Shown here: piece by piece, positions 1-45,393 of the stretch | Position numbering within the stretch: position 1 is the stretch's first letter | How the letters are laid out: the number at the start of each line of letters is the position of its first letter | Source: Candidatus Methylacidiphilales bacterium | Lineage (GTDB): Bacteria > Verrucomicrobiota > Verrucomicrobiia > Methylacidiphilales > JAAUTS01 | Assembly: GCA_028713655.1 (NCBI GenBank) | Contig: JAQTNW010000026.1 | Location: forward strand, 1-45,393 | DNA length: 45,393 bases | Direction: 5' to 3' | Program-made: the position numbers and the translations under genes | Notes under the pieces: generated by a model | The model's input: the letters and a program-made list of their open reading frames with translations, nothing else | Told to the model about the DNA's origin: nothing | Database searches by the model: none

Positions 1-110
1 GCAAACCGCTCGACTTTTGCCAAACGCTGAAATATCGAATCCTCAGAATTCTGCGCATGCGTGGAAATGACAGTAAGAACGAAAAAAGTAATAATCAGGC
101 TCAGTTTCAT
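1..110 (-). CDS. Partial integron-cassette gene for a secreted protein
   Basis: The gene starts at 110 and runs off the left edge of the window, so only 36 codons are visible. The product begins MKLSLIITFFVLTVISTHAQ, a classic Sec signal peptide with a probable signal peptidase I cut after THA. The mature part begins QNSEDSIFQRLAKVERF. It starts 9 bases after the cassette boundary hexamer at 119-124, as expected for a gene that follows an attC recombination point. Its own attC would lie beyond the window. The function is not recognised; export to the periplasm or beyond is inferred from the signal peptide. Confidence 0.6.
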   Translation of the reverse strand, partial: MKLSLIITFFVLTVISTHAQNSEDSIFQRLAKVERF

Positions 111-118
111 TTTTCTAA

Positions 119-229
119 ATCGAACGTTACGCATCAGGCATGACCTGCGACGGCGCGGCTCCTGCCGGAGCGTAGCGACAAGCAGGAGGCGTGACGAAGT
201 AGGTCATTGGCTGGATGCGCTGGTTAGAC
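119..229 (-). other. Integron attC site (left copy)
   Basis: Read on the minus strand the site runs from the R'' box GTCTAAC (229-223) to the R' box GTTCGAT (125-119). Between them, GCGCATCCAGCCAATGACCT pairs imperfectly with AGGTCATGCCTGATGCG, giving the long arm with unpaired bases typical of attC. The centre holds further short hairpins (GCTCC/GGAGC, CTCCTGC/GCAGGAG). It is identical in its body to the site at 949-1059. Only the terminal core bases differ, because they belong to the next cassette. Confidence 0.8.
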
Positions 230-462
230 GGTTTGTTCTACTGAGCGTAAATCCGGTTCCGCAAAAGTCGAGAAATCTCCCTCTCGATCTTGATCCTAAT
301 CCAGAGTTTTTCCACCCTGCCGCGTTGACCAAGTCCTTTTGAAATTTCACCATCAACTCGGCCCGTATTTTTTGTCTTTCCGCAAGATGTTGCTCAACCG
401 ACAGACTTTTGCAGCCGGGGGCGATAATCGAAACATCTGATTTCATTTTGTGTCCGTCTAAC
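121..462. repeat. 342-bp direct repeat, copy 1 (duplicated gene cassette)
   Basis: This segment matches 951-1292 over 342 bp with one difference, g at 450 against a at 1280. Its ends fall exactly at attC core boundaries, so the repeat is one integron gene cassette plus the shared core bases, not a random duplication. Confidence 0.95.
204..446 (-). CDS. Hypothetical integron-cassette protein, copy 1
   Basis: This is an 80-residue product identical to the one at 1034-1276. It begins MKSDVSIIAPGCKSLSVEQH. A probable amphipathic helix follows (residues 16-40, rich in Glu, Arg, Lys, Leu), then a basic Gly/Ser/Arg stretch. The frame stays open further upstream in this copy, but the ATG at 446 is chosen because it sits 10 bases inside the cassette and is shared by both copies. 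The last codons and the stop lie inside the attC site, which is common for cassette genes. No family is recognised and no membrane segment or signal peptide is seen. Confidence 0.45.
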   Translation of the reverse strand: MKSDVSIIAPGCKSLSVEQHLAERQKIRAELMVKFQKDLVNAAGWKNSGLGSRSRGRFLDFCGTGFTLSRTNRLTSASSQ

Positions 463-629
463 GCTAAGCTCACCCACGGCTCTCTGGAAGCGGCGGCTGG
501 CAGCAAAACGGTGCAAGGCGAAGGCGCGGAGGCTGCGGAAGCAGCGTCCGTGACTGAGCCGGTGGAGTTGTGACCGCGCTTTTAAACGACCCGCGCGGAG
601 AGCCGTTGGTGTGCAGCGCCTGGTTCGGT
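456..629 (-). other. Integron attC site (middle)
   Basis: On the minus strand it runs from R'' ACCGAAC (629-623) to R' GTTAGAC (462-456), about 174 bp. The arms GGCGCTGCACACCAACGGCT and AGCCGTGGGTGAGCTTAGC are imperfectly complementary, and the inner ends GAGAGCC/GGCTCTC pair exactly. R'' matches the first hexamer of its own cassette (TTCGGT at 954-949), while R' takes its last six bases from the following cassette. That is the expected signature of integrase-mediated insertion. Confidence 0.75.
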
Positions 630-633
630 GTTT

Positions 634-939
634 TCATGTGATTGTGATTCCATCCGATTCACCCACTAAATTGAAGCTTCCATCCGGTGATTGCATTTCT
701 ATCTGGGGTCGCTTCTCGTCTCTTTCAAGGACGGCGATCTCCTGCCCATTAATTGGGCCAATACCGATTGCTTTTCCGTCAGTTGGGTATGCCAGTGTGG
801 TATCGCGAGCGATGCGCTCCCAAGTGTGGGTTTCATATACGCCGCGACCTGAGTGCGAAATGGCGAGTAAATAGTTCCCTGAGGCATCAAATCCCATGGC
901 GACTAAACCACCGATTAATAAATGCTTGCGTGGATTCAT
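634..939 (-). CDS. Hypothetical integron-cassette protein, 101 aa
   Basis: The gene lies between the attC sites at 949-1059 and 456-629 and fills its cassette almost completely. The product begins MNPRKHLLIGGLVAMGFDAS. It reads as alternating short beta strands and turns (FDASGNYLLAISHSGRG, then YPTDGKAIGIG, then PDGSFNLVGES), which resembles one or two blades of a WD40-like propeller. No catalytic motif, clear signal peptide or strong membrane helix is seen. The ATG at 939 lies about ten bases after the core hexamer, as in the neighbouring cassettes. The function is unknown. Confidence 0.55.
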   Translation of the reverse strand: MNPRKHLLIGGLVAMGFDASGNYLLAISHSGRGVYETHTWERIARDTTLAYPTDGKAIGIGPINGQEIAVLERDEKRPQIEMQSPDGSFNLVGESDGITIT

Positions 940-948
940 GTTTATTTC

Positions 949-1059
949 ACCGAACGTTACGCATCAGGCATGACCTGCGACGGCGCGGCTCCTGCCGGAG
1001 CGTAGCGACAAGCAGGAGGCGTGACGAAGTAGGTCATTGGCTGGATGCGCTGGTTAGAC
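949..1059 (-). other. Integron attC site (right copy)
   Basis: On the minus strand it runs from R'' GTCTAAC (1059-1053) to R' GTTCGGT (955-949). The body is identical to the site at 119-229. R'' is the exact complement of the first hexamer of its cassette (GTTAGAC at 1292-1286), as expected for a cassette that once existed as a circle. Confidence 0.8.
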
Positions 1060-1292
1060 GGTTTGTTCTACTGAGCGTAAATCCGGTTCCGCAAAAGTCG
1101 AGAAATCTCCCTCTCGATCTTGATCCTAATCCAGAGTTTTTCCACCCTGCCGCGTTGACCAAGTCCTTTTGAAATTTCACCATCAACTCGGCCCGTATTT
1201 TTTGTCTTTCCGCAAGATGTTGCTCAACCGACAGACTTTTGCAGCCGGGGGCGATAATCGAAACATCTGATTTCATTTTATGTCCGTCTAAC
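951..1292. repeat. 342-bp direct repeat, copy 2 (duplicated gene cassette)
   Basis: This is the partner of 121-462, with one substitution (a at 1280). It lies 830 bp away, separated by one unrelated cassette. Confidence 0.95.
1034..1276 (-). CDS. Hypothetical integron-cassette protein, copy 2
   Basis: The 80-residue product is identical to that of 204-446; the only base difference between the copies lies upstream of the start codon. This copy is first in the array, next to the presumed attI end, and so would be nearest to any cassette promoter. No family is recognised. A helical, charged middle part and a basic tail are all that can be read from the sequence. Confidence 0.45.
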   Translation of the reverse strand: MKSDVSIIAPGCKSLSVEQHLAERQKIRAELMVKFQKDLVNAAGWKNSGLGSRSRGRFLDFCGTGFTLSRTNRLTSASSQ

Positions 1293-1345
1293 AGTATTAT
1301 TCAACCACCGGTGTTTGTATCTGGTTAAAGGCCACCGGTGCTATA
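1286..1345 (-). other. Array end and candidate attI region
   Basis: The rightmost core GTTAGAC (1292-1286 on the minus strand) has no clear attC fold on its right side, so this should be the attI end of the array. The adjoining 50 bp hold two copies of the palindrome CACCGGTG at 1306-1313 and 1333-1340, 27 bp apart, which could be recombinase-binding sequences. attI sites are poorly conserved, so this is inference from position. Confidence 0.35.
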
Positions 1346-1456
1346 TCACAGATCAATACCACCCAAAATCGGGAGATTCGTCTTTGGTGCTTCATTTGTG
1401 GGATTTTTGCACTCCGATAGCTTCCGATCAAGAAAATCCACGGCGTCCTGCAGCAT
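1346..1456 (-). CDS. Very short open frame, unrecognised
   Basis: A 36-residue frame (MLQDAVDFLDRKLSECKNPT...) lies where the start of the integrase gene should have been. It has a helical N-terminus. There is no clear ribosome-binding site, and it may be chance or debris from the event that destroyed the integrase gene. Confidence 0.15.
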   Translation of the reverse strand: MLQDAVDFLDRKLSECKNPTNEAPKTNLPILGGIDL

Positions 1457-1520
1457 TTTCACATAAACACATTTATTCCTTCTGAATGTTTAACAGGTGA
1501 CAATTTTGAAAAAATCCGGA

Positions 1521-1595
1521 GACATCACCACGATGATCTATACCCACGTCCTCAACCGCCCGGGGATCGCCGTCGTGTCGCCGTTGGACGAGTGA
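1521..1595 (+). pseudogene. intI: Integron integrase (IntI), C-terminal remnant
   Basis: The plus strand encodes GDITTMIYTHVLNRPG followed by IAVVSPLDE and a stop at 1593-1595. This is the hallmark end of integron tyrosine recombinases: T-T-x-I-Y-T-H-V-L with the catalytic Tyr, then the short Ser-Pro tail. The rest of the usual roughly 320-residue protein is missing, and a stop (TAA) lies in frame at about 1492. The direction fits an integron exactly, since intI should read away from the cassettes, which extend leftwards. The remnant cannot be active. Confidence 0.75.
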
Positions 1596-1792
1596 GGGAA
1601 AGGGATTTAACGCAAAGCCGCAATGCGCCAGCGGCGCACGCAAAGAAATAAAATTTATTGTTTTTGACGGGCAAACAAAACCCGCCTTCATTTCCCCCGC
1701 ACAACGGAATATTCCGACGTATCGCCGCGCTCAAGATCCAAAGCGGTGTCGCGCTGCACTTGCCACCGCACTCTACATTTAAACATTTCAGA
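1596..1792. other. Non-coding stretch between integron remnant and atpC
   Basis: No convincing gene is seen. A short GGCGGG/CCCGTC inverted repeat around 1666-1687 lies downstream of the ATP synthase operon but lacks a proper T-run on the minus strand, so it is not called as a terminator. Together with 1293-1520 this makes about 500 bp without an intact gene. Confidence 0.4.
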
Positions 1793-2203
1793 TCAGCCGC
1801 GCTTGCGGCGCTTGAGATTCAACTGGGCCACCGATTTCCGGATCGTGGCCATGAGAACGGCAGCCTGGTCAGGTTCGTGCTTCGCCGCCGCCAAGGCCTG
1901 CTCGGCACGCTGCAGAGCTTCCTCAACCTTGCCTTCGTCGATCTGCGCTTCCGTCACCGCAAGGTCCGTGAGCAGCGTGACCGTTGTTCCCGTTACCTCC
2001 ACAAAGCCATCCCCCACCACCAGAAGATCCACATGGCCCCCCTTGTTCACCTTTAACTCACCGGGCTTGACCATGGTCAGCAGCGGGGTGTGGCCGGGTA
2101 ATATACCCAATTCTCCCTCGACACCGGGAATCACCACTCCGTCCACGTCATCAGAGTACGCCCTCTTCTCCGGGGTCACGATTTCCAGATGCAGTTTTGC
2201 CAT
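1793..2203 (-). CDS. atpC: F-type ATP synthase epsilon subunit
   Basis: The 136-residue product forms part of the central stalk of F1 and regulates ATP hydrolysis. The N-terminal beta-sandwich (about residues 1-85) shows the family pattern LEIVTPEKRAYSDDVDGVVIPG followed by GELGILPGHTPLLT. The C-terminal helical hairpin (88-136) contains EEALQRAEQALAAAK and ends in a very basic KRRKRG tail. It is the last gene of the operon, 33 bp after atpD, in the standard order. Confidence 0.95.
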   Translation of the reverse strand: MAKLHLEIVTPEKRAYSDDVDGVVIPGVEGELGILPGHTPLLTMVKPGELKVNKGGHVDLLVVGDGFVEVTGTTVTLLTDLAVTEAQIDEGKVEEALQRAEQALAAAKHEPDQAAVLMATIRKSVAQLNLKRRKRG

Positions 2204-2236
2204 GTTCAGAATTCCGATTGCCGTCTCATCAACACA

Positions 2237-3661
<1,425 letters not shown>

Positions 3662-3707
3662 TCATTTAAATCTTCCATCACATCCAGCCGTTTAGCGTCT
3701 TGCCAGG

Positions 3708-4583
3708 CTATTCCGCCGCCATCTGGGCGGAGGAAATCTCAAGGATCTCGTTTGTAATCGCAGCCTGGCGCGCCTTGTTGTATTCCAAAGTCAACTCCTT
3801 GACCAGTTGGCTGGCATTGTCCGTTGCGGTTTTCATCGCCACCATGCGCGCGCTGTGTTCCGACGCGCGGGCTTCCAACAGCATATGGTACACCTGAAAA
3901 TGCACGTACGCCGGAAGCAGTTCCGACAATAATGTTTCCACATCCGGCTCGTACAAATGTTCCACCGGATTGGCCTCCTGTTGGGCGTGGGATTTGCCTG
4001 CGAGCAGGCCGGGGTCCGTGTTCGCCAGGTCCTGAATCGGCAGAACCTGGAGCTTCTGGGATTTTTGCACCAGCGTATTGATAAATTTTGGATATAAAAC
4101 CGACAGGGAATCGACCTCCCGGGCAAGGAACTTGTCTATCAAAAATTTGGAGACCTGCTTGACCTCGCCGAAACCCGCCTTCTCAGCGATCTCAAAATCA
4201 GCCAGCAAGTTGCGTCCGCTCCGTGCCAAAAACTGCTTTCCCTTGCGCCCAACACTGACAAAGACCGTTTCGCGGGGAAGGCCCGCCGCTTCGCGCAACA
4301 GATTGGTGTTCAGCCCGCCGCACAAACCCTTGTCGGTCGTGATCAACAGAGCACAGGGCGTTTTTTGCGGACGGCTGTTCCAGAGCGGATGCTCAAGCCT
4401 GCCCGCCCTGCGGCTGAGCGAACGGAGCATTTTGTCCATCTGTTCGGCGTAAGGACGCCCGGCCAAAGCCTGGTCCTGGGCACGGCGCATCTTGGACGCC
4501 GCCACCATCTGCATGGCTTTGGTGATCTGGGCCGTGTTCTTGACGGATTTGATCCTCCGCCGTATGTCCCGCAATGCTGCCAT
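3708..4583 (-). CDS. atpG: F-type ATP synthase gamma subunit
   Basis: The 291-residue rotor shaft begins with the typical N-terminal helix MAALRDIRRRIKSVKNTAQITKAMQMVAASK. It contains TDKGLCGGLNTNL and ends with the conserved C-terminal helix (NASQLVKELTLEYNKARQAAITNEILEI), here split by me into its readable parts: NASQLVKELTLEYNKARQ and AAITNEILEISS. The two terminal helices form the coiled coil that turns inside the alpha/beta ring. It lies in the usual place between atpA (53 bp) and atpD (58 bp). Confidence 0.96.
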   Translation of the reverse strand: MAALRDIRRRIKSVKNTAQITKAMQMVAASKMRRAQDQALAGRPYAEQMDKMLRSLSRRAGRLEHPLWNSRPQKTPCALLITTDKGLCGGLNTNLLREAAGLPRETVFVSVGRKGKQFLARSGRNLLADFEIAEKAGFGEVKQVSKFLIDKFLAREVDSLSVLYPKFINTLVQKSQKLQVLPIQDLANTDPGLLAGKSHAQQEANPVEHLYEPDVETLLSELLPAYVHFQVYHMLLEARASEHSARMVAMKTATDNASQLVKELTLEYNKARQAAITNEILEISSAQMAAE

Positions 4584-4635
4584 AATAATATCGCCAACTT
4601 AAAAACCTGAAATTTTCAACGATCCCGCCCGCCGC

Positions 4636-6171
4636 TTATTGGGGGTTCGTCGCGTGGAATTCGACGAGCGCGTTTCGAATCTCGTCGATAAGCCCGTCAT
4701 CAAGCGCCTTCTTGGCCGCAATCTGTTTCAGCATCGCTTCCTTGCGGGTGACGAGATATTCCGTCATTTTTTCCTGCACGGCCTTGATCTTGTCCACCGG
4801 AACGCCGTCGAAATAGCCGTTCTGCGCCGCCCAAAGAATCGCAACCTGAAGCTCGACCGGAATGGGATTGTATTGGCGTTGTTTGAAAATTTCGACAATG
4901 CGCGCGCCACGATCCAGCTTTGTCTTGGTTGCCGCATCCAGATCCGAGGCAAACTGGGAAAAGGCGGCCAATTCCCTGAACTGGGCCAGTTCCAGCTTGA
5001 CCTTGCCCGCCACCTGTTTGATGGCTTTGATCTGTGCCGCGGACCCCACGCGCGAAACGGACAAACCCACATTGATCGCAGGCCTGACACCCTGGTAAAA
5101 CAAATCGGATTCCAGGTAAATCTGGCCGTCCGTGATGGAGATCACGTTGGTCGGAATATAGGCGGAAACGTCACCCGCCTGGGTTTCAATGATCGGCAGG
5201 GCCGTCAGGGAACCGTTGCCGTTCTTTTCGTTGACGCGCGCCGAGCGTTCCAACAACCGGGAATGCAAATAGAAAACGTCGCCCGGATAAGCTTCACGCC
5301 CCGAGGGACGCTTGAGGATCAGCGAAATCTGCCGGTAGGCCACGGCGTGTTTGGAGAGATCGTCATAAATGATGAGCGCATCCATGCCGTTTTGCATGAA
5401 CCATTCCCCGATGGCTGCCCCGGCGAACGGCGCCAGGTATTGCGCTGTCGCCGAATCCGACGCCGTCGCGGCGACCACAATGGTGTAAGGCAACGCTCCG
5501 CTTGCCTCCAGAGTGCCGATGACCCGCGCCAGGTTTGCGCGTTTCTGGCCAATCGCCACATAGATCGAATACAACGGGCGGTATTCCTTATTGCCCGTCT
5601 GCTCGGCTTCACGGTTCAACTTGGCCTGGCTGATGATGGTATCAACCGCCACGGTGGTTTTGCCGGTCGCGCGGTCCCCGATGATCAATTCGCGCTGGCC
5701 GCGGCCGATGGGAATCATCGCATCAATCGCCATGATCCCGGTTTGCACGGGCTGGCTCACCGGTTTGCGCTGGATGATGCCGGGCGCGAGTTTTTCGAGC
5801 GGATTGAAGCTTTCGGCTTTGACAGGTCCCTTGCCGTCCAACGGAGAACCGAGCGCATCAACCACGCGTCCCAGCAAGGCCTTGCCCACGGGGACCTGCA
5901 ACAGCTTTCCGGTGGTCTTGACTTCGTCCCCTTCCTTGATGCCCAGATAGTCGCCCAGTATAATGGCGCCGACCTGCGTATCTTCCAGGTTCAATGACAG
6001 GCCCATCGCGCCGCCTGGAAACTCTATCATTTCATGATAAGCCACTCCGGCAAGGCCCTCGATCTTAACAACGCCGTCCATGATCTCGCGGACCGTGCCC
6101 ACGCTGGTTTTGGAGACGTCCGTTTTCAGGCCTTTGATCTGCGATTCAATATCCGCCAATAAGGTGCTCAT
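4636..6171 (-). CDS. atpA: F-type ATP synthase alpha subunit
   Basis: The 511-residue non-catalytic nucleotide-binding subunit has its P-loop GDRATGKT at residues 165-172 and the family stretch [18 protein letters not shown] in the C-terminal half. The N-terminal helix, which binds the delta subunit, is present. Length is normal. The gene follows atpH after 12 bp, so translation of the two is probably linked. Confidence 0.97.
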
Positions 6172-6183
6172 AATTTTTAATTA

Positions 6184-6573
6184 TCAAAAACTCCGCTGCA
6201 GGGCATCCAAACGGCCCTGTACACTGCCATCCCACAAATCACTTCCCACTTGAATCCGAAGTCCTCCCAAAAGGGCCGGGTTCGAAACCACTTCAATTTT
6301 CAAATCATCGCCAAACCTGGCCAGCAGACGGTTGCGCAATTCCGCTTCCTCGGCCTCCAGCGGCACGGCGCTTTCCACCAAAGCCGTGCGGCGCCGCTCA
6401 TCAAGTTCCACCAGCTTGTAAATGCCGAGCAGAATGGCCCTATGGTTGCGCGGGCGCAGGGCAGCGATCTGCTTCACCACTTCGCGCATCCGGTTTTCAT
6501 CCAGCCGGCCTCCGGCATGGCAAAAGGCAAACCATTTTCTCGCTGCGGCACGGGCTTCTCGGTTGATTTTCAT
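6184..6573 (-). CDS. atpH: F-type ATP synthase delta subunit, short form
   Basis: The C-terminal third carries the clear delta signature NPALLGGLRIQVGSDLWDGS and ends GRLDALQRSF. The protein has only 129 residues, whereas the family norm is about 175-180; the missing part is from the N-terminal six-helix domain that binds alpha. The start at 6573 is the only good one, 12 bp after atpF, and no further in-frame coding lies upstream because atpF occupies that space. So this is a naturally shortened subunit, not a frameshift. The assignment is supported by the C-terminal motif and the operon position. Confidence 0.88.
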   Translation of the reverse strand: MKINREARAAARKWFAFCHAGGRLDENRMREVVKQIAALRPRNHRAILLGIYKLVELDERRRTALVESAVPLEAEEAELRNRLLARFGDDLKIEVVSNPALLGGLRIQVGSDLWDGSVQGRLDALQRSF

Positions 6574-6585
6574 GGAGGCAACAGG

Positions 6586-7086
6586 TCAATGGACCGCCAA
6601 CCCGCTGATGGTTTCTTTTTGAAGGCGCACTTGGTCTTCGGCCGTCAGGATTTTTCCGGTGACCTGCGAGGTCGTCGCCACCACCAGCCGCCCGAGTTCC
6701 TGTTTCAATTCGCCCATCATGCGTTCGCGATCCAGCGCGGCGGCTTCCTCAGCCTTGCGAATCAGGGTTTCCGCCTGCTGCACCGCTTCCTGGACTTTTT
6801 TTGCGCCGATCAAGTCCGCGCTCTTCTTGGCCTCTTCAATCAGGCGGTTGCCCTCGGCGCCGGCTTGGGCCATCAATTCAACGCGTTTTTTTTCCGCAGC
6901 TTCCAGTTCCTGGCGGATCCGTTCCGCGTTGGCCACGCCTTCGGCGATCAGCCGCTTGCGCTCCTCCAAGACATTCAGGATCGGCCCGAAGGCGTATTTT
7001 TTAAGGATAATAAACAGCACCAGCCAGATGGCCAACTGTCCGAAGAAACGGCCCAGATCAATGCCGAAATTATTGAGGATTTCCAT
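6586..7086 (-). CDS. atpF: F-type ATP synthase b subunit
   Basis: The 166-residue peripheral stalk subunit has one N-terminal membrane helix (about residues 14-32, FFGQLAIWLVLFIILKKYAF) followed by PILNVLEERKRLIAEG and a long charged helix rich in Ala, Glu, Lys and Arg, which forms the dimeric stalk. Only one b-type gene is present, so the stalk should be a homodimer. It lies between atpE and atpH. Confidence 0.95.
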   Translation of the reverse strand: MEILNNFGIDLGRFFGQLAIWLVLFIILKKYAFGPILNVLEERKRLIAEGVANAERIRQELEAAEKKRVELMAQAGAEGNRLIEEAKKSADLIGAKKVQEAVQQAETLIRKAEEAAALDRERMMGELKQELGRLVVATTSQVTGKILTAEDQVRLQKETISGLAVH

Positions 7087-7120
7087 ACCCGTTTGGTCCT
7101 AAGCGGCGCCGTTCCACCCG

Positions 7121-7336
7121 TCAATGCATCAACTGGGGCAGGAAGAGGGTGTAAAACGCAATGGCTTCGGCCAGCGCGATACAAAGGATCGCCATGACCA
7201 AAATGACGCCGATGGCGCCCGGATTCCGCCCAACGGCTTCCACTGCTTTGGCGCCAATGATCCCAATGCCGATGGCCGCGCCGAGGAGGGCCATGGCGAG
7301 GGTAATATTACCTGTGACTTCTGCTAGCAACATCAT
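7121..7336 (-). CDS. atpE: F-type ATP synthase c subunit (proton type)
   Basis: The 71-residue hairpin of two membrane helices is linked by the polar loop AVGRNPGA (about 34-41). The ion-binding Glu is E57 in LAEAIAFY. The positions that in Na+-binding c rings carry Gln (helix 1) and Ser after the Glu are Ile24 and Ala58 here, so the subunit should carry protons. That reading follows from known Na+ ligands in the Ilyobacter-type ring; it is inference, not measurement. Confidence 0.95.
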   Translation of the reverse strand: MMLLAEVTGNITLAMALLGAAIGIGIIGAKAVEAVGRNPGAIGVILVMAILCIALAEAIAFYTLFLPQLMH

Positions 7337-7414
7337 AGTAAGTAATTCTTTCTTGTTGGTTTTTCTTTTTCTCGACCGGGCCTGCCGCGCGGAAGCGGCG
7401 CGACCCGCTCAAAT

Positions 7415-8218
7415 TCAATGAGCCCCGCCGGGCTCCCTGTCCGGTATGGCCAACCGGGTATAAACGGCGCAAAGCACCACAAACACCAAGGCCTGCACCA
7501 AGCCAACCATTAATTCCAGACAGTAAAATGGAAAAGTGAAAACAACCGACCACACCGGCCCGGCAATCGCACTCATGGCATGCAGAATGTTCTCACCGGC
7601 AAAAATATTGGCGAACAACCGCACGGCCAGCGTAATCGGACGCAGGGCAATCGACAACAGCTCCAGCATCCCGACAAAAAGAAAAATCACGCCCACCACG
7701 ATTTTGACCACCAGGGGAAACTGCACGTCGGGCACGAATATGTGCTTGAGAAAATTGACAATGCCCTCCTCCGTGAACACCCAATAAATCCAAATAACCA
7801 TGAACAACAGGGCCAGACCGGCGGTGACGTTCAAATCGGTGCTGGAAGGGCGCAACAACGGCTCAGTCACTTCAAAAACACCGTTTTGAACCTCGCCAAA
7901 ACCGATGGTGCTGACTCCCGGCAGCAGGCCAATCCAGTTGCCAACCAGGATGAAAATAAAAAACGAACCCAAAAGGGGAAATACCTTGGGCGTCATGCGC
8001 TTGCCCACCACCGTCTCCACCAGATTGTAAAGCTGCTCCACCACCCACTCGCAAAAATTTTGCAGGGAGCCGGGCACCAATTCGATTTTGCGCAACCCCA
8101 GTTGAACCAACGCGACCAGAACGGCCACCACCAAAATAGTGAATAGAGTAACGTTGGTAAACCAATTTACTCCGCCGAAACTTTGGGCTTGGGGGCTGAC
8201 TGATGCAAAAAAAATCAT
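7415..8218 (-). CDS. atpB: F-type ATP synthase a subunit
   Basis: The 267-residue membrane subunit forms the ion half-channels. The essential Arg is R200 in ITLAVRLFANIFAGE. Several hydrophobic helices are clear (about 21-43, 84-105, 132-150, 168-192, 214-258). A cytoplasmic extension with FCEWVVEQLYNLVETVVGKR marks the usual region after helix 1. It is the first gene of the operon; atpI is not found upstream. The start at 8218 gives MIFFASVSPQAQSFGG, with no sign of a longer form. Confidence 0.95.
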   Translation of the reverse strand: MIFFASVSPQAQSFGGVNWFTNVTLFTILVVAVLVALVQLGLRKIELVPGSLQNFCEWVVEQLYNLVETVVGKRMTPKVFPLLGSFFIFILVGNWIGLLPGVSTIGFGEVQNGVFEVTEPLLRPSSTDLNVTAGLALLFMVIWIYWVFTEEGIVNFLKHIFVPDVQFPLVVKIVVGVIFLFVGMLELLSIALRPITLAVRLFANIFAGENILHAMSAIAGPVWSVVFTFPFYCLELMVGLVQALVFVVLCAVYTRLAIPDREPGGAH

Positions 8219-8562
8219 AACAAGGGAAGAAAAATAATCCTCGAACAGATAAATAAGGCAAGCAAAAGTTCGCCTAATTTAAGTATTCCGTGTAGTAATT
8301 TATTTAATCACAACGTGTTGTGTGACAAGCCTTGAGCTTATGATGTATTAGAATAGCTTGAATCAGTATTAGATCCCCGTAAGCTTTCGCGTGATTCTAA
8401 ATCCGCCTCAATCCGCGCTTATCCCTCAATCCCTGTCGGGTTCGAAATTCCGATCTGCGGTTAAATCTTCCTTTCCAAGCCATGACACAGGCATACTCAG
8501 TGCTCGTTAATGACCTCCAAATCCACTTCTATTTTTAGGCAACACCGCGTAGAAAGCCTCTC
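8219..8562. other. Divergent intergenic region of the atp operon
   Basis: This stretch of 344 bp has no gene. It separates the divergent atpB and CHASE2 genes and must hold promoters for both. The part at 8260-8360 is AT-rich. A perfect 6-bp inverted repeat with a 2-bp spacer (CACAAC-GT-GTTGTG) is at 8309-8322, directly beside a TTGTCA box on the minus strand (8328-8323). No convincing -10 box was found at standard spacing. Confidence 0.4.
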
Positions 8563-9828
8563 TTGAAGCTGAATCTGCCCATTACTCAAATCCGTTGGAT
8601 CTGCCTGGGCCTGGGCCTGATCCTGAGCGTCGCCGCCTGGGTCGCCCATCTGGAAGGTTTTTCCCTGCCTCTTGAACGCCGGGTCCTGGCGCAATTGCAG
8701 CGCTTGAAATCCAGCCCCGTGGAACCTCCCGTCATGCTGGTCACCATTCAGGATGCGGGACAACGCGGCTGGCCCTGGTCCAGCCTCGACTACGCGGTGC
8801 TGATGAATGCGCTGGGACCGTTCCATCCCGAGGTTGTGGCGCTGTCCATCCCCCTGCTGGAAGGCGATCCGGTTTACCGGGTTTACGACATTCAACTGGG
8901 CAAGCAGATTGAAAAATTAAACAAGGTGGTGCTGTCCTGTTCCGGGGCGGAACCCAACCCCTTTTCAGACACAACCTTTTCCTCGGCCCTGCTCAAGGGC
9001 GTCCCGCCTCCGGACTTGTTTTCATTCAATGGGGCCGGCCTTCCCATACCTGAGATTCTCCGGCAGGCCCCCGTGGGCTTGAACATCCTCCCCGTTGACG
9101 GAAACGGTCTGACAAAAAAAATCCCCCTGTTGGCGCTGTACCATAACAATCTCACCGCCACCTTTCTTCTGCAGGTTTACGCGGAGTACCTGAAAACAGA
9201 CTGGCGGCGCTCCGAATATTCGGATTCCGAGATCATTCTGCGGAATTCAAAAGGCAGGGAACTGGCCCGCATCCCGGTGGACAAGGAGGGCTGCCTCATG
9301 CTTCACTATCATCCCGATACGATCCATAAATCCGCGGTTGAATTTTACCAGGCCGTGGTCGCCTCGGAACAGGTGCGCAACGGATTAAACCCCATCATGA
9401 ACATCAGCCAGGCCGGACAAAAAATCGTTTTGGTTGGCGCTGAAGTGCCCGGGACCTACAGCCCGGTTCATACGCCGGTGGGAAAAACAGCGCCGGTACG
9501 CGTGCAATATCAGGCCTTGGAAAATCTTTTCAACCGCGACTTCACGCGCCCGTTGGCGCCTCCTGCTGTTTTGGGGATTTTGTTGCTGATCGGCATCTTC
9601 GCCTCTCAGGCGGCCCTGTTGCGCCACCTGCCGCTCAGCCTGTCGCTGCTTTCCCTGGCCGTTACCCTGACCGCCTGCGGCAGTGCCTTGCTCTACGAGC
9701 ATGCCTCGCTCTGGGTACCGGCGGGCCTCATTATCCTCACAGCCTCCTTCACCTGGATTTTTTGCCGGGCCCTGTTTTTTTGCCTCTACGACCCCAACCC
9801 CCAGCAGGAGCTGGATTTAAGATTCTAA
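8563..9828 (+). CDS. CHASE2-domain membrane protein without output domain
   Basis: The 421-residue product has an N-terminal membrane helix (about 11-30), a periplasmic CHASE2-like sensor region (about 50-305) and three closely spaced C-terminal helices (about 330-405). CHASE2 features visible are VMLVTIQDAG.RGWPWSSLDYAVLMNAL early, seen here as VTIQDAGQRGWPW, and GKIVLVGAEV-like QKIVLVGAEVPGTYSPVHTP before the helices. The protein stops about 15 residues after the last helix, where family members usually carry a kinase, cyclase or phosphatase. The start is a TTG at 8563, chosen because the first ATG would remove the N-terminal anchor. The ligand is unknown. Confidence 0.72.
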   Translation: MKLNLPITQIRWICLGLGLILSVAAWVAHLEGFSLPLERRVLAQLQRLKSSPVEPPVMLVTIQDAGQRGWPWSSLDYAVLMNALGPFHPEVVALSIPLLEGDPVYRVYDIQLGKQIEKLNKVVLSCSGAEPNPFSDTTFSSALLKGVPPPDLFSFNGAGLPIPEILRQAPVGLNILPVDGNGLTKKIPLLALYHNNLTATFLLQVYAEYLKTDWRRSEYSDSEIILRNSKGRELARIPVDKEGCLMLHYHPDTIHKSAVEFYQAVVASEQVRNGLNPIMNISQAGQKIVLVGAEVPGTYSPVHTPVGKTAPVRVQYQALENLFNRDFTRPLAPPAVLGILLLIGIFASQAALLRHLPLSLSLLSLAVTLTACGSALLYEHASLWVPAGLIILTASFTWIFCRALFFCLYDPNPQQELDLRF

Positions 9829-9835
9829 CCCGGAT

Positions 9836-10162
9836 ATGAAGTTTTATTCTTTGATTCTCATTTACGCCCTGTCGATGACGTCCGCCAATATTTTTCTGAA
9901 ATTTGCCAGCCAGGCGCAAGGCCTGCGCTGGTGGATTTTTTTCGCCCTTGCCAACGCCACCGGCTTTGCCTCCGTGATTGCGCTTCCCTTCGCACTCAAA
10001 CTGTCCAATCCCAATCTGGTGTACGCCCTCGCCATCGGCGGGGGGTTCACCTTCCTCCAACTCGCCTCCTGCCTGCTCTTCCGCGAACCGCTTTCGTCCT
10101 GGCAATGGGGCGGCATCGCGCTCATCACGCTCGGGATTGTACTTTTGCAGATCCGCAGCTAA
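9836..10162 (+). CDS. Small four-helix membrane protein, DMT/SMR-like
   Basis: The 108-residue product has four predicted membrane helices (about 5-22, 32-53, 60-82, 87-105) and the overall look of the small multidrug resistance/EamA half-transporters. The membrane Glu that SMR pumps use in helix 1 is absent (YALSMTSANIFLKFAS), so classical drug-proton antiport is unlikely. It starts 7 bp after the CHASE2 gene, so the two are probably co-transcribed. The substrate is unknown; a flippase or undecaprenyl-linked carrier role is possible but unsupported. Confidence 0.6.
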   Translation: MKFYSLILIYALSMTSANIFLKFASQAQGLRWWIFFALANATGFASVIALPFALKLSNPNLVYALAIGGGFTFLQLASCLLFREPLSSWQWGGIALITLGIVLLQIRS

Positions 10163-10269
10163 CGCGGGGGAAATGTAGAATGCAGAATGAGGAATTTAGA
10201 AAATGGAAATTTAGGACTTAAAACTTTTTAAAGACAGGGGATTTGTTCTACAATCAAAATGTTAGTTAC

Positions 10270-10700
10270 ATGCAAAACCTGACTACCAAGAGCATTCCAT
10301 TTCTACTGCGCTTTGGCATGGCCTGGGCTATCGGTGCCGTCATTTATTTTTTTGCCGTTGCAGTTACAGTCTATGACGGCATTCCTTCCCTCATTCTTCA
10401 GCCCTTTTGCGCTGCAGGCTTTAGTTTTGTTTGCGTTGCCTTTTGCGCTGTGGTTGGCCTGCCACTTCGGCTCCCGTTACTTCGCCAAGTCTGGCACGGC
10501 AACATGATTCTCGCTGCATTGCTTTGCTTGCGTATTCGGCCTCAGCAAGCCAGATGACCTTACACACTGATCCACAGACAAAAGAACGGTTCCAGAGCTT
10601 GGGCGACACTTCGATTTACGGGTACCTCACGCTTCTTTTTTCTATTACTAACTGGCCATCAGTATTTCCACGCTTCAATAATAAGAATGAAAAGGCCTAA
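10270..10700 (+). pseudogene. Membrane protein gene broken by a 5-bp tandem duplication
   Basis: From ATG 10270 the frame encodes three hydrophobic segments (MQNLTTKSIPFLLRFGMAWA...), then stops at about 10557. Around 10519-10528 the sequence is TTGCT-TTGCT. Removing one TTGCT joins the first frame to a second one that continues ...LLAYSASASQMTLHTDPQ and ends at 10700 with a further hydrophobic stretch (YGYLTLLFSITNWP). The intact gene would encode about 140 residues with four membrane segments. The family is not recognised. A sequencing or assembly error could give the same picture. Confidence 0.5.
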
Positions 10701-10761
10701 CTATGCTATGCTCGGGATTGGTTCCAGCTTGTCCCACAAGCAAGGCGCAACGATCCGTAGT

Positions 10762-10860
10762 GTACCGCGGACGTCCCGGCTGCGGGTTCAAGCAGCGTCA
10801 CGCCCCGCATTCTGGCATCGGGACGATGCCTTAACTCGCAGGCGAGGACGCCCGCGCTAC
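10762..10860. repeat. Palindromic (REP-like) element, copy A
   Basis: The outer arms at 10762-10784 and 10838-10860 are imperfect inverted repeats (GTACCGCGGACGTCC against GTAGCGCGGGCGTCC). A perfect inner hairpin GGCATC-GGGAC-GATGCC sits at 10814-10830. The right arm shares the 13-mer GGACGCCCGCGCT with the element at 17778-17910. It is non-coding. Confidence 0.6.
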
Positions 10861-10934
10861 AAGCACCTGCCTTCAGACTGGATTGGCTGAAAACGAGAAC
10901 TTGACCTCTTTCCGGATTGAGCAACACTTTTTAC

Positions 10935-11168
10935 ATGGTCAAAGCCGTTGAAAAATTGACTAAAGATGCTCTCTCCCTTCCTCCCCGTTCCCGAGCCCGA
11001 TTGGCTTCCCGAATCCTTGATAGCTTGGAAGGACCCAAGGCAACTTCTCTGCGTAATTTATGGGCTCAAGAAGCAGAGAATCGAATCAACGCTTACGATG
11101 CCGGCCATATTCCCTCGATTCCCGGCGAACTGGTATTTAAACGCCTGCGGCTGAAAAATAAGATATGA
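10935..11168 (+). CDS. Antitoxin of the putative addiction module family
   Basis: The 77-residue product matches the pattern of the short 'putative addiction module component' antitoxins (Unstab_antitox type): LTKDALSLPPRSRARLASRI, then LRNLWAQEAENRINAYDAG and the end IPGELVFKRLR. These proteins neutralise a RelE/ParE-type toxin encoded directly downstream and repress their own operon. The ATG at 10935 is preferred over a TTG at 10917. The stop overlaps a downstream ATG (ATGA at 11165-11168), the normal arrangement, but the toxin is degraded. Confidence 0.75.
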   Translation: MVKAVEKLTKDALSLPPRSRARLASRILDSLEGPKATSLRNLWAQEAENRINAYDAGHIPSIPGELVFKRLRLKNKI

Positions 11169-11275
11169 TTTTCTTCTTCCTGCCTCTTTGGAGTTGCAGG
11201 AAGCGGTTGACTATTACAACCAACGTCAAGAGGGCCTGGGAAATGAGTTTGCGATCGAAGTTTACCAGTCCCAAT
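11165..11275 (+). pseudogene. RelE/ParE-like toxin, frameshifted and truncated
   Basis: An ATG overlaps the antitoxin stop (11165-11168), but the toxin-like sequence LLPASLELQEAVDYYNQRQE and GLGNEFAIEVYQS lies in another frame (TAT GAT TTT from 11164). So an indel has struck the first ten codons. Homology ends after about 35 residues. What follows (from about 11275) is intergenic-type sequence of the kind GTGTACATCTGTGTTCATCC. About two thirds of a 95-residue toxin, including its catalytic end, is missing. Confidence 0.6.
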
Positions 11276-11387
11276 ATCCGTGTACATCTGTGTTCATCCG
11301 TGGTTCAATCAGTTCTCAGCAGTGTTCTGAATTCCGCATTTCCCTCTGCGCCTTTGCGTCTCTGCGTGAGAAAATGTGTTAGCGCCT
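11275..11387. repeat. Intergenic repeat-like sequence
   Basis: The phrases GTGTACATCTGTGTTCATCC (11279-11298) and CTCTGCGCCTTTGCGTCTCT (about 11345-11364) are of a repetitive, non-coding kind that I associate with intergenic spacers in many bacterial genomes. The sequence fills the gap between the toxin remnant and the end of gltD. Confidence 0.35.
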
Positions 11388-12866
11388 TTACGGCAGGTCC
11401 GTCGCGCCCATCAGATAGCGGTCGCATTCACGGGCGGCTTCCCGGCCTTCATTGATCGCCCAAACGACAAGGCTCTGGCCCCGGCGACAGTCGCCCGCGG
11501 CGAATACATTCGAAATGCTGGTCTGATATTTTCCATACTCCGCCTGGATGTTGCTGCGCGGATCCCGCGCAACGCCGAGCGACTCCAGCAACGGCTGCTC
11601 CGGCCCAAGGAAACCCATGGCCAGCAAAACCAACTGCGCGGGCAGCACTTTCTCCGTCCCTGGAACATTCTTCGGAACAAACTGGCCCTTCTCGTTCTTC
11701 TCCCAGCTCACCTGCACCGTGTGGACGGCCTTGACGCCGCCCTTGCCGTCGTCCTCAAATTTCACCGCCGTTGTCAGGTAAATCCGCGGATCGTCGCCGA
11801 ATTTCGCAGCCGCTTCCTCCTGGCCATAATCCGCCTTGAACACCTTCGGCCATTCGGGCCATGGATTGTTCGCCGCCCGTTCCATCGGAGGCTTCGCCAG
11901 AATCTCAAGCTGCACCACGCTCTTGCAACCGTGCCGCATCGACGTGCCCACGCAGTCGGTACCCGTGTCACCGCCGCCGATGATCACCACATCCTTGCCT
12001 TTGGCGCTGATAATGTCGCCGCTCTTGTCGAGCACGGCCCTGGTGTTCGCCGTGAGAAATTCCATTGCGAAATGAATGCCGCTGAGCTTGCGGCCTTCAA
12101 TCGGCAGATCGCGCGGGAACGTCGCGCCGGTGCAAAGCACAACCGCATCGACCTCTTTCAACAATTTTTTCGCTTCAAGGTTTTTCCCCACTTCGGTGCC
12201 ACACACAAACTTTACGCCCTCGGCTTCCATCTGGCGGATGCGGCGGAGCACGACCTTTTCCTTGTCGAGTTTCATGTTCGGAATGCCATACATCAGCAAG
12301 CCGCCTGGCCTGTCAGCCCGCTCATAAACCGTGACCGTGTGGCCCGCGCGATTGAGTTGCGCCGCGGCGCTCAGACCGGCCGGACCGGAGCCGATGACCG
12401 CAATTTTTTTGCCCGTGCGGACTTTCGGAGCCTGGGAAACCACCCAGCCTTCCGCCCAACCCTTGTCGATGATCGCGCATTCAATATTCTTGATCGTCAC
12501 CGGCGGGTCGATGATTCCCAGCGTGCAGGAACCCTCGCAGGGCGCGGGGCAAACCCGGCCTGTGAATTCGGGAAAGTTATTCGTCTTATGCAGGCGTTCA
12601 AGCGCTTCGCGCCAGAGCCCGCGATACACCAGATCGTTCCATTCGGGAATCAGATTATTGACCGGGCAGCCGCTGGCCATGCCGCTGATCAAGGTGCCGG
12701 TGTGGCAAAACGGAATGCCGCAATCCATGCAGCGCGCTCCCTGGTTGCGGAGTTTGTCCTCCGGCATGTGCAGGTGAAATTCATTCCAGTCCTTGGTACG
12801 CTCCAAAGGTCCGCGGTCCGCCGGAACTTCGCGCAGGTATTCGATAAAGCCTGTAGGTTTGCCCAT
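11388..12866 (-). CDS. gltD: Glutamate synthase (NADPH) small subunit
   Basis: The 492-residue product supplies electrons from NAD(P)H to the large subunit. The N-terminal Fe-S domain shows CMDCGIPFC and CPAPCEGSC cysteine clusters. The FAD site is [17 protein letters not shown] (about 158-174) and the NADPH site GGGDTGTDC. The C-terminal FAD motif is [13 protein letters not shown]. Length and motifs are typical. It is downstream of gltB on the same strand, separated by a 178-bp gap that holds an inverted-repeat element, so the pair may be one transcript. Confidence 0.95.
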
Positions 12867-12889
12867 AATCTTAAAATTTAATTTCGGAG

Positions 12890-13042
12890 TTATCCGCAGA
12901 TTGCTCAGATTCCCGCAGATTTAAAACAAAAACCGTGTCCAAGCTGACGATGAACTTCCATCGCTGCGCCAATAATCTGGTAAGTTTGTTGATCTTCCTG
13001 CATTGCACTCAATCGGTGTAAATCAGCGTAATCTGCGGATAA
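12890..13042. repeat. Inverted-repeat element between gltB and gltD
   Basis: Perfect 13-bp inverted repeats, TTATCCGCAGATT (12890-12902) and AATCTGCGGATAA (13030-13042), bound a 153-bp non-coding segment. The similarity continues inwards imperfectly for about 12 more bases. There is no open frame inside. It looks like a small non-autonomous element or a dispersed repeat. Confidence 0.55.
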
Positions 13043-13044
13043 AG

Positions 13045-16000
13045 TCAACCTCCGCCGATGCGTGCCACGTCCTTCGAGTTTTCTTCAAATGCCGCGGCCA
13101 GCGCATCGTCGCCGCTCAACCCCGACTGTTGCGCCTTCTTCAACGCCTGCAACACGCGCTTGTAATCCTTGGGCATCACCTTCACAAATTTTGGCAGTTT
13201 CTCCTCCCAGAGCGCGAGCACCTTGAATGCAAGCTTGCTTCCGGTGATGTCAGCATGCCGTTTGATCCTCTGGCGCAACTCTTCGATTTCCCCGGCTTCA
13301 ACAACTTTTTCCAGTCCGATCATCGCGGTATTGCAGTGTCCGGCAAAATCGCCGGCTTCATCCAGCACATAGGCCACACCGCCGCTCATGCCGGCGGCAA
13401 AATTGCGTCCAGTGGCGCCCAGCACCACTACCGTTCCGCCGGTCATGTACTCGCAGGCATGGTCACCGACGCCCTCGACAACCGCATGCACGCCTGAGTT
13501 GCGGACGCAGAACCGTTCGCCGGCCATGCCGCGGATGTAAGCCTCTCCCGCGGTGGCGCCGTAAAACGCGACGTTGCCGGTGATGATGTTTTCCTCCGGC
13601 AAAAAGGTCGAACCTTCCGGCGGATAAACAATAATTTTACCCCCGCTGAGGCCTTTGCCGAGGTAGTCGTTGGCATCGCCTTCCAGTTTCAACGTGACGC
13701 CCTTGGGCACAAATGCGCCGAAGCTTTGTCCCGCCGACCCCTTGAAATGAAGCTGCACGGTGTCTTCCGGCAATCCGGCGGCCCCGTGGCTGCGCGTGAT
13801 TTCATTGCCCAGGATCGTACCCACCACGCGGTTCACGTTATGAATGGGCAGCTCGCCCTTCACCTTCTCGCCCCGTTCGATGGCCGGCTTGCAAAGGTCC
13901 AGCAACTGCGTAATATCCAGCGACTTGTCAAGTCCGTGGTCCTGCGGAACCTGGCAGTAACGCCCCACCTCGGGCCCGACTTCCGGCTGGTACAAAATTT
14001 TTGAAAAGTCGAGGCCCTGCGCCTTCAGGTGGCCGACGGCCTTTCCAGCTTCAAGCCGGTCGGTGCGCCCGATCATTTCATTGATCGTCCGGAAACCGAG
14101 TTGCGCCATGATCTCGCGCAGTTCAGCGGCGACGAAGCGCATGAAGTTGACCGTGTATTCCGCGTCGCCCGTGAAGTTTTTGCGCAACTGCGGATCCTGC
14201 GTGGCCACGCCCACCGGGCAGGTGTTCAAATGGCAGACACGCATCATGATGCAACCCAGCGTCACCAGCGGCGCGGTGGCAAAACCAAATTCCTCGGCGC
14301 CGAGCAGCGCGGCAACCGCCACGTCGCGCCCGGTCTTCAACTGGCCGTCCGTTTCAACCACGATGCGGTTGCGCAGGTTGTTAAGCACGAGCGTCTGGTG
14401 CGTCTCGGCCAGACCGAGCTCCCATGGAAGGCCCGCATGCTTGATGCTCGAAAGCGGCGATGCCCCGGTGCCGCCGTCAAAGCCGCTGATCAACACCACA
14501 TCGGCGTGCGCTTTCGACACACCGGCGGCGATGGTGCCGACACCGACCTCCGACACAAGCTTCACGCTGATGCGAGCGCGACGATTGGCGTTCTTCAAGT
14601 CATGGATCAACTCCGCAAGGTCTTCGATGGAATATATATCATGGTGCGGTGGCGGCGAAATAAGTCCGACGCCCGGCGTGGTGTGCCGGGTCTTGGCAAT
14701 CGGGGGATACACCTTGCGGCCGGGCAGTTCGCCGCCCTCGCCGGGCTTGGCGCCCTGGGCCATCTTGATCTGGATTTCCTGAGCCTTGGAAAGATACAGG
14801 CTGGTCACTCCGAAACGCCCGGAAGCGACCTGCTTGATCGCTGAGTTTTTCGAATCGCCTTTTTCATTCGTCCAAGTGTAGCGCTCGGGGTCCTCCCCGC
14901 CTTCGCCGGTATTGGATTTACCGCCGAGCCGGTTCATGGCAATCGCAAGGGTTTCGTGCGTTTCCTTGGAAATCGAACCATAACTCATGGCCCCGGTCTT
15001 GAATCGCTTTACGATCGTTTCAACCGATTCCACCTCGCTGAGCGGGACCGAATCGCCCTTCTTGAACTCCAGTAATCCGCGCAACGTGAAATGCTGCCGG
15101 TCCTGCTCGTTCACCAGCTTGGCGTATTCCTTGTACGTTTCGTAGCTGCCGGTACGAACAGCCTTTTGCAGCTTGTGAATCGTCTCCGGGCTGAAAAGAT
15201 GGGCCTCCCCTTCCTTGCGCCATTGATATTCACCGCCGACATCGAGCGTGTTCCCGTTCACCTGTCGTGCGGGGAAGGCGTGGGAATGGCGCCGCAACAA
15301 ATCCGCCGCGATGGCGTTGAGATCGGCGCCTTCGATGCGCGACGGCGTGCGGGTGAAATATTTATCTACCACCGTATGGTTAAGGCCGACCGCCTCAAAA
15401 ATCTGCGCGCCGCGGTAACTCTGCACGGTGGAAATGCCCATCTTGGCCATGGTCTTCACCACGCCCTTGATCGCCCCCTTGATGTAGTTCTTAACCGCCG
15501 TCTTGTGGTCCAGGCCCGGCAGCAGGCCCTGGCGGATCATGTCGTCCAGGGTCTCAAACGCGAGATACGGGTTGATCGCGCCCACGCCGTAACCGATCAG
15601 CACCGAAAAGTGATGCACCTCGCGCGGTTCGCCCGATTCCAGAACCAGGCCGACCCGGGTCCGGGTGCCCTGGCGGATCAGGTGATGATGCAGGCCGGAC
15701 ACGGCGAGCAACGCGGGGACAGCCACACGGTCCTTGTCCACGCCACGGTCGGACAGCACCAGCAGATTGATTCCTTTTTCAATCGCCGCATCCGCTTCCG
15801 CGAAAATGCGGTCCAGCGCCTTTTCCAGGCCCCGCGCTCCCTCCGATGCGGGAAAGACCATGGACAACGTCGCCGACTTGAATCCGGGGCGGTCCACATG
15901 CCGCAACTGTTCCAATTGCTCATTGGTCAGAATCGCATGCTCCAGCTTGATCATCCGGCAGCTTTCCGGCGTGGGCTTGAGCAGGTTGCCGCCCGAACCC

Positions 16001-17685
16001 AGCAGGGTGTCGGTCGAGGTGACGAGTTCCTCCCGGATCGGATCGATGGGCGGATTGGTCACCTGCGCAAAAAGCTGCTTGAAATAATCATAGAGCAGGG
16101 TCGGGCGGTTGGACAAAACCGCCAGCGGCGTGTCAGTCCCCATCGCGCCGACAGGTTGCACGCCCTCGCGGGCCATCGGCCCGATAATCACGCGCAAATC
16201 CTCGAACGAATATCCGAAAGCCTGTTGGCGCTGCAGCACCGTCTCATGATCCGACTCATGCACATGCGGCGGCTCGGGCAGGTCCGAAAGCGACACCAGA
16301 TTTTTGTCGAGCCATTCGCGGTACGGCAGTTCGCGGACGATCTTTTGCTTGATCTCCTCGTCGGCCACAATCCGGCCCAGTTGCATATCCACCAGGAACA
16401 TCCGCCCCGGTTGGAGGCGGCCCTTGCTCAAAATACGTTCCGGTTCAATCGGGAGCACACCGGCCTCGGAGGCCATGATAACCAAATCGTCTTTTGTGAC
16501 ATAATACCGCGACGGGCGCAGTCCGTTGCGGTCCAGCACCGCGCCGATGCAGGCGCCATCGGTAAAAGCAATGGAAGCGGGGCCGTCCCAAGGCTCCATC
16601 AGGCTGGAGTGATATTCGTAAAACGCCCGCTTGTCGTCCGGCATGCTCTCGTGATTTTCCCACGGCTCGGGAATCATCATCATCATCGCATGAGGCAGGG
16701 AACGGCCCGCCATGACGAGCAGCTCCAGGCAGTTGTCAAACATCGCGGAGTCGGACCCGCCCTCGCTGATGATCGGAAGGATCTTTTTGATGTCGTCGCC
16801 AAACAATTCGCTCTGAAAAAGGGACTGCCGCGCGTGCATCGAGTTGATGTTGCCGCGCAGGGTGTTGATTTCGCCGTTGTGGGCGAGATAACGGTAGGGA
16901 TGCGAGCGGTCCCAACTGGGGAACGTGTTGGTCGAAAACCGCGAATGCACCAGCGCGAGCGCCGTCTCCATGTCCGGATCCTGCAGGTCGGGATAATACA
17001 GATCCACCTGCGCGGGCATGAGCATGCCCTTGTAAATAAGGGTCCGGCACGAGAGGCTCGCGATGTACCAGGCCGGATCGGTTCCGTTGGTCCGGATTTC
17101 GCTGGCGGCGCGCTTGCGGATGACATAGAGCTTGCGCTCAAACGCCTGGTCGTCGGCGCAGTTCTTGCCGCGCCCGATGAACACCTGGCGCATAGCCGGC
17201 TCGCCCGCCCTGGCTGTCTCACCCAGAGAAGTGTTAGATGTCGGAATCTCACGCCAACCGAGCGCCGTCTGGCCTTCCTCGGTTATGATTTTTTCAAAAA
17301 TCCCGCGGGTTGCTTTTTGCACGGCCGCGTCTTTCGACGTGAAAACCATCCCCACGCCATATTGTCCGGCTGCAGGAAGCGAAATGCCCAGCGGCTTGGC
17401 AACCTTGCGAAGAAAGGAGTCGGGCATCTGCATCAGGATGCCGGCGCCGTCGCCCGTGTTCACCTCACAACCACAGGCTCCGCGGTGGTCGAGATTTACA
17501 AGAATGGTCAACGCCTGCCGCACGATCTCGTGCGACTTCTTCCCCTTCATGTTGACAATAAATCCGACCCCGCAGGCGTCATGCTCAAATTGCGGGTCGT
17601 ACAGGCCTTGTTTGGGCGGTAATCCAGAGTGTTTCATTTCTTCCATTAAATTAGCACAGCGTATTCCAGTGCGAAATTTAGGCAT
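13045..17685 (-). CDS. gltB: Glutamate synthase large subunit
   Basis: This 1546-residue enzyme moves the amide of glutamine onto 2-oxoglutarate. The N-terminal Ntn-type glutaminase uses the Cys of HDACGVGF (C38 from this start; the preceding residues would be removed as a propeptide). The FMN-binding synthase domain contains [12 protein letters not shown] and [15 protein letters not shown]. The 3Fe-4S cysteines are in [15 protein letters not shown]. The C-terminal beta-helix domain has the GMSGG..Y pattern ([13 protein letters not shown]). Two later starts, MEEMKHSG and MKHSG at 17646 and 17637, are equally plausible. Confidence 0.95.
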
Positions 17686-17722
17686 CTGCTTCTGGATTGC
17701 GACAAAAATTCACACAAATTTA

Positions 17723-17752
17723 ATAAAAGTCGCTGGACATGAGCTTGGTCAA
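17723..17752 (-). promoter_or_regulatory. Possible gltB promoter
   Basis: On the minus strand TTGACC (17752-17747) is followed after 18 bp by TTTTAT (17728-17723), about 38 bp before the gltB start. The -10 box matches the consensus at only four of six positions, so this is weak. Confidence 0.3.
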
Positions 17753-17777
17753 GCGGAAAGACATATCCCGGTTTGAT

Positions 17778-17910
17778 GGAGCGCGAGCGTCTCGCCCGCT
17801 CCGAGAGGGCATCCTGCCTCTCGGTTGTTTTGAAAGATTTTTTTGATTATTATATTATAGAGGCAAGACTGCCGGGCAGGATGCCCAGCAGAGCGGGACG
17901 CCCGCGCTCC
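17778..17910. repeat. Palindromic (REP-like) element, copy B
   Basis: Two GC-rich arms of about 45 bp (17778-17818 and 17866-17910) are imperfect inverted repeats, sharing GGAGCGCG at the ends and GGGCATCCTGCC inside. They enclose an AT-rich spacer with TTTTTTTGATTATTATATTA. The right arm shares GGACGCCCGCGCT with copy A. The element lies between the CoA-transferase gene end and gltB and could also act as a transcription barrier. Confidence 0.6.
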
Positions 17911-17942
17911 GGTTTAGACAACCAAAATTCTCTTCCAAACCC

Positions 17943-19445
17943 TCAAAAATACTTGGACCAGTCCACGCCCTGCATGCTGCCGGTGTTCATGAATTGCTGG
18001 TGCATGGCATAGGCCGCGCTGAGCGTGTGCGGCGTATGGCCGCCTTTGAATTGGGCCAGATAGGTGCGCAATTCGGCGCGATAATCCGGATGCACACATT
18101 GCTCGATGATCAGTTGCGCCCGCTCGCTCGGTGTCCTGCCCCGCAGGTCCGCCACTCCCTGCTCGGTAATAATCACCTGGACCGAGTGCTCGCTGTGGTC
18201 CATGTGGCTGACCACGGGAACCAGGGTGCTGATCTTGCCGCCTTTCGCGGTGGACGGGCAGGTAAAAATCGAGATGTACCCGTTGCGGGTAAAGTCACCG
18301 GAACCGCCGATTCCGTTCATGAGGCTCTTGCCCAACACATGCGTTGAGTTGACGTTGCCAAACAAATCCACTTCCAGGGCTGTGTTCACGGTGATAATGC
18401 CCAGGCGGCGCACCATTTCCGGATTGTTGGTAATTTCCTGGGGCCGGAGCAGGATGCGCGAGCGGAAAAACTCCAGGTCGGCATAAATCTGATCCAGCAC
18501 ATCCGCGCTGGCGGTGATGGAGGTGCCGGTGGCAAATTTGACCTTGCCCTGCTTCATCAGCGCAATCACGGAATCCTGGATCACTTCCGTGTACATCTCG
18601 AAATTCGGAATGTCGGAATTGGCCCCCAAAGCCCCAAGAACCGCATTGGCAATGTTTCCCACCCCGGATTGGATCGGGAGGAATTCCTTCGGAATGCGTC
18701 CCGCTCGGATTTCAGCGGCCAGAAACAAGGCCACGTTTTCACCGATTTTGTTCGTCACAGGATCCGACGGGTCAAAGCTGCCGGTCTCGTCAGGCAGATT
18801 GGTTTCCACAACACCGACGATTTTCTTCGGATCGACCTTGATGAAAGGCGTTCCGATGCGGTCCGAGGGTTTGAGGATCGGAATCGGCAGACGGTGCGGA
18901 GGATTGAGCGGTTCGTAAATGTCGTGGAACCCGCGCAGGTTGGCGGGATGATAGCGGTTCAGCTCTATCAAAATCTTGTCGGTCACCTGGCAAAACGTAG
19001 GACTGGCGCCAACTGACGTCGTTGGGACAATTTCGCCACTGGCCGTCACATCACACGCCTCGACTATCGCCCAATTGAACTTCCCGAGAAACCCGTAGCG
19101 CACGGCCTGTGGGGCCATGGAAAGATGCATGTCAAAAAAGCGGATGCGGCCCTCGTTGATGCCCTTTCTCAAATCCTTGTTCGACTGGTACGGTGTGCGC
19201 CAGGCAATCGCGTCCGCCTGCGCCAAAGCGCCGTCCAGTGAAGGTCCTGTGGACGCGCCCGTCACCACTCCGATCTGAAAAGGCCTGCCCGCCGCATGTT
19301 CCGCAGTGGCTTTTACGGCAATCTCCTTCGGAATCGCCTTGGCCGCGCCCGCGGGCGTAAAACCGCTGAATCCAATGGTGTCTCCGTGTTGAACAAGTGA
19401 TGCGGCTTCCGCGGCCGACATGATTTTATAATTGTGTGTTGTCAT
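17943..19445 (-). CDS. Acetyl-CoA hydrolase/transferase family; probable succinate CoA-transferase
   Basis: The 500-residue class I CoA-transferase moves CoA between acyl groups through a glutamyl-CoA intermediate. The likely catalytic Glu is E287 in MYTEVIQD, matching the YTEV motif of the succinyl-CoA:acetate transferases. Further family landmarks are IQSGVGNIANAVLGALG, DLFGNVNSTHV and GIGGSGDFTRNG. Its place at the end of a methylmalonyl-CoA cluster suggests that it exchanges CoA between propionyl-CoA (or acetyl-CoA) and succinate. An acetate-specific enzyme cannot be excluded. Its start overlaps the biotin ligase stop by 4 bp, so the genes are co-translated. Confidence 0.85.
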   Translation of the reverse strand: MTTHNYKIMSAAEAASLVQHGDTIGFSGFTPAGAAKAIPKEIAVKATAEHAAGRPFQIGVVTGASTGPSLDGALAQADAIAWRTPYQSNKDLRKGINEGRIRFFDMHLSMAPQAVRYGFLGKFNWAIVEACDVTASGEIVPTTSVGASPTFCQVTDKILIELNRYHPANLRGFHDIYEPLNPPHRLPIPILKPSDRIGTPFIKVDPKKIVGVVETNLPDETGSFDPSDPVTNKIGENVALFLAAEIRAGRIPKEFLPIQSGVGNIANAVLGALGANSDIPNFEMYTEVIQDSVIALMKQGKVKFATGTSITASADVLDQIYADLEFFRSRILLRPQEITNNPEMVRRLGIITVNTALEVDLFGNVNSTHVLGKSLMNGIGGSGDFTRNGYISIFTCPSTAKGGKISTLVPVVSHMDHSEHSVQVIITEQGVADLRGRTPSERAQLIIEQCVHPDYRAELRTYLAQFKGGHTPHTLSAAYAMHQQFMNTGSMQGVDWSKYF

Positions 19446-20173
19446 TTCTTTATCTCAGTCAATTTCCAAACATAGGGGCCTGAAACAGCCTGAATGCGGC
19501 CGTCCGGTTTTCTCAATTGCGGGTTTCCATCCGAATCGATCCCCATAAACTCTCCAAAAAGTTTTTCCCGGTCCACTTCCAATTCCACATTTCTCACTCC
19601 GCCCCAGCAGCGGTTGATCTCGCCGCAAAGAGACGAAAAGCCGGCCGTCTCGAATGCCTGAAACAGCCCGCCCAGTTCGTCCAAAATGGAGCGGGTCATC
19701 TTTTCGCGATCTGGCGCCTCCGGGATCAGCGAGCTCAAAGCCGCCGCCATGCCCTTCAACTCCGTTGATTCCTGTTCCGGATGGTTGGACAGATTCAACC
19801 CGATTCCAATCACCACACGATCCGGAGCCGGGCGTTCCAGCAAGACGCCGGCGATTTTCAAGTCGCCCGCCAGCAAATCATTCGGCCAGCGCAAACGCAG
19901 CCCCTGCACTCCCAATCTGCCGCAGACCCGGTATAAAGCCAGCCCCACGACCAGAGGCAGGCAAGCCACCTGCGGGTTGGCGGGATTCACCGGAAAAACC
20001 AGGGAGAACCAGAGCCCGCCCTCGCCGGAAACCCAAACACGGTCATGCCTTCCGCGGCCGGAAGTTTGCCGCCGGGCGCGAACCATGGACCAAGGAGGAC
20101 GTCCTACCGCCAGGGTGTTGGTGGAATCGACTTCGTCAAAATCCTCGATTTCCCATTTAACAGAAGCAGCCAT
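19442..20173 (-). CDS. birA: Biotin--[carboxylase] ligase, without DNA-binding domain
   Basis: The 243-residue enzyme attaches biotin to the lysine of biotin-carrier proteins. The biotin/ATP loop is GRGRHDRVW, followed by RWPNDLLAGDLKIAGVL and GIGLNLS, all family marks. There is no N-terminal helix-turn-helix, so it should not act as a biotin repressor. A small C-terminal domain is present. The ATG at 20173 (MAASVKWEIEDFDEVDSTNT) is preferred over a longer frame beginning at 20233 that would overlap the carrier gene. It lies next to its likely substrate gene at 20199. Confidence 0.88.
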   Translation of the reverse strand: MAASVKWEIEDFDEVDSTNTLAVGRPPWSMVRARRQTSGRGRHDRVWVSGEGGLWFSLVFPVNPANPQVACLPLVVGLALYRVCGRLGVQGLRLRWPNDLLAGDLKIAGVLLERPAPDRVVIGIGLNLSNHPEQESTELKGMAAALSSLIPEAPDREKMTRSILDELGGLFQAFETAGFSSLCGEINRCWGGVRNVELEVDREKLFGEFMGIDSDGNPQLRKPDGRIQAVSGPYVWKLTEIKK

Positions 20174-20198
20174 GTTCGTCTCTTTGTCACGATGGCCT

Positions 20199-20576
20199 TC
20201 AGGAAATCCTGACAAGCCCCTGCCCCTCTTCAACCCCGTCGCCGCTGCTCACCAGAATTTCGGCCACCTTGCCGGCTTTCGGCGCGTACACAAAGGTGTT
20301 CATCTTCATGGCCTCAAGGGTGATCAATTCCTGCCCCTGCTTCACCTCCTGGCCCACCGTGACCTGGATCGACACCACCTTGCCCGCGAGGGAACTCGGA
20401 ACCACATCCGGACCTCCCGCTGCTTTGGCCGCAGGAGCGGAAGCCACAGGGGCCGAAACACTGGCCCCCGCCAAAGGCGCGGAAACCACCGGGGCCACAG
20501 GTGTCGATCCTGCGTTTAAAATTTCAACGGAAACTTCATAGACTTTTCCTTCAACGGTAATGCGTAATTTTTTCAT
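20199..20576 (-). CDS. Biotin carrier subunit of a decarboxylase/carboxylase
   Basis: The 125-residue product has a short N-terminal part (MKKLRITVEGKVYEVSVEIL), an Ala/Pro/Val-rich flexible linker (about 22-55) and a C-terminal biotinyl domain. The biotinylation site is K91 in EAMKMN. The layout is that of the carrier subunits of methylmalonyl-CoA decarboxylase (MmdC), oxaloacetate decarboxylase tails and transcarboxylase. The swinging biotin would carry carboxyl groups from the transferase encoded at 21019. Confidence 0.9.
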   Translation of the reverse strand: MKKLRITVEGKVYEVSVEILNAGSTPVAPVVSAPLAGASVSAPVASAPAAKAAGGPDVVPSSLAGKVVSIQVTVGQEVKQGQELITLEAMKMNTFVYAPKAGKVAEILVSSGDGVEEGQGLVRIS

Positions 20577-20617
20577 AATTTAAAATGCAATATGATTTGG
20601 ATGCTATTTACAGCTTG

Positions 20618-21022
20618 TTAGCGGACTTTATGGGATTGGAAGATCTGGCGGCGGCCCTCGACGGACCACGCCGGCTGGTTGAAATGCATGTGCGCCATCA
20701 TTCCCACACTGCGGGTGACAGAATGGATCCGATACGGGCGCCCTCCAAGAACCGCATGAACAGCGGTCGCAATAACCACCAGAATATCCGGGGCGATTTC
20801 ATCCTTCGCCATTTCAATTGCGGGTACGGCCTGTTTCTGTTCCGGCTGGGGTACGGAATCGACCTGCTTCACGGCGGGATGTTGCGGCAGGTCTGTGCGA
20901 GCGGGCCAGGCCAGCCGCATGAGGATCTGCGCCGCAAGCGCCAACACCAATCCAAGCGCCAAACCGCTCCAAAACGAAGCGGCGGATAATTCAGCCAATG
21001 TCATGGTGAAAATTATATTCAC
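20618..21022 (-). CDS. OadG/MmdD-like membrane subunit
   Basis: The 134-residue product has one N-terminal membrane helix (about 15-40, FWSGLALGLVLALAAQILMRLAW), a Pro/Gln-rich linker and a conserved C-terminal block: DILVVIATAVHAVLGGRPYR and WSVEGRRQIFQSHKVR. That block resembles the C-terminal part of gamma/delta chains of sodium-pumping decarboxylases, which assemble the complex at the membrane. The GTG start at 21022 overlaps the carboxyltransferase stop; an ATG at 21004 would also leave the helix intact. Homology is inferred from the helix and the terminal motif. Confidence 0.7.
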   Translation of the reverse strand: MNIIFTMTLAELSAASFWSGLALGLVLALAAQILMRLAWPARTDLPQHPAVKQVDSVPQPEQKQAVPAIEMAKDEIAPDILVVIATAVHAVLGGRPYRIHSVTRSVGMMAHMHFNQPAWSVEGRRQIFQSHKVR

Positions 21023-22572
21023 AATGGGATGTTTCCATGTTTTTTCGGCGGGCGAGCTTCGCGCTTGGTCAGCGAGTTGCGCAAGGCCAGGGCCAGGGTT
21101 CGCCGGGTTTGAATGGGGTTGATGACATCCGTAATAAACGCGCGGCTGGCAGCCTCATACGGTGAGGCAAATTTCGCGCGGTAGGCTTCGATCAATTCCT
21201 GCCTCTTTTCCGCCGGGTTCGCCGCTGCTTCAATTTCCCTCTTGCAAAGAATATTTACCGCACCATCGGCGCCCATGACCGCGATTTCGGCCGTCGGCCA
21301 GGCAAACACCAGGTCCGCGCCCATGTCCTTGCTGCACATGGCAAGGTAAGCGCCGCCATAGGCTTTGCGCAGGATCAATGTGATCTTCGGCACCGTCGCC
21401 GCCGCGTAGGCAAACAACATTTTGGCCCCGTGTCGGATAATGCCACCCCGTTCCTGCGCCACGCCCGGCAGAAAGCCCGGGACATCCACGAGCGTCACAA
21501 TCGGGATGTTGAAAATATTGCAAAAACGGATGAAGCGCGCCGCTTTGTCGGATGCGTCAATGTCCAGCGTACCGGCTTTAACCATCGGCTGGTTTGCGAC
21601 AATGCCGCACACCACCCCGCCGATGCGCGCGAATGCAATCACGATGTTTTTTGCCCAGTCGGCCTGGATCTCAAGATAATCGCCATTATCGACGATGCGC
21701 AGGAGCACCTGCTTCACATCCAGCGGCATCTTGCCGTCGTTCGGAATCAACTGGTTGATTTCCTCGTCGTCCTCGAACAGGAAGGGTTCATCAAGAAAGT
21801 GCGGCGGATCCTGCAGATTGTTCGACGGCAGGAAGGACAGCAGCTTTCGTGCAAGCGCAAGCGCGTGTTCCTCGTTCTCGGCCACAAAATGAATGTTGCC
21901 GCTGATCGTCGCGTGCGCCGCCGCGCTGCCGATTTCCTCCATCGTGGTCACCTGCCCGGTCGCGGCCTTGATGACATCCGGCCCGCAAATAAACATGGTG
22001 GCCTGATCCTTGATCATGATCTGGAAATCCGTCAACGCGGGGGAATAGGCGGCGCCGCCGGCGCAGGGGCCTGAAATGACGGCAATTTGAGGAACCACCC
22101 CTGACAATTCGACATTGCGATAAAAAATCTGGCCGTAACCGGACAAGGCTTCGACGCCCTCCTGTATCCGGGCCCCGCCCGAATCATTGAACCCAATGAC
22201 CGGCATGCCCGATTTCAAGGCATAGTCCATCAAATCACAAATTTTACCGGCATGAACCCGACCCAGCGAACCGCCGCCCACGGTGAAATCCTGGGAATAA
22301 ATCGCAACCGGACGCCCGTCCACCAAGCCTGTGCCGGAAATTACGCCGTCGCCTGGGAATTTCTTTTTCTCCATCCCAAAGTTTGTGCACTTGTGCTGGG
22401 CATGCATCCCAAATTCCTGGAATGTCCCGGCTTCAAACATCGCGTCCAGGCGTTCACGCGCGGCCAACTGCCCTTTTTTATGGCGGGCCTCAATTTTATC
22501 AGCGCCGCCCGCAGCCAAAACCTCGGCCCGGCGCGCTTCCAATTCATCCAAATATGATTTTCCAATCGGCAT
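21019..22572 (-). CDS. mmdA: Acyl-CoA carboxyltransferase (methylmalonyl-CoA decarboxylase alpha / propionyl-CoA carboxylase beta type)
   Basis: The 517-residue crotonase-fold enzyme moves CO2 between acyl-CoA and biotin. The N-terminal half has QDFTVGGGSLGRVHAGKI, FNDSGGARIQEGVE (oxyanion region) and ISGPCAGGAAYSPALTD; the C-terminal half has DVPGFLPG, the second oxyanion Gly-Ala region KAYGGAYLAM and AVMGADGAVNIL. The end lies in a 4-bp overlap with the membrane subunit gene. No biotin carboxylase gene is present in the cluster, which favours the decarboxylase over a carboxylase, but the beta channel subunit is also absent here. The symbol is therefore tentative. Confidence 0.85.
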   Translation of the reverse strand: MPIGKSYLDELEARRAEVLAAGGADKIEARHKKGQLAARERLDAMFEAGTFQEFGMHAQHKCTNFGMEKKKFPGDGVISGTGLVDGRPVAIYSQDFTVGGGSLGRVHAGKICDLMDYALKSGMPVIGFNDSGGARIQEGVEALSGYGQIFYRNVELSGVVPQIAVISGPCAGGAAYSPALTDFQIMIKDQATMFICGPDVIKAATGQVTTMEEIGSAAAHATISGNIHFVAENEEHALALARKLLSFLPSNNLQDPPHFLDEPFLFEDDEEINQLIPNDGKMPLDVKQVLLRIVDNGDYLEIQADWAKNIVIAFARIGGVVCGIVANQPMVKAGTLDIDASDKAARFIRFCNIFNIPIVTLVDVPGFLPGVAQERGGIIRHGAKMLFAYAAATVPKITLILRKAYGGAYLAMCSKDMGADLVFAWPTAEIAVMGADGAVNILCKREIEAAANPAEKRQELIEAYRAKFASPYEAASRAFITDVINPIQTRRTLALALRNSLTKREARPPKKHGNIPL

Positions 22573-22587
22573 AGGTATATTCCGGTA

Positions 22588-22992
22588 TCAATTCTTGCTG
22601 CTGCAAAATTCGGTTAAAACTCCGTGGGTCGATTTCGGATGCAGGAAAGCCACCAGCTTGTTGCCGGCACCTTCTATCGGCTTTTCATGAATCAACCTTG
22701 CGCCATTGTCAGCCGCTTGTTTCAACTGCCCCTCGATCCCATCGGTGTGGAAGGCAATATGATGGATGCCCTCCCCGCTCTTTTCCAAAAATTTGGCGAT
22801 CGGGCTGTCTTCGGCTGTCGGTTCCAGCAGCTCCAGATGGACATCACCGACTTCAAAAAACGCGGTGCGCACCTTTTGAGAGGCCACTTCTTCGCGTTTT
22901 TCGCACTTCAAGCCCAGGACCTTTTCATAATAGGGGATGCTTTCATCCAGAGAACGGACAGCAATGCCCAGGTGATCAATTTTACGAATCAT
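22588..22992 (-). CDS. mce: Methylmalonyl-CoA epimerase
   Basis: The 134-residue vicinal-oxygen-chelate protein interconverts (R)- and (S)-methylmalonyl-CoA. Metal ligands are visible as His in IDHLGIAV, Glu in VHLELLEP, His in HHIAFH and Glu in GVLTEFC. The ATG at 22992 is chosen over one at 23034 because AAAGGAAAAATT precedes it as a ribosome-binding site and MIRKIDHLGIAV is the family N-terminus. It is the first gene of the propionate cluster, 15 bp before the carboxyltransferase. Confidence 0.93.
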   Translation of the reverse strand: MIRKIDHLGIAVRSLDESIPYYEKVLGLKCEKREEVASQKVRTAFFEVGDVHLELLEPTAEDSPIAKFLEKSGEGIHHIAFHTDGIEGQLKQAADNGARLIHEKPIEGAGNKLVAFLHPKSTHGVLTEFCSSKN

Positions 22993-23059
22993 AATTTTTC
23001 CTTTACTTCGAGCTAAGTGCTTCAGTGTCAACACTTAAATAAATGCAACTTATAGTTGA

Positions 23060-23089
23060 ATAATACTAGATTAGCCGATCTACTGTCAA
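23060..23089 (-). promoter_or_regulatory. Sigma70-type promoter of the propionate cluster
   Basis: On the minus strand a perfect TTGACA (23089-23084) is followed after 18 bp by TATTAT (23065-23060), 68 bp before the epimerase start. A second TTGACA at 23020-23015 region has no good -10. Confidence 0.6.
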
Positions 23090-23140
23090 AACAATTATCG
23101 TTCCAACTAATGTTTTTATGCGAATTCCTGAAGAAAATGA

Positions 23141-23218
23141 GACTCCAAAGCCCTTACAACCAAGCACATCAAGAAACTGGCCCAACATTTCCACGTGGGT
23201 CCGGAAATCCTGCTTTAA
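23141..23218 (+). pseudogene. HigA-like antitoxin, C-terminal remnant
   Basis: The plus strand encodes LTTKHIKKLAQHFHVGPEIL and stops at 23218. This resembles the end of HigA-type antitoxins, where a helix of the pattern HI..LA..FHVSP..F closes the protein. An in-frame stop sits at 23138-23140, so the N-terminal part and DNA-binding domain are gone. The match is short, so the family is suggested and not certain. Confidence 0.4.
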
Positions 23219-23242
23219 AAAACGAACGAAGAAACCCCCATC

Positions 23243-23761
23243 TCAAAGCGCAAACCCGATCTTTTTGCGGGGCGGTTCAGGCGGCGGGAGAAGCAGCGGA
23301 CGCATCCTGGCAATCACATCACGCAAGGCGGAGTCATGGGTAAGAAGCGTTTTTTCAATCACAGCCAGGCGTTTTTCCAACGTGGTATTGGCAGAGAGTT
23401 CTTCCCGAAGGCGGATGAAGGCACGAATAATGTAGGTGCTTATGGCCACGGCACTGGGACTGTTAAGGACGGTTGAGGCCATCAACGCGCCATGTTCCGT
23501 GAACGCCCAGGGCAGAGAGCGGCGACCACCTCGCCCGGTTTTTGACATCGCAAATTGCGATGTCAAAGCGTCGGCTTCCTCTTTGGAAAGTTGAAACATA
23601 AAGTCGTCGGGGAAACGGTGGCGGTTGCGTTTGACGGCTTCATTGAAGCGGAAAGTCTGAACGCCGTAAAGTTTAGCCAGATCGGAATCCAGGATGACCT
23701 TGTGATCCCGGATGGTAAGAATGATTTGATCGAGGTCGCGGGAAACAAGCAGCTTGGACAT
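23243..23761 (-). CDS. ORF6N (KilA-N-like) domain protein
   Basis: The 172-residue product has an N-terminal ORF6N domain: ILTIRDHKVILDSDLAKLYG, then FNEAVKRNRHRFPDDFMFQLSKEE, then RSLPWAFTEHGALMASTVLN. A helical part with LEKRLAVIEKTLLTHDSALRDV follows, and the tail is Pro-rich and basic. Related domains occur in phage antirepressors and in stray chromosomal genes spread by transfer. The ATG at 23761 is preferred over a TTG at 23788. No phage genes are nearby, so the role is unknown; DNA binding is likely from the family. Confidence 0.85.
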   Translation of the reverse strand: MSKLLVSRDLDQIILTIRDHKVILDSDLAKLYGVQTFRFNEAVKRNRHRFPDDFMFQLSKEEADALTSQFAMSKTGRGGRRSLPWAFTEHGALMASTVLNSPSAVAISTYIIRAFIRLREELSANTTLEKRLAVIEKTLLTHDSALRDVIARMRPLLLPPPEPPRKKIGFAL

Positions 23762-23941
23762 AAAAGAGGACTCGCCAATTGGGCGCAAACCCTCAGTCGA
23801 AGAATAAAGGCGATTGTATCTAGTTAGTCAAGTGTCAAAGGACAGAAAAGGCGGATGACACCAAAATGGAAACGCTTCTGTCACCTGAATGACACAAGGC
23901 TGTGTTGCTTTATAAAATCGTTCTGCTTTGCTGAATGTTTC

Positions 23942-24946
23942 ATGCCGGAATATCTGAAAATCCTGTGCAATATCGCTCCGCTCTTCCTGCTCATCGCAAT
24001 CGGAGCCATGCTGCGGCAACGGCGGGTGCTCAACGCACAAGCCGACCAAACGCTGCTCGATCTTTACGTCCATCTGCTGCTGCCTTGCCTCATACTCGAC
24101 CACACCATCACCAGCGACGCGCTGAGACAATCCGGCAATTTGTGGTGGAGCCCGCTGCTTGGCTTTCTGATCACCACCGCCTGCCTGATGGCGGCAAGCG
24201 TCGCCGCCCGCCTGTGGCGCTTCCCCCATGGGGCGCAGACCAAAACATTCACCTTCGTTGCCGGCATATTCAATTACGGATACATTCCGGTGCCACTGGT
24301 CGCGATGCTCTTTGGTGCAAATGCGCTTGCGGTGCTGTTCCTGTTCAACCTCGGCACAGAGGTGGCCTTTTGGACTGTGGGATTCAGCGCGTTCATGGGG
24401 CACTCCTTTCTGCGCGACTGGCGCCGGACATTGACAACCCCGGTAAAAGCGGTCCTGCTCGGCATAACAATCAATCTCACCGCGCACCAGCTTGGCATCC
24501 ATCTGGACAACACCTCGCTCGACACAACATTGTGGGGCTGGCCCGTAAAAGCCGTCCTGGCCACGATCCAGATGATCGGGGTCTGCTCCATTCCTCTGGC
24601 CGTGCTTTTGATTGGCGCGACGATGGCCGATTTTTGGGGCGAATTTCAGCGGACGCGCGGAATGGGCGTCATGGGGCTGGCCATCGCGGTCCGCAATGGA
24701 ATCTGCCCGTTCGGGTTTCTCCTCTTCGCATGGTTGCTGCCAGTCTCGCTCGAACTCAAGGAGGTGCTTGTGGTGCAGGCGGCCATGCCCGCGGGCATCC
24801 TTCCCCTCGTGCTGGCGCGGCATCATGGCGGCAATGTAAGCGTGGCGCTGCAAGTGATCTTCGCGACGTCCGCGGCGGCGATCATCACCCTGCCGCTGTG
24901 GATCCATTTCGGAATGCTCTGGATCGAAGCAAGATTAGTGTATTAA
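23942..24946 (+). CDS. AEC-family (auxin efflux carrier-like) transporter
   Basis: The 334-residue product has about ten membrane helices with the family's two five-helix halves. Landmarks are the start ILCNIAPLFLLIAIGAMLRQ, FVAGIFNYGYIPVPLVAMLF (the broken helix with Asn-Tyr-Gly-Pro) and QAAMPAGILPLVLARHHGG in the second half. Family members export organic acids and related anions. The ATG at 23942 is chosen because the upstream in-frame extension is not hydrophobic and does not look like the family. A link with propionate or malonate export is tempting but is not shown by the sequence. Confidence 0.85.
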   Translation: MPEYLKILCNIAPLFLLIAIGAMLRQRRVLNAQADQTLLDLYVHLLLPCLILDHTITSDALRQSGNLWWSPLLGFLITTACLMAASVAARLWRFPHGAQTKTFTFVAGIFNYGYIPVPLVAMLFGANALAVLFLFNLGTEVAFWTVGFSAFMGHSFLRDWRRTLTTPVKAVLLGITINLTAHQLGIHLDNTSLDTTLWGWPVKAVLATIQMIGVCSIPLAVLLIGATMADFWGEFQRTRGMGVMGLAIAVRNGICPFGFLLFAWLLPVSLELKEVLVVQAAMPAGILPLVLARHHGGNVSVALQVIFATSAAAIITLPLWIHFGMLWIEARLVY

Positions 24947-25100
24947 TCCTTGACGAACAAAAGCCCTGGCCGACTCCGGCGCTCAACACGTTGATCGATA
25001 AAAACAGCCTGCGAGCTTGCAAAATCAAATAAAACGAGCGCGGATGCTGATACAGGAAAAGATACCTGCTTGTTTTTGAACCGGGTGGTTCAAAATCCTG

Positions 25101-25173
25101 TGGAGCCATGGGGATTCGAACCCCAGACCCCCACAATGCCATTGTGGTGCTCTACCAACTGAGCTATGACCCC
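25101..25173 (-). tRNA. tRNA-Ala (anticodon GGC)
   Basis: The minus strand folds into a full cloverleaf of 73 nt. The anticodon stem CCACA/TGTGG closes the loop ATGGCAT with anticodon GGC. The T arm is GGGGTTCGAATCCCC. The acceptor stem has the G3-T70 (G:U) pair that identifies alanine tRNAs. The 3' CCA is not encoded. Confidence 0.97.
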
Positions 25174-25288
25174 ATATAGGAGGGGAAAGTGTGCCCGCCC
25201 CCTCTGAAAGATCAAACAAAAAGTGCTATTCACAGGAATGTTCAAGATGTCTTGCCTCCGTGCTTATCTGAATCTATGCTTCCACCTT

Positions 25289-26116
25289 ATGAGACGCCAC
25301 TTACTCCTATTCTCACTCTGTATTCCCCTCCTGATCGCCGCCTGCGAACGGCCCCAGCAAGGTTTGGACGCCGAAGACGAGCGCAATCCCTACTTCCGCA
25401 GCGCCGCCAAATATGTTTCGGAAGATAATTTTTACGCCGCCATCGGCCAATACGAAAAGGCCCTGGCAGAAAATCCGCAGGTGGCCAAAGCCCACGTCCA
25501 GATCGGCCAATTGTACGGCGAAAAACTTGGCGACCCGGTAAGCGCCATTTATCACTATCAAAAATATCTCAGCATCCGTCCCGATGCGGCCGATCGCGAA
25601 CAAATCCAGGCCCTGATTGAAAAGGCCAAAATCGACTTTGCCCTCACGCTGCCGAATTCCACCGCGCACAATTCGGAGGAAGTGGCCCGCATCAACAAGG
25701 AAAACGTCGAATTGAAACAAGCCCTCGCCCAGGCGCAAGGCCAGAACGCCGTCAAATCCGATGAATCTGCTGCAAAGGCCCAGGCCCTGACCTCCCCTCC
25801 GCCTGCCAAGCCAGCCAAGCCCGCCGCCGCAACCCCGCAAAACGATAACGGTGCATTTCCCAGCGTGGTTTCGGTCCCGCCCTCCTCAAACGCAAATGCG
25901 GCAAAACCCGCAACGACAACTGCAACTGATACAACCGGCGCCGCCGCCGGGTCCAAAACCCATGTCATCCAAAAGGGGGACAACCTCTGGAAAATTGCCA
26001 AACAATATTATCCGGATGACATCCCCGCCGGCATTGCAAAAATCAAACAGGCCAATCCCCAGGCCACGTCTGATGTCAAAAATCTCAAGCTCGGCACCAC
26101 GCTTGTCATTCCCTGA
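25289..26116 (+). CDS. Lipoprotein with TPR-like repeats and a C-terminal LysM domain
   Basis: The 275-residue product starts with the lipoprotein signal MRRHLLLFSLCIPLLIAAC; the Cys of the lipobox becomes the lipidated N-terminus. Residues about 40-110 form two TPR-like helical pairs (NFYAAIGQYEKALAENPQVA and DPVSAIYHYQKYLSIRPDA). A charged helix and an Ala/Pro/Thr-rich linker follow. The last 50 residues are a LysM domain (THVIQKGDNLWKIAKQYYPD through LKLGTTLVIP), which binds peptidoglycan. The ATG at 25289 is chosen because it places the signal peptide at the start. It heads a three-gene set of envelope-related proteins. Confidence 0.85.
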   Translation: MRRHLLLFSLCIPLLIAACERPQQGLDAEDERNPYFRSAAKYVSEDNFYAAIGQYEKALAENPQVAKAHVQIGQLYGEKLGDPVSAIYHYQKYLSIRPDAADREQIQALIEKAKIDFALTLPNSTAHNSEEVARINKENVELKQALAQAQGQNAVKSDESAAKAQALTSPPPAKPAKPAAATPQNDNGAFPSVVSVPPSSNANAAKPATTTATDTTGAAAGSKTHVIQKGDNLWKIAKQYYPDDIPAGIAKIKQANPQATSDVKNLKLGTTLVIP

Positions 26117-26136
26117 GCCCCTCATCCAAATCCACC

Positions 26137-26766
26137 ATGGATCCATTTTCCAAATCCGATGACCACGACCTGCTCTCGCGGGTTGCAAACCGATCCCTTG
26201 AAGACCTTTCCCAGGAGCTTCAGGAGCAGCAGGAAAAACTGCTCGAACTCAAACGCCAGCAGGAGGAAATCGAACGCCGGAAACGCGAACTCGAAGAGCT
26301 GAACAAAAAGCGGGTCGAGCTGAGCATCGGCCAGAAATCGATGCGCGAAAAGTTGACGCGCGCCATCGCCATCCTCGAAAACGCCGAATACGATGCCCGG
26401 AAGGAAATCGAACAAATCCAGATGACCCGCCAGGCCTTTGCCGACCATCTGGCCACCTTGGATGAAATCGATCCCTCCCGTTGGACGCCCGACTCCATCG
26501 ACGATCAACTGACCAAGGGCCTTTCCCAAATCGACCACGCCCGCGCGGTTTATACCCAGGCCCGGGCGCGGATTGACGCCCTCAGCGGAAAAGACATTGA
26601 AGGCATCGAAGGCGACGGAAGCGGAGCGGACGGCGAAAGCGACGGCGAATATGCCGAGTCCGAATCGGTTTCCTTCTTTGAACTGGTGCGACGCGGCTTT
26701 GCGCTGACCCTGCCGTTGCTTCTGGTGCTTTTGATCCTTGCCTTTGTTATTTTCCACAAGGCATGA
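26137..26766 (+). CDS. Coiled-coil protein with C-terminal membrane anchor
   Basis: The 209-residue product has a long coiled coil (about 22-100, rich in Glu, Gln, Lys and Leu, with QELQEQQEKLLELKRQQEEI). A helical linker region follows, then an acidic Gly/Asp/Glu/Ser stretch (about 155-178) and one hydrophobic helix near the C-terminus (FALTLPLLLVLLILAFVIF) with only four residues after it. That layout suggests a tail-anchored cytoplasmic protein. It lies 20 bp after the LysM lipoprotein gene. No family is recognised. Confidence 0.65.
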   Translation: MDPFSKSDDHDLLSRVANRSLEDLSQELQEQQEKLLELKRQQEEIERRKRELEELNKKRVELSIGQKSMREKLTRAIAILENAEYDARKEIEQIQMTRQAFADHLATLDEIDPSRWTPDSIDDQLTKGLSQIDHARAVYTQARARIDALSGKDIEGIEGDGSGADGESDGEYAESESVSFFELVRRGFALTLPLLLVLLILAFVIFHKA

Positions 26767-26772
26767 TGCGGC

Positions 26773-27105
26773 ATGTGGTTCTTCAAACGGCCCTCCGATC
26801 CCCTGGCTGAGGAATTGCACAAGCTCGAGCGCGAGCAGCGCAAACTCGAAGAAGAAATGTCGCGCATCGAGGAAACGATGCAAAGCCCCCCCTCCCAATC
26901 CGAACCGGATGCGGATGAAGTTGAAAAAAAGAAACCCAAAGGCGCCGTGTTCAGCTCCGAATCGCCGCTTTTCGAGGAAAGGCCTGAAATCCGCCGCAAC
27001 CGGAACCGCCTTAAAATTCAAAACCGGATGGCGCGCAACCGGTTTATCTTCGCCTGCGTCCTGCTTCTCATCCTCATCCTGGTGGTGCTGCGGGCGTTGA
27101 GTTAA
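26773..27105 (+). CDS. Short tail-anchored coiled-coil protein
   Basis: The 110-residue product has a charged coiled coil at about 10-40 (LAEELHKLEREQRKLEEEMS), a disordered acidic/basic middle and a C-terminal membrane helix (FIFACVLLLILILVVLRAL). The design repeats that of the upstream 209-residue protein in shorter form, and the gap is 6 bp, so the two probably work together. The ending overlaps that of the convergent glycosidase gene. No family is recognised. Confidence 0.6.
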   Translation: MWFFKRPSDPLAEELHKLEREQRKLEEEMSRIEETMQSPPSQSEPDADEVEKKKPKGAVFSSESPLFEERPEIRRNRNRLKIQNRMARNRFIFACVLLLILILVVLRALS

Positions 27106-28223
27106 GGAAGTTCGTTTGATTGCAGCAAGCGGTTCACCCGGTAATATTTTCTGCCTGTCAATGTTGCATTGGCGTCAGTGAAAACATAATCCGATCCGTC
27201 GCCAGTGATTTTTCCGGGAACCAAAAACCATTGAGCAAGGTCCATGCTGTTCTGTATCTGATATTGCCTGCCAGATTCCGTTTTGAAAGTGAGATGTAGA
27301 TCAGGGCCGTCAGCCGACAAGCGTGGGATGATGTCTGAATGGCCGGGAAGCAGCATCACTGTTCCATGGTTGGCAATTATCGGCGACTGGTTAAGAGCAA
27401 CAGGGGAACTCCAGGTGTTCCAGTCATCGCCTGATTCAACGTATTTGAGGTAGGAATGGATGGCATCGGCGTAATAAAGCCTCCATCTTGAACCACCAAG
27501 GGACACCATGCACGGCCCCTCCTGATAAATGCCGATCCCCGCCCAATCAAGAGTTTTAAACGGAGTGTAGGGACCTGTCAGATTTGCACTGGAAGCGCAT
27601 TCCACATAGGAGCTGCACTGGTTGAAGTAAAAAATATAGTATGTCGAGTCGCGTTTCACTACATATGCGTCGTAGTTGCCAGACGGAAAAGTTCCGGGAG
27701 CGAATTCAGGGAAAGCCGGGCCTGTTAGACGTACCGGGGCCGACCACTTTGTAAAGTCCCCGGCAGTTTGCTGGTGCATTTCATAAATCACATTCTCAGA
27801 AGTGATTGTCGGGGAAACGCTTGCGAAAATATGCACAGAACCGTCATCATCAATAAACCATTCCGGTGCCCATGTGTAAACCACACCCGGAATAGATGCC
27901 ATGCTGACATCGGTCAGTTTCGTCCAAGTTATGAGGTCGGGAGAACTCACAATGCTGAAATAATTCACCTGTCCAAAGTTGCCTGCGGTGTGGCAGACGT
28001 AATACCGGCCGCCATAGCGAATGATCGAAGGATCCCGCAAATTGCCATTGATCGGTGAATAAACCGGCCCGGGCGCGACTGGCGCAAATGTTTTGCCGTC
28101 GCTTGATGTGAAAAGATAAAGTTTTTGGTCGCTGTTCGGGAATGTCGAAAAAACAAAAGTGGGCAGGGTGTCGGTCGCCCATGCACCTGATACCTGAGCC
28201 AGGAACAATAAAATGGCGAGCAT
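27102..28223 (-). CDS. Secreted GH43-like glycoside hydrolase
   Basis: From the ATG at 28223 the product has 373 residues, with a signal peptide (MLAILLFLAQVSGAWA) and a five-bladed propeller catalytic part. Likely catalytic residues are D64 (base, LRDPSIIRYGGRYY), D185 (NYDAYVVK) and E235 (acid, QEGPCMV). The WAPEWFIDDDG segment is typical of the family. The last about 70 residues (LTFKTESGRQYQIQNSMDLA ... YYRVNRL) resemble the C-terminal domain common in secreted verrucomicrobial enzymes. Arabinan- or xylan-type substrates are usual for GH43, but the specificity cannot be read here. The frame continues upstream into unrelated RHS-type sequence. Confidence 0.75.
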   Translation of the reverse strand: MLAILLFLAQVSGAWATDTLPTFVFSTFPNSDQKLYLFTSSDGKTFAPVAPGPVYSPINGNLRDPSIIRYGGRYYVCHTAGNFGQVNYFSIVSSPDLITWTKLTDVSMASIPGVVYTWAPEWFIDDDGSVHIFASVSPTITSENVIYEMHQQTAGDFTKWSAPVRLTGPAFPEFAPGTFPSGNYDAYVVKRDSTYYIFYFNQCSSYVECASSANLTGPYTPFKTLDWAGIGIYQEGPCMVSLGGSRWRLYYADAIHSYLKYVESGDDWNTWSSPVALNQSPIIANHGTVMLLPGHSDIIPRLSADGPDLHLTFKTESGRQYQIQNSMDLAQWFLVPGKITGDGSDYVFTDANATLTGRKYYRVNRLLQSNELP

Positions 28224-28427
28224 CTGTCCGTACGGTTTGCGACGCGGAATTCTGTTGCCCCCCGCATCGTAGGCGCAGTTTTGGGTTTGTCCGGTCCCGT
28301 AATCCACCACCGCCACTTGGTTCACAGCGTCGTAATTGTACACCTCGGCATTGACGCTGCCTCCAATAGGCTCGGTCTTTGAAGTCCAGTTGTTTCCACG
28401 CGCTGTCCCGTTCTGCTTAACCTGCAT
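28224..28427 (-). pseudogene. RHS/YD-repeat remnant fused in frame to the GH43 gene
   Basis: In frame with the glycosidase and directly before its signal peptide lie 68 codons with YD-repeat character: EVYNYDAVNQVAVVDYGTGQ and QNCAYDAGGNR. A signal peptide inside a protein makes no sense, so this is probably the cut end of an RHS-type gene joined to the glycosidase by recombination. It begins at an ATG at 28427 after an in-frame stop. Confidence 0.55.
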
Positions 28428-28587
28428 ATTTCATGCTCATTTTAATGATCAACCTGTTGGCCCTGTGACACAACAATCGAAAGACATGTGCTGGATCTAT
28501 ACAGCTTATTGTCATGCGTTTGACTTCATCGCAAGCATAGCCAGTACTGGTTCTATTTTCCAGTGTTTTCTCGGTTCTGATTGGCAC

Positions 28588-28621
28588 ACAAAAAAGGCGG
28601 AATCTTTAGATTCCGCCTTTC
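28588..28621 (-). terminator. Rho-independent terminator of the ribosomal cluster
   Basis: On the minus strand AAAGGCGGAATC-loop TAAA-GATTCCGCCTTT (28620-28593) is a perfect 12-bp hairpin followed by a T-run (28595-28590). It lies 21 bp after the rplQ stop. Confidence 0.92.
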
Positions 28622-28641
28622 AAGTTTCCGTGTTTGGAAAA

Positions 28642-29121
28642 TTATTCTTTGTCCTTGGCTGCTTCAGCCTCGGCAGGCCTTTCAGCCTTGGCTTTGCTTC
28701 CCTTTGCCTTCGCCTTGGCAGGCTTCTTTTCTTCCGTCACCGCTTCCGCGGGGGCGGCGACTTCGGCATCGACCCATTCGACAAATGCCATCGGGGCGGA
28801 GTCGCTGTTGCGCGGTCCAAGCTTCAGGATGCGCGTGTACCCGCCGGTACGTTGCTTGAACCGGGGAGCAATCTCGGCGAACAATTTTTTCACCCAGTCG
28901 TTGTTGTTGCACAATTTGGACAGGGCCAGCCGGCGGTGATGCAGGCTGCCTTTCTTCCCAAGGGTCAGCAGCTTTTCCGCCACGGGGCGAAGCGCTTTCG
29001 CCTTCGTCAGGGTGGTCTTGATCCGCCCATGCTGGATCAGGCTGCCGACCATGTTGGCCAGCATCATGTCGCGATGCTGGGACTTGCGTCCGATTTTGAC
29101 AGATTTTGCGCGATGTCTCAT
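28642..29121 (-). CDS. rplQ: Ribosomal protein L17 with C-terminal extension
   Basis: The 159-residue protein binds 23S rRNA near the exit tunnel. The N-terminal 115 residues are normal (MRHRAKSVKIGRKSQHRDMM, then LLTLGKKGSLHHRRLALSK). The last about 40 are an Ala/Lys/Glu/Pro-rich low-complexity tail. Its start overlaps the rpoA stop by 4 bp. It is the last gene before the terminator. Confidence 0.95.
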   Translation of the reverse strand: MRHRAKSVKIGRKSQHRDMMLANMVGSLIQHGRIKTTLTKAKALRPVAEKLLTLGKKGSLHHRRLALSKLCNNNDWVKKLFAEIAPRFKQRTGGYTRILKLGPRNSDSAPMAFVEWVDAEVAAPAEAVTEEKKPAKAKAKGSKAKAERPAEAEAAKDKE

Positions 29122-30137
29122 GACACCTTTTCTCCGTTCACTTCAGCCGGAATTTCCACCAGGCCGGGCTCAAACTTCATGCCGAGCGACAAACCCAGTT
29201 GCTGGAGCTTGTCCTTGATTTCGTTCAGCGATTTCTTGCCAAAATTGCGATACTTGAGCATTTCCGCCTCGGTCTTCATAGCCAGTTGGCCGACCGTGGT
29301 GATGTTCGCGTTGTTCAGGCAGTTGGCCGCGCGGACCGAAAGTTCGATTTCGTTCACGCTCATGTTGAGCAGCTTCTTGAGCGCGCTGTCCTGCGTGGCG
29401 CCCTGTTGCTTGGGTTCCTCAAATTCAATCGGTTCCTTGTCAAAATTGACAAAGATATCCAGATGATGCCTCAGAATGGCCGAGGACTGAAGCAATGCCT
29501 CGTCCGGTGTAATACGGCCATCGGTCCAAACTTCCAGGATCAACTTGTCGTAGTCGGTCCTCTGGCCCAGACGGGTGTCTTCCACCGCATATTTGACCTT
29601 GCGCACGGGCGAGAAGAGGGAATCAATCGGGATAACGCCGATCGCCATGTCAGGACGTTTGTTGTCATCGCCGCTGGCATAACCTCTTCCCACTTTGATT
29701 TCCAGTTCGGCCTCAAATTTTTGTTTTTTGTCGAGCGTGCAGATGATCTGGTCGGGGTTGACCACTTCGACGCCGGTTTCCAACTGGATGTCGCCCGCGG
29801 TAACGTCGCCTTCCTTGTTGACGCTCAGGAAGAGCACGCGGGTGTCGCGGTTGGGAAGCTTGAACAGTACCTTCTTGAGGTTGAGGATGATTTCCGTCAC
29901 ATCCTGCACCACGCCGGGCAGCGAGGTGAACTCATGCAATGCGCCTTCAATTTTCACGGTGCTGGCAGCAGCGCCTTCGAGGGAATTGAGCAGTACGCGG
30001 CGCAATGAATTGCCCAGGGTATGTCCGTAACCCGCTTCAAAGGGTTCAGCGACAAATTTCGCGTAGGTTTCAGTTGCTGTTGCATCGTCCTTTTGCAGAC
30101 GGTTTGGCAGCTCGAATCGGCCAAGTCGGATAGCCAT
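29118..30137 (-). CDS. rpoA: RNA polymerase alpha subunit
   Basis: The 339-residue subunit has the dimerising N-terminal domain (FAEPFEAGYGHTLGNSLRRV-type sequence, here VAEPFEAGYGHTLGNSLRRV) and the C-terminal DNA- and activator-binding domain (about 262-330: LSVRAANCLNNANITTVGQL, then YRNFGKKSLNEIKDKL). A 97-bp gap separates it from rpsD. A good ribosome-binding site (AAAGGAG) lies 10 bp before the ATG. Confidence 0.97.
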   Translation of the reverse strand: MAIRLGRFELPNRLQKDDATATETYAKFVAEPFEAGYGHTLGNSLRRVLLNSLEGAAASTVKIEGALHEFTSLPGVVQDVTEIILNLKKVLFKLPNRDTRVLFLSVNKEGDVTAGDIQLETGVEVVNPDQIICTLDKKQKFEAELEIKVGRGYASGDDNKRPDMAIGVIPIDSLFSPVRKVKYAVEDTRLGQRTDYDKLILEVWTDGRITPDEALLQSSAILRHHLDIFVNFDKEPIEFEEPKQQGATQDSALKKLLNMSVNEIELSVRAANCLNNANITTVGQLAMKTEAEMLKYRNFGKKSLNEIKDKLQQLGLSLGMKFEPGLVEIPAEVNGEKVS

Positions 30138-30234
30138 GTTGTGTTACTCCTTTAATCGAACCGGGTTTCCCCGAATGCCGCAACAGGCGGCGCCGGGACC
30201 AACGGTTTTAGTTTTTTGTTTAAATTCCGGAAAA

Positions 30235-30843
30235 TTATCTCGAGTAGAGCTCAACGACCAGACGCTCATTCACAATCGGTCCGATCTCTTCACGGGTCGG
30301 AACCCGGCTGACCGTTCCCTTGTGGTTTTCTTTTTCAAGGCCCAGCCAGGATGGGATGGGACGAATTTGGGTTTTTTCCAGGCTGTTGGTCGAAATCTGG
30401 CGGGATTTGGGATTGTTCCGGACTTCCACCACATCACCCGGCTTGCATTGATAGCTGGGAATGTTGACCTTGATGTCGTTGACGCGGATGTGGCCATGTG
30501 TCACAAACTGGCGGGCCAGCCGGCGCGTGTTCGCCAAACCCAGGCGATACACCACATTGTCCAGGCGGGTTTCAAGCATCTGCAACAGGGTGTCGCCCGT
30601 CACACCGCGCTTGCGGGCGGCGGTTTCATAGTAGCGGCGGAACTGCGCTTCCAGCACACCGTACATATGCTTCAATTTCTGCTTTTCGCCGAGTGCCACT
30701 CCGTATTCGGATTGTTTGCGGCGGCTTTTGGCGCCATGCACTCCGGGGGGATAATTGCGGCGCTCAAGGGCCTTGGGAGTTCCGTAAATATCAATGCCAA
30801 ACCTGCGGGCAATCTTGGCTTTGGGACCTGTATATCGTGCCAT
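30235..30843 (-). CDS. rpsD: Ribosomal protein S4
   Basis: The 202-residue primary 16S rRNA-binding protein begins MARYTGPKAKIARRFG and contains the S4 RNA-binding domain (RLDNVVYRLGLANTRRLARQ). No Zn-binding cysteines are present in the N-terminal part, so it is the zinc-free type. In many bacteria S4 represses its own operon; no such site was identified here. Confidence 0.96.
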   Translation of the reverse strand: MARYTGPKAKIARRFGIDIYGTPKALERRNYPPGVHGAKSRRKQSEYGVALGEKQKLKHMYGVLEAQFRRYYETAARKRGVTGDTLLQMLETRLDNVVYRLGLANTRRLARQFVTHGHIRVNDIKVNIPSYQCKPGDVVEVRNNPKSRQISTNSLEKTQIRPIPSWLGLEKENHKGTVSRVPTREEIGPIVNERLVVELYSR

Positions 30844-30864
30844 AAAATAATATCCTGTTAAAAG

Positions 30865-31371
30865 TTAGACGCGGCGGGGTTTGCGCAAACGGCAGCCATT
30901 GTGCGGCACCGGCGTCACGTCGCGGATGGAGGTGATTTCCAATCCCATTCCTTGAAGCGCCCGGACTGCGGATTCGCGCCCGGTCCCCGGCCCCTTGATG
31001 CGGACTTCCACTTGTTTCAGGCCATGGGCCATCGCCTGGCGGGACGCGTCCTGCGCGATCACCTGGGCGACATACGCCGTCGATTTCTTCGAGCCGCGGA
31101 ACCCGCACTTGCCGGCGCTGGACCAGCCGAGCACGTTCCCGTTGGCGTCAGTGATGGAAACAATCGTGTTATTGAAGCTTGCCAGCACATGGGCGATGCC
31201 CTGGATGACATTCTTGCTGCCCTTGGCCTTGACAATCTTCGGCTTGGGATCCGAATTTGGATCCAGTGAAAGGCTCAGGTTCTCCGTTGAAACTTCAGGC
31301 GTCTTTTCCTTCGGCGCGCCTTTGGTTCCCTTCGGGGCTTTTTCAGTCTTGGCTTTTTGTTCTTCTGCCAT
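30865..31371 (-). CDS. rpsK: Ribosomal protein S11 with N-terminal extension
   Basis: The conserved core starts around residue 50 ([20 protein letters not shown]) and ends with the expected [13 protein letters not shown]. Before it lies an about 45-residue Lys/Glu/Pro-rich stretch not found in typical S11 of about 128 residues. The start at 31371 gives [15 protein letters not shown]; no later ATG lies near the core, so the extension looks genuine. Confidence 0.94.
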
Positions 31372-31390
31372 ATAGGTGATCAGTTATCGG

Positions 31391-31786
31391 TTAAACTTTG
31401 CCGGCTTTGGCGTCTTTGTTGCGAACCACGCCCACCGTCTTGCGGGGCCCCTTGCGGGTGCGCGCGTTGGTGGAAGTGCGCTGGCCGCGGACCGGAAGCC
31501 CTTTTTTGTGGCGGATTCCGCGGTAGCAATTGATGGCCTGCAACCGTTTTAAATTCTGCTGCAGCTCGCGGCGCAAATCGCCTTCGATCATGAAGCCGCG
31601 CGCTTGTATGGCCTGAATGATCCGGTTGATCTGCTGGCCGGTCAACTCATGGGCGCGCAGGTTCGGATCCACTTCGGATTCCTCCAAAATACCTTTGATC
31701 CGTGTGGGCCCGAGGCCGTAGATGTAACGAAGCGACGCTTCAACGCGCTTTTCACCGGGAATATCGACTCCAAGAATACGTGGCAT
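31391..31786 (-). CDS. rpsM: Ribosomal protein S13
   Basis: The 131-residue head protein of the small subunit contacts tRNA and L5. It shows [34 protein letters not shown], the [16 protein letters not shown] rRNA-binding motif and GPRKTVG near the end. Only 5 bp separate it from rpmJ. Confidence 0.97.
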
Positions 31787-31791
31787 ATTTT

Positions 31792-31908
31792 TTATCCCTG
31801 ACGCTGCTTCAGCCGCGGGTTTTTCTTGTTAATGACGTAGATCTTCCCCTTACGCCGGATGATCTGGCAATCTGACGTTCTGCGCTTCACTGAAGCTCTG
31901 ACTTTCAT
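31792..31908 (-). CDS. rpmJ: Ribosomal protein L36, with most zinc ligands lost
   Basis: This 38-residue protein was found by reading the gap between infA and rpsM. It begins [20 protein letters not shown] and ends NPRLKQRQG. The zinc-binding form has three Cys and one His (C-x2-C-x12-C-x4-H); here only one Cys (C14) is left and the others are Thr, Asn and Leu, so it belongs to the zinc-free type. Its start overlaps the infA stop by 4 bp. Confidence 0.95.
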
Positions 31909-32135
31909 ATTTTTTTCTGTTCTTTCTCTTCAATAATTCGCCCTTGAGACAAATCGTAAGGCGAAAATTCTACCAAAACTTTGCTGCCTGGCAAGACTCT
32001 TATAACACTCAAACGCACCTGCCCCGACAACGTCGCCATCACCTGACGGCCATTTTCCAGCTCCACCCGGAACCGGGTCGTCGAAATCACATTGACCACC
32101 GTCCCCCTCAGCGTGAGGCTGTCACGTTCCGGCAT
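31905..32135 (-). CDS. infA: Translation initiation factor IF-1
   Basis: The 76-residue OB-fold factor shows [20 protein letters not shown] and HLGKV-type replaced by [20 protein letters not shown], then [13 protein letters not shown]. It blocks the A site during initiation. The first 28 bp overlap the end of map, in another frame; the start is fixed by the family N-terminus ([13 protein letters not shown]), so the overlap is real unless map is shorter. Confidence 0.95.
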
Positions 32136-32872
32136 GTCAATATCTCCGGTTCCCCTTCCGTCACCAGCACCGTGTGCTCAAAGTGCGAGGAAGGCTTTCC
32201 ATCCACCGTCACCACCGTCCATCCGTCCCGCAAAATCCGGATCTGCGCCCCGCCCATGTTCACCATGGGCTCGATCGCCAGTGTCATTCCCGCTTTCAAC
32301 GCAGGCCCCGATCCCGGCCGCCCGAAATTCGGGATCTGCGGCTCTTCATGCAGGGTCCGGCCCACACCGTGCCCGACAAAATCCCGCACGATCGAGTAAC
32401 CCGCATCCTCCACACATTTCTGTATGGCGGCGCTGATGTCACCCAACCGGCCGCCCGCCTTCGCCTGGCGTATGCCTTCGCTCAAGGCCATTTCGGTCCG
32501 GGCCAGCAAGGCTTCCACTTCGGGTGTCACAGCGCCCACAGGCACCGTCACCGCCGTATCTCCGACCCAGCCGTCCAACAAAATACCGACATCCAGTTTG
32601 ATGATGTCGCCGTAAATCAGCTTTCGTGTCCCGCCGATTCCATGCACCACCTCATCGTTCACCGACACGCAAATGTGCCCCGGGAAACCCCGATATCCGT
32701 AAAACGGGCTCTTGCCTCCCGCTTCCCGGATCATTTTCGCGGCCGCCGCGTCCAGGTCCCCGGTCGTGACTCCGGGTTCCACCATGCCGGCCAGGCGCTC
32801 CAAAATGGCGCTGACCGTCCGGCAACTCCGGCGCATGCCTTCGATTTCGCCGCCTTTTTTGATGGGTATCAT
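32108..32872 (-). CDS. map: Methionine aminopeptidase, type I
   Basis: The 254-residue metalloenzyme removes the initiator Met. Metal ligands are D94 (KLDVG), D105 (VGDTA), H168 (GHGVG), E201 (AIEPM) and E232 (FEHTV), with H77 in VVHGIG. It lies 6 bp after secY. The adk gene usually found between secY and map is absent. Confidence 0.96.
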   Translation of the reverse strand: MIPIKKGGEIEGMRRSCRTVSAILERLAGMVEPGVTTGDLDAAAAKMIREAGGKSPFYGYRGFPGHICVSVNDEVVHGIGGTRKLIYGDIIKLDVGILLDGWVGDTAVTVPVGAVTPEVEALLARTEMALSEGIRQAKAGGRLGDISAAIQKCVEDAGYSIVRDFVGHGVGRTLHEEPQIPNFGRPGSGPALKAGMTLAIEPMVNMGGAQIRILRDGWTVVTVDGKPSSHFEHTVLVTEGEPEILTCRNVTASR

Positions 32873-32878
32873 CTTCCG

Positions 32879-34375
32879 CTAACCGCGAAGCAGACTGGCG
32901 ACAATCCCGCCGATCACAATCACCCCGATCGCAACCAGCAGCCAGAAAATTTTCTCCTCGGGGACGGACGCGCCCGCACCTCCGGAACCGAATGAACGCC
33001 CGCGGATCCGGCCCTTCTTCAGGAACCCGTCATAATGCCGCTGCAACAGATAGGTCTCCGTCTGCCGCATCGTGTCCAGCATGACGCCCACAACGATCAA
33101 CAAGCTGGTGCCGCCAAAAAACGAGGCTGTGATATACGGCACCTTCATCAACTTGCTGAGGCCCATCGGAAGCACAGCCAGGACGGTCAAAAACACCGCG
33201 CCCGCAAAGGTCAGGCGGGTCATGGAGAAATCCAGAAAGCCCGAGGTCGGGGTTCCCGGCCGCACACCCGGGATGAACCCGCCGTGCTTCTTCATGTCAT
33301 CCGCGATCTGTGTGGGGTTGAAGACCATCGCCACCCAGAAATAGGAGAAAAAGAAAATCATCGAGGCGTAGAGCGTGTAGTGCACCCAGCCATCGCTCAG
33401 CATCTGGCCAAAACGGTTGGCCGCGTTGTTATGCGGAAACATCAGGTTGATGAAGGTGGCCGGAAAAAGCAGGATGGCGTTGGCAAAAATGATCGGCATC
33501 ACGCCGCTGTAATTGACCTTGAGAGGAAGGAAGGAACTTTGACCGCCATAAACCTTGTTGCCGCGCACCTGCCGCGCGTATTGCACCGGCACCTTGCGCA
33601 TGGCCTGCGTGATCATGATCGTGCCGGCGATCACCACAAACAAAAAGCCTATCAAGAGGACCAGCACAAGCGGGCTGAGGGCATCCTTGCCGCTGCCGGC
33701 GGGGGGATTGATCATGTTCCACGCCGCAACAAGTGCCGCAGGCAGCTTGGCCACAATGCCGATGGTAATGACCATCGAAATGCCGTTGCCGATTCCCTTG
33801 TCCGTGATCTGTTCCCCGAGCCACATCAACAACATGGTTCCGGCGGTGAGTGTGATCATTGTTGTAAGCCGGAATGCCAGGCCGGGGTCCGCAACCAGCG
33901 GCCCCATCCGTTCGATCACGGCGCCAATGCCGTTCAACATCGGAATTTTTTCTGGATTTTCAAAACTGGCCGCCAGCATGTACCCCTGAAGCAGGCACAG
34001 GATCAACGTTCCAAAACGGGTGTATTGGGTGATTTTCTGGCGCCCTCCTTCTTCACGGGCCAGTTTGCCCAACTGCGGAATCACGCCGACCGCCAGTTGC
34101 ATGATGATGCTGGCGCTGATATACGGCATGATGGTCAGCGAAAAGATGGCGCAGTTTTCCAACGCGCCGCCGCTGAAAAGATTGACCATGCCTATAATAT
34201 TGCCCTGCTGCCCCTGGTTGATCACGGTCTTGAAGTATTCACTCAAAACCGCGGGATTGATCCCGGGACAGGGAATGGCCGCCCCCAGACGCACGATCAC
34301 GAGCAGGGCCAGGGTGAAAATCAGGCGCTGCCGGAGTTCGGGAATCTTGAAGCAGTTGATAAAGGCGGAAAACAT
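32879..34375 (-). CDS. secY: Preprotein translocase subunit SecY
   Basis: The 498-residue channel protein has ten membrane helices. Landmarks are FSGGALENCAIFSLTIMPYI (plug region and helix 2), QKITQYTRFGTL, GNGISMVITIG, and the basic cytoplasmic loop with PVQYARQVRGNKVYGGQSSF followed by LPLKVNYSGVMPIIFA. It is about 55 residues longer than the E. coli protein; part of that is a short insert (NPPAGSGKDALSP) and a C-terminal Gly-rich loop plus an extra hydrophobic end (IFWLLVAIGVIVIGGIVASL), which could be a further helix. Confidence 0.96.
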   Translation of the reverse strand: MFSAFINCFKIPELRQRLIFTLALLVIVRLGAAIPCPGINPAVLSEYFKTVINQGQQGNIIGMVNLFSGGALENCAIFSLTIMPYISASIIMQLAVGVIPQLGKLAREEGGRQKITQYTRFGTLILCLLQGYMLAASFENPEKIPMLNGIGAVIERMGPLVADPGLAFRLTTMITLTAGTMLLMWLGEQITDKGIGNGISMVITIGIVAKLPAALVAAWNMINPPAGSGKDALSPLVLVLLIGFLFVVIAGTIMITQAMRKVPVQYARQVRGNKVYGGQSSFLPLKVNYSGVMPIIFANAILLFPATFINLMFPHNNAANRFGQMLSDGWVHYTLYASMIFFFSYFWVAMVFNPTQIADDMKKHGGFIPGVRPGTPTSGFLDFSMTRLTFAGAVFLTVLAVLPMGLSKLMKVPYITASFFGGTSLLIVVGVMLDTMRQTETYLLQRHYDGFLKKGRIRGRSFGSGGAGASVPEEKIFWLLVAIGVIVIGGIVASLLRG

Positions 34376-34407
34376 GGGATCGGAATAGGCTGGTGATTAA
34401 TTAAACG

Positions 34408-34902
34408 TCAGGCCTTGGCCTTGGCTTTGTCCTTGGCGTCGGCGGGTTTGATCCGGATCTCCACGGCTTTGAACGTGGCCCCGGCCTTGCTGACTTTTTC
34501 CAGCGCGCCCGCGCTGATTTTTTCAGCCACAATGGCAATCTTCTTTGTCAAATCGCCCGTGCCCAGGATTTTCACGCCGTCCCATCTGCCGTTGACCAGC
34601 CCCTTGCTCCGCAAGGCCGCCAGATCCACGGTTTCACCATCGTTGAAGACGTTCAATGCAGCCAGGTTCACCGGCGCCAGATTGGTGGTAAACGCGGCGT
34701 TGTTAAACCCGCGCTTGGGAAGGCGCCGATACAGCGGCCATTGGCCGCCCTCAAATCCGAGACGGACCGAGCCGCCCGAACGGGCCCGCTGGCCCTTGTG
34801 GCCGCGCCCTGAAGTTTTACCGTGCCCGGAGCTTTCTCCGCAACCGAGGCGCTTGGTCCTGTGCTTGGCACCCGGACGGGGTTTCAAATCGTGCAGTCGC
34901 AT
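34408..34902 (-). CDS. rplO: Ribosomal protein L15
   Basis: The 164-residue protein begins MRLHDLKPRPGAKHRTKRLG and has the Gly/Arg-rich stretch GHGKTSGRGHKGQRARSGG that threads into 23S rRNA. The ATG at 34902 is chosen; a longer in-frame start would overlap rpsE by 50 bp without matching the family. It follows rpsE directly with a 4-bp gap, and rpmD (L30), which normally lies between them, is missing. The end is a Lys/Ala tail. Confidence 0.95.
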   Translation of the reverse strand: MRLHDLKPRPGAKHRTKRLGCGESSGHGKTSGRGHKGQRARSGGSVRLGFEGGQWPLYRRLPKRGFNNAAFTTNLAPVNLAALNVFNDGETVDLAALRSKGLVNGRWDGVKILGTGDLTKKIAIVAEKISAGALEKVSKAGATFKAVEIRIKPADAKDKAKAKA

Positions 34903-34906
34903 AACA

Positions 34907-35707
34907 TTATTCCTTTTTCTTGAACGTTCTGCCCCGGGATTTGAGGATGTCCTCAAACGTCGAGAGCTGGCGCATGCCTTCGAGCGTGGCTTTCACCACG
35001 TTGGACGGATTGCCGGACCCGAGGGATTTGGCCAGCAGATCGCGCACTCCCGCGGCTTCCACCACGGCGCGGACACCGCCGCCCGCAATCAATCCCGTTC
35101 CCGGGGATGCAGGCTTCAACAAGACCCGGCTGCCGCCGAATTCACCGATGACCTCGTGCGGAATCGTGGTCTTGTTCAGGCTGACAAATTCCATGTTCTT
35201 CTTGGCGTCTTCGTTCGCCTTCCGGATGCAATCGGAAACCTCGTTGGCCTTGCCAAATCCGATGCCGACTTTTCCGGCTCCGTCACCGACAACCACCAAA
35301 GCACTGAAGCTGAAGCGGCGGCCGCCCTTGACGACCTTGGCGCAACGGTTGATATAAACCACTTTTTCGATCAGTTCCCTGACTTCCTCGTGGTGTTCGT
35401 CCTTGCCGGTCGAACTTTCAAGATAGCCGCCCACCTTGTTTTCCTCGGGACCGCCGGTTCTTCCGCGCGCAGGGCCTCCACGTCCGGGGCCGCGGCCTGG
35501 GCCGCCACGACCGGGGCCTCGTCCACCGCCGCCGGGCCCGCGTCCGGGACCGCCACGACCAGGGCCTCTTGCAGGGCCTCTCGGGTATGAAGTGGCCGGC
35601 GCTGCAGGCGCTGCCGCAGAAGCCTCCGCCGGCTTGGCTGCTTCCGCCACCGGCGTCACGGCCGGTTGCGCTGTTTGTTTCGTCAAATCTGTATTTTCTT
35701 CAGCCAT
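34907..35707 (-). CDS. rpsE: Ribosomal protein S5 with a long Arg/Gly/Pro-rich N-terminus
   Basis: The S5 core occupies about residues 105-266 ([20 protein letters not shown], then [20 protein letters not shown] and [20 protein letters not shown]). Before it lie about 100 extra residues: an Ala/Pro-rich part and then a tandem run of [12 protein letters not shown]-like units (about 43-85). A typical S5 has about 165 residues. The start at 35707 lies 4 bp from rplR, and no other start fits, so the extension is translated. RGG-type repeats often bind RNA; the role here is not known. Confidence 0.95.
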
Positions 35708-35710
35708 AGG

Positions 35711-36079
35711 TTAGAAATTCAAACCCCCTTCGCGTGCGGCGTCAGCCAGAGCCTTGACCTTGCCATGATATTTAAAGCCGCCCCGGTCAAAGACGACGCT
35801 TTCAATTTTCTTGTCCTTGGCCCGTTTGGCCAGGAGTTCGCCGACTTTTGCGGCGCCCTTCGCGTTCGGAAGGATTTTTTCGGCAACCAGTTTTTTTTCC
35901 GTGGTGGAAACTCCCACCAGTGTTTTGCTGGTCTCGTCATCGATGATCTGCGCGTAAATATGCTGGCCTGTGAAGGCAACGCTCAGACGCGGGCGCCCCG
36001 CGGTTCCGGCAATTTTTTTGCGAATGCGCTCGTGAAGACGGGTGCGGTTCAGTTTGGTTGTTTTTCTTGAAGCTTTCAT
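35711..36079 (-). CDS. rplR: Ribosomal protein L18
   Basis: The 122-residue 5S rRNA-binding protein shows RTRLHERIRKKIAGTAGRPR, LSVAFTGQHIYAQIIDDET and the C-terminal DRGGFKYHGKVKALADAARE. Length and motifs are normal. Confidence 0.96.
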   Translation of the reverse strand: MKASRKTTKLNRTRLHERIRKKIAGTAGRPRLSVAFTGQHIYAQIIDDETSKTLVGVSTTEKKLVAEKILPNAKGAAKVGELLAKRAKDKKIESVVFDRGGFKYHGKVKALADAAREGGLNF

Positions 36080-36097
36080 CTGTTTCTCACTCCCGCA

Positions 36098-36640
36098 TTA
36101 CTTGCTTTGGGCGGTCTTGCCTTCCTTGCGGCGGATCGTCTCGCCCACGTACCGCACGCCCTTGCCCTTGTAAGGCTCGGGCGGATAATAGCCGCGGATG
36201 TCCGCTGCCACCTGGCCGACTTTTTGTTTGTCCGGTCCTTCGACCAAAATACGGGTTGCTTCCTCGACGGTAATTTTAATGTCCGCCGGGATCGGATAGT
36301 GGATCGGATGCGAAAAGCCGAGGCTCAGGTTTAAAATCTTGCCCTGAACCGCCGCCTTGAAGCCCACGCCGTGGATTTCCAGCCGTTTTTGGAAACCGGC
36401 CAGCGAGCCTTGCACCATGTTGTTCAATATGCTGCGGGTCAGGCCGTGAAGCGCCTTCTCCTGGCGGGTTTCGCCCTTGCGTTTCAACAAAAGATTGTTG
36501 TTTTCGAGCGCAACTCCGATGCGGGGATGCATCTGGAATTCCAGCTTGCCCTTGGGACCTTCCACTTTGACGTTTTGACCGTCAACCAGGACTTTTACTT
36601 TGTCCGGGATGGGAATCAGTTTATTGCCGATTCGTGACAT
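36098..36640 (-). CDS. rplF: Ribosomal protein L6
   Basis: The 180-residue two-domain protein begins MSRIGNKLIPIPDKVKV and ends with the signature PPEPYKGKGVRYVGE, which contacts 23S rRNA. The ATG at 36640 is preferred over one at 36652 that overlaps rpsH. The gap to rpsH is then 5 bp. Confidence 0.96.
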   Translation of the reverse strand: MSRIGNKLIPIPDKVKVLVDGQNVKVEGPKGKLEFQMHPRIGVALENNNLLLKRKGETRQEKALHGLTRSILNNMVQGSLAGFQKRLEIHGVGFKAAVQGKILNLSLGFSHPIHYPIPADIKITVEEATRILVEGPDKQKVGQVAADIRGYYPPEPYKGKGVRYVGETIRRKEGKTAQSK

Positions 36641-36645
36641 AATCT

Positions 36646-37038
36646 TTACCAAATGTAGAGCAGGAGTTCGCCTCCCACATTTTGTTTCTTTGCTTCATGG
36701 CCGCTCATCACGCCCTTCGATGTCGAAAGGATGACAACGCCCAGCCCGCCCAGCACCCTGGGAATTTCCGTCGCGCCAACATAGCGGCGCAGGCCGGGTT
36801 TGGACACGCGCTTGATGCCGCGGATGGACTTGCGCGGAATGCCGGCCTTGAGGGTCAGCTTCAGCTTCTGCTTGCCGTCCACCTTGGCGAGCTCGCAGCC
36901 CCCAATAAAGCCTTCCTTGACCAGAATGTTGGCCACGTCGCTCTTCAAACGCGAGTACGGCGCGATCAATTCGGGCTTTGACGCCTGGTTGGCGTTGCGA
37001 ATGTGGGTGAGAAAATCTGCCAGGGGATCTGTCTGCAT
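36646..37038 (-). CDS. rpsH: Ribosomal protein S8
   Basis: The 130-residue 16S rRNA-binding protein starts MQTDPLADFLTHIRNANQAS and ends VILSTSKGVMSGHEAKKQNV plus GGELLLYIW, the family signature. In E. coli it represses the spc operon; no comparable mRNA site was identified by eye. Confidence 0.96.
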   Translation of the reverse strand: MQTDPLADFLTHIRNANQASKPELIAPYSRLKSDVANILVKEGFIGGCELAKVDGKQKLKLTLKAGIPRKSIRGIKRVSKPGLRRYVGATEIPRVLGGLGVVILSTSKGVMSGHEAKKQNVGGELLLYIW

Positions 37039-37055
37039 AATCTTTATATCTCCAA

Positions 37056-37241
37056 TTACCAGCTCGCCTTGACCACGCCCGGGATTTCCCCGCGCAGCGC
37101 CATTTCACGGAACTGAATGCGGCTGACGCCAAACTTGCGCATAAACGCGCGCCGGCGGCCGCTCAGGCTGCAGCGGTTGTATTTACGAGTGGAAAACTTG
37201 GGTTTCCTCTTCTGTTTGGCGATCCATGATTTCTTGGCCAT
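37056..37241 (-). CDS. rpsN: Ribosomal protein S14, short form without zinc site
   Basis: The 61-residue length is that of the zinc-binding short S14, but of its four Cys only one remains: RCSLSGRR (second Cys is Ser) and GVSRIQFRE (third and fourth are Ser and Gln). It still ends with the normal [11 protein letters not shown]. So this is a short S14 that has lost its zinc site. Confidence 0.95.
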
Positions 37242-37268
37242 AGGCTGTCTCTTGTTTTAATTCAACTG

Positions 37269-37823
37269 TTAAGCGTTTTTACGGTCGGCAAACGGCATCC
37301 CCAACAGCATCAAAAGCGCCTTGGTTTCTTCCTTGTTGCGCGCCGTGGTGACAATGGTGACATCCATGCCGATGTTCCTCTTGATCTTATCAAGCTCGAT
37401 TTCCGGGAAAATGCTGTGGTCCTTCACCCCGAGCGTGTAGGCGCCGCGGCCGTCAAACGCACGCGTCGAAATCCCGCGAAAATCGCGGATTCTCGGCAGG
37501 GCCATGCGCGTCAGGCGCAGGAGAAATTCATACATCATCTTGCCGCGCAACGTCACCTTGACTCCGATTTCCTGGTTCTCACGGAGTTTGAAGTTTGAAA
37601 TGCTGATTTTCGACTTGGTGCGGATGGGTTTCTGGCCGGTGATGAGCGTAATGTCATGCACGGCGTCTTCCATCGCAGCCTTCACGTCAGTCGATGAGCC
37701 GACACTGCAATTCACAACCACCTTGGTGACTTTCGGCACCTGGTGCGCGTTTTTGTAACCGCGCTGGGTCATCAGCGCCGGCACAACCTGCTCCGTATAT
37801 TCCTGTTTTAAATCCGATGTCAT
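37269..37823 (-). CDS. rplE: Ribosomal protein L5
   Basis: The 184-residue 5S rRNA-binding protein contains VTKVVVNCSVGSSTDVKAAM, ITGQKPIRTKSKISISNFKL, the P-site loop RIRDFRGISTRAFDGRGAY and the end LLMLLGMPF. It is complete and normal in length. Confidence 0.96.
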   Translation of the reverse strand: MTSDLKQEYTEQVVPALMTQRGYKNAHQVPKVTKVVVNCSVGSSTDVKAAMEDAVHDITLITGQKPIRTKSKISISNFKLRENQEIGVKVTLRGKMMYEFLLRLTRMALPRIRDFRGISTRAFDGRGAYTLGVKDHSIFPEIELDKIKRNIGMDVTIVTTARNKEETKALLMLLGMPFADRKNA

Positions 37824-37832
37824 AACTTTCCG

Positions 37833-38123
37833 TTATTGCTTGGGTTTCACGCCGCTGTGAACGGCCGCTTTCACCACTTTGACGTTCGACACATGAATGG
37901 TGCCTTCTTTTTCGTCAAACCCGCCCTTCGGGCGGTCCTGGCTCGGCCGCATGGCCTTCTTGGTTAAATTCACTCCCTCAATGATCACGCGCGCCTTCGC
38001 CTTCAGGACCTGCAACACGCGGCCCTGCTTGCCCTTGTGGGAACCGCTGATCACGAGGACTTCATCGTCCTTTTTCACATGGTACGAGGCCGGGATGCTG
38101 ATCCGTTTCTTCGTCTTGCTCAT
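37833..38123 (-). CDS. rplX: Ribosomal protein L24
   Basis: The 96-residue protein has the KOW motif [20 protein letters not shown] and [20 protein letters not shown]. It initiates assembly of the large subunit near the exit tunnel. Its start overlaps the rplN stop by 4 bp. Confidence 0.95.
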
Positions 38124-38485
38124 AAGACCTCCGGCGCCAATGAAATGATCTTCATAAAATTCCGTTCGCGCAGTTCGCGGGCCACCGGCCCGAAAATGCG
38201 GGTCCCGCGCGGGTTCAAATCCTTGTCGATGATGACAATCGCATTGCTGTCGAAACGCAGGTAGGAACCGTCACTGCGGCGCACCGGTTGCTTGGTGCGC
38301 ACAACAACCGCGCGCACCACTTCGCTTTTCTTCACCGTGCCATCGGGAGCGGCTTCCTTCACGTTCGCGGTGATGATGTCACCCACGCGCGCATACAAGG
38401 TCCTCTTGCCAATCACGCCGATCATGGTCGCCCTTCGGGCGCCTGTATTGTCGGCCACATCCACCCAGCTTCGAATCTGTATCAT
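38120..38485 (-). CDS. rplN: Ribosomal protein L14
   Basis: The 121-residue protein begins [20 protein letters not shown] and shows the conserved [20 protein letters not shown] and [20 protein letters not shown]. It forms part of the subunit interface. Confidence 0.97.
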
Positions 38486-38490
38486 ATGCT

Positions 38491-38754
38491 TTACTTCTTG
38501 ATGATTTGAACCAGTTCCCAGCGCTTCAAGCGGCTGAGGGGCCGGGTTGCCGCGATCCGCACCGTGTCGCCAATCTGGGCTTCGCCCTTTTCGTCATGCG
38601 CATAAAAACGCTTCGAAACCCGGACGATCTTCTTGTAACGGGGATGCATGACACGACGGGTCACTTTGATCACGATGGTCTTCTGCATCTTGTTCGAAAT
38701 GACTTCGCCCTGGCATTCTTTCCGGGCTTTTTTCACGGTGGCTGTTTCGCTCAT
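38491..38754 (-). CDS. rpsQ: Ribosomal protein S17
   Basis: The 87-residue OB-fold protein shows [39 protein letters not shown] and [20 protein letters not shown]. It lies 23 bp after rpmC. Confidence 0.96.
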
Positions 38755-38777
38755 AATAAAATTCCTCCAAATCCGTC

Positions 38778-38990
38778 TCAGGCCTTTTTCGCGGCGGGTT
38801 TTTCCAGCCTGCGTTTGCTCAAAACCGTTTCGATCCGCGCGAGGGTCTTGCGGATTTCCGTCAGCCGGCTCGGGCGTTCCAAACGGCCGCTCTGCTGCTG
38901 GATCCGGAGATTCAGCTTTTCCTGTTTCAACTCCTGCGTGCGGTTGCGGAGTTCAATGTCGCTCAAGGCGGTTACTTCGGAGATTTTCAT
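38778..38990 (-). CDS. rpmC: Ribosomal protein L29
   Basis: The 70-residue helical-hairpin protein shows [38 protein letters not shown] and [18 protein letters not shown]. It overlaps the end of rplP by 4 bp. Confidence 0.94.
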
Positions 38991-39412
38991 ACGCTCAATT
39001 TTTGGTTACGGGAAATGAACCGGGTGTGCATCGGCAGCTTGGTGGCCGCCAGACGCAGGGATTCACGGGCCACGCCTTCCGTCAAGCCGTCCAATTCAAA
39101 CAGGACGTTGCCGGGGCGGATGACCGCCGCCCAATATTCCGGCTGGCCTTTGCCTTTGCCCATTCGGGTTTCCGGGGGACGCGCCGTAATCGGCTTGTCA
39201 GGGAACACACGGATAAACAATTTCCCTTTGCGCTTCATGTTGCGGGTCAGCGCCACGCGGGCCGCTTCAATCTGGGTGTTGGTCAACCAGGCGCGGGTCA
39301 GCGTCTGCAGGCCGAAGGTGCCGAAGGCCAGGGTGTTGCCCCTCGTCGCCGAGCCCTTGCGGCTGCGCCGTTGCGTTTTTCTGTACTTAACTCGTTTTGG
39401 TATCAAAGCCAT
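38987..39412 (-). CDS. rplP: Ribosomal protein L16
   Basis: The 141-residue protein lines the A site. It begins [20 protein letters not shown] and contains [35 protein letters not shown] and [20 protein letters not shown]. Length and motifs are normal. Confidence 0.96.
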
Positions 39413-39419
39413 AGCTCGA

Positions 39420-40061
39420 TCAAGCGGCCAAAGCCGCCTCCTCCTTCAAACAAATCCAAACTTTCACGCCAATTTTGCCCGCAACCGTCTGGGCCTCAAA
39501 AAAACCGTATTCGATGTTCGCGCGCAGCGTGTGCAGCGGAACCTTGCCTTCATGATAGGGCTCGGACCGGGCGATTTCCGCGCCCTGCAACCGGCCCGAA
39601 CAACGGATCTTGATCCCGAGCGCTCCGAAATCCATGGCCGTCTGGATCGCCTTTTTCATCGCGCGGCGGAACGAAATCCGGCGCTCCAATTGCAGGGCGA
39701 TGTTTTCCGCAACGAGCTGGGCGTCGATCTCGGGATTCTTGATTTCCTTCACATCGACGAGCACTTCGCGTTCCGGCACCAGATCGCGGATTTCTTCCTT
39801 CAACTTGTCCAATTCGCTGGCTTTGCGGCCGATCACCACGCCCGGGCGGGCTGTGTGGATGTTCACGCGCACGCGGTTGGAGGCGCGCTCGATGATCACC
39901 TTCGAAATCGCGGCGCCGACGAGGCGCTTCTTCAGGAAGTCGCGGATCTTCCGGTCCTCATAGATGTAAATCGGGAAATCCTTCTTGCTGGCATACCAGA
40001 CGGAACGCCAGTTGCGCTTGACTGCCACTCTAAATCCAAACGGATGAACTTTCTGTCCCAT
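39420..40061 (-). CDS. rpsC: Ribosomal protein S3
   Basis: The 213-residue protein has an N-terminal KH domain ([20 protein letters not shown]) and the C-terminal S3 domain ([38 protein letters not shown]). It helps to form the mRNA entry tunnel and unwind mRNA. Confidence 0.96.
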
Positions 40062-40063
40062 AC

Positions 40064-40486
40064 TTATTCCTTGGCGGGTTTATCTGCCTTTTTGCGTCCG
40101 GTTGTTTTCCGGGCGCGAGGCTCTTTTTTCTCTTTCACTTCAACGGTTTCTTCAGCCCGCTCTGCCAAAATAATTCTCACGTGGCTGGTGCGCTTCACGA
40201 TCGGGCCTGCGCTGCCGCGCGCGCGCGGGCGCATCCGCTTGATGCTCGGCCCCTCGCCCACAACCGCTTCCTTCACCACCAGATTTTTGGGGTCCAGGGA
40301 GTTGTTGTTTTCGGCATTCGCAATCGCCGACCTGAGGGTCTTGCCTATGAAACGCGCCGCCTTCTGCGGATAAAACTCCAGCATCTCCAGCGCGCTGAGC
40401 GCGGGCTTGCCTTGAATGTGGCGCGTCACCTCCCGCGCCTTAAACGCGGAGATGCGTGCATACTTCGTAATCGCCTTTACTTCCAT
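40064..40486 (-). CDS. rplV: Ribosomal protein L22 with basic C-terminal tail
   Basis: The core (about 1-110) starts [20 protein letters not shown] and has the tunnel-lining part [20 protein letters not shown] followed by [13 protein letters not shown] further 30 residues of Glu/Lys/Arg-rich tail exceed the usual length. The ATG at 40486 is used; a longer frame would run into the upstream exported-protein gene, whose stop lies 4 bp away. Confidence 0.95.
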
Positions 40487-40490
40487 ACAA

Positions 40491-41204
40491 TCACTTTGTT
40501 GTTTCCAGGAGCACCCGGTCGCCCGGCTGCGCCTTTTCTTTTTCAATCATGCCTTCGATGCGCGCCGCGCTCAAATACGCGTGCACCTCGATCAAGCGGC
40601 ATCTTCCAATCACTCTTTCTCCCCGAAGAATCCGGTAGGGCATTCCAACCTCGGCCTTTTGTGTCCGGCCAAAATTCACCACCACCACTCCCAACTCTTC
40701 GTTCGCCGAGGTCACCGTCCCGGAATTGTAATCCGGGGATATGCGGATCAGGTCCGACGCATTTCCTTCCAGCACCTGCCGGGCGCGTCGTACCGCCACC
40801 TCATATTCCGCCCGCCGCTGGGCCTGTTCGAGCATCCCTGCTTCATGCAGCGCCCGTCCGGCATCGATCAACCCCTGCAGCGTCTTTTCCGCCTGCAGGC
40901 GGCGCTTCTCGCTCTGGTAAAGCTCGCCGACCAGGCGCACGAGCTTCTCTTGAAGCGCTTTTTCATCGTCCGTCAGGGCGTCGATTCCCAGCGCTTCATT
41001 CTTGAGCTTCAGCTCCACCCACTGCTGATGGAAGTAATCCGCTTCCGTCAGCGCAAGTGCCAGGCTGTCTTCCAGCTCCTTGATCCTTTTGACAGGATCC
41101 TCGGTCTTAACTTTTAAAGAACCATCCGGGTTTTTCTCCCCGGCTGCCGACGCAAGGCCGGCACACAACATCATGCCCGCCAATACTGCAGGCCAAATTC
41201 TCAT
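40491..41204 (-). CDS. Exported coiled-coil protein inside the S10 operon, unrecognised
   Basis: The 237-residue product has a Sec signal peptide (MRIWPAVLAGMMLCAGLASA, cut near residue 20-22), a charged helical/coiled-coil part (about 36-145) and a compact beta-rich C-terminal domain (about 158-235: GTVTSANEELGVVVVNFGRT, then VGMPYRILRGERVIGRCRLI). The latter looks like small beta-barrel domains of exported or envelope proteins. It sits between rpsS (3 bp) and rplV (4 bp), a place where bacteria normally have no gene, yet is packed as tightly as its neighbours. It should thus be expressed at a level tied to ribosome synthesis. The function is unknown. Confidence 0.75.
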   Translation of the reverse strand: MRIWPAVLAGMMLCAGLASAAGEKNPDGSLKVKTEDPVKRIKELEDSLALALTEADYFHQQWVELKLKNEALGIDALTDDEKALQEKLVRLVGELYQSEKRRLQAEKTLQGLIDAGRALHEAGMLEQAQRRAEYEVAVRRARQVLEGNASDLIRISPDYNSGTVTSANEELGVVVVNFGRTQKAEVGMPYRILRGERVIGRCRLIEVHAYLSAARIEGMIEKEKAQPGDRVLLETTK

Positions 41205-41207
41205 GGC

Positions 41208-41486
41208 TTATTTGGTCACCTTTTCAGTGTGTCCGCCGTGCTTCTTGAAGATGCGCGTCAGCGAGAACTCACCCAAACGATGGCCCACCATGTTTTCCGT
41301 CACGAAGACGGAGTTGAAAATCTTTCCGTTATGCACCAGGAACGTGTGCCCCACGAAATCGGGCGTGATCATCGACCGCCGCGACCAGGTCTTGATCGCT
41401 TTTTTGGAACCTGAAGAATTTTGCTTCTCCACTTTTTCCATCAGATGGCCGTCCACGAACGGTCCTTTTTTTAAGCTGCGTGCCAT
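41208..41486 (-). CDS. rpsS: Ribosomal protein S19
   Basis: The 92-residue small-subunit head protein begins [20 protein letters not shown] and contains [20 protein letters not shown] and [13 protein letters not shown]. It is normal in length. Confidence 0.97.
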
Positions 41487-41498
41487 AACTCGTTTCCG

Positions 41499-42332
41499 TT
41501 ATTTCTTTTTACGTTCCAAAATGAATTTATCCGTCGGCTTGTGCTTCTGGCGGGTCTTGTACCCCTTGGCCAACTGGCCCCAAGGCGACCGCAAATGCTG
41601 ACGTCCGCCGCCGCCCTTGCTCTTGCCCTGGCCGCCGCCGTTCGGGTGGTCAATCGGGTTCATCGCCATGCCGCGCACATGCGGGCGGCGTCCCAACCAG
41701 CGGGCGCGTCCGGCCTTGCCGAGGCTGACATTTTCGTGCTGCACATTGCTGACCTGGCCGATGGTGGCATAGCAGGTTCCATGAACCAACCGGACTTCGC
41801 CGGAAGCCAATTTCACCTGCGCGTACTCCCCGCTCAAACCCATGAGAATCGCGGCTGATCCAGCCGAGCGCACCAACTGGGCGCCCCTGCCGGGAATGAT
41901 CTCCACATTGTGGATCGAGGAGCCAATCGGAATATTTTTCAACGGCATCGAATTTCCGACTTCCGGGGGCGCCGTGGGGCCGGACTGCACTTTGGAGCCA
42001 ACCTTGAGGCCCGCAGGGGCGACAATGTATGACTTCACGCCATCCGGATACTGAATGAGGGCGATGCGCGCCGAACGGTTGGGATCGTATTCCACCGCGA
42101 GGACTTCCGCCGCTTCCTGGCGTTTGCGCTTCCAATCAATCAAGCGGTAAAATTTCTTGTGCCCGCCGCCACGATGGCGCGAGGTCAGGCGCCCGTAATG
42201 GTTGCGTCCGCCCGTGCGCTTCAGGCTTTCGATGAGCGACTTCTCGGGTTTGCCCTTCGTGATTTCGCTGAAATCCGCCGTCGCGGTGAAGCGCAGGCTC
42301 GGGGTCAGGGGTCTGAAAGTTTTTAATGCCAT
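41499..42332 (-). CDS. rplB: Ribosomal protein L2
   Basis: The 277-residue protein binds 23S rRNA near the peptidyl transferase centre. Landmarks are [40 protein letters not shown] and [20 protein letters not shown] near the end. Complete and normal. Confidence 0.97.
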
Positions 42333-42342
42333 ATGCGTGTCC

Positions 42343-42627
42343 TCAGATCAGATCGATTTTCTCGCCTTCGCGCAGTGTCACAATCGCCTTTTTCCAGCTC
42401 GGCTTGCGTCCGAAGGCTGCCGTGCGTTCGCGTTTCTTTTTTCCAGTGATCCGCATGGTGTTTACGCCCTGGACCTTTTTCTTGAAAATTTCCTGCACGG
42501 CGAAGCGGATGTCCTGCTTCGTGGCCTTGGTGTCCACCACAAACACATACTGGTTGTGTTTTTCGGTCAGCTTCCCGGCTTTTTCCGTGATCCGCGCCGT
42601 CTTGATAATGTCGTATGGATTTTTCAT
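42343..42627 (-). CDS. rplW: Ribosomal protein L23
   Basis: The 94-residue exit-tunnel protein, which docks trigger factor and SRP, shows [40 protein letters not shown] and [15 protein letters not shown]. The gap to rplD is 6 bp. Confidence 0.95.
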
Positions 42628-42633
42628 GGCCTG

Positions 42634-43245
42634 TTATTTCAAACGGTTTGTCAGAATGGAGTAGGCGTCCTCGGCCAGCACCACCTGTTTGTAACGCAAA
42701 ATCTGCTCCGCATTCACATCGACCGCATTGATCACCTCCACCTTCGGAATGTTGCGGGACGCCAGCATGGCCGTGGCATCCACCTGCTTGGTGATGATCA
42801 ACAGCGATTCGGACAACTTGCTGTCCTTGATCCACCGGGCCAGCTCTTTCGTCTTGGGCGAGGTCAAACTGAATGCCGGGACCGAAAACAAACGGCCGGA
42901 TTTGGCGGCTTCGCTCAACGCCTTGGTCAGGGCGAGACGCTTCACTTTTTTGCTCGTCGTCTTGGAGTAATCACGGGGGGCCGGTCCGAAAACCACGCCG
43001 CCGCCACGCCAGACGGGCGAGGAAGCATAACCGGCGCGCGCATTGCCCGTGCCTTTTTGGCGCCAGGGCTTTTTGCCGGAACCGGTCACCGTCGCCTTGG
43101 TGAGGGTCGAGTGCGTGCCGAGGCGGCGGTTCGCCTGATAGGCCACCACCGTGTCATGCAACGCCTGGGTGCCCCTGCCGTTGGCGATGAGTTTTACCGA
43201 GAGGGCCGTTTCAGCGGCCGCTAAATCCAAAGCTTTGGTTTTCAT
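42634..43245 (-). CDS. rplD: Ribosomal protein L4
   Basis: The 203-residue protein has the tunnel loop GSGKKPWRQKGTGNARAG and SSPVWRGGGVVFGPAPRDYS, followed by KVKRLALTKALSEAAK. In E. coli it regulates the S10 operon by attenuation; no leader is seen here because rpsJ follows fusA by 4 bp. It follows rplC with no gap. Confidence 0.96.
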   Translation of the reverse strand: MKTKALDLAAAETALSVKLIANGRGTQALHDTVVAYQANRRLGTHSTLTKATVTGSGKKPWRQKGTGNARAGYASSPVWRGGGVVFGPAPRDYSKTTSKKVKRLALTKALSEAAKSGRLFSVPAFSLTSPKTKELARWIKDSKLSESLLIITKQVDATAMLASRNIPKVEVINAVDVNAEQILRYKQVVLAEDAYSILTNRLK

Positions 43246-43896
43246 TTATTTCTTGGCCTCCGGAATTCTGGCGCCTTTGACGGAGTCGCGTATGATCACA
43301 TAACTGCCGCGCGCGCCGGGGATCGCCCCCTTGATGACGAGCAGGTGGTCGTTCTCGCGAATCTGCACCACTTTCAAATTCTGTACCGTGATCCGTTTGG
43401 CGCCCATGTGGCCGGGAAGTTTCTGGTTCTTGAAAACGCGGCCCGGCTTGTTGCGGCAACCGATGGCGCCCGGACGGCGGTGCATCATCGAGCCGTGCGT
43501 CTCGCCCTGTCCGGCGAAATGGAAGCGCCTGACAACGCCCTGAAAACCTTTGCCCTTGGAAACGCCGATCACATCAACCATCTGGCCGACCTGGAACTTG
43601 GCGACGGTCACCTGTCCGCCCAGCGTCATCTCCTGGCCGTCCATCTCAAACTCGCGCACGATCCGTTTCGGGGTCGTGTTTGCCTTCTTGAAATGGCCCT
43701 GGAGCGGCTTGCTCGAGCGCGATTCCTTCACATCGTCAAACGCCAACTGCACGGCTTTGTAACCGTCGCTGTCTTCGGTGCGCAGTTGGGTTACAATGTT
43801 CGGAGCGGCCTCGATCACCGTCACAGCCGTGGCCGTGCCGGTTTCATCGTAAACCCGGGTCATTCCGACTTTCTTGCCAATTATTCCGATGCTCAT
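43246..43896 (-). CDS. rplC: Ribosomal protein L3
   Basis: The 216-residue protein begins MSIGIIGKKVGMTRVYDETG and shows VSKGKGFQGVVRRFHFAGQG, THGSMMHRRPGAIGCR and PGHMGAKRITVQNLKVV. It carries an AAAGGAG ribosome-binding site 8 bp before the ATG. A 62-bp gap with a short GGCTTT/AAAGCC inverted repeat precedes it. Confidence 0.97.
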   Translation of the reverse strand: MSIGIIGKKVGMTRVYDETGTATAVTVIEAAPNIVTQLRTEDSDGYKAVQLAFDDVKESRSSKPLQGHFKKANTTPKRIVREFEMDGQEMTLGGQVTVAKFQVGQMVDVIGVSKGKGFQGVVRRFHFAGQGETHGSMMHRRPGAIGCRNKPGRVFKNQKLPGHMGAKRITVQNLKVVQIRENDHLLVIKGAIPGARGSYVIIRDSVKGARIPEAKK

Positions 43897-43958
43897 GGTT
43901 AACTCCTTTGGGCTGCCTGGCTTTCAAAGCCGGAGGCCGCCTTCTCAAAAATAAAAAC

Positions 43959-44267
43959 TTAAATCTTGATCGTGATGTCCACGCCCGCGGGCAGGTTTAA
44001 CTTCTTCAACTCATCCACCGTCTTGGCGGATGGGTCCACAATATCGATCAGCCTCTTGTGGGTCCGGATTTCAAATTGTTCCATGCTCTTTTTGTCGGCA
44101 TGCGGCGAGCGGTTCACGGTGTAACGCTCGATCTTCGCCGGCAACGGCACGGGCCCGGAGACCCGGGAACCGGTGCGGACCGCCGTCTCGGCAATCTCCG
44201 ACGCCGCCTTGTCGATCAAGCGGTAGTCAAAACCTTTCAAACGGATGCGTATTCTCGTTCCAGCCAT
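43959..44267 (-). CDS. rpsJ: Ribosomal protein S10
   Basis: The 102-residue protein shows [40 protein letters not shown] and the end [10 protein letters not shown]. Besides its ribosomal role, S10 (NusE) binds NusB in antitermination. It lies 4 bp after fusA; tuf, often located here, is absent. Confidence 0.97.
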
Positions 44268-44271
44268 AAAT

Positions 44272-45393
44272 TTAACCTTTCTTCTGCTCCAAAATCTGGG
44301 CCAGGATCTGCGCCGGCACCTGCTCGAAATGCGAGGGCTCCATCGAGTAGGCCGCGCGTCCGCGCGACAGCGAGCGCAATGTGTTCACATAACCGAACAT
44401 TTCGGCCAGCGGAACGTCAGCCTGCATGACGCATGCGCCGTTCTTGGTTTCCATCGAATTGATTTTGCCGCGGCGGCGGTTCACGTCGCCCAAAATGTCG
44501 CCCTGATATTCTTCCGGCGTGATGACTTCCACCTTCATGATCGGCTCCAGCAGGATCGATCCGGCTTTCTGCAGCGCGTCCTTCAAAGCAAAGGAAGCCG
44601 CCAGCTTGAACGCCAATTCGTTGGAATCCACTTCGTGGTAGGAACCGTCAAGAATCCGGATCTCAAGGTCAATGACCTGGCTGCCGTTGACAACGCCGTT
44701 GCCGACCGCTTCTTCCACGCCCTTGCGGCACGCGCCGATGTATTCCTTCGGAATGTTGCCGCCGACGACCTTGTTTTCAATCGTAACGCCCTTGCCGCGC
44801 TCGACAGGAGTCACATCCAAAATCACATGGCCGTATTGGCCGCGTCCGCCGGACTGCTTGATCAGCTTGCCTTCGCCCTTGGCAACCTTGGTGATGGTTT
44901 CGCGGTACGCGATCTGCGGCGCGCCGGCATTGGTCTGTACGTTGAACTCGCGCTTCAACCGGTCGCAAATAATTTCGAGGTGCAACTCGCCCATCCCCTT
45001 GATGATGGTCTGGCCGGTTTCCTCGTTCGACTGTACCTGGAAGGTCGGGTCTTCTTCCGAAAGACGCTGCAGGCCTTCGCCCAGCTTCTCGCGGTCGCCC
45101 TTGGTCTTGGGCTCGATGGCCATGGAGATAACCGGATCCGGGAAGGACGGCGGTTCCAGCACGATTGTAAAATCTTCATCAACCAGCGTGTCGCCGGTGC
45201 GGATGTCTTTCATGCCGACGGTCGCGGCAATGTCGCCCGCAAACACGCAATCGACGTCCTCGCGCTTGTCGGCCTGGATCTGGATGATGCGGCTGACGCG
45301 CTCGCGCTTGTTGGTGCGCGGATTATAAATGGTGTCGCCCTTGCTGAGCTTGCCGCTGTAAACGCGGAAGAAAATGAGTTTGCCGACAAACGG
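44272..45393 (-). CDS. fusA: Elongation factor G, C-terminal part (cut by window edge)
   Basis: The frame is open to the right edge, giving the last 373 residues. Domain II is present ([40 protein letters not shown]), then domain III ([39 protein letters not shown]), domain IV ([30 protein letters not shown]) and domain V ([34 protein letters not shown]). The GTPase domain would lie outside. EF-G drives translocation and ribosome recycling. Confidence 0.97.

Follow-up and report, generated by a model that had tools for sequence, protein, structure and literature searches.

The left end of a contig from a Methylacidiphilales genome very probably represents the attI-proximal end of a chromosomal integron from which the integrase gene intI has been deleted, that is, a cluster of attC sites lacking integrase (CALIN; Cury et al., summarised in PMC8618304) produced by loss of intI. 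The window, by which we mean the whole stretch of DNA analysed, comprises 45,393 nucleotides (G000:C26:1-45393) and forms the left part of its contig in a genome of 3.29 Mb (95% complete, 90 contigs). According to GTDB, JAAUTS01 is a family within Methylacidiphilales, Verrucomicrobiota (PMC11080526). The features of the locus are listed in Table 1; the array is cut by the contig end. The genes for F1 ATP synthase subunits epsilon, beta, gamma and alpha start at 1793 on the same contig, which gives the array a chromosomal location. Between the intI stub and atpC, the stretches 1600-1650 and 1733-1780 belong to two families of short interspersed repeats that recur many times in the genome. None of the cassette ORFs of the window belongs to a family from Pfam or NCBIfam, and the 80-aa ORF has no relative among the viral contigs searched.

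Table 1. Features at the left end of the window (C26; start and end in nucleotides)
Feature	Position	Strand	Evidence or remarks
Cassette 4, partial	1..124	-	Crossover-point start TTCGAT; start set by attC 119-229
Cassette 4 ORF, secreted or lipoprotein-like, begins MKLSLIITFFVLTVISTHAQ...	within 1..124	-	Cut by contig end
attC of cassette 3	119..229	-	R3 56.0 bits, E 3e-12; R1 97.2 bits
Cassette 3, copy of cassette 1	125..460	-	335/336 identical
attC of cassette 2, 174 nt	456..629	-	R3 24.3 bits, E 4e-4; R1 45.7 bits
Cassette 2 with 101-aa ORF (634-939), no known family	461..954	-	
attC of cassette 1	949..1059	-	R3 55.0 bits, E 5.5e-12; R1 96.6 bits
Cassette 1, attI-proximal; 80-aa ORF at 1034-1276, overlapping its attC	955..1290	-	
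attI-like site	1288..1356	-	81% identity over 69 nt to equivalent position at C22 array
intI stub, last 23 codons and stop, including catalytic tyrosine motif MIYTHVL	1524..1595	+	TIGR02249, C30 IntI

The intI stub, the attI-like site and an intact integrase

What is left of the integrase at this locus? The peptide ending VVSPLDE (1524-1592) had been recognised as the C-terminus of an integron integrase in the preliminary description, and it does match TIGR02249 at positions 292-314 (E 2.4e-4, genome-wide). Moreover, 21/21 residues are identical to the C-terminus of a second IntI, encoded on contig C30 of the same genome. The two genes are separated by seven synonymous codon differences in this region, with amino-acid changes confined to the last residue and to the first codon beside the breakpoint. 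The synonymous differences suggest that stub and C30 intI diverged while both were functional, 23 codons being few for such a comparison. The orientation of intI and array, described earlier as that of known integrons, is borne out by the strand and side of the stub. No other recognisable part of intI is found at 1291-1523, and contig C26, the attI-distal end of the array lying off it, contains no TIGR02249 match besides the stub. With 23 codons left, this is not a complete integron, in which a functional intI adjoins attI. A deletion from about the start of the gene to codon 435, after a period of function, would have left what is seen: the 3' stub, attI and the cassettes.

The C30 gene is intact and encodes an IntI of 457 aa beside its own cassette array (L013:2786-4159). 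The protein scores 424 bits against a TIGR02249 cut-off of 265, and its residues 144-456 align to the structure of Vibrio cholerae IntI4 (2a3v), the IntI-specific insertion included. Judged by score and alignment, C30 IntI has the additional domain specific to IntI together with the catalytic motifs of tyrosine recombinases. The canonical part is preceded by about 143 residues, and a second SAM-like domain match falls in this N-terminal extension. The extension is common to many relatives in other phyla. The closest named IntI match lies on JAAUTS010000001.1. Fragments on C14, C61 and at C30:38408 have no recognisable intact integrons alongside.

The attI-like site resembles a stretch on contig C22 that likewise borders a cassette array on its attI-proximal side, and the identity between the two sites starts at the cassette junction. 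The C22 array is the second without an integrase, and no recognisable intI remnant was found on that contig. From position and similarity we infer that the 69-nt site serves as attI of both arrays; it was not found in the other genomes of the order. Comparison of the attI sides of the window and of C30 revealed no similarity beyond a few bases (P 0.88); two types of attI thus appear to be present in the genome. Could the C30 integrase have inserted the cassettes at a secondary site that lay near an IntI fragment, with no complete integron ever present here? A full-length IntI is available on C30, off-target insertion is among the proposed origins of CALINs (PMC8618304), and the attI-like site does differ from the C30 attI; however, both the side and the strand of the stub are as expected, and a second array, that of C22, has the 69 nt of the junction at the same position relative to its cassettes, which fits an attI but not a random site. 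This makes the route improbable. Deletion of intI, itself one of the proposed origins of CALINs (PMC8618304), is the reading we prefer.

Another genome of the family, G001, also has a C-terminal IntI stub, about 30 codons long (G001:C120:40861-40950; L100:6862-6951; minus strand). It lies 43 bp downstream of an intact intI and is similar in extent to the stub of the window. The recurrence of C-terminal stubs may reflect a common route of recombination.

Cassette movement and the other arrays of the genome

Each cassette had been described as starting with a hexamer complementary to the R'' box of its own attC. This holds for 3/3 cassettes of the window and extends to the arrays of genomes G000, G001 and G011: in 40/58 cassettes R'' agrees with the start of its own cassette at each of the four variable positions, against 4.4 with shuffled starts, and 0/10,000 shuffles reached 40. 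A match between R'' and R' of the same attC is seen in only 6/58. Agreement of R'' with its own cassette rather than with R' marks cassettes that were inserted as circles. The array would have been assembled one cassette after another, the attC of each circular cassette recombining as a folded bottom strand with attI or with another attC, and recombination would have set the TTRRRY start of the cassette against the previous site.

At least four copies of cassette 1 are present in the genome, namely cassettes 1 and 3 of the window, one on C44 (334/338 identical) and one on C43 that is cut by the contig end. Identity between the copies stops at the crossover points and the flanking neighbours are not alike, which indicates movement as a cassette. 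Both copies in the window have a run of five T where those on C43 and C44 have six, and compared with the C44 copy, whose 69-aa ORF stops just short of the attC, the 80-aa ORF of cassette 1 is frameshifted. Because the one-base deletion shifts the frame, the ORF of cassettes 1 and 3 is probably broken in the window.

A search for more cassettes and for an intact intI had been suggested, and both were found within the same genome. Besides the C30 integrase, covariance model R1, in whose training set the window sites were included, identified 50 attCs (E < 0.01) on 14 contigs. C44 and C43 are richest in attCs, C7 and C22 also carry several, and the longest array piece, on C44, contains at least 14. 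Several of these sites are 85-96% identical to those of the window; the genome therefore has the many similar attCs that characterise a sedentary chromosomal integron. Cassettes elsewhere encode HicB-like antitoxins, ParE/RelB-type pairs and a PemK/MazF toxin, a predicted cargo typical of chromosomal integrons. The word "remnant", used in the preliminary description, suits the C26 locus, where intI has been lost, but not a genome with an intact integron on C30 and about 50 attCs.

Several contigs end within arrays, as repeats would lead one to expect, and one may ask whether repeated attCs and the multiple copies of cassette 1 caused a chimeric join of array contigs to the atp contig. Positions 1291-1595, however, lie outside the repeated cassette and are single copy except for the matches to the C22 site and to intI, and cassettes and stub stand in the expected order and orientation. 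An assembly artefact is accordingly very unlikely, less likely still than off-target insertion.

Two further cassettes deserve mention. Cassette 4 of the C30 array (L013:894-1179) is a hybrid: in its 3' half and attC it nearly duplicates cassette 1 of that array (2092-2651), and its start, unlike that of most cassettes, does not match its own R'' box. It looks like a product of recombination or deletion. On C44 (L115:11820-12305), a PemK/MazF-type toxin gene with a small ORF upstream does not share the strand of the other cassette genes but lies on the opposite one.

Recognition and folding of the attC sites

The three sites at 119-229, 456-629 and 949-1059 had been read from the letters of the sequence, and a scan as well as the covariance models R1 and R3 returned exactly these coordinates. 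In the scan, relaxed boxes (RYNNAAC...GTTNNRY) were combined with arm complementarity over 45 kb. The three attCs obtained the top three scores (13.4, 14.4 and 13.4), whereas 0.1 matches scoring at least 13 are expected per 45 kb. Strict RYYYAAC/GTTRRRY boxes gave no match in the scan because the attCs of the window have G at box position 4. Model R2, derived from 14 short attCs from outside Verrucomicrobiota, did not match the long attCs of the window; elsewhere in the genome it gave six significant matches (E < 0.01), all coinciding with R1 sites. Since R2 missed the long sites, R3 was built without any attC of G000, from 70 sites in two further genomes of the same order; its sequences are independent of G000, its structure is inherited, the alignment having been made by R1. 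Searched against the 45-kb window, R3 recovered exactly the three attCs, as the proposed covariance-model check had anticipated, and no further match in the remainder.

Covariation in the attC stems reached 0.473 in alignment A1, compared to 0.147 after shuffling and at most 0.060 after sliding, with many compensatory changes; the corresponding values for the other genomes are 0.442 and, shuffled, 0.137. For attC 119-229 the bottom strand with respect to the cassettes is the plus strand, and this strand folds at -31.7 kcal/mol (z -5.05 versus shuffles), whereas the minus strand shows no fold excess over shuffles (z -1.12). This strand asymmetry is as expected of an attC. For the 174-nt attC, of which only the minus strand was folded, the fold was unremarkable. 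The attCs of the window have the conserved fold and the boxes by which integrons are recognised. Chance inverted repeats between small ORFs, interspersed repeats for instance, can be dismissed with near certainty, for although the genome is rich in short interspersed repeats and long attCs resemble generic hairpins, the idea is refuted by the independent R3 matches and opposed by the covariation, the box logic and the IntI stub, and 57/62 genomes of the order have no R1 match.

Relation to known integrons and possible service in trans

The system is a known kind of gene capture, of which the locus is a well-supported further example. Like other CALINs, C26 has at least two consecutive attCs, here three, and lacks a functional intI next to attI; unlike them, it still displays the route by which it arose, the attI-like site and the 23-codon stub being present. 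It thus offers a clear snapshot of an integrase-less cassette cluster arising by deletion of intI. About one third of the intI genes in PMC2426708 are pseudogenes. As in these cases, the C26 integrase is inactivated while cassettes remain and a second integrase exists in the genome, but the gene is almost wholly deleted rather than point-mutated or frameshifted. The genome as a whole resembles sedentary chromosomal integrons such as the Vibrio cholerae superintegron in its similar attCs, an array beside housekeeping genes, and cassettes mostly without known function with some toxin-antitoxin modules. It differs from that superintegron in having its roughly 50 sites spread over 14 contigs, with contigs that break in arrays and no fewer than three attI-like ends. 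In length and domains, with an N-terminal extension containing a second SAM-like match, C30 IntI is comparable to the long-form integrases of clade 15, which a single gene fusion has lengthened by about 120 aa (PMC2426708); unlike clade 15 as described, its host is a Verrucomicrobiota genome.

Does loss of the integrase end the activity of such a platform? An IntI acting in trans can excise the cassettes of a CALIN or capture them (PMC9668308). As a full-length IntI is kept on C30, the cassettes beside atpC are probably still excisable or movable in trans, the C30 enzyme acting on the C26 array, to judge from the genes present. The C26 attI-like site is unlike the C30 attI, which weakens the case for service in trans. 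More tentatively, and with lower probability, a single long-form IntI might serve several separate platforms, among them C26 and C22, which lack an integrase and share an attI type of their own; cassette 1 and others like it would then circulate between arrays, and a platform would stay active after losing its integrase. What is new here is the C26 locus, the two apparent attI types in one genome, and the possible service in trans by one integrase. If C30 IntI does work in trans on two attI types, this genome would lend itself to testing the idea of multi-platform integrons.

An array of this kind had been thought uncommon in Verrucomicrobia. This view does not hold for the phylum, which is already on the published list of integron-bearing phyla (PMC8618304): 109 of 388 sampled genomes (28%) encode an IntI above the curated cut-off, as do 97/312 of the better genomes in the sample. 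The snapshot at C26 is therefore set in a phylum in which integron integrases turn out to be frequent. Within the order integrons are sparse, with R1 attCs in 5/62 genomes. In the phylum sample, IntI frames often measure 400-550 aa and sometimes occur in several copies per genome.

What the first reader, a model, noticed from the sequence alone, without database searches (positions are those of the whole stretch)
1293..1595. Integrase gene reduced to its last 25 codons
Only GDITTMIYTHVLNRPG...SPLDE with its catalytic Tyr is left, while the intact attC sites and an identical cassette pair look young. The roughly 900 bp lost must have been removed after the array formed. The point of loss lies between the candidate attI and codon 300 of intI.
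Basis: partly seen in the sequence, partly recalled or inferred. Interest (0 to 1): 0.55.

Follow-up and report, generated by a model that had tools for sequence, protein, structure and literature searches.

The report
Orphaned integron with an integrase stub
Beside a row of mobile gene cassettes lies only the last 22 codons of the enzyme that normally inserts such cassettes, but the same genome keeps an intact enzyme elsewhere, so the row may still be alive; similar stubs turned up in several related bacteria.

Summary
The stub is real. Window 1527-1595(+) encodes TTMIYTHVLNRPGIAVVSPLDE plus stop, the 3' end of an integron integrase: 21 of 22 residues match the intact IntI of the same genome, with 88% DNA identity over 75 nt. 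It lies 235 bp from a candidate attI and near three attC sites. (1) Young cassettes do not date the loss: the genome carries one full-length intI on contig C30, 42 attC-like sites on 12 contigs, and copies of the window cassette in other arrays, so cassettes could be supplied in trans. (2) One deletion of about 900 bp in the array's own integrase is not the only route. In 9 of 112 integrase-bearing genomes of the class, 10-45-codon IntI tails lie directly downstream of a full-length intI, on the same strand (in one, G077, that intI is itself broken). Five of these tails aligned with the neighbour's own tail at only 65-81% nt identity; one is clearly of another subtype. The window stub may be such a fossil. 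No congeneric genome was in the sets searched, so the deletion ends stay unknown. Verdict: new member of a known kind (inactivated integron, CALIN with attI), plus a pattern of stacked integrase tails worth follow-up.

The parts
1527..1595 (+). 3' stub of an integron integrase gene (22 codons plus stop, with the active-site Tyr codon)
   Evidence: TIGR02249 profile 293-313/315; tblastn 21/21; 88% DNA identity to the C30 intI 3' end
1357..1523 (.). spacer of unknown origin between attI and stub, GC 0.41; no match at E<=0.001 in the own genome or 61 other genomes of the order
   Evidence: a 13-nt identity to the G001 attI region has E 0.03
1286..1356 (-). candidate attI: core GTTAGAC (1292-1286) plus two CACCGGTG palindromes (1306-1313, 1333-1340)
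   Evidence: 81% identical over 69 bp to C22:4494-4562, which also abuts a cassette array; palindromes
949..1059 (-). attC site of cassette 1
   Evidence: bottom strand folds at -31.3 kcal/mol versus -19.5 for the top strand, z -5.1 versus -1.1; CM hit E 2e-25, a training sequence
1034..1276 (-). cassette 1 ORF (80 aa, frameshifted by one A relative to the C43/C44 copies)
456..629 (-). attC site of cassette 2
   Evidence: CM hit E 6e-4
634..939 (-). cassette 2 ORF (101 aa), no Pfam family above cut-off
119..229 (-). attC site of cassette 3
   Evidence: CM hit E 3e-25; bottom-strand fold z -5.5
204..446 (-). cassette 3 ORF, duplicate of cassette 1
1..110 (-). start of cassette 4 ORF, cut by the contig end
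1793..2203 (-). atpC (ATP synthase epsilon), chromosomal flank
   Evidence: Pfam PF02823 E 7e-27

Best explanation
A chromosomal integron beside the ATP synthase operon has lost its integrase function. What remains is attI, at least four cassettes read away from attI, and the last 22 codons of an intI gene pointing the other way. The array is now a CALIN that keeps an attI. Cassettes can still be inserted or shuffled by the intact IntI encoded on contig C30, acting in trans. Shown: the stub's identity, the attC folds, the attI resemblance to C22, the intact IntI and the shared cassette. Inferred: that the stub's gene once served this attI, and that C30 IntI acts on this attI and its attC sites.
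For: Stub homology. Seven synonymous and one non-synonymous difference to the C30 tail in 22 codons (P 0.0006-0.0013 under neutral drift), so the two genes diverged mostly under selection. attC folds; of five pairing measures, three (cells paired, cells changed on both sides, covariation score) exceed all 500 shuffles, two (pairs with double change, further pair types) do not (186 and 180 of 500). One TIGR02249 place above cut-off in this genome, on C30. 42 distinct attC-like sites at E<=0.1 on 12 contigs, 16 of them the model's training sequences. The window cassette recurs at 99% on C44 and, in part, at 94% at the C43 edge. No integrase relic within about 1.5 kb of atpC in the 5 of 6 family relatives where atpC was found (one lone attC-like hit each in two of these loci), so the insertion looks lineage-specific.
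Against: The C30 attI differs in sequence from the window attI, so action in trans is not shown. The 235 bp between attI core and stub contain 167 bp of unknown origin, not a recognisable intI leader. This is a 90-contig assembly and the junction cannot be checked against reads. Tails of this kind occur downstream of full-length intI in relatives, which allows another origin.
Confidence: 0.6

Rival explanations
1. Stacked fossil: the stub belongs to an older integrase that was displaced when another platform took its place from the attI side; the later integrase was then lost as well, or never came along. The current attI is not the partner of the stub's gene.
For: In 9 of 112 integrase-bearing class genomes a 10-45-codon IntI tail lies within about 260 bp downstream of a full-length intI; all 11 such tails (three in G355) are downstream on the same strand, none upstream or on the other strand (recounted). 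In G001, the only one of six family relatives with an integrase above cut-off, the extra tail has 12 synonymous and 2 non-synonymous codon differences from its neighbour; in G143 it is of another subtype. The window attI resembles that of C22, not C30, although the stub resembles C30.
Against: No integrase is now present between attI and stub. attI may simply evolve faster than intI. In G355 the tails are identical tandem copies, not fossils, and the G295 tail is a weak match of 10 codons (E 0.006).
Confidence: 0.3
2. Assembly artefact: the contig joins attI/array sequence to an unrelated intI end.
For: The genome is a fragmented assembly, with contig edges in or near repeated cassettes.
Against: The stub differs from the C30 intI, the only other full intI found, at 8 of 66 nt, so it is not a piece of C30, and it lies 1.5 kb inside the contig.
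Confidence: 0.05
3. Chance peptide unrelated to integrases.
For: Short frame; solo tails in some relatives have no attC site detected nearby, though both detectors are weak there.
Against: 21/21 identical residues and 88% DNA identity with E 9e-20, plus the expected orientation relative to attI and cassettes.
Confidence: 0.01

Closest known systems
CALIN (cluster of attC sites lacking an integron integrase)
   Same: attC array without a working integrase, with a complete integron elsewhere in the genome; PMC12444791 (passages seen) says CALINs can be mobilised in trans by a functional IntI
   Different: a candidate attI and an intI 3' stub are still present
Inactivated chromosomal integrons of Xanthomonas
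   Same: [quoted passage not shown] nearly a third of intI genes were pseudogenes in PMC2426708 (passages)
   Different: other genomes, not Xanthomonas; only 22 codons left; intact second integron in the genome
Integron integrase IntI (TIGR02249)
   Same: C-terminal 22 residues with the MIYTHV active-site Tyr (role recalled)
   Different: all else absent

Membership tests
Integron integrase (TIGR02249) | score above the curated cut-off | tested here: not met
   stub 25.8 bits versus cut-off 265: a relic of a member, not a working member
Integron integrase (TIGR02249) | C-terminal Tyr motif | tested here: met
   TTMIYTHV at 1527-1550
CALIN | at least two attC sites | tested here: met
   three sites by covariance model, one of them a training sequence; two of them folded
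CALIN | no neighbouring complete intI | tested here: met
   only the stub within the window; the array's distal end lies beyond the contig edge and was not seen
Complete integron | functional intI next to attI | tested here: not met
Complete integron | attI recombined by an integrase | not testable with these tools
   attI inferred from position, core site and the C22 match

The most novel reading that the evidence does not exclude
In this bacterial class integron platforms carry a fossil record: integrases are repeatedly replaced from the attI side, with the right-hand break falling in the last 45 or so codons, so that short 3' tails of former integrases pile up downstream of the current one. 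The window shows a late stage, where the tail of a former integrase survives and the array lives on an integrase encoded elsewhere.
Probability: 0.3. Interest if true: 0.55.

Novelty: new member of a known kind. Interest (0 to 1): 0.38.

Why it matters
It corrects a tempting inference: young cassettes beside a dead integrase do not date its death when an intact integrase exists in the same genome. The stubs found downstream of full-length integrases offer a way to read how often integron platforms swap their integrase, which sequence comparison can test directly.

Tried and rejected
Looking for the missing 5' part: the spacer 1357-1523 shows no credible similarity to the two IntI used, and none at E<=0.001 in the own genome or 61 order genomes. 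An N-terminal integrase relic on C14 (6835-7044) looks too diverged from C30 to be the missing half, judged by eye only. A scan of genome contigs with the IntI alignment used poor patterns and returned two loci: G001's contig (titled MAG Blastochloris sp. SM1_596_0, label not checked) and a distant recombinase in a Methanocorpusculum record. RNAalifold found no base pair in the attC alignment, so the structure was given by hand; model R2 finds few sites outside this family. My own attC finder worked in G000 and G001 but found none upstream in L148, where R2 found ten, so I draw nothing from its blanks; its background control was run on the wrong sequence and was redone (2 hits in 41 kb at the setting used).

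Test of directional loss in 56 of the 112 genomes, matches in frames under 130 aa: C-terminal 19 in 12 genomes (recounted), N-terminal 7, one of them only 11 positions long, middle 3. The second batch of 56 gave 25 C-terminal ones in 19 genomes and was not searched with the other two profiles. The tail profile is the most sensitive, and some of the C-terminal matches are contig-edge, frameshifted or internally deleted genes, so the excess is suggestive only. The palindrome-spacing test of attI is weak: 30, 35, 71 and 54 of 1000 shuffles pass it, and the C30 pair I describe is 24 bp apart, outside the tested 26 plus or minus 1.

Full report
Observation. The frame at 1509-1595 is real and is an integrase relic. 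Its last 22 residues are the C-terminus of an integron integrase (TIGR02249, profile 293-313 of 315, E 6e-6). The intact IntI of the same genome gives 21 of 21 identical residues at 1527-1589, and the DNA is 88% identical to that gene's 3' end over 75 nt. The demonstrable homology begins at TTM, not at GDI.

Setting. The window is contig C26 of a 90-contig, 3.29-Mb genome and starts at the contig edge. Reading leftwards on the minus strand from 1292 come a candidate attI core, then an 80-aa cassette, a 101-aa cassette, a second copy of the 80-aa cassette, and the start of a fourth ORF cut by the contig end. attC sites at 949-1059 and 119-229 fold much better on the bottom strand than shuffles (z -5.1 and -5.5); for the site at 949-1059, the only window site of which both strands were folded, the bottom strand gives -31.3 and the top strand -19.5 kcal/mol. 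On 16 attC sites of this genome the arms pair in 90% of cells and the covariation score exceeds all 500 shuffles; two stricter measures that count pairs or types do not stand out (186 and 180 of 500). To the right lies atpC. In the 5 of 6 family relatives in which atpC was found, no integrase relic lies within about 1.5 kb of it.

The genome is not without integrase. A search for TIGR02249 in 60 genomes found one place above cut-off in this genome, on C30 (424 bits; ORF of 457 aa at 2786-4159), with its own attI-like region and cassettes. A covariance model of the local attC sites finds 42 distinct sites at E<=0.1 on 12 contigs, 16 of which trained it (distinct sites counted by hand). C43 and C44 carry array ends that run off their contigs at the right, as the attI ends C26 and C30 do at the left; at most one of the two can continue the window array (inference). 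The 80-aa cassette occurs in the window twice, on C44 at 99%, and in part at the C43 edge at 94%. The window copies share a one-base deletion absent from the C44 and C43 copies. So the window's cassette family sits in other arrays of a genome with an intact IntI, and the near-identical pair says nothing about when the local intI was lost.

A sister array. C22 has an attI-like stretch 81% identical to that of the window over 69 bp, next to a short cassette array, and no convincing intI similarity (best hits E 0.008 several kb away and E 0.09 nearby). In the four attI regions compared (window, C22, C30, G001) two near-palindromes follow the core at about 15-17 nt (hand arithmetic), with centres 27, 27, 24 and 26 bp apart; their sequences differ between loci except that window and C22 share one. 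Taken singly this is weak against shuffles, and C30 has a further palindrome between the two.

When was it lost? Of 8 differences between the stub and the C30 tail in 22 codons, 7 are synonymous (P 0.0006-0.0013 under neutral drift). The two genes therefore diverged mostly under selection. This gives no date relative to the cassettes.

Relatives. Searching for the full-length gene led to something else. G001 has, 46 nt after the last aligned codon of its intI, a second IntI tail of 30 codons. A 24-codon tail profile over the 112 integrase-bearing genomes (112 of 384 in the class sample) gives 115 matches in frames of 230 aa or more, and extra tails within 1 kb of one of these in 9 genomes (G001, G077, G133, G143, G194, G198, G295, G306, G355). 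All 11 tails lie downstream on the same strand (the list was cut off near E 0.006). The intI of G077 is itself broken by stops, and the G295 tail is a weak match of 10 codons. In G001, G143, G198, G133 and G306 the extra tail is 65-81% identical to the neighbour's own tail at the DNA level, so it is not a recent duplication; in G143 it belongs to another subtype. In G077 and G194 my script found no comparable segment in the neighbour, although their residues or best matches differ from the neighbour's. G355 is a tandem repeat of 199 bp with identical tails. G295 was not analysed further. Solo tails without a full-length neighbour also occur, for instance three in the two-contig genome G209 and one each in G215:C12 and G294:C18. 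Others turned out to be contig-edge, frameshifted or internally deleted genes.

Meaning. The two cannot be separated without a close relative.

Literature. Five library searches and passages of three papers show inactivated integrons, CALINs and mobilisation in trans as known matters. I saw no description of stacked integrase tails in those listings and passages; I did not read whole papers.

Noticed in passing
G000:C22:4494-4562 (L050): attI-like site of the window type beside a short cassette array with no convincing intI trace; the next ORF is at 4740-5651.
   Followed up: partly
L059 7262-7351; L143 1724-1858; L144 5170-5229; L145 3060-3104; L146 1627-1755; L147 5942-5980; L148 6094-6144; L149: Extra IntI C-terminal tails directly downstream of full-length intI genes, mostly diverged from the neighbour.
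   Followed up: partly
L151 about 5913-6127, L154 about 5872-6013, L148 about 6008-6144: In three genomes an insert of 162, 89 and 80 bp splits an IntI relic at or next to the active-site Tyr codon; L145 and L149 may share the break point and share a short motif. Possibly a small mobile element with a preferred target.
   Followed up: no
G000:C14:6835-7044 (L029): Separate N-terminal integrase relic (TIGR02249 positions 20-90) in a 118-aa frame.
   Followed up: partly
window 1034-1276 and 204-446: Both window copies of the 80-aa cassette lack one A present in the C44 and C43 copies, which changes the C-terminal reading frame.
   Followed up: partly
window 1599-1660 and 1733-1779: Short dispersed repeats, about 10 and 13 further listed copies in the genome (hand count), just downstream of the stub.
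   Followed up: no
L027 2786-4159: The intact IntI is 457 aa and the TIGR02249 match starts only at residue 144; PMC2426708 (passage) mentions a clade of IntI about 120 aa longer. In G001 the matching N-terminal part is in another frame.
   Followed up: no
L123, L124, L125 (G209): Three IntI tails, each preceded by a palindromic repeat element ending at the same position; in L123 more of the tail lies before the element.
   Followed up: partly
G038:C1:1685749-1686515: intI-like pseudogene with stops in a genome of the same order.
   Followed up: no
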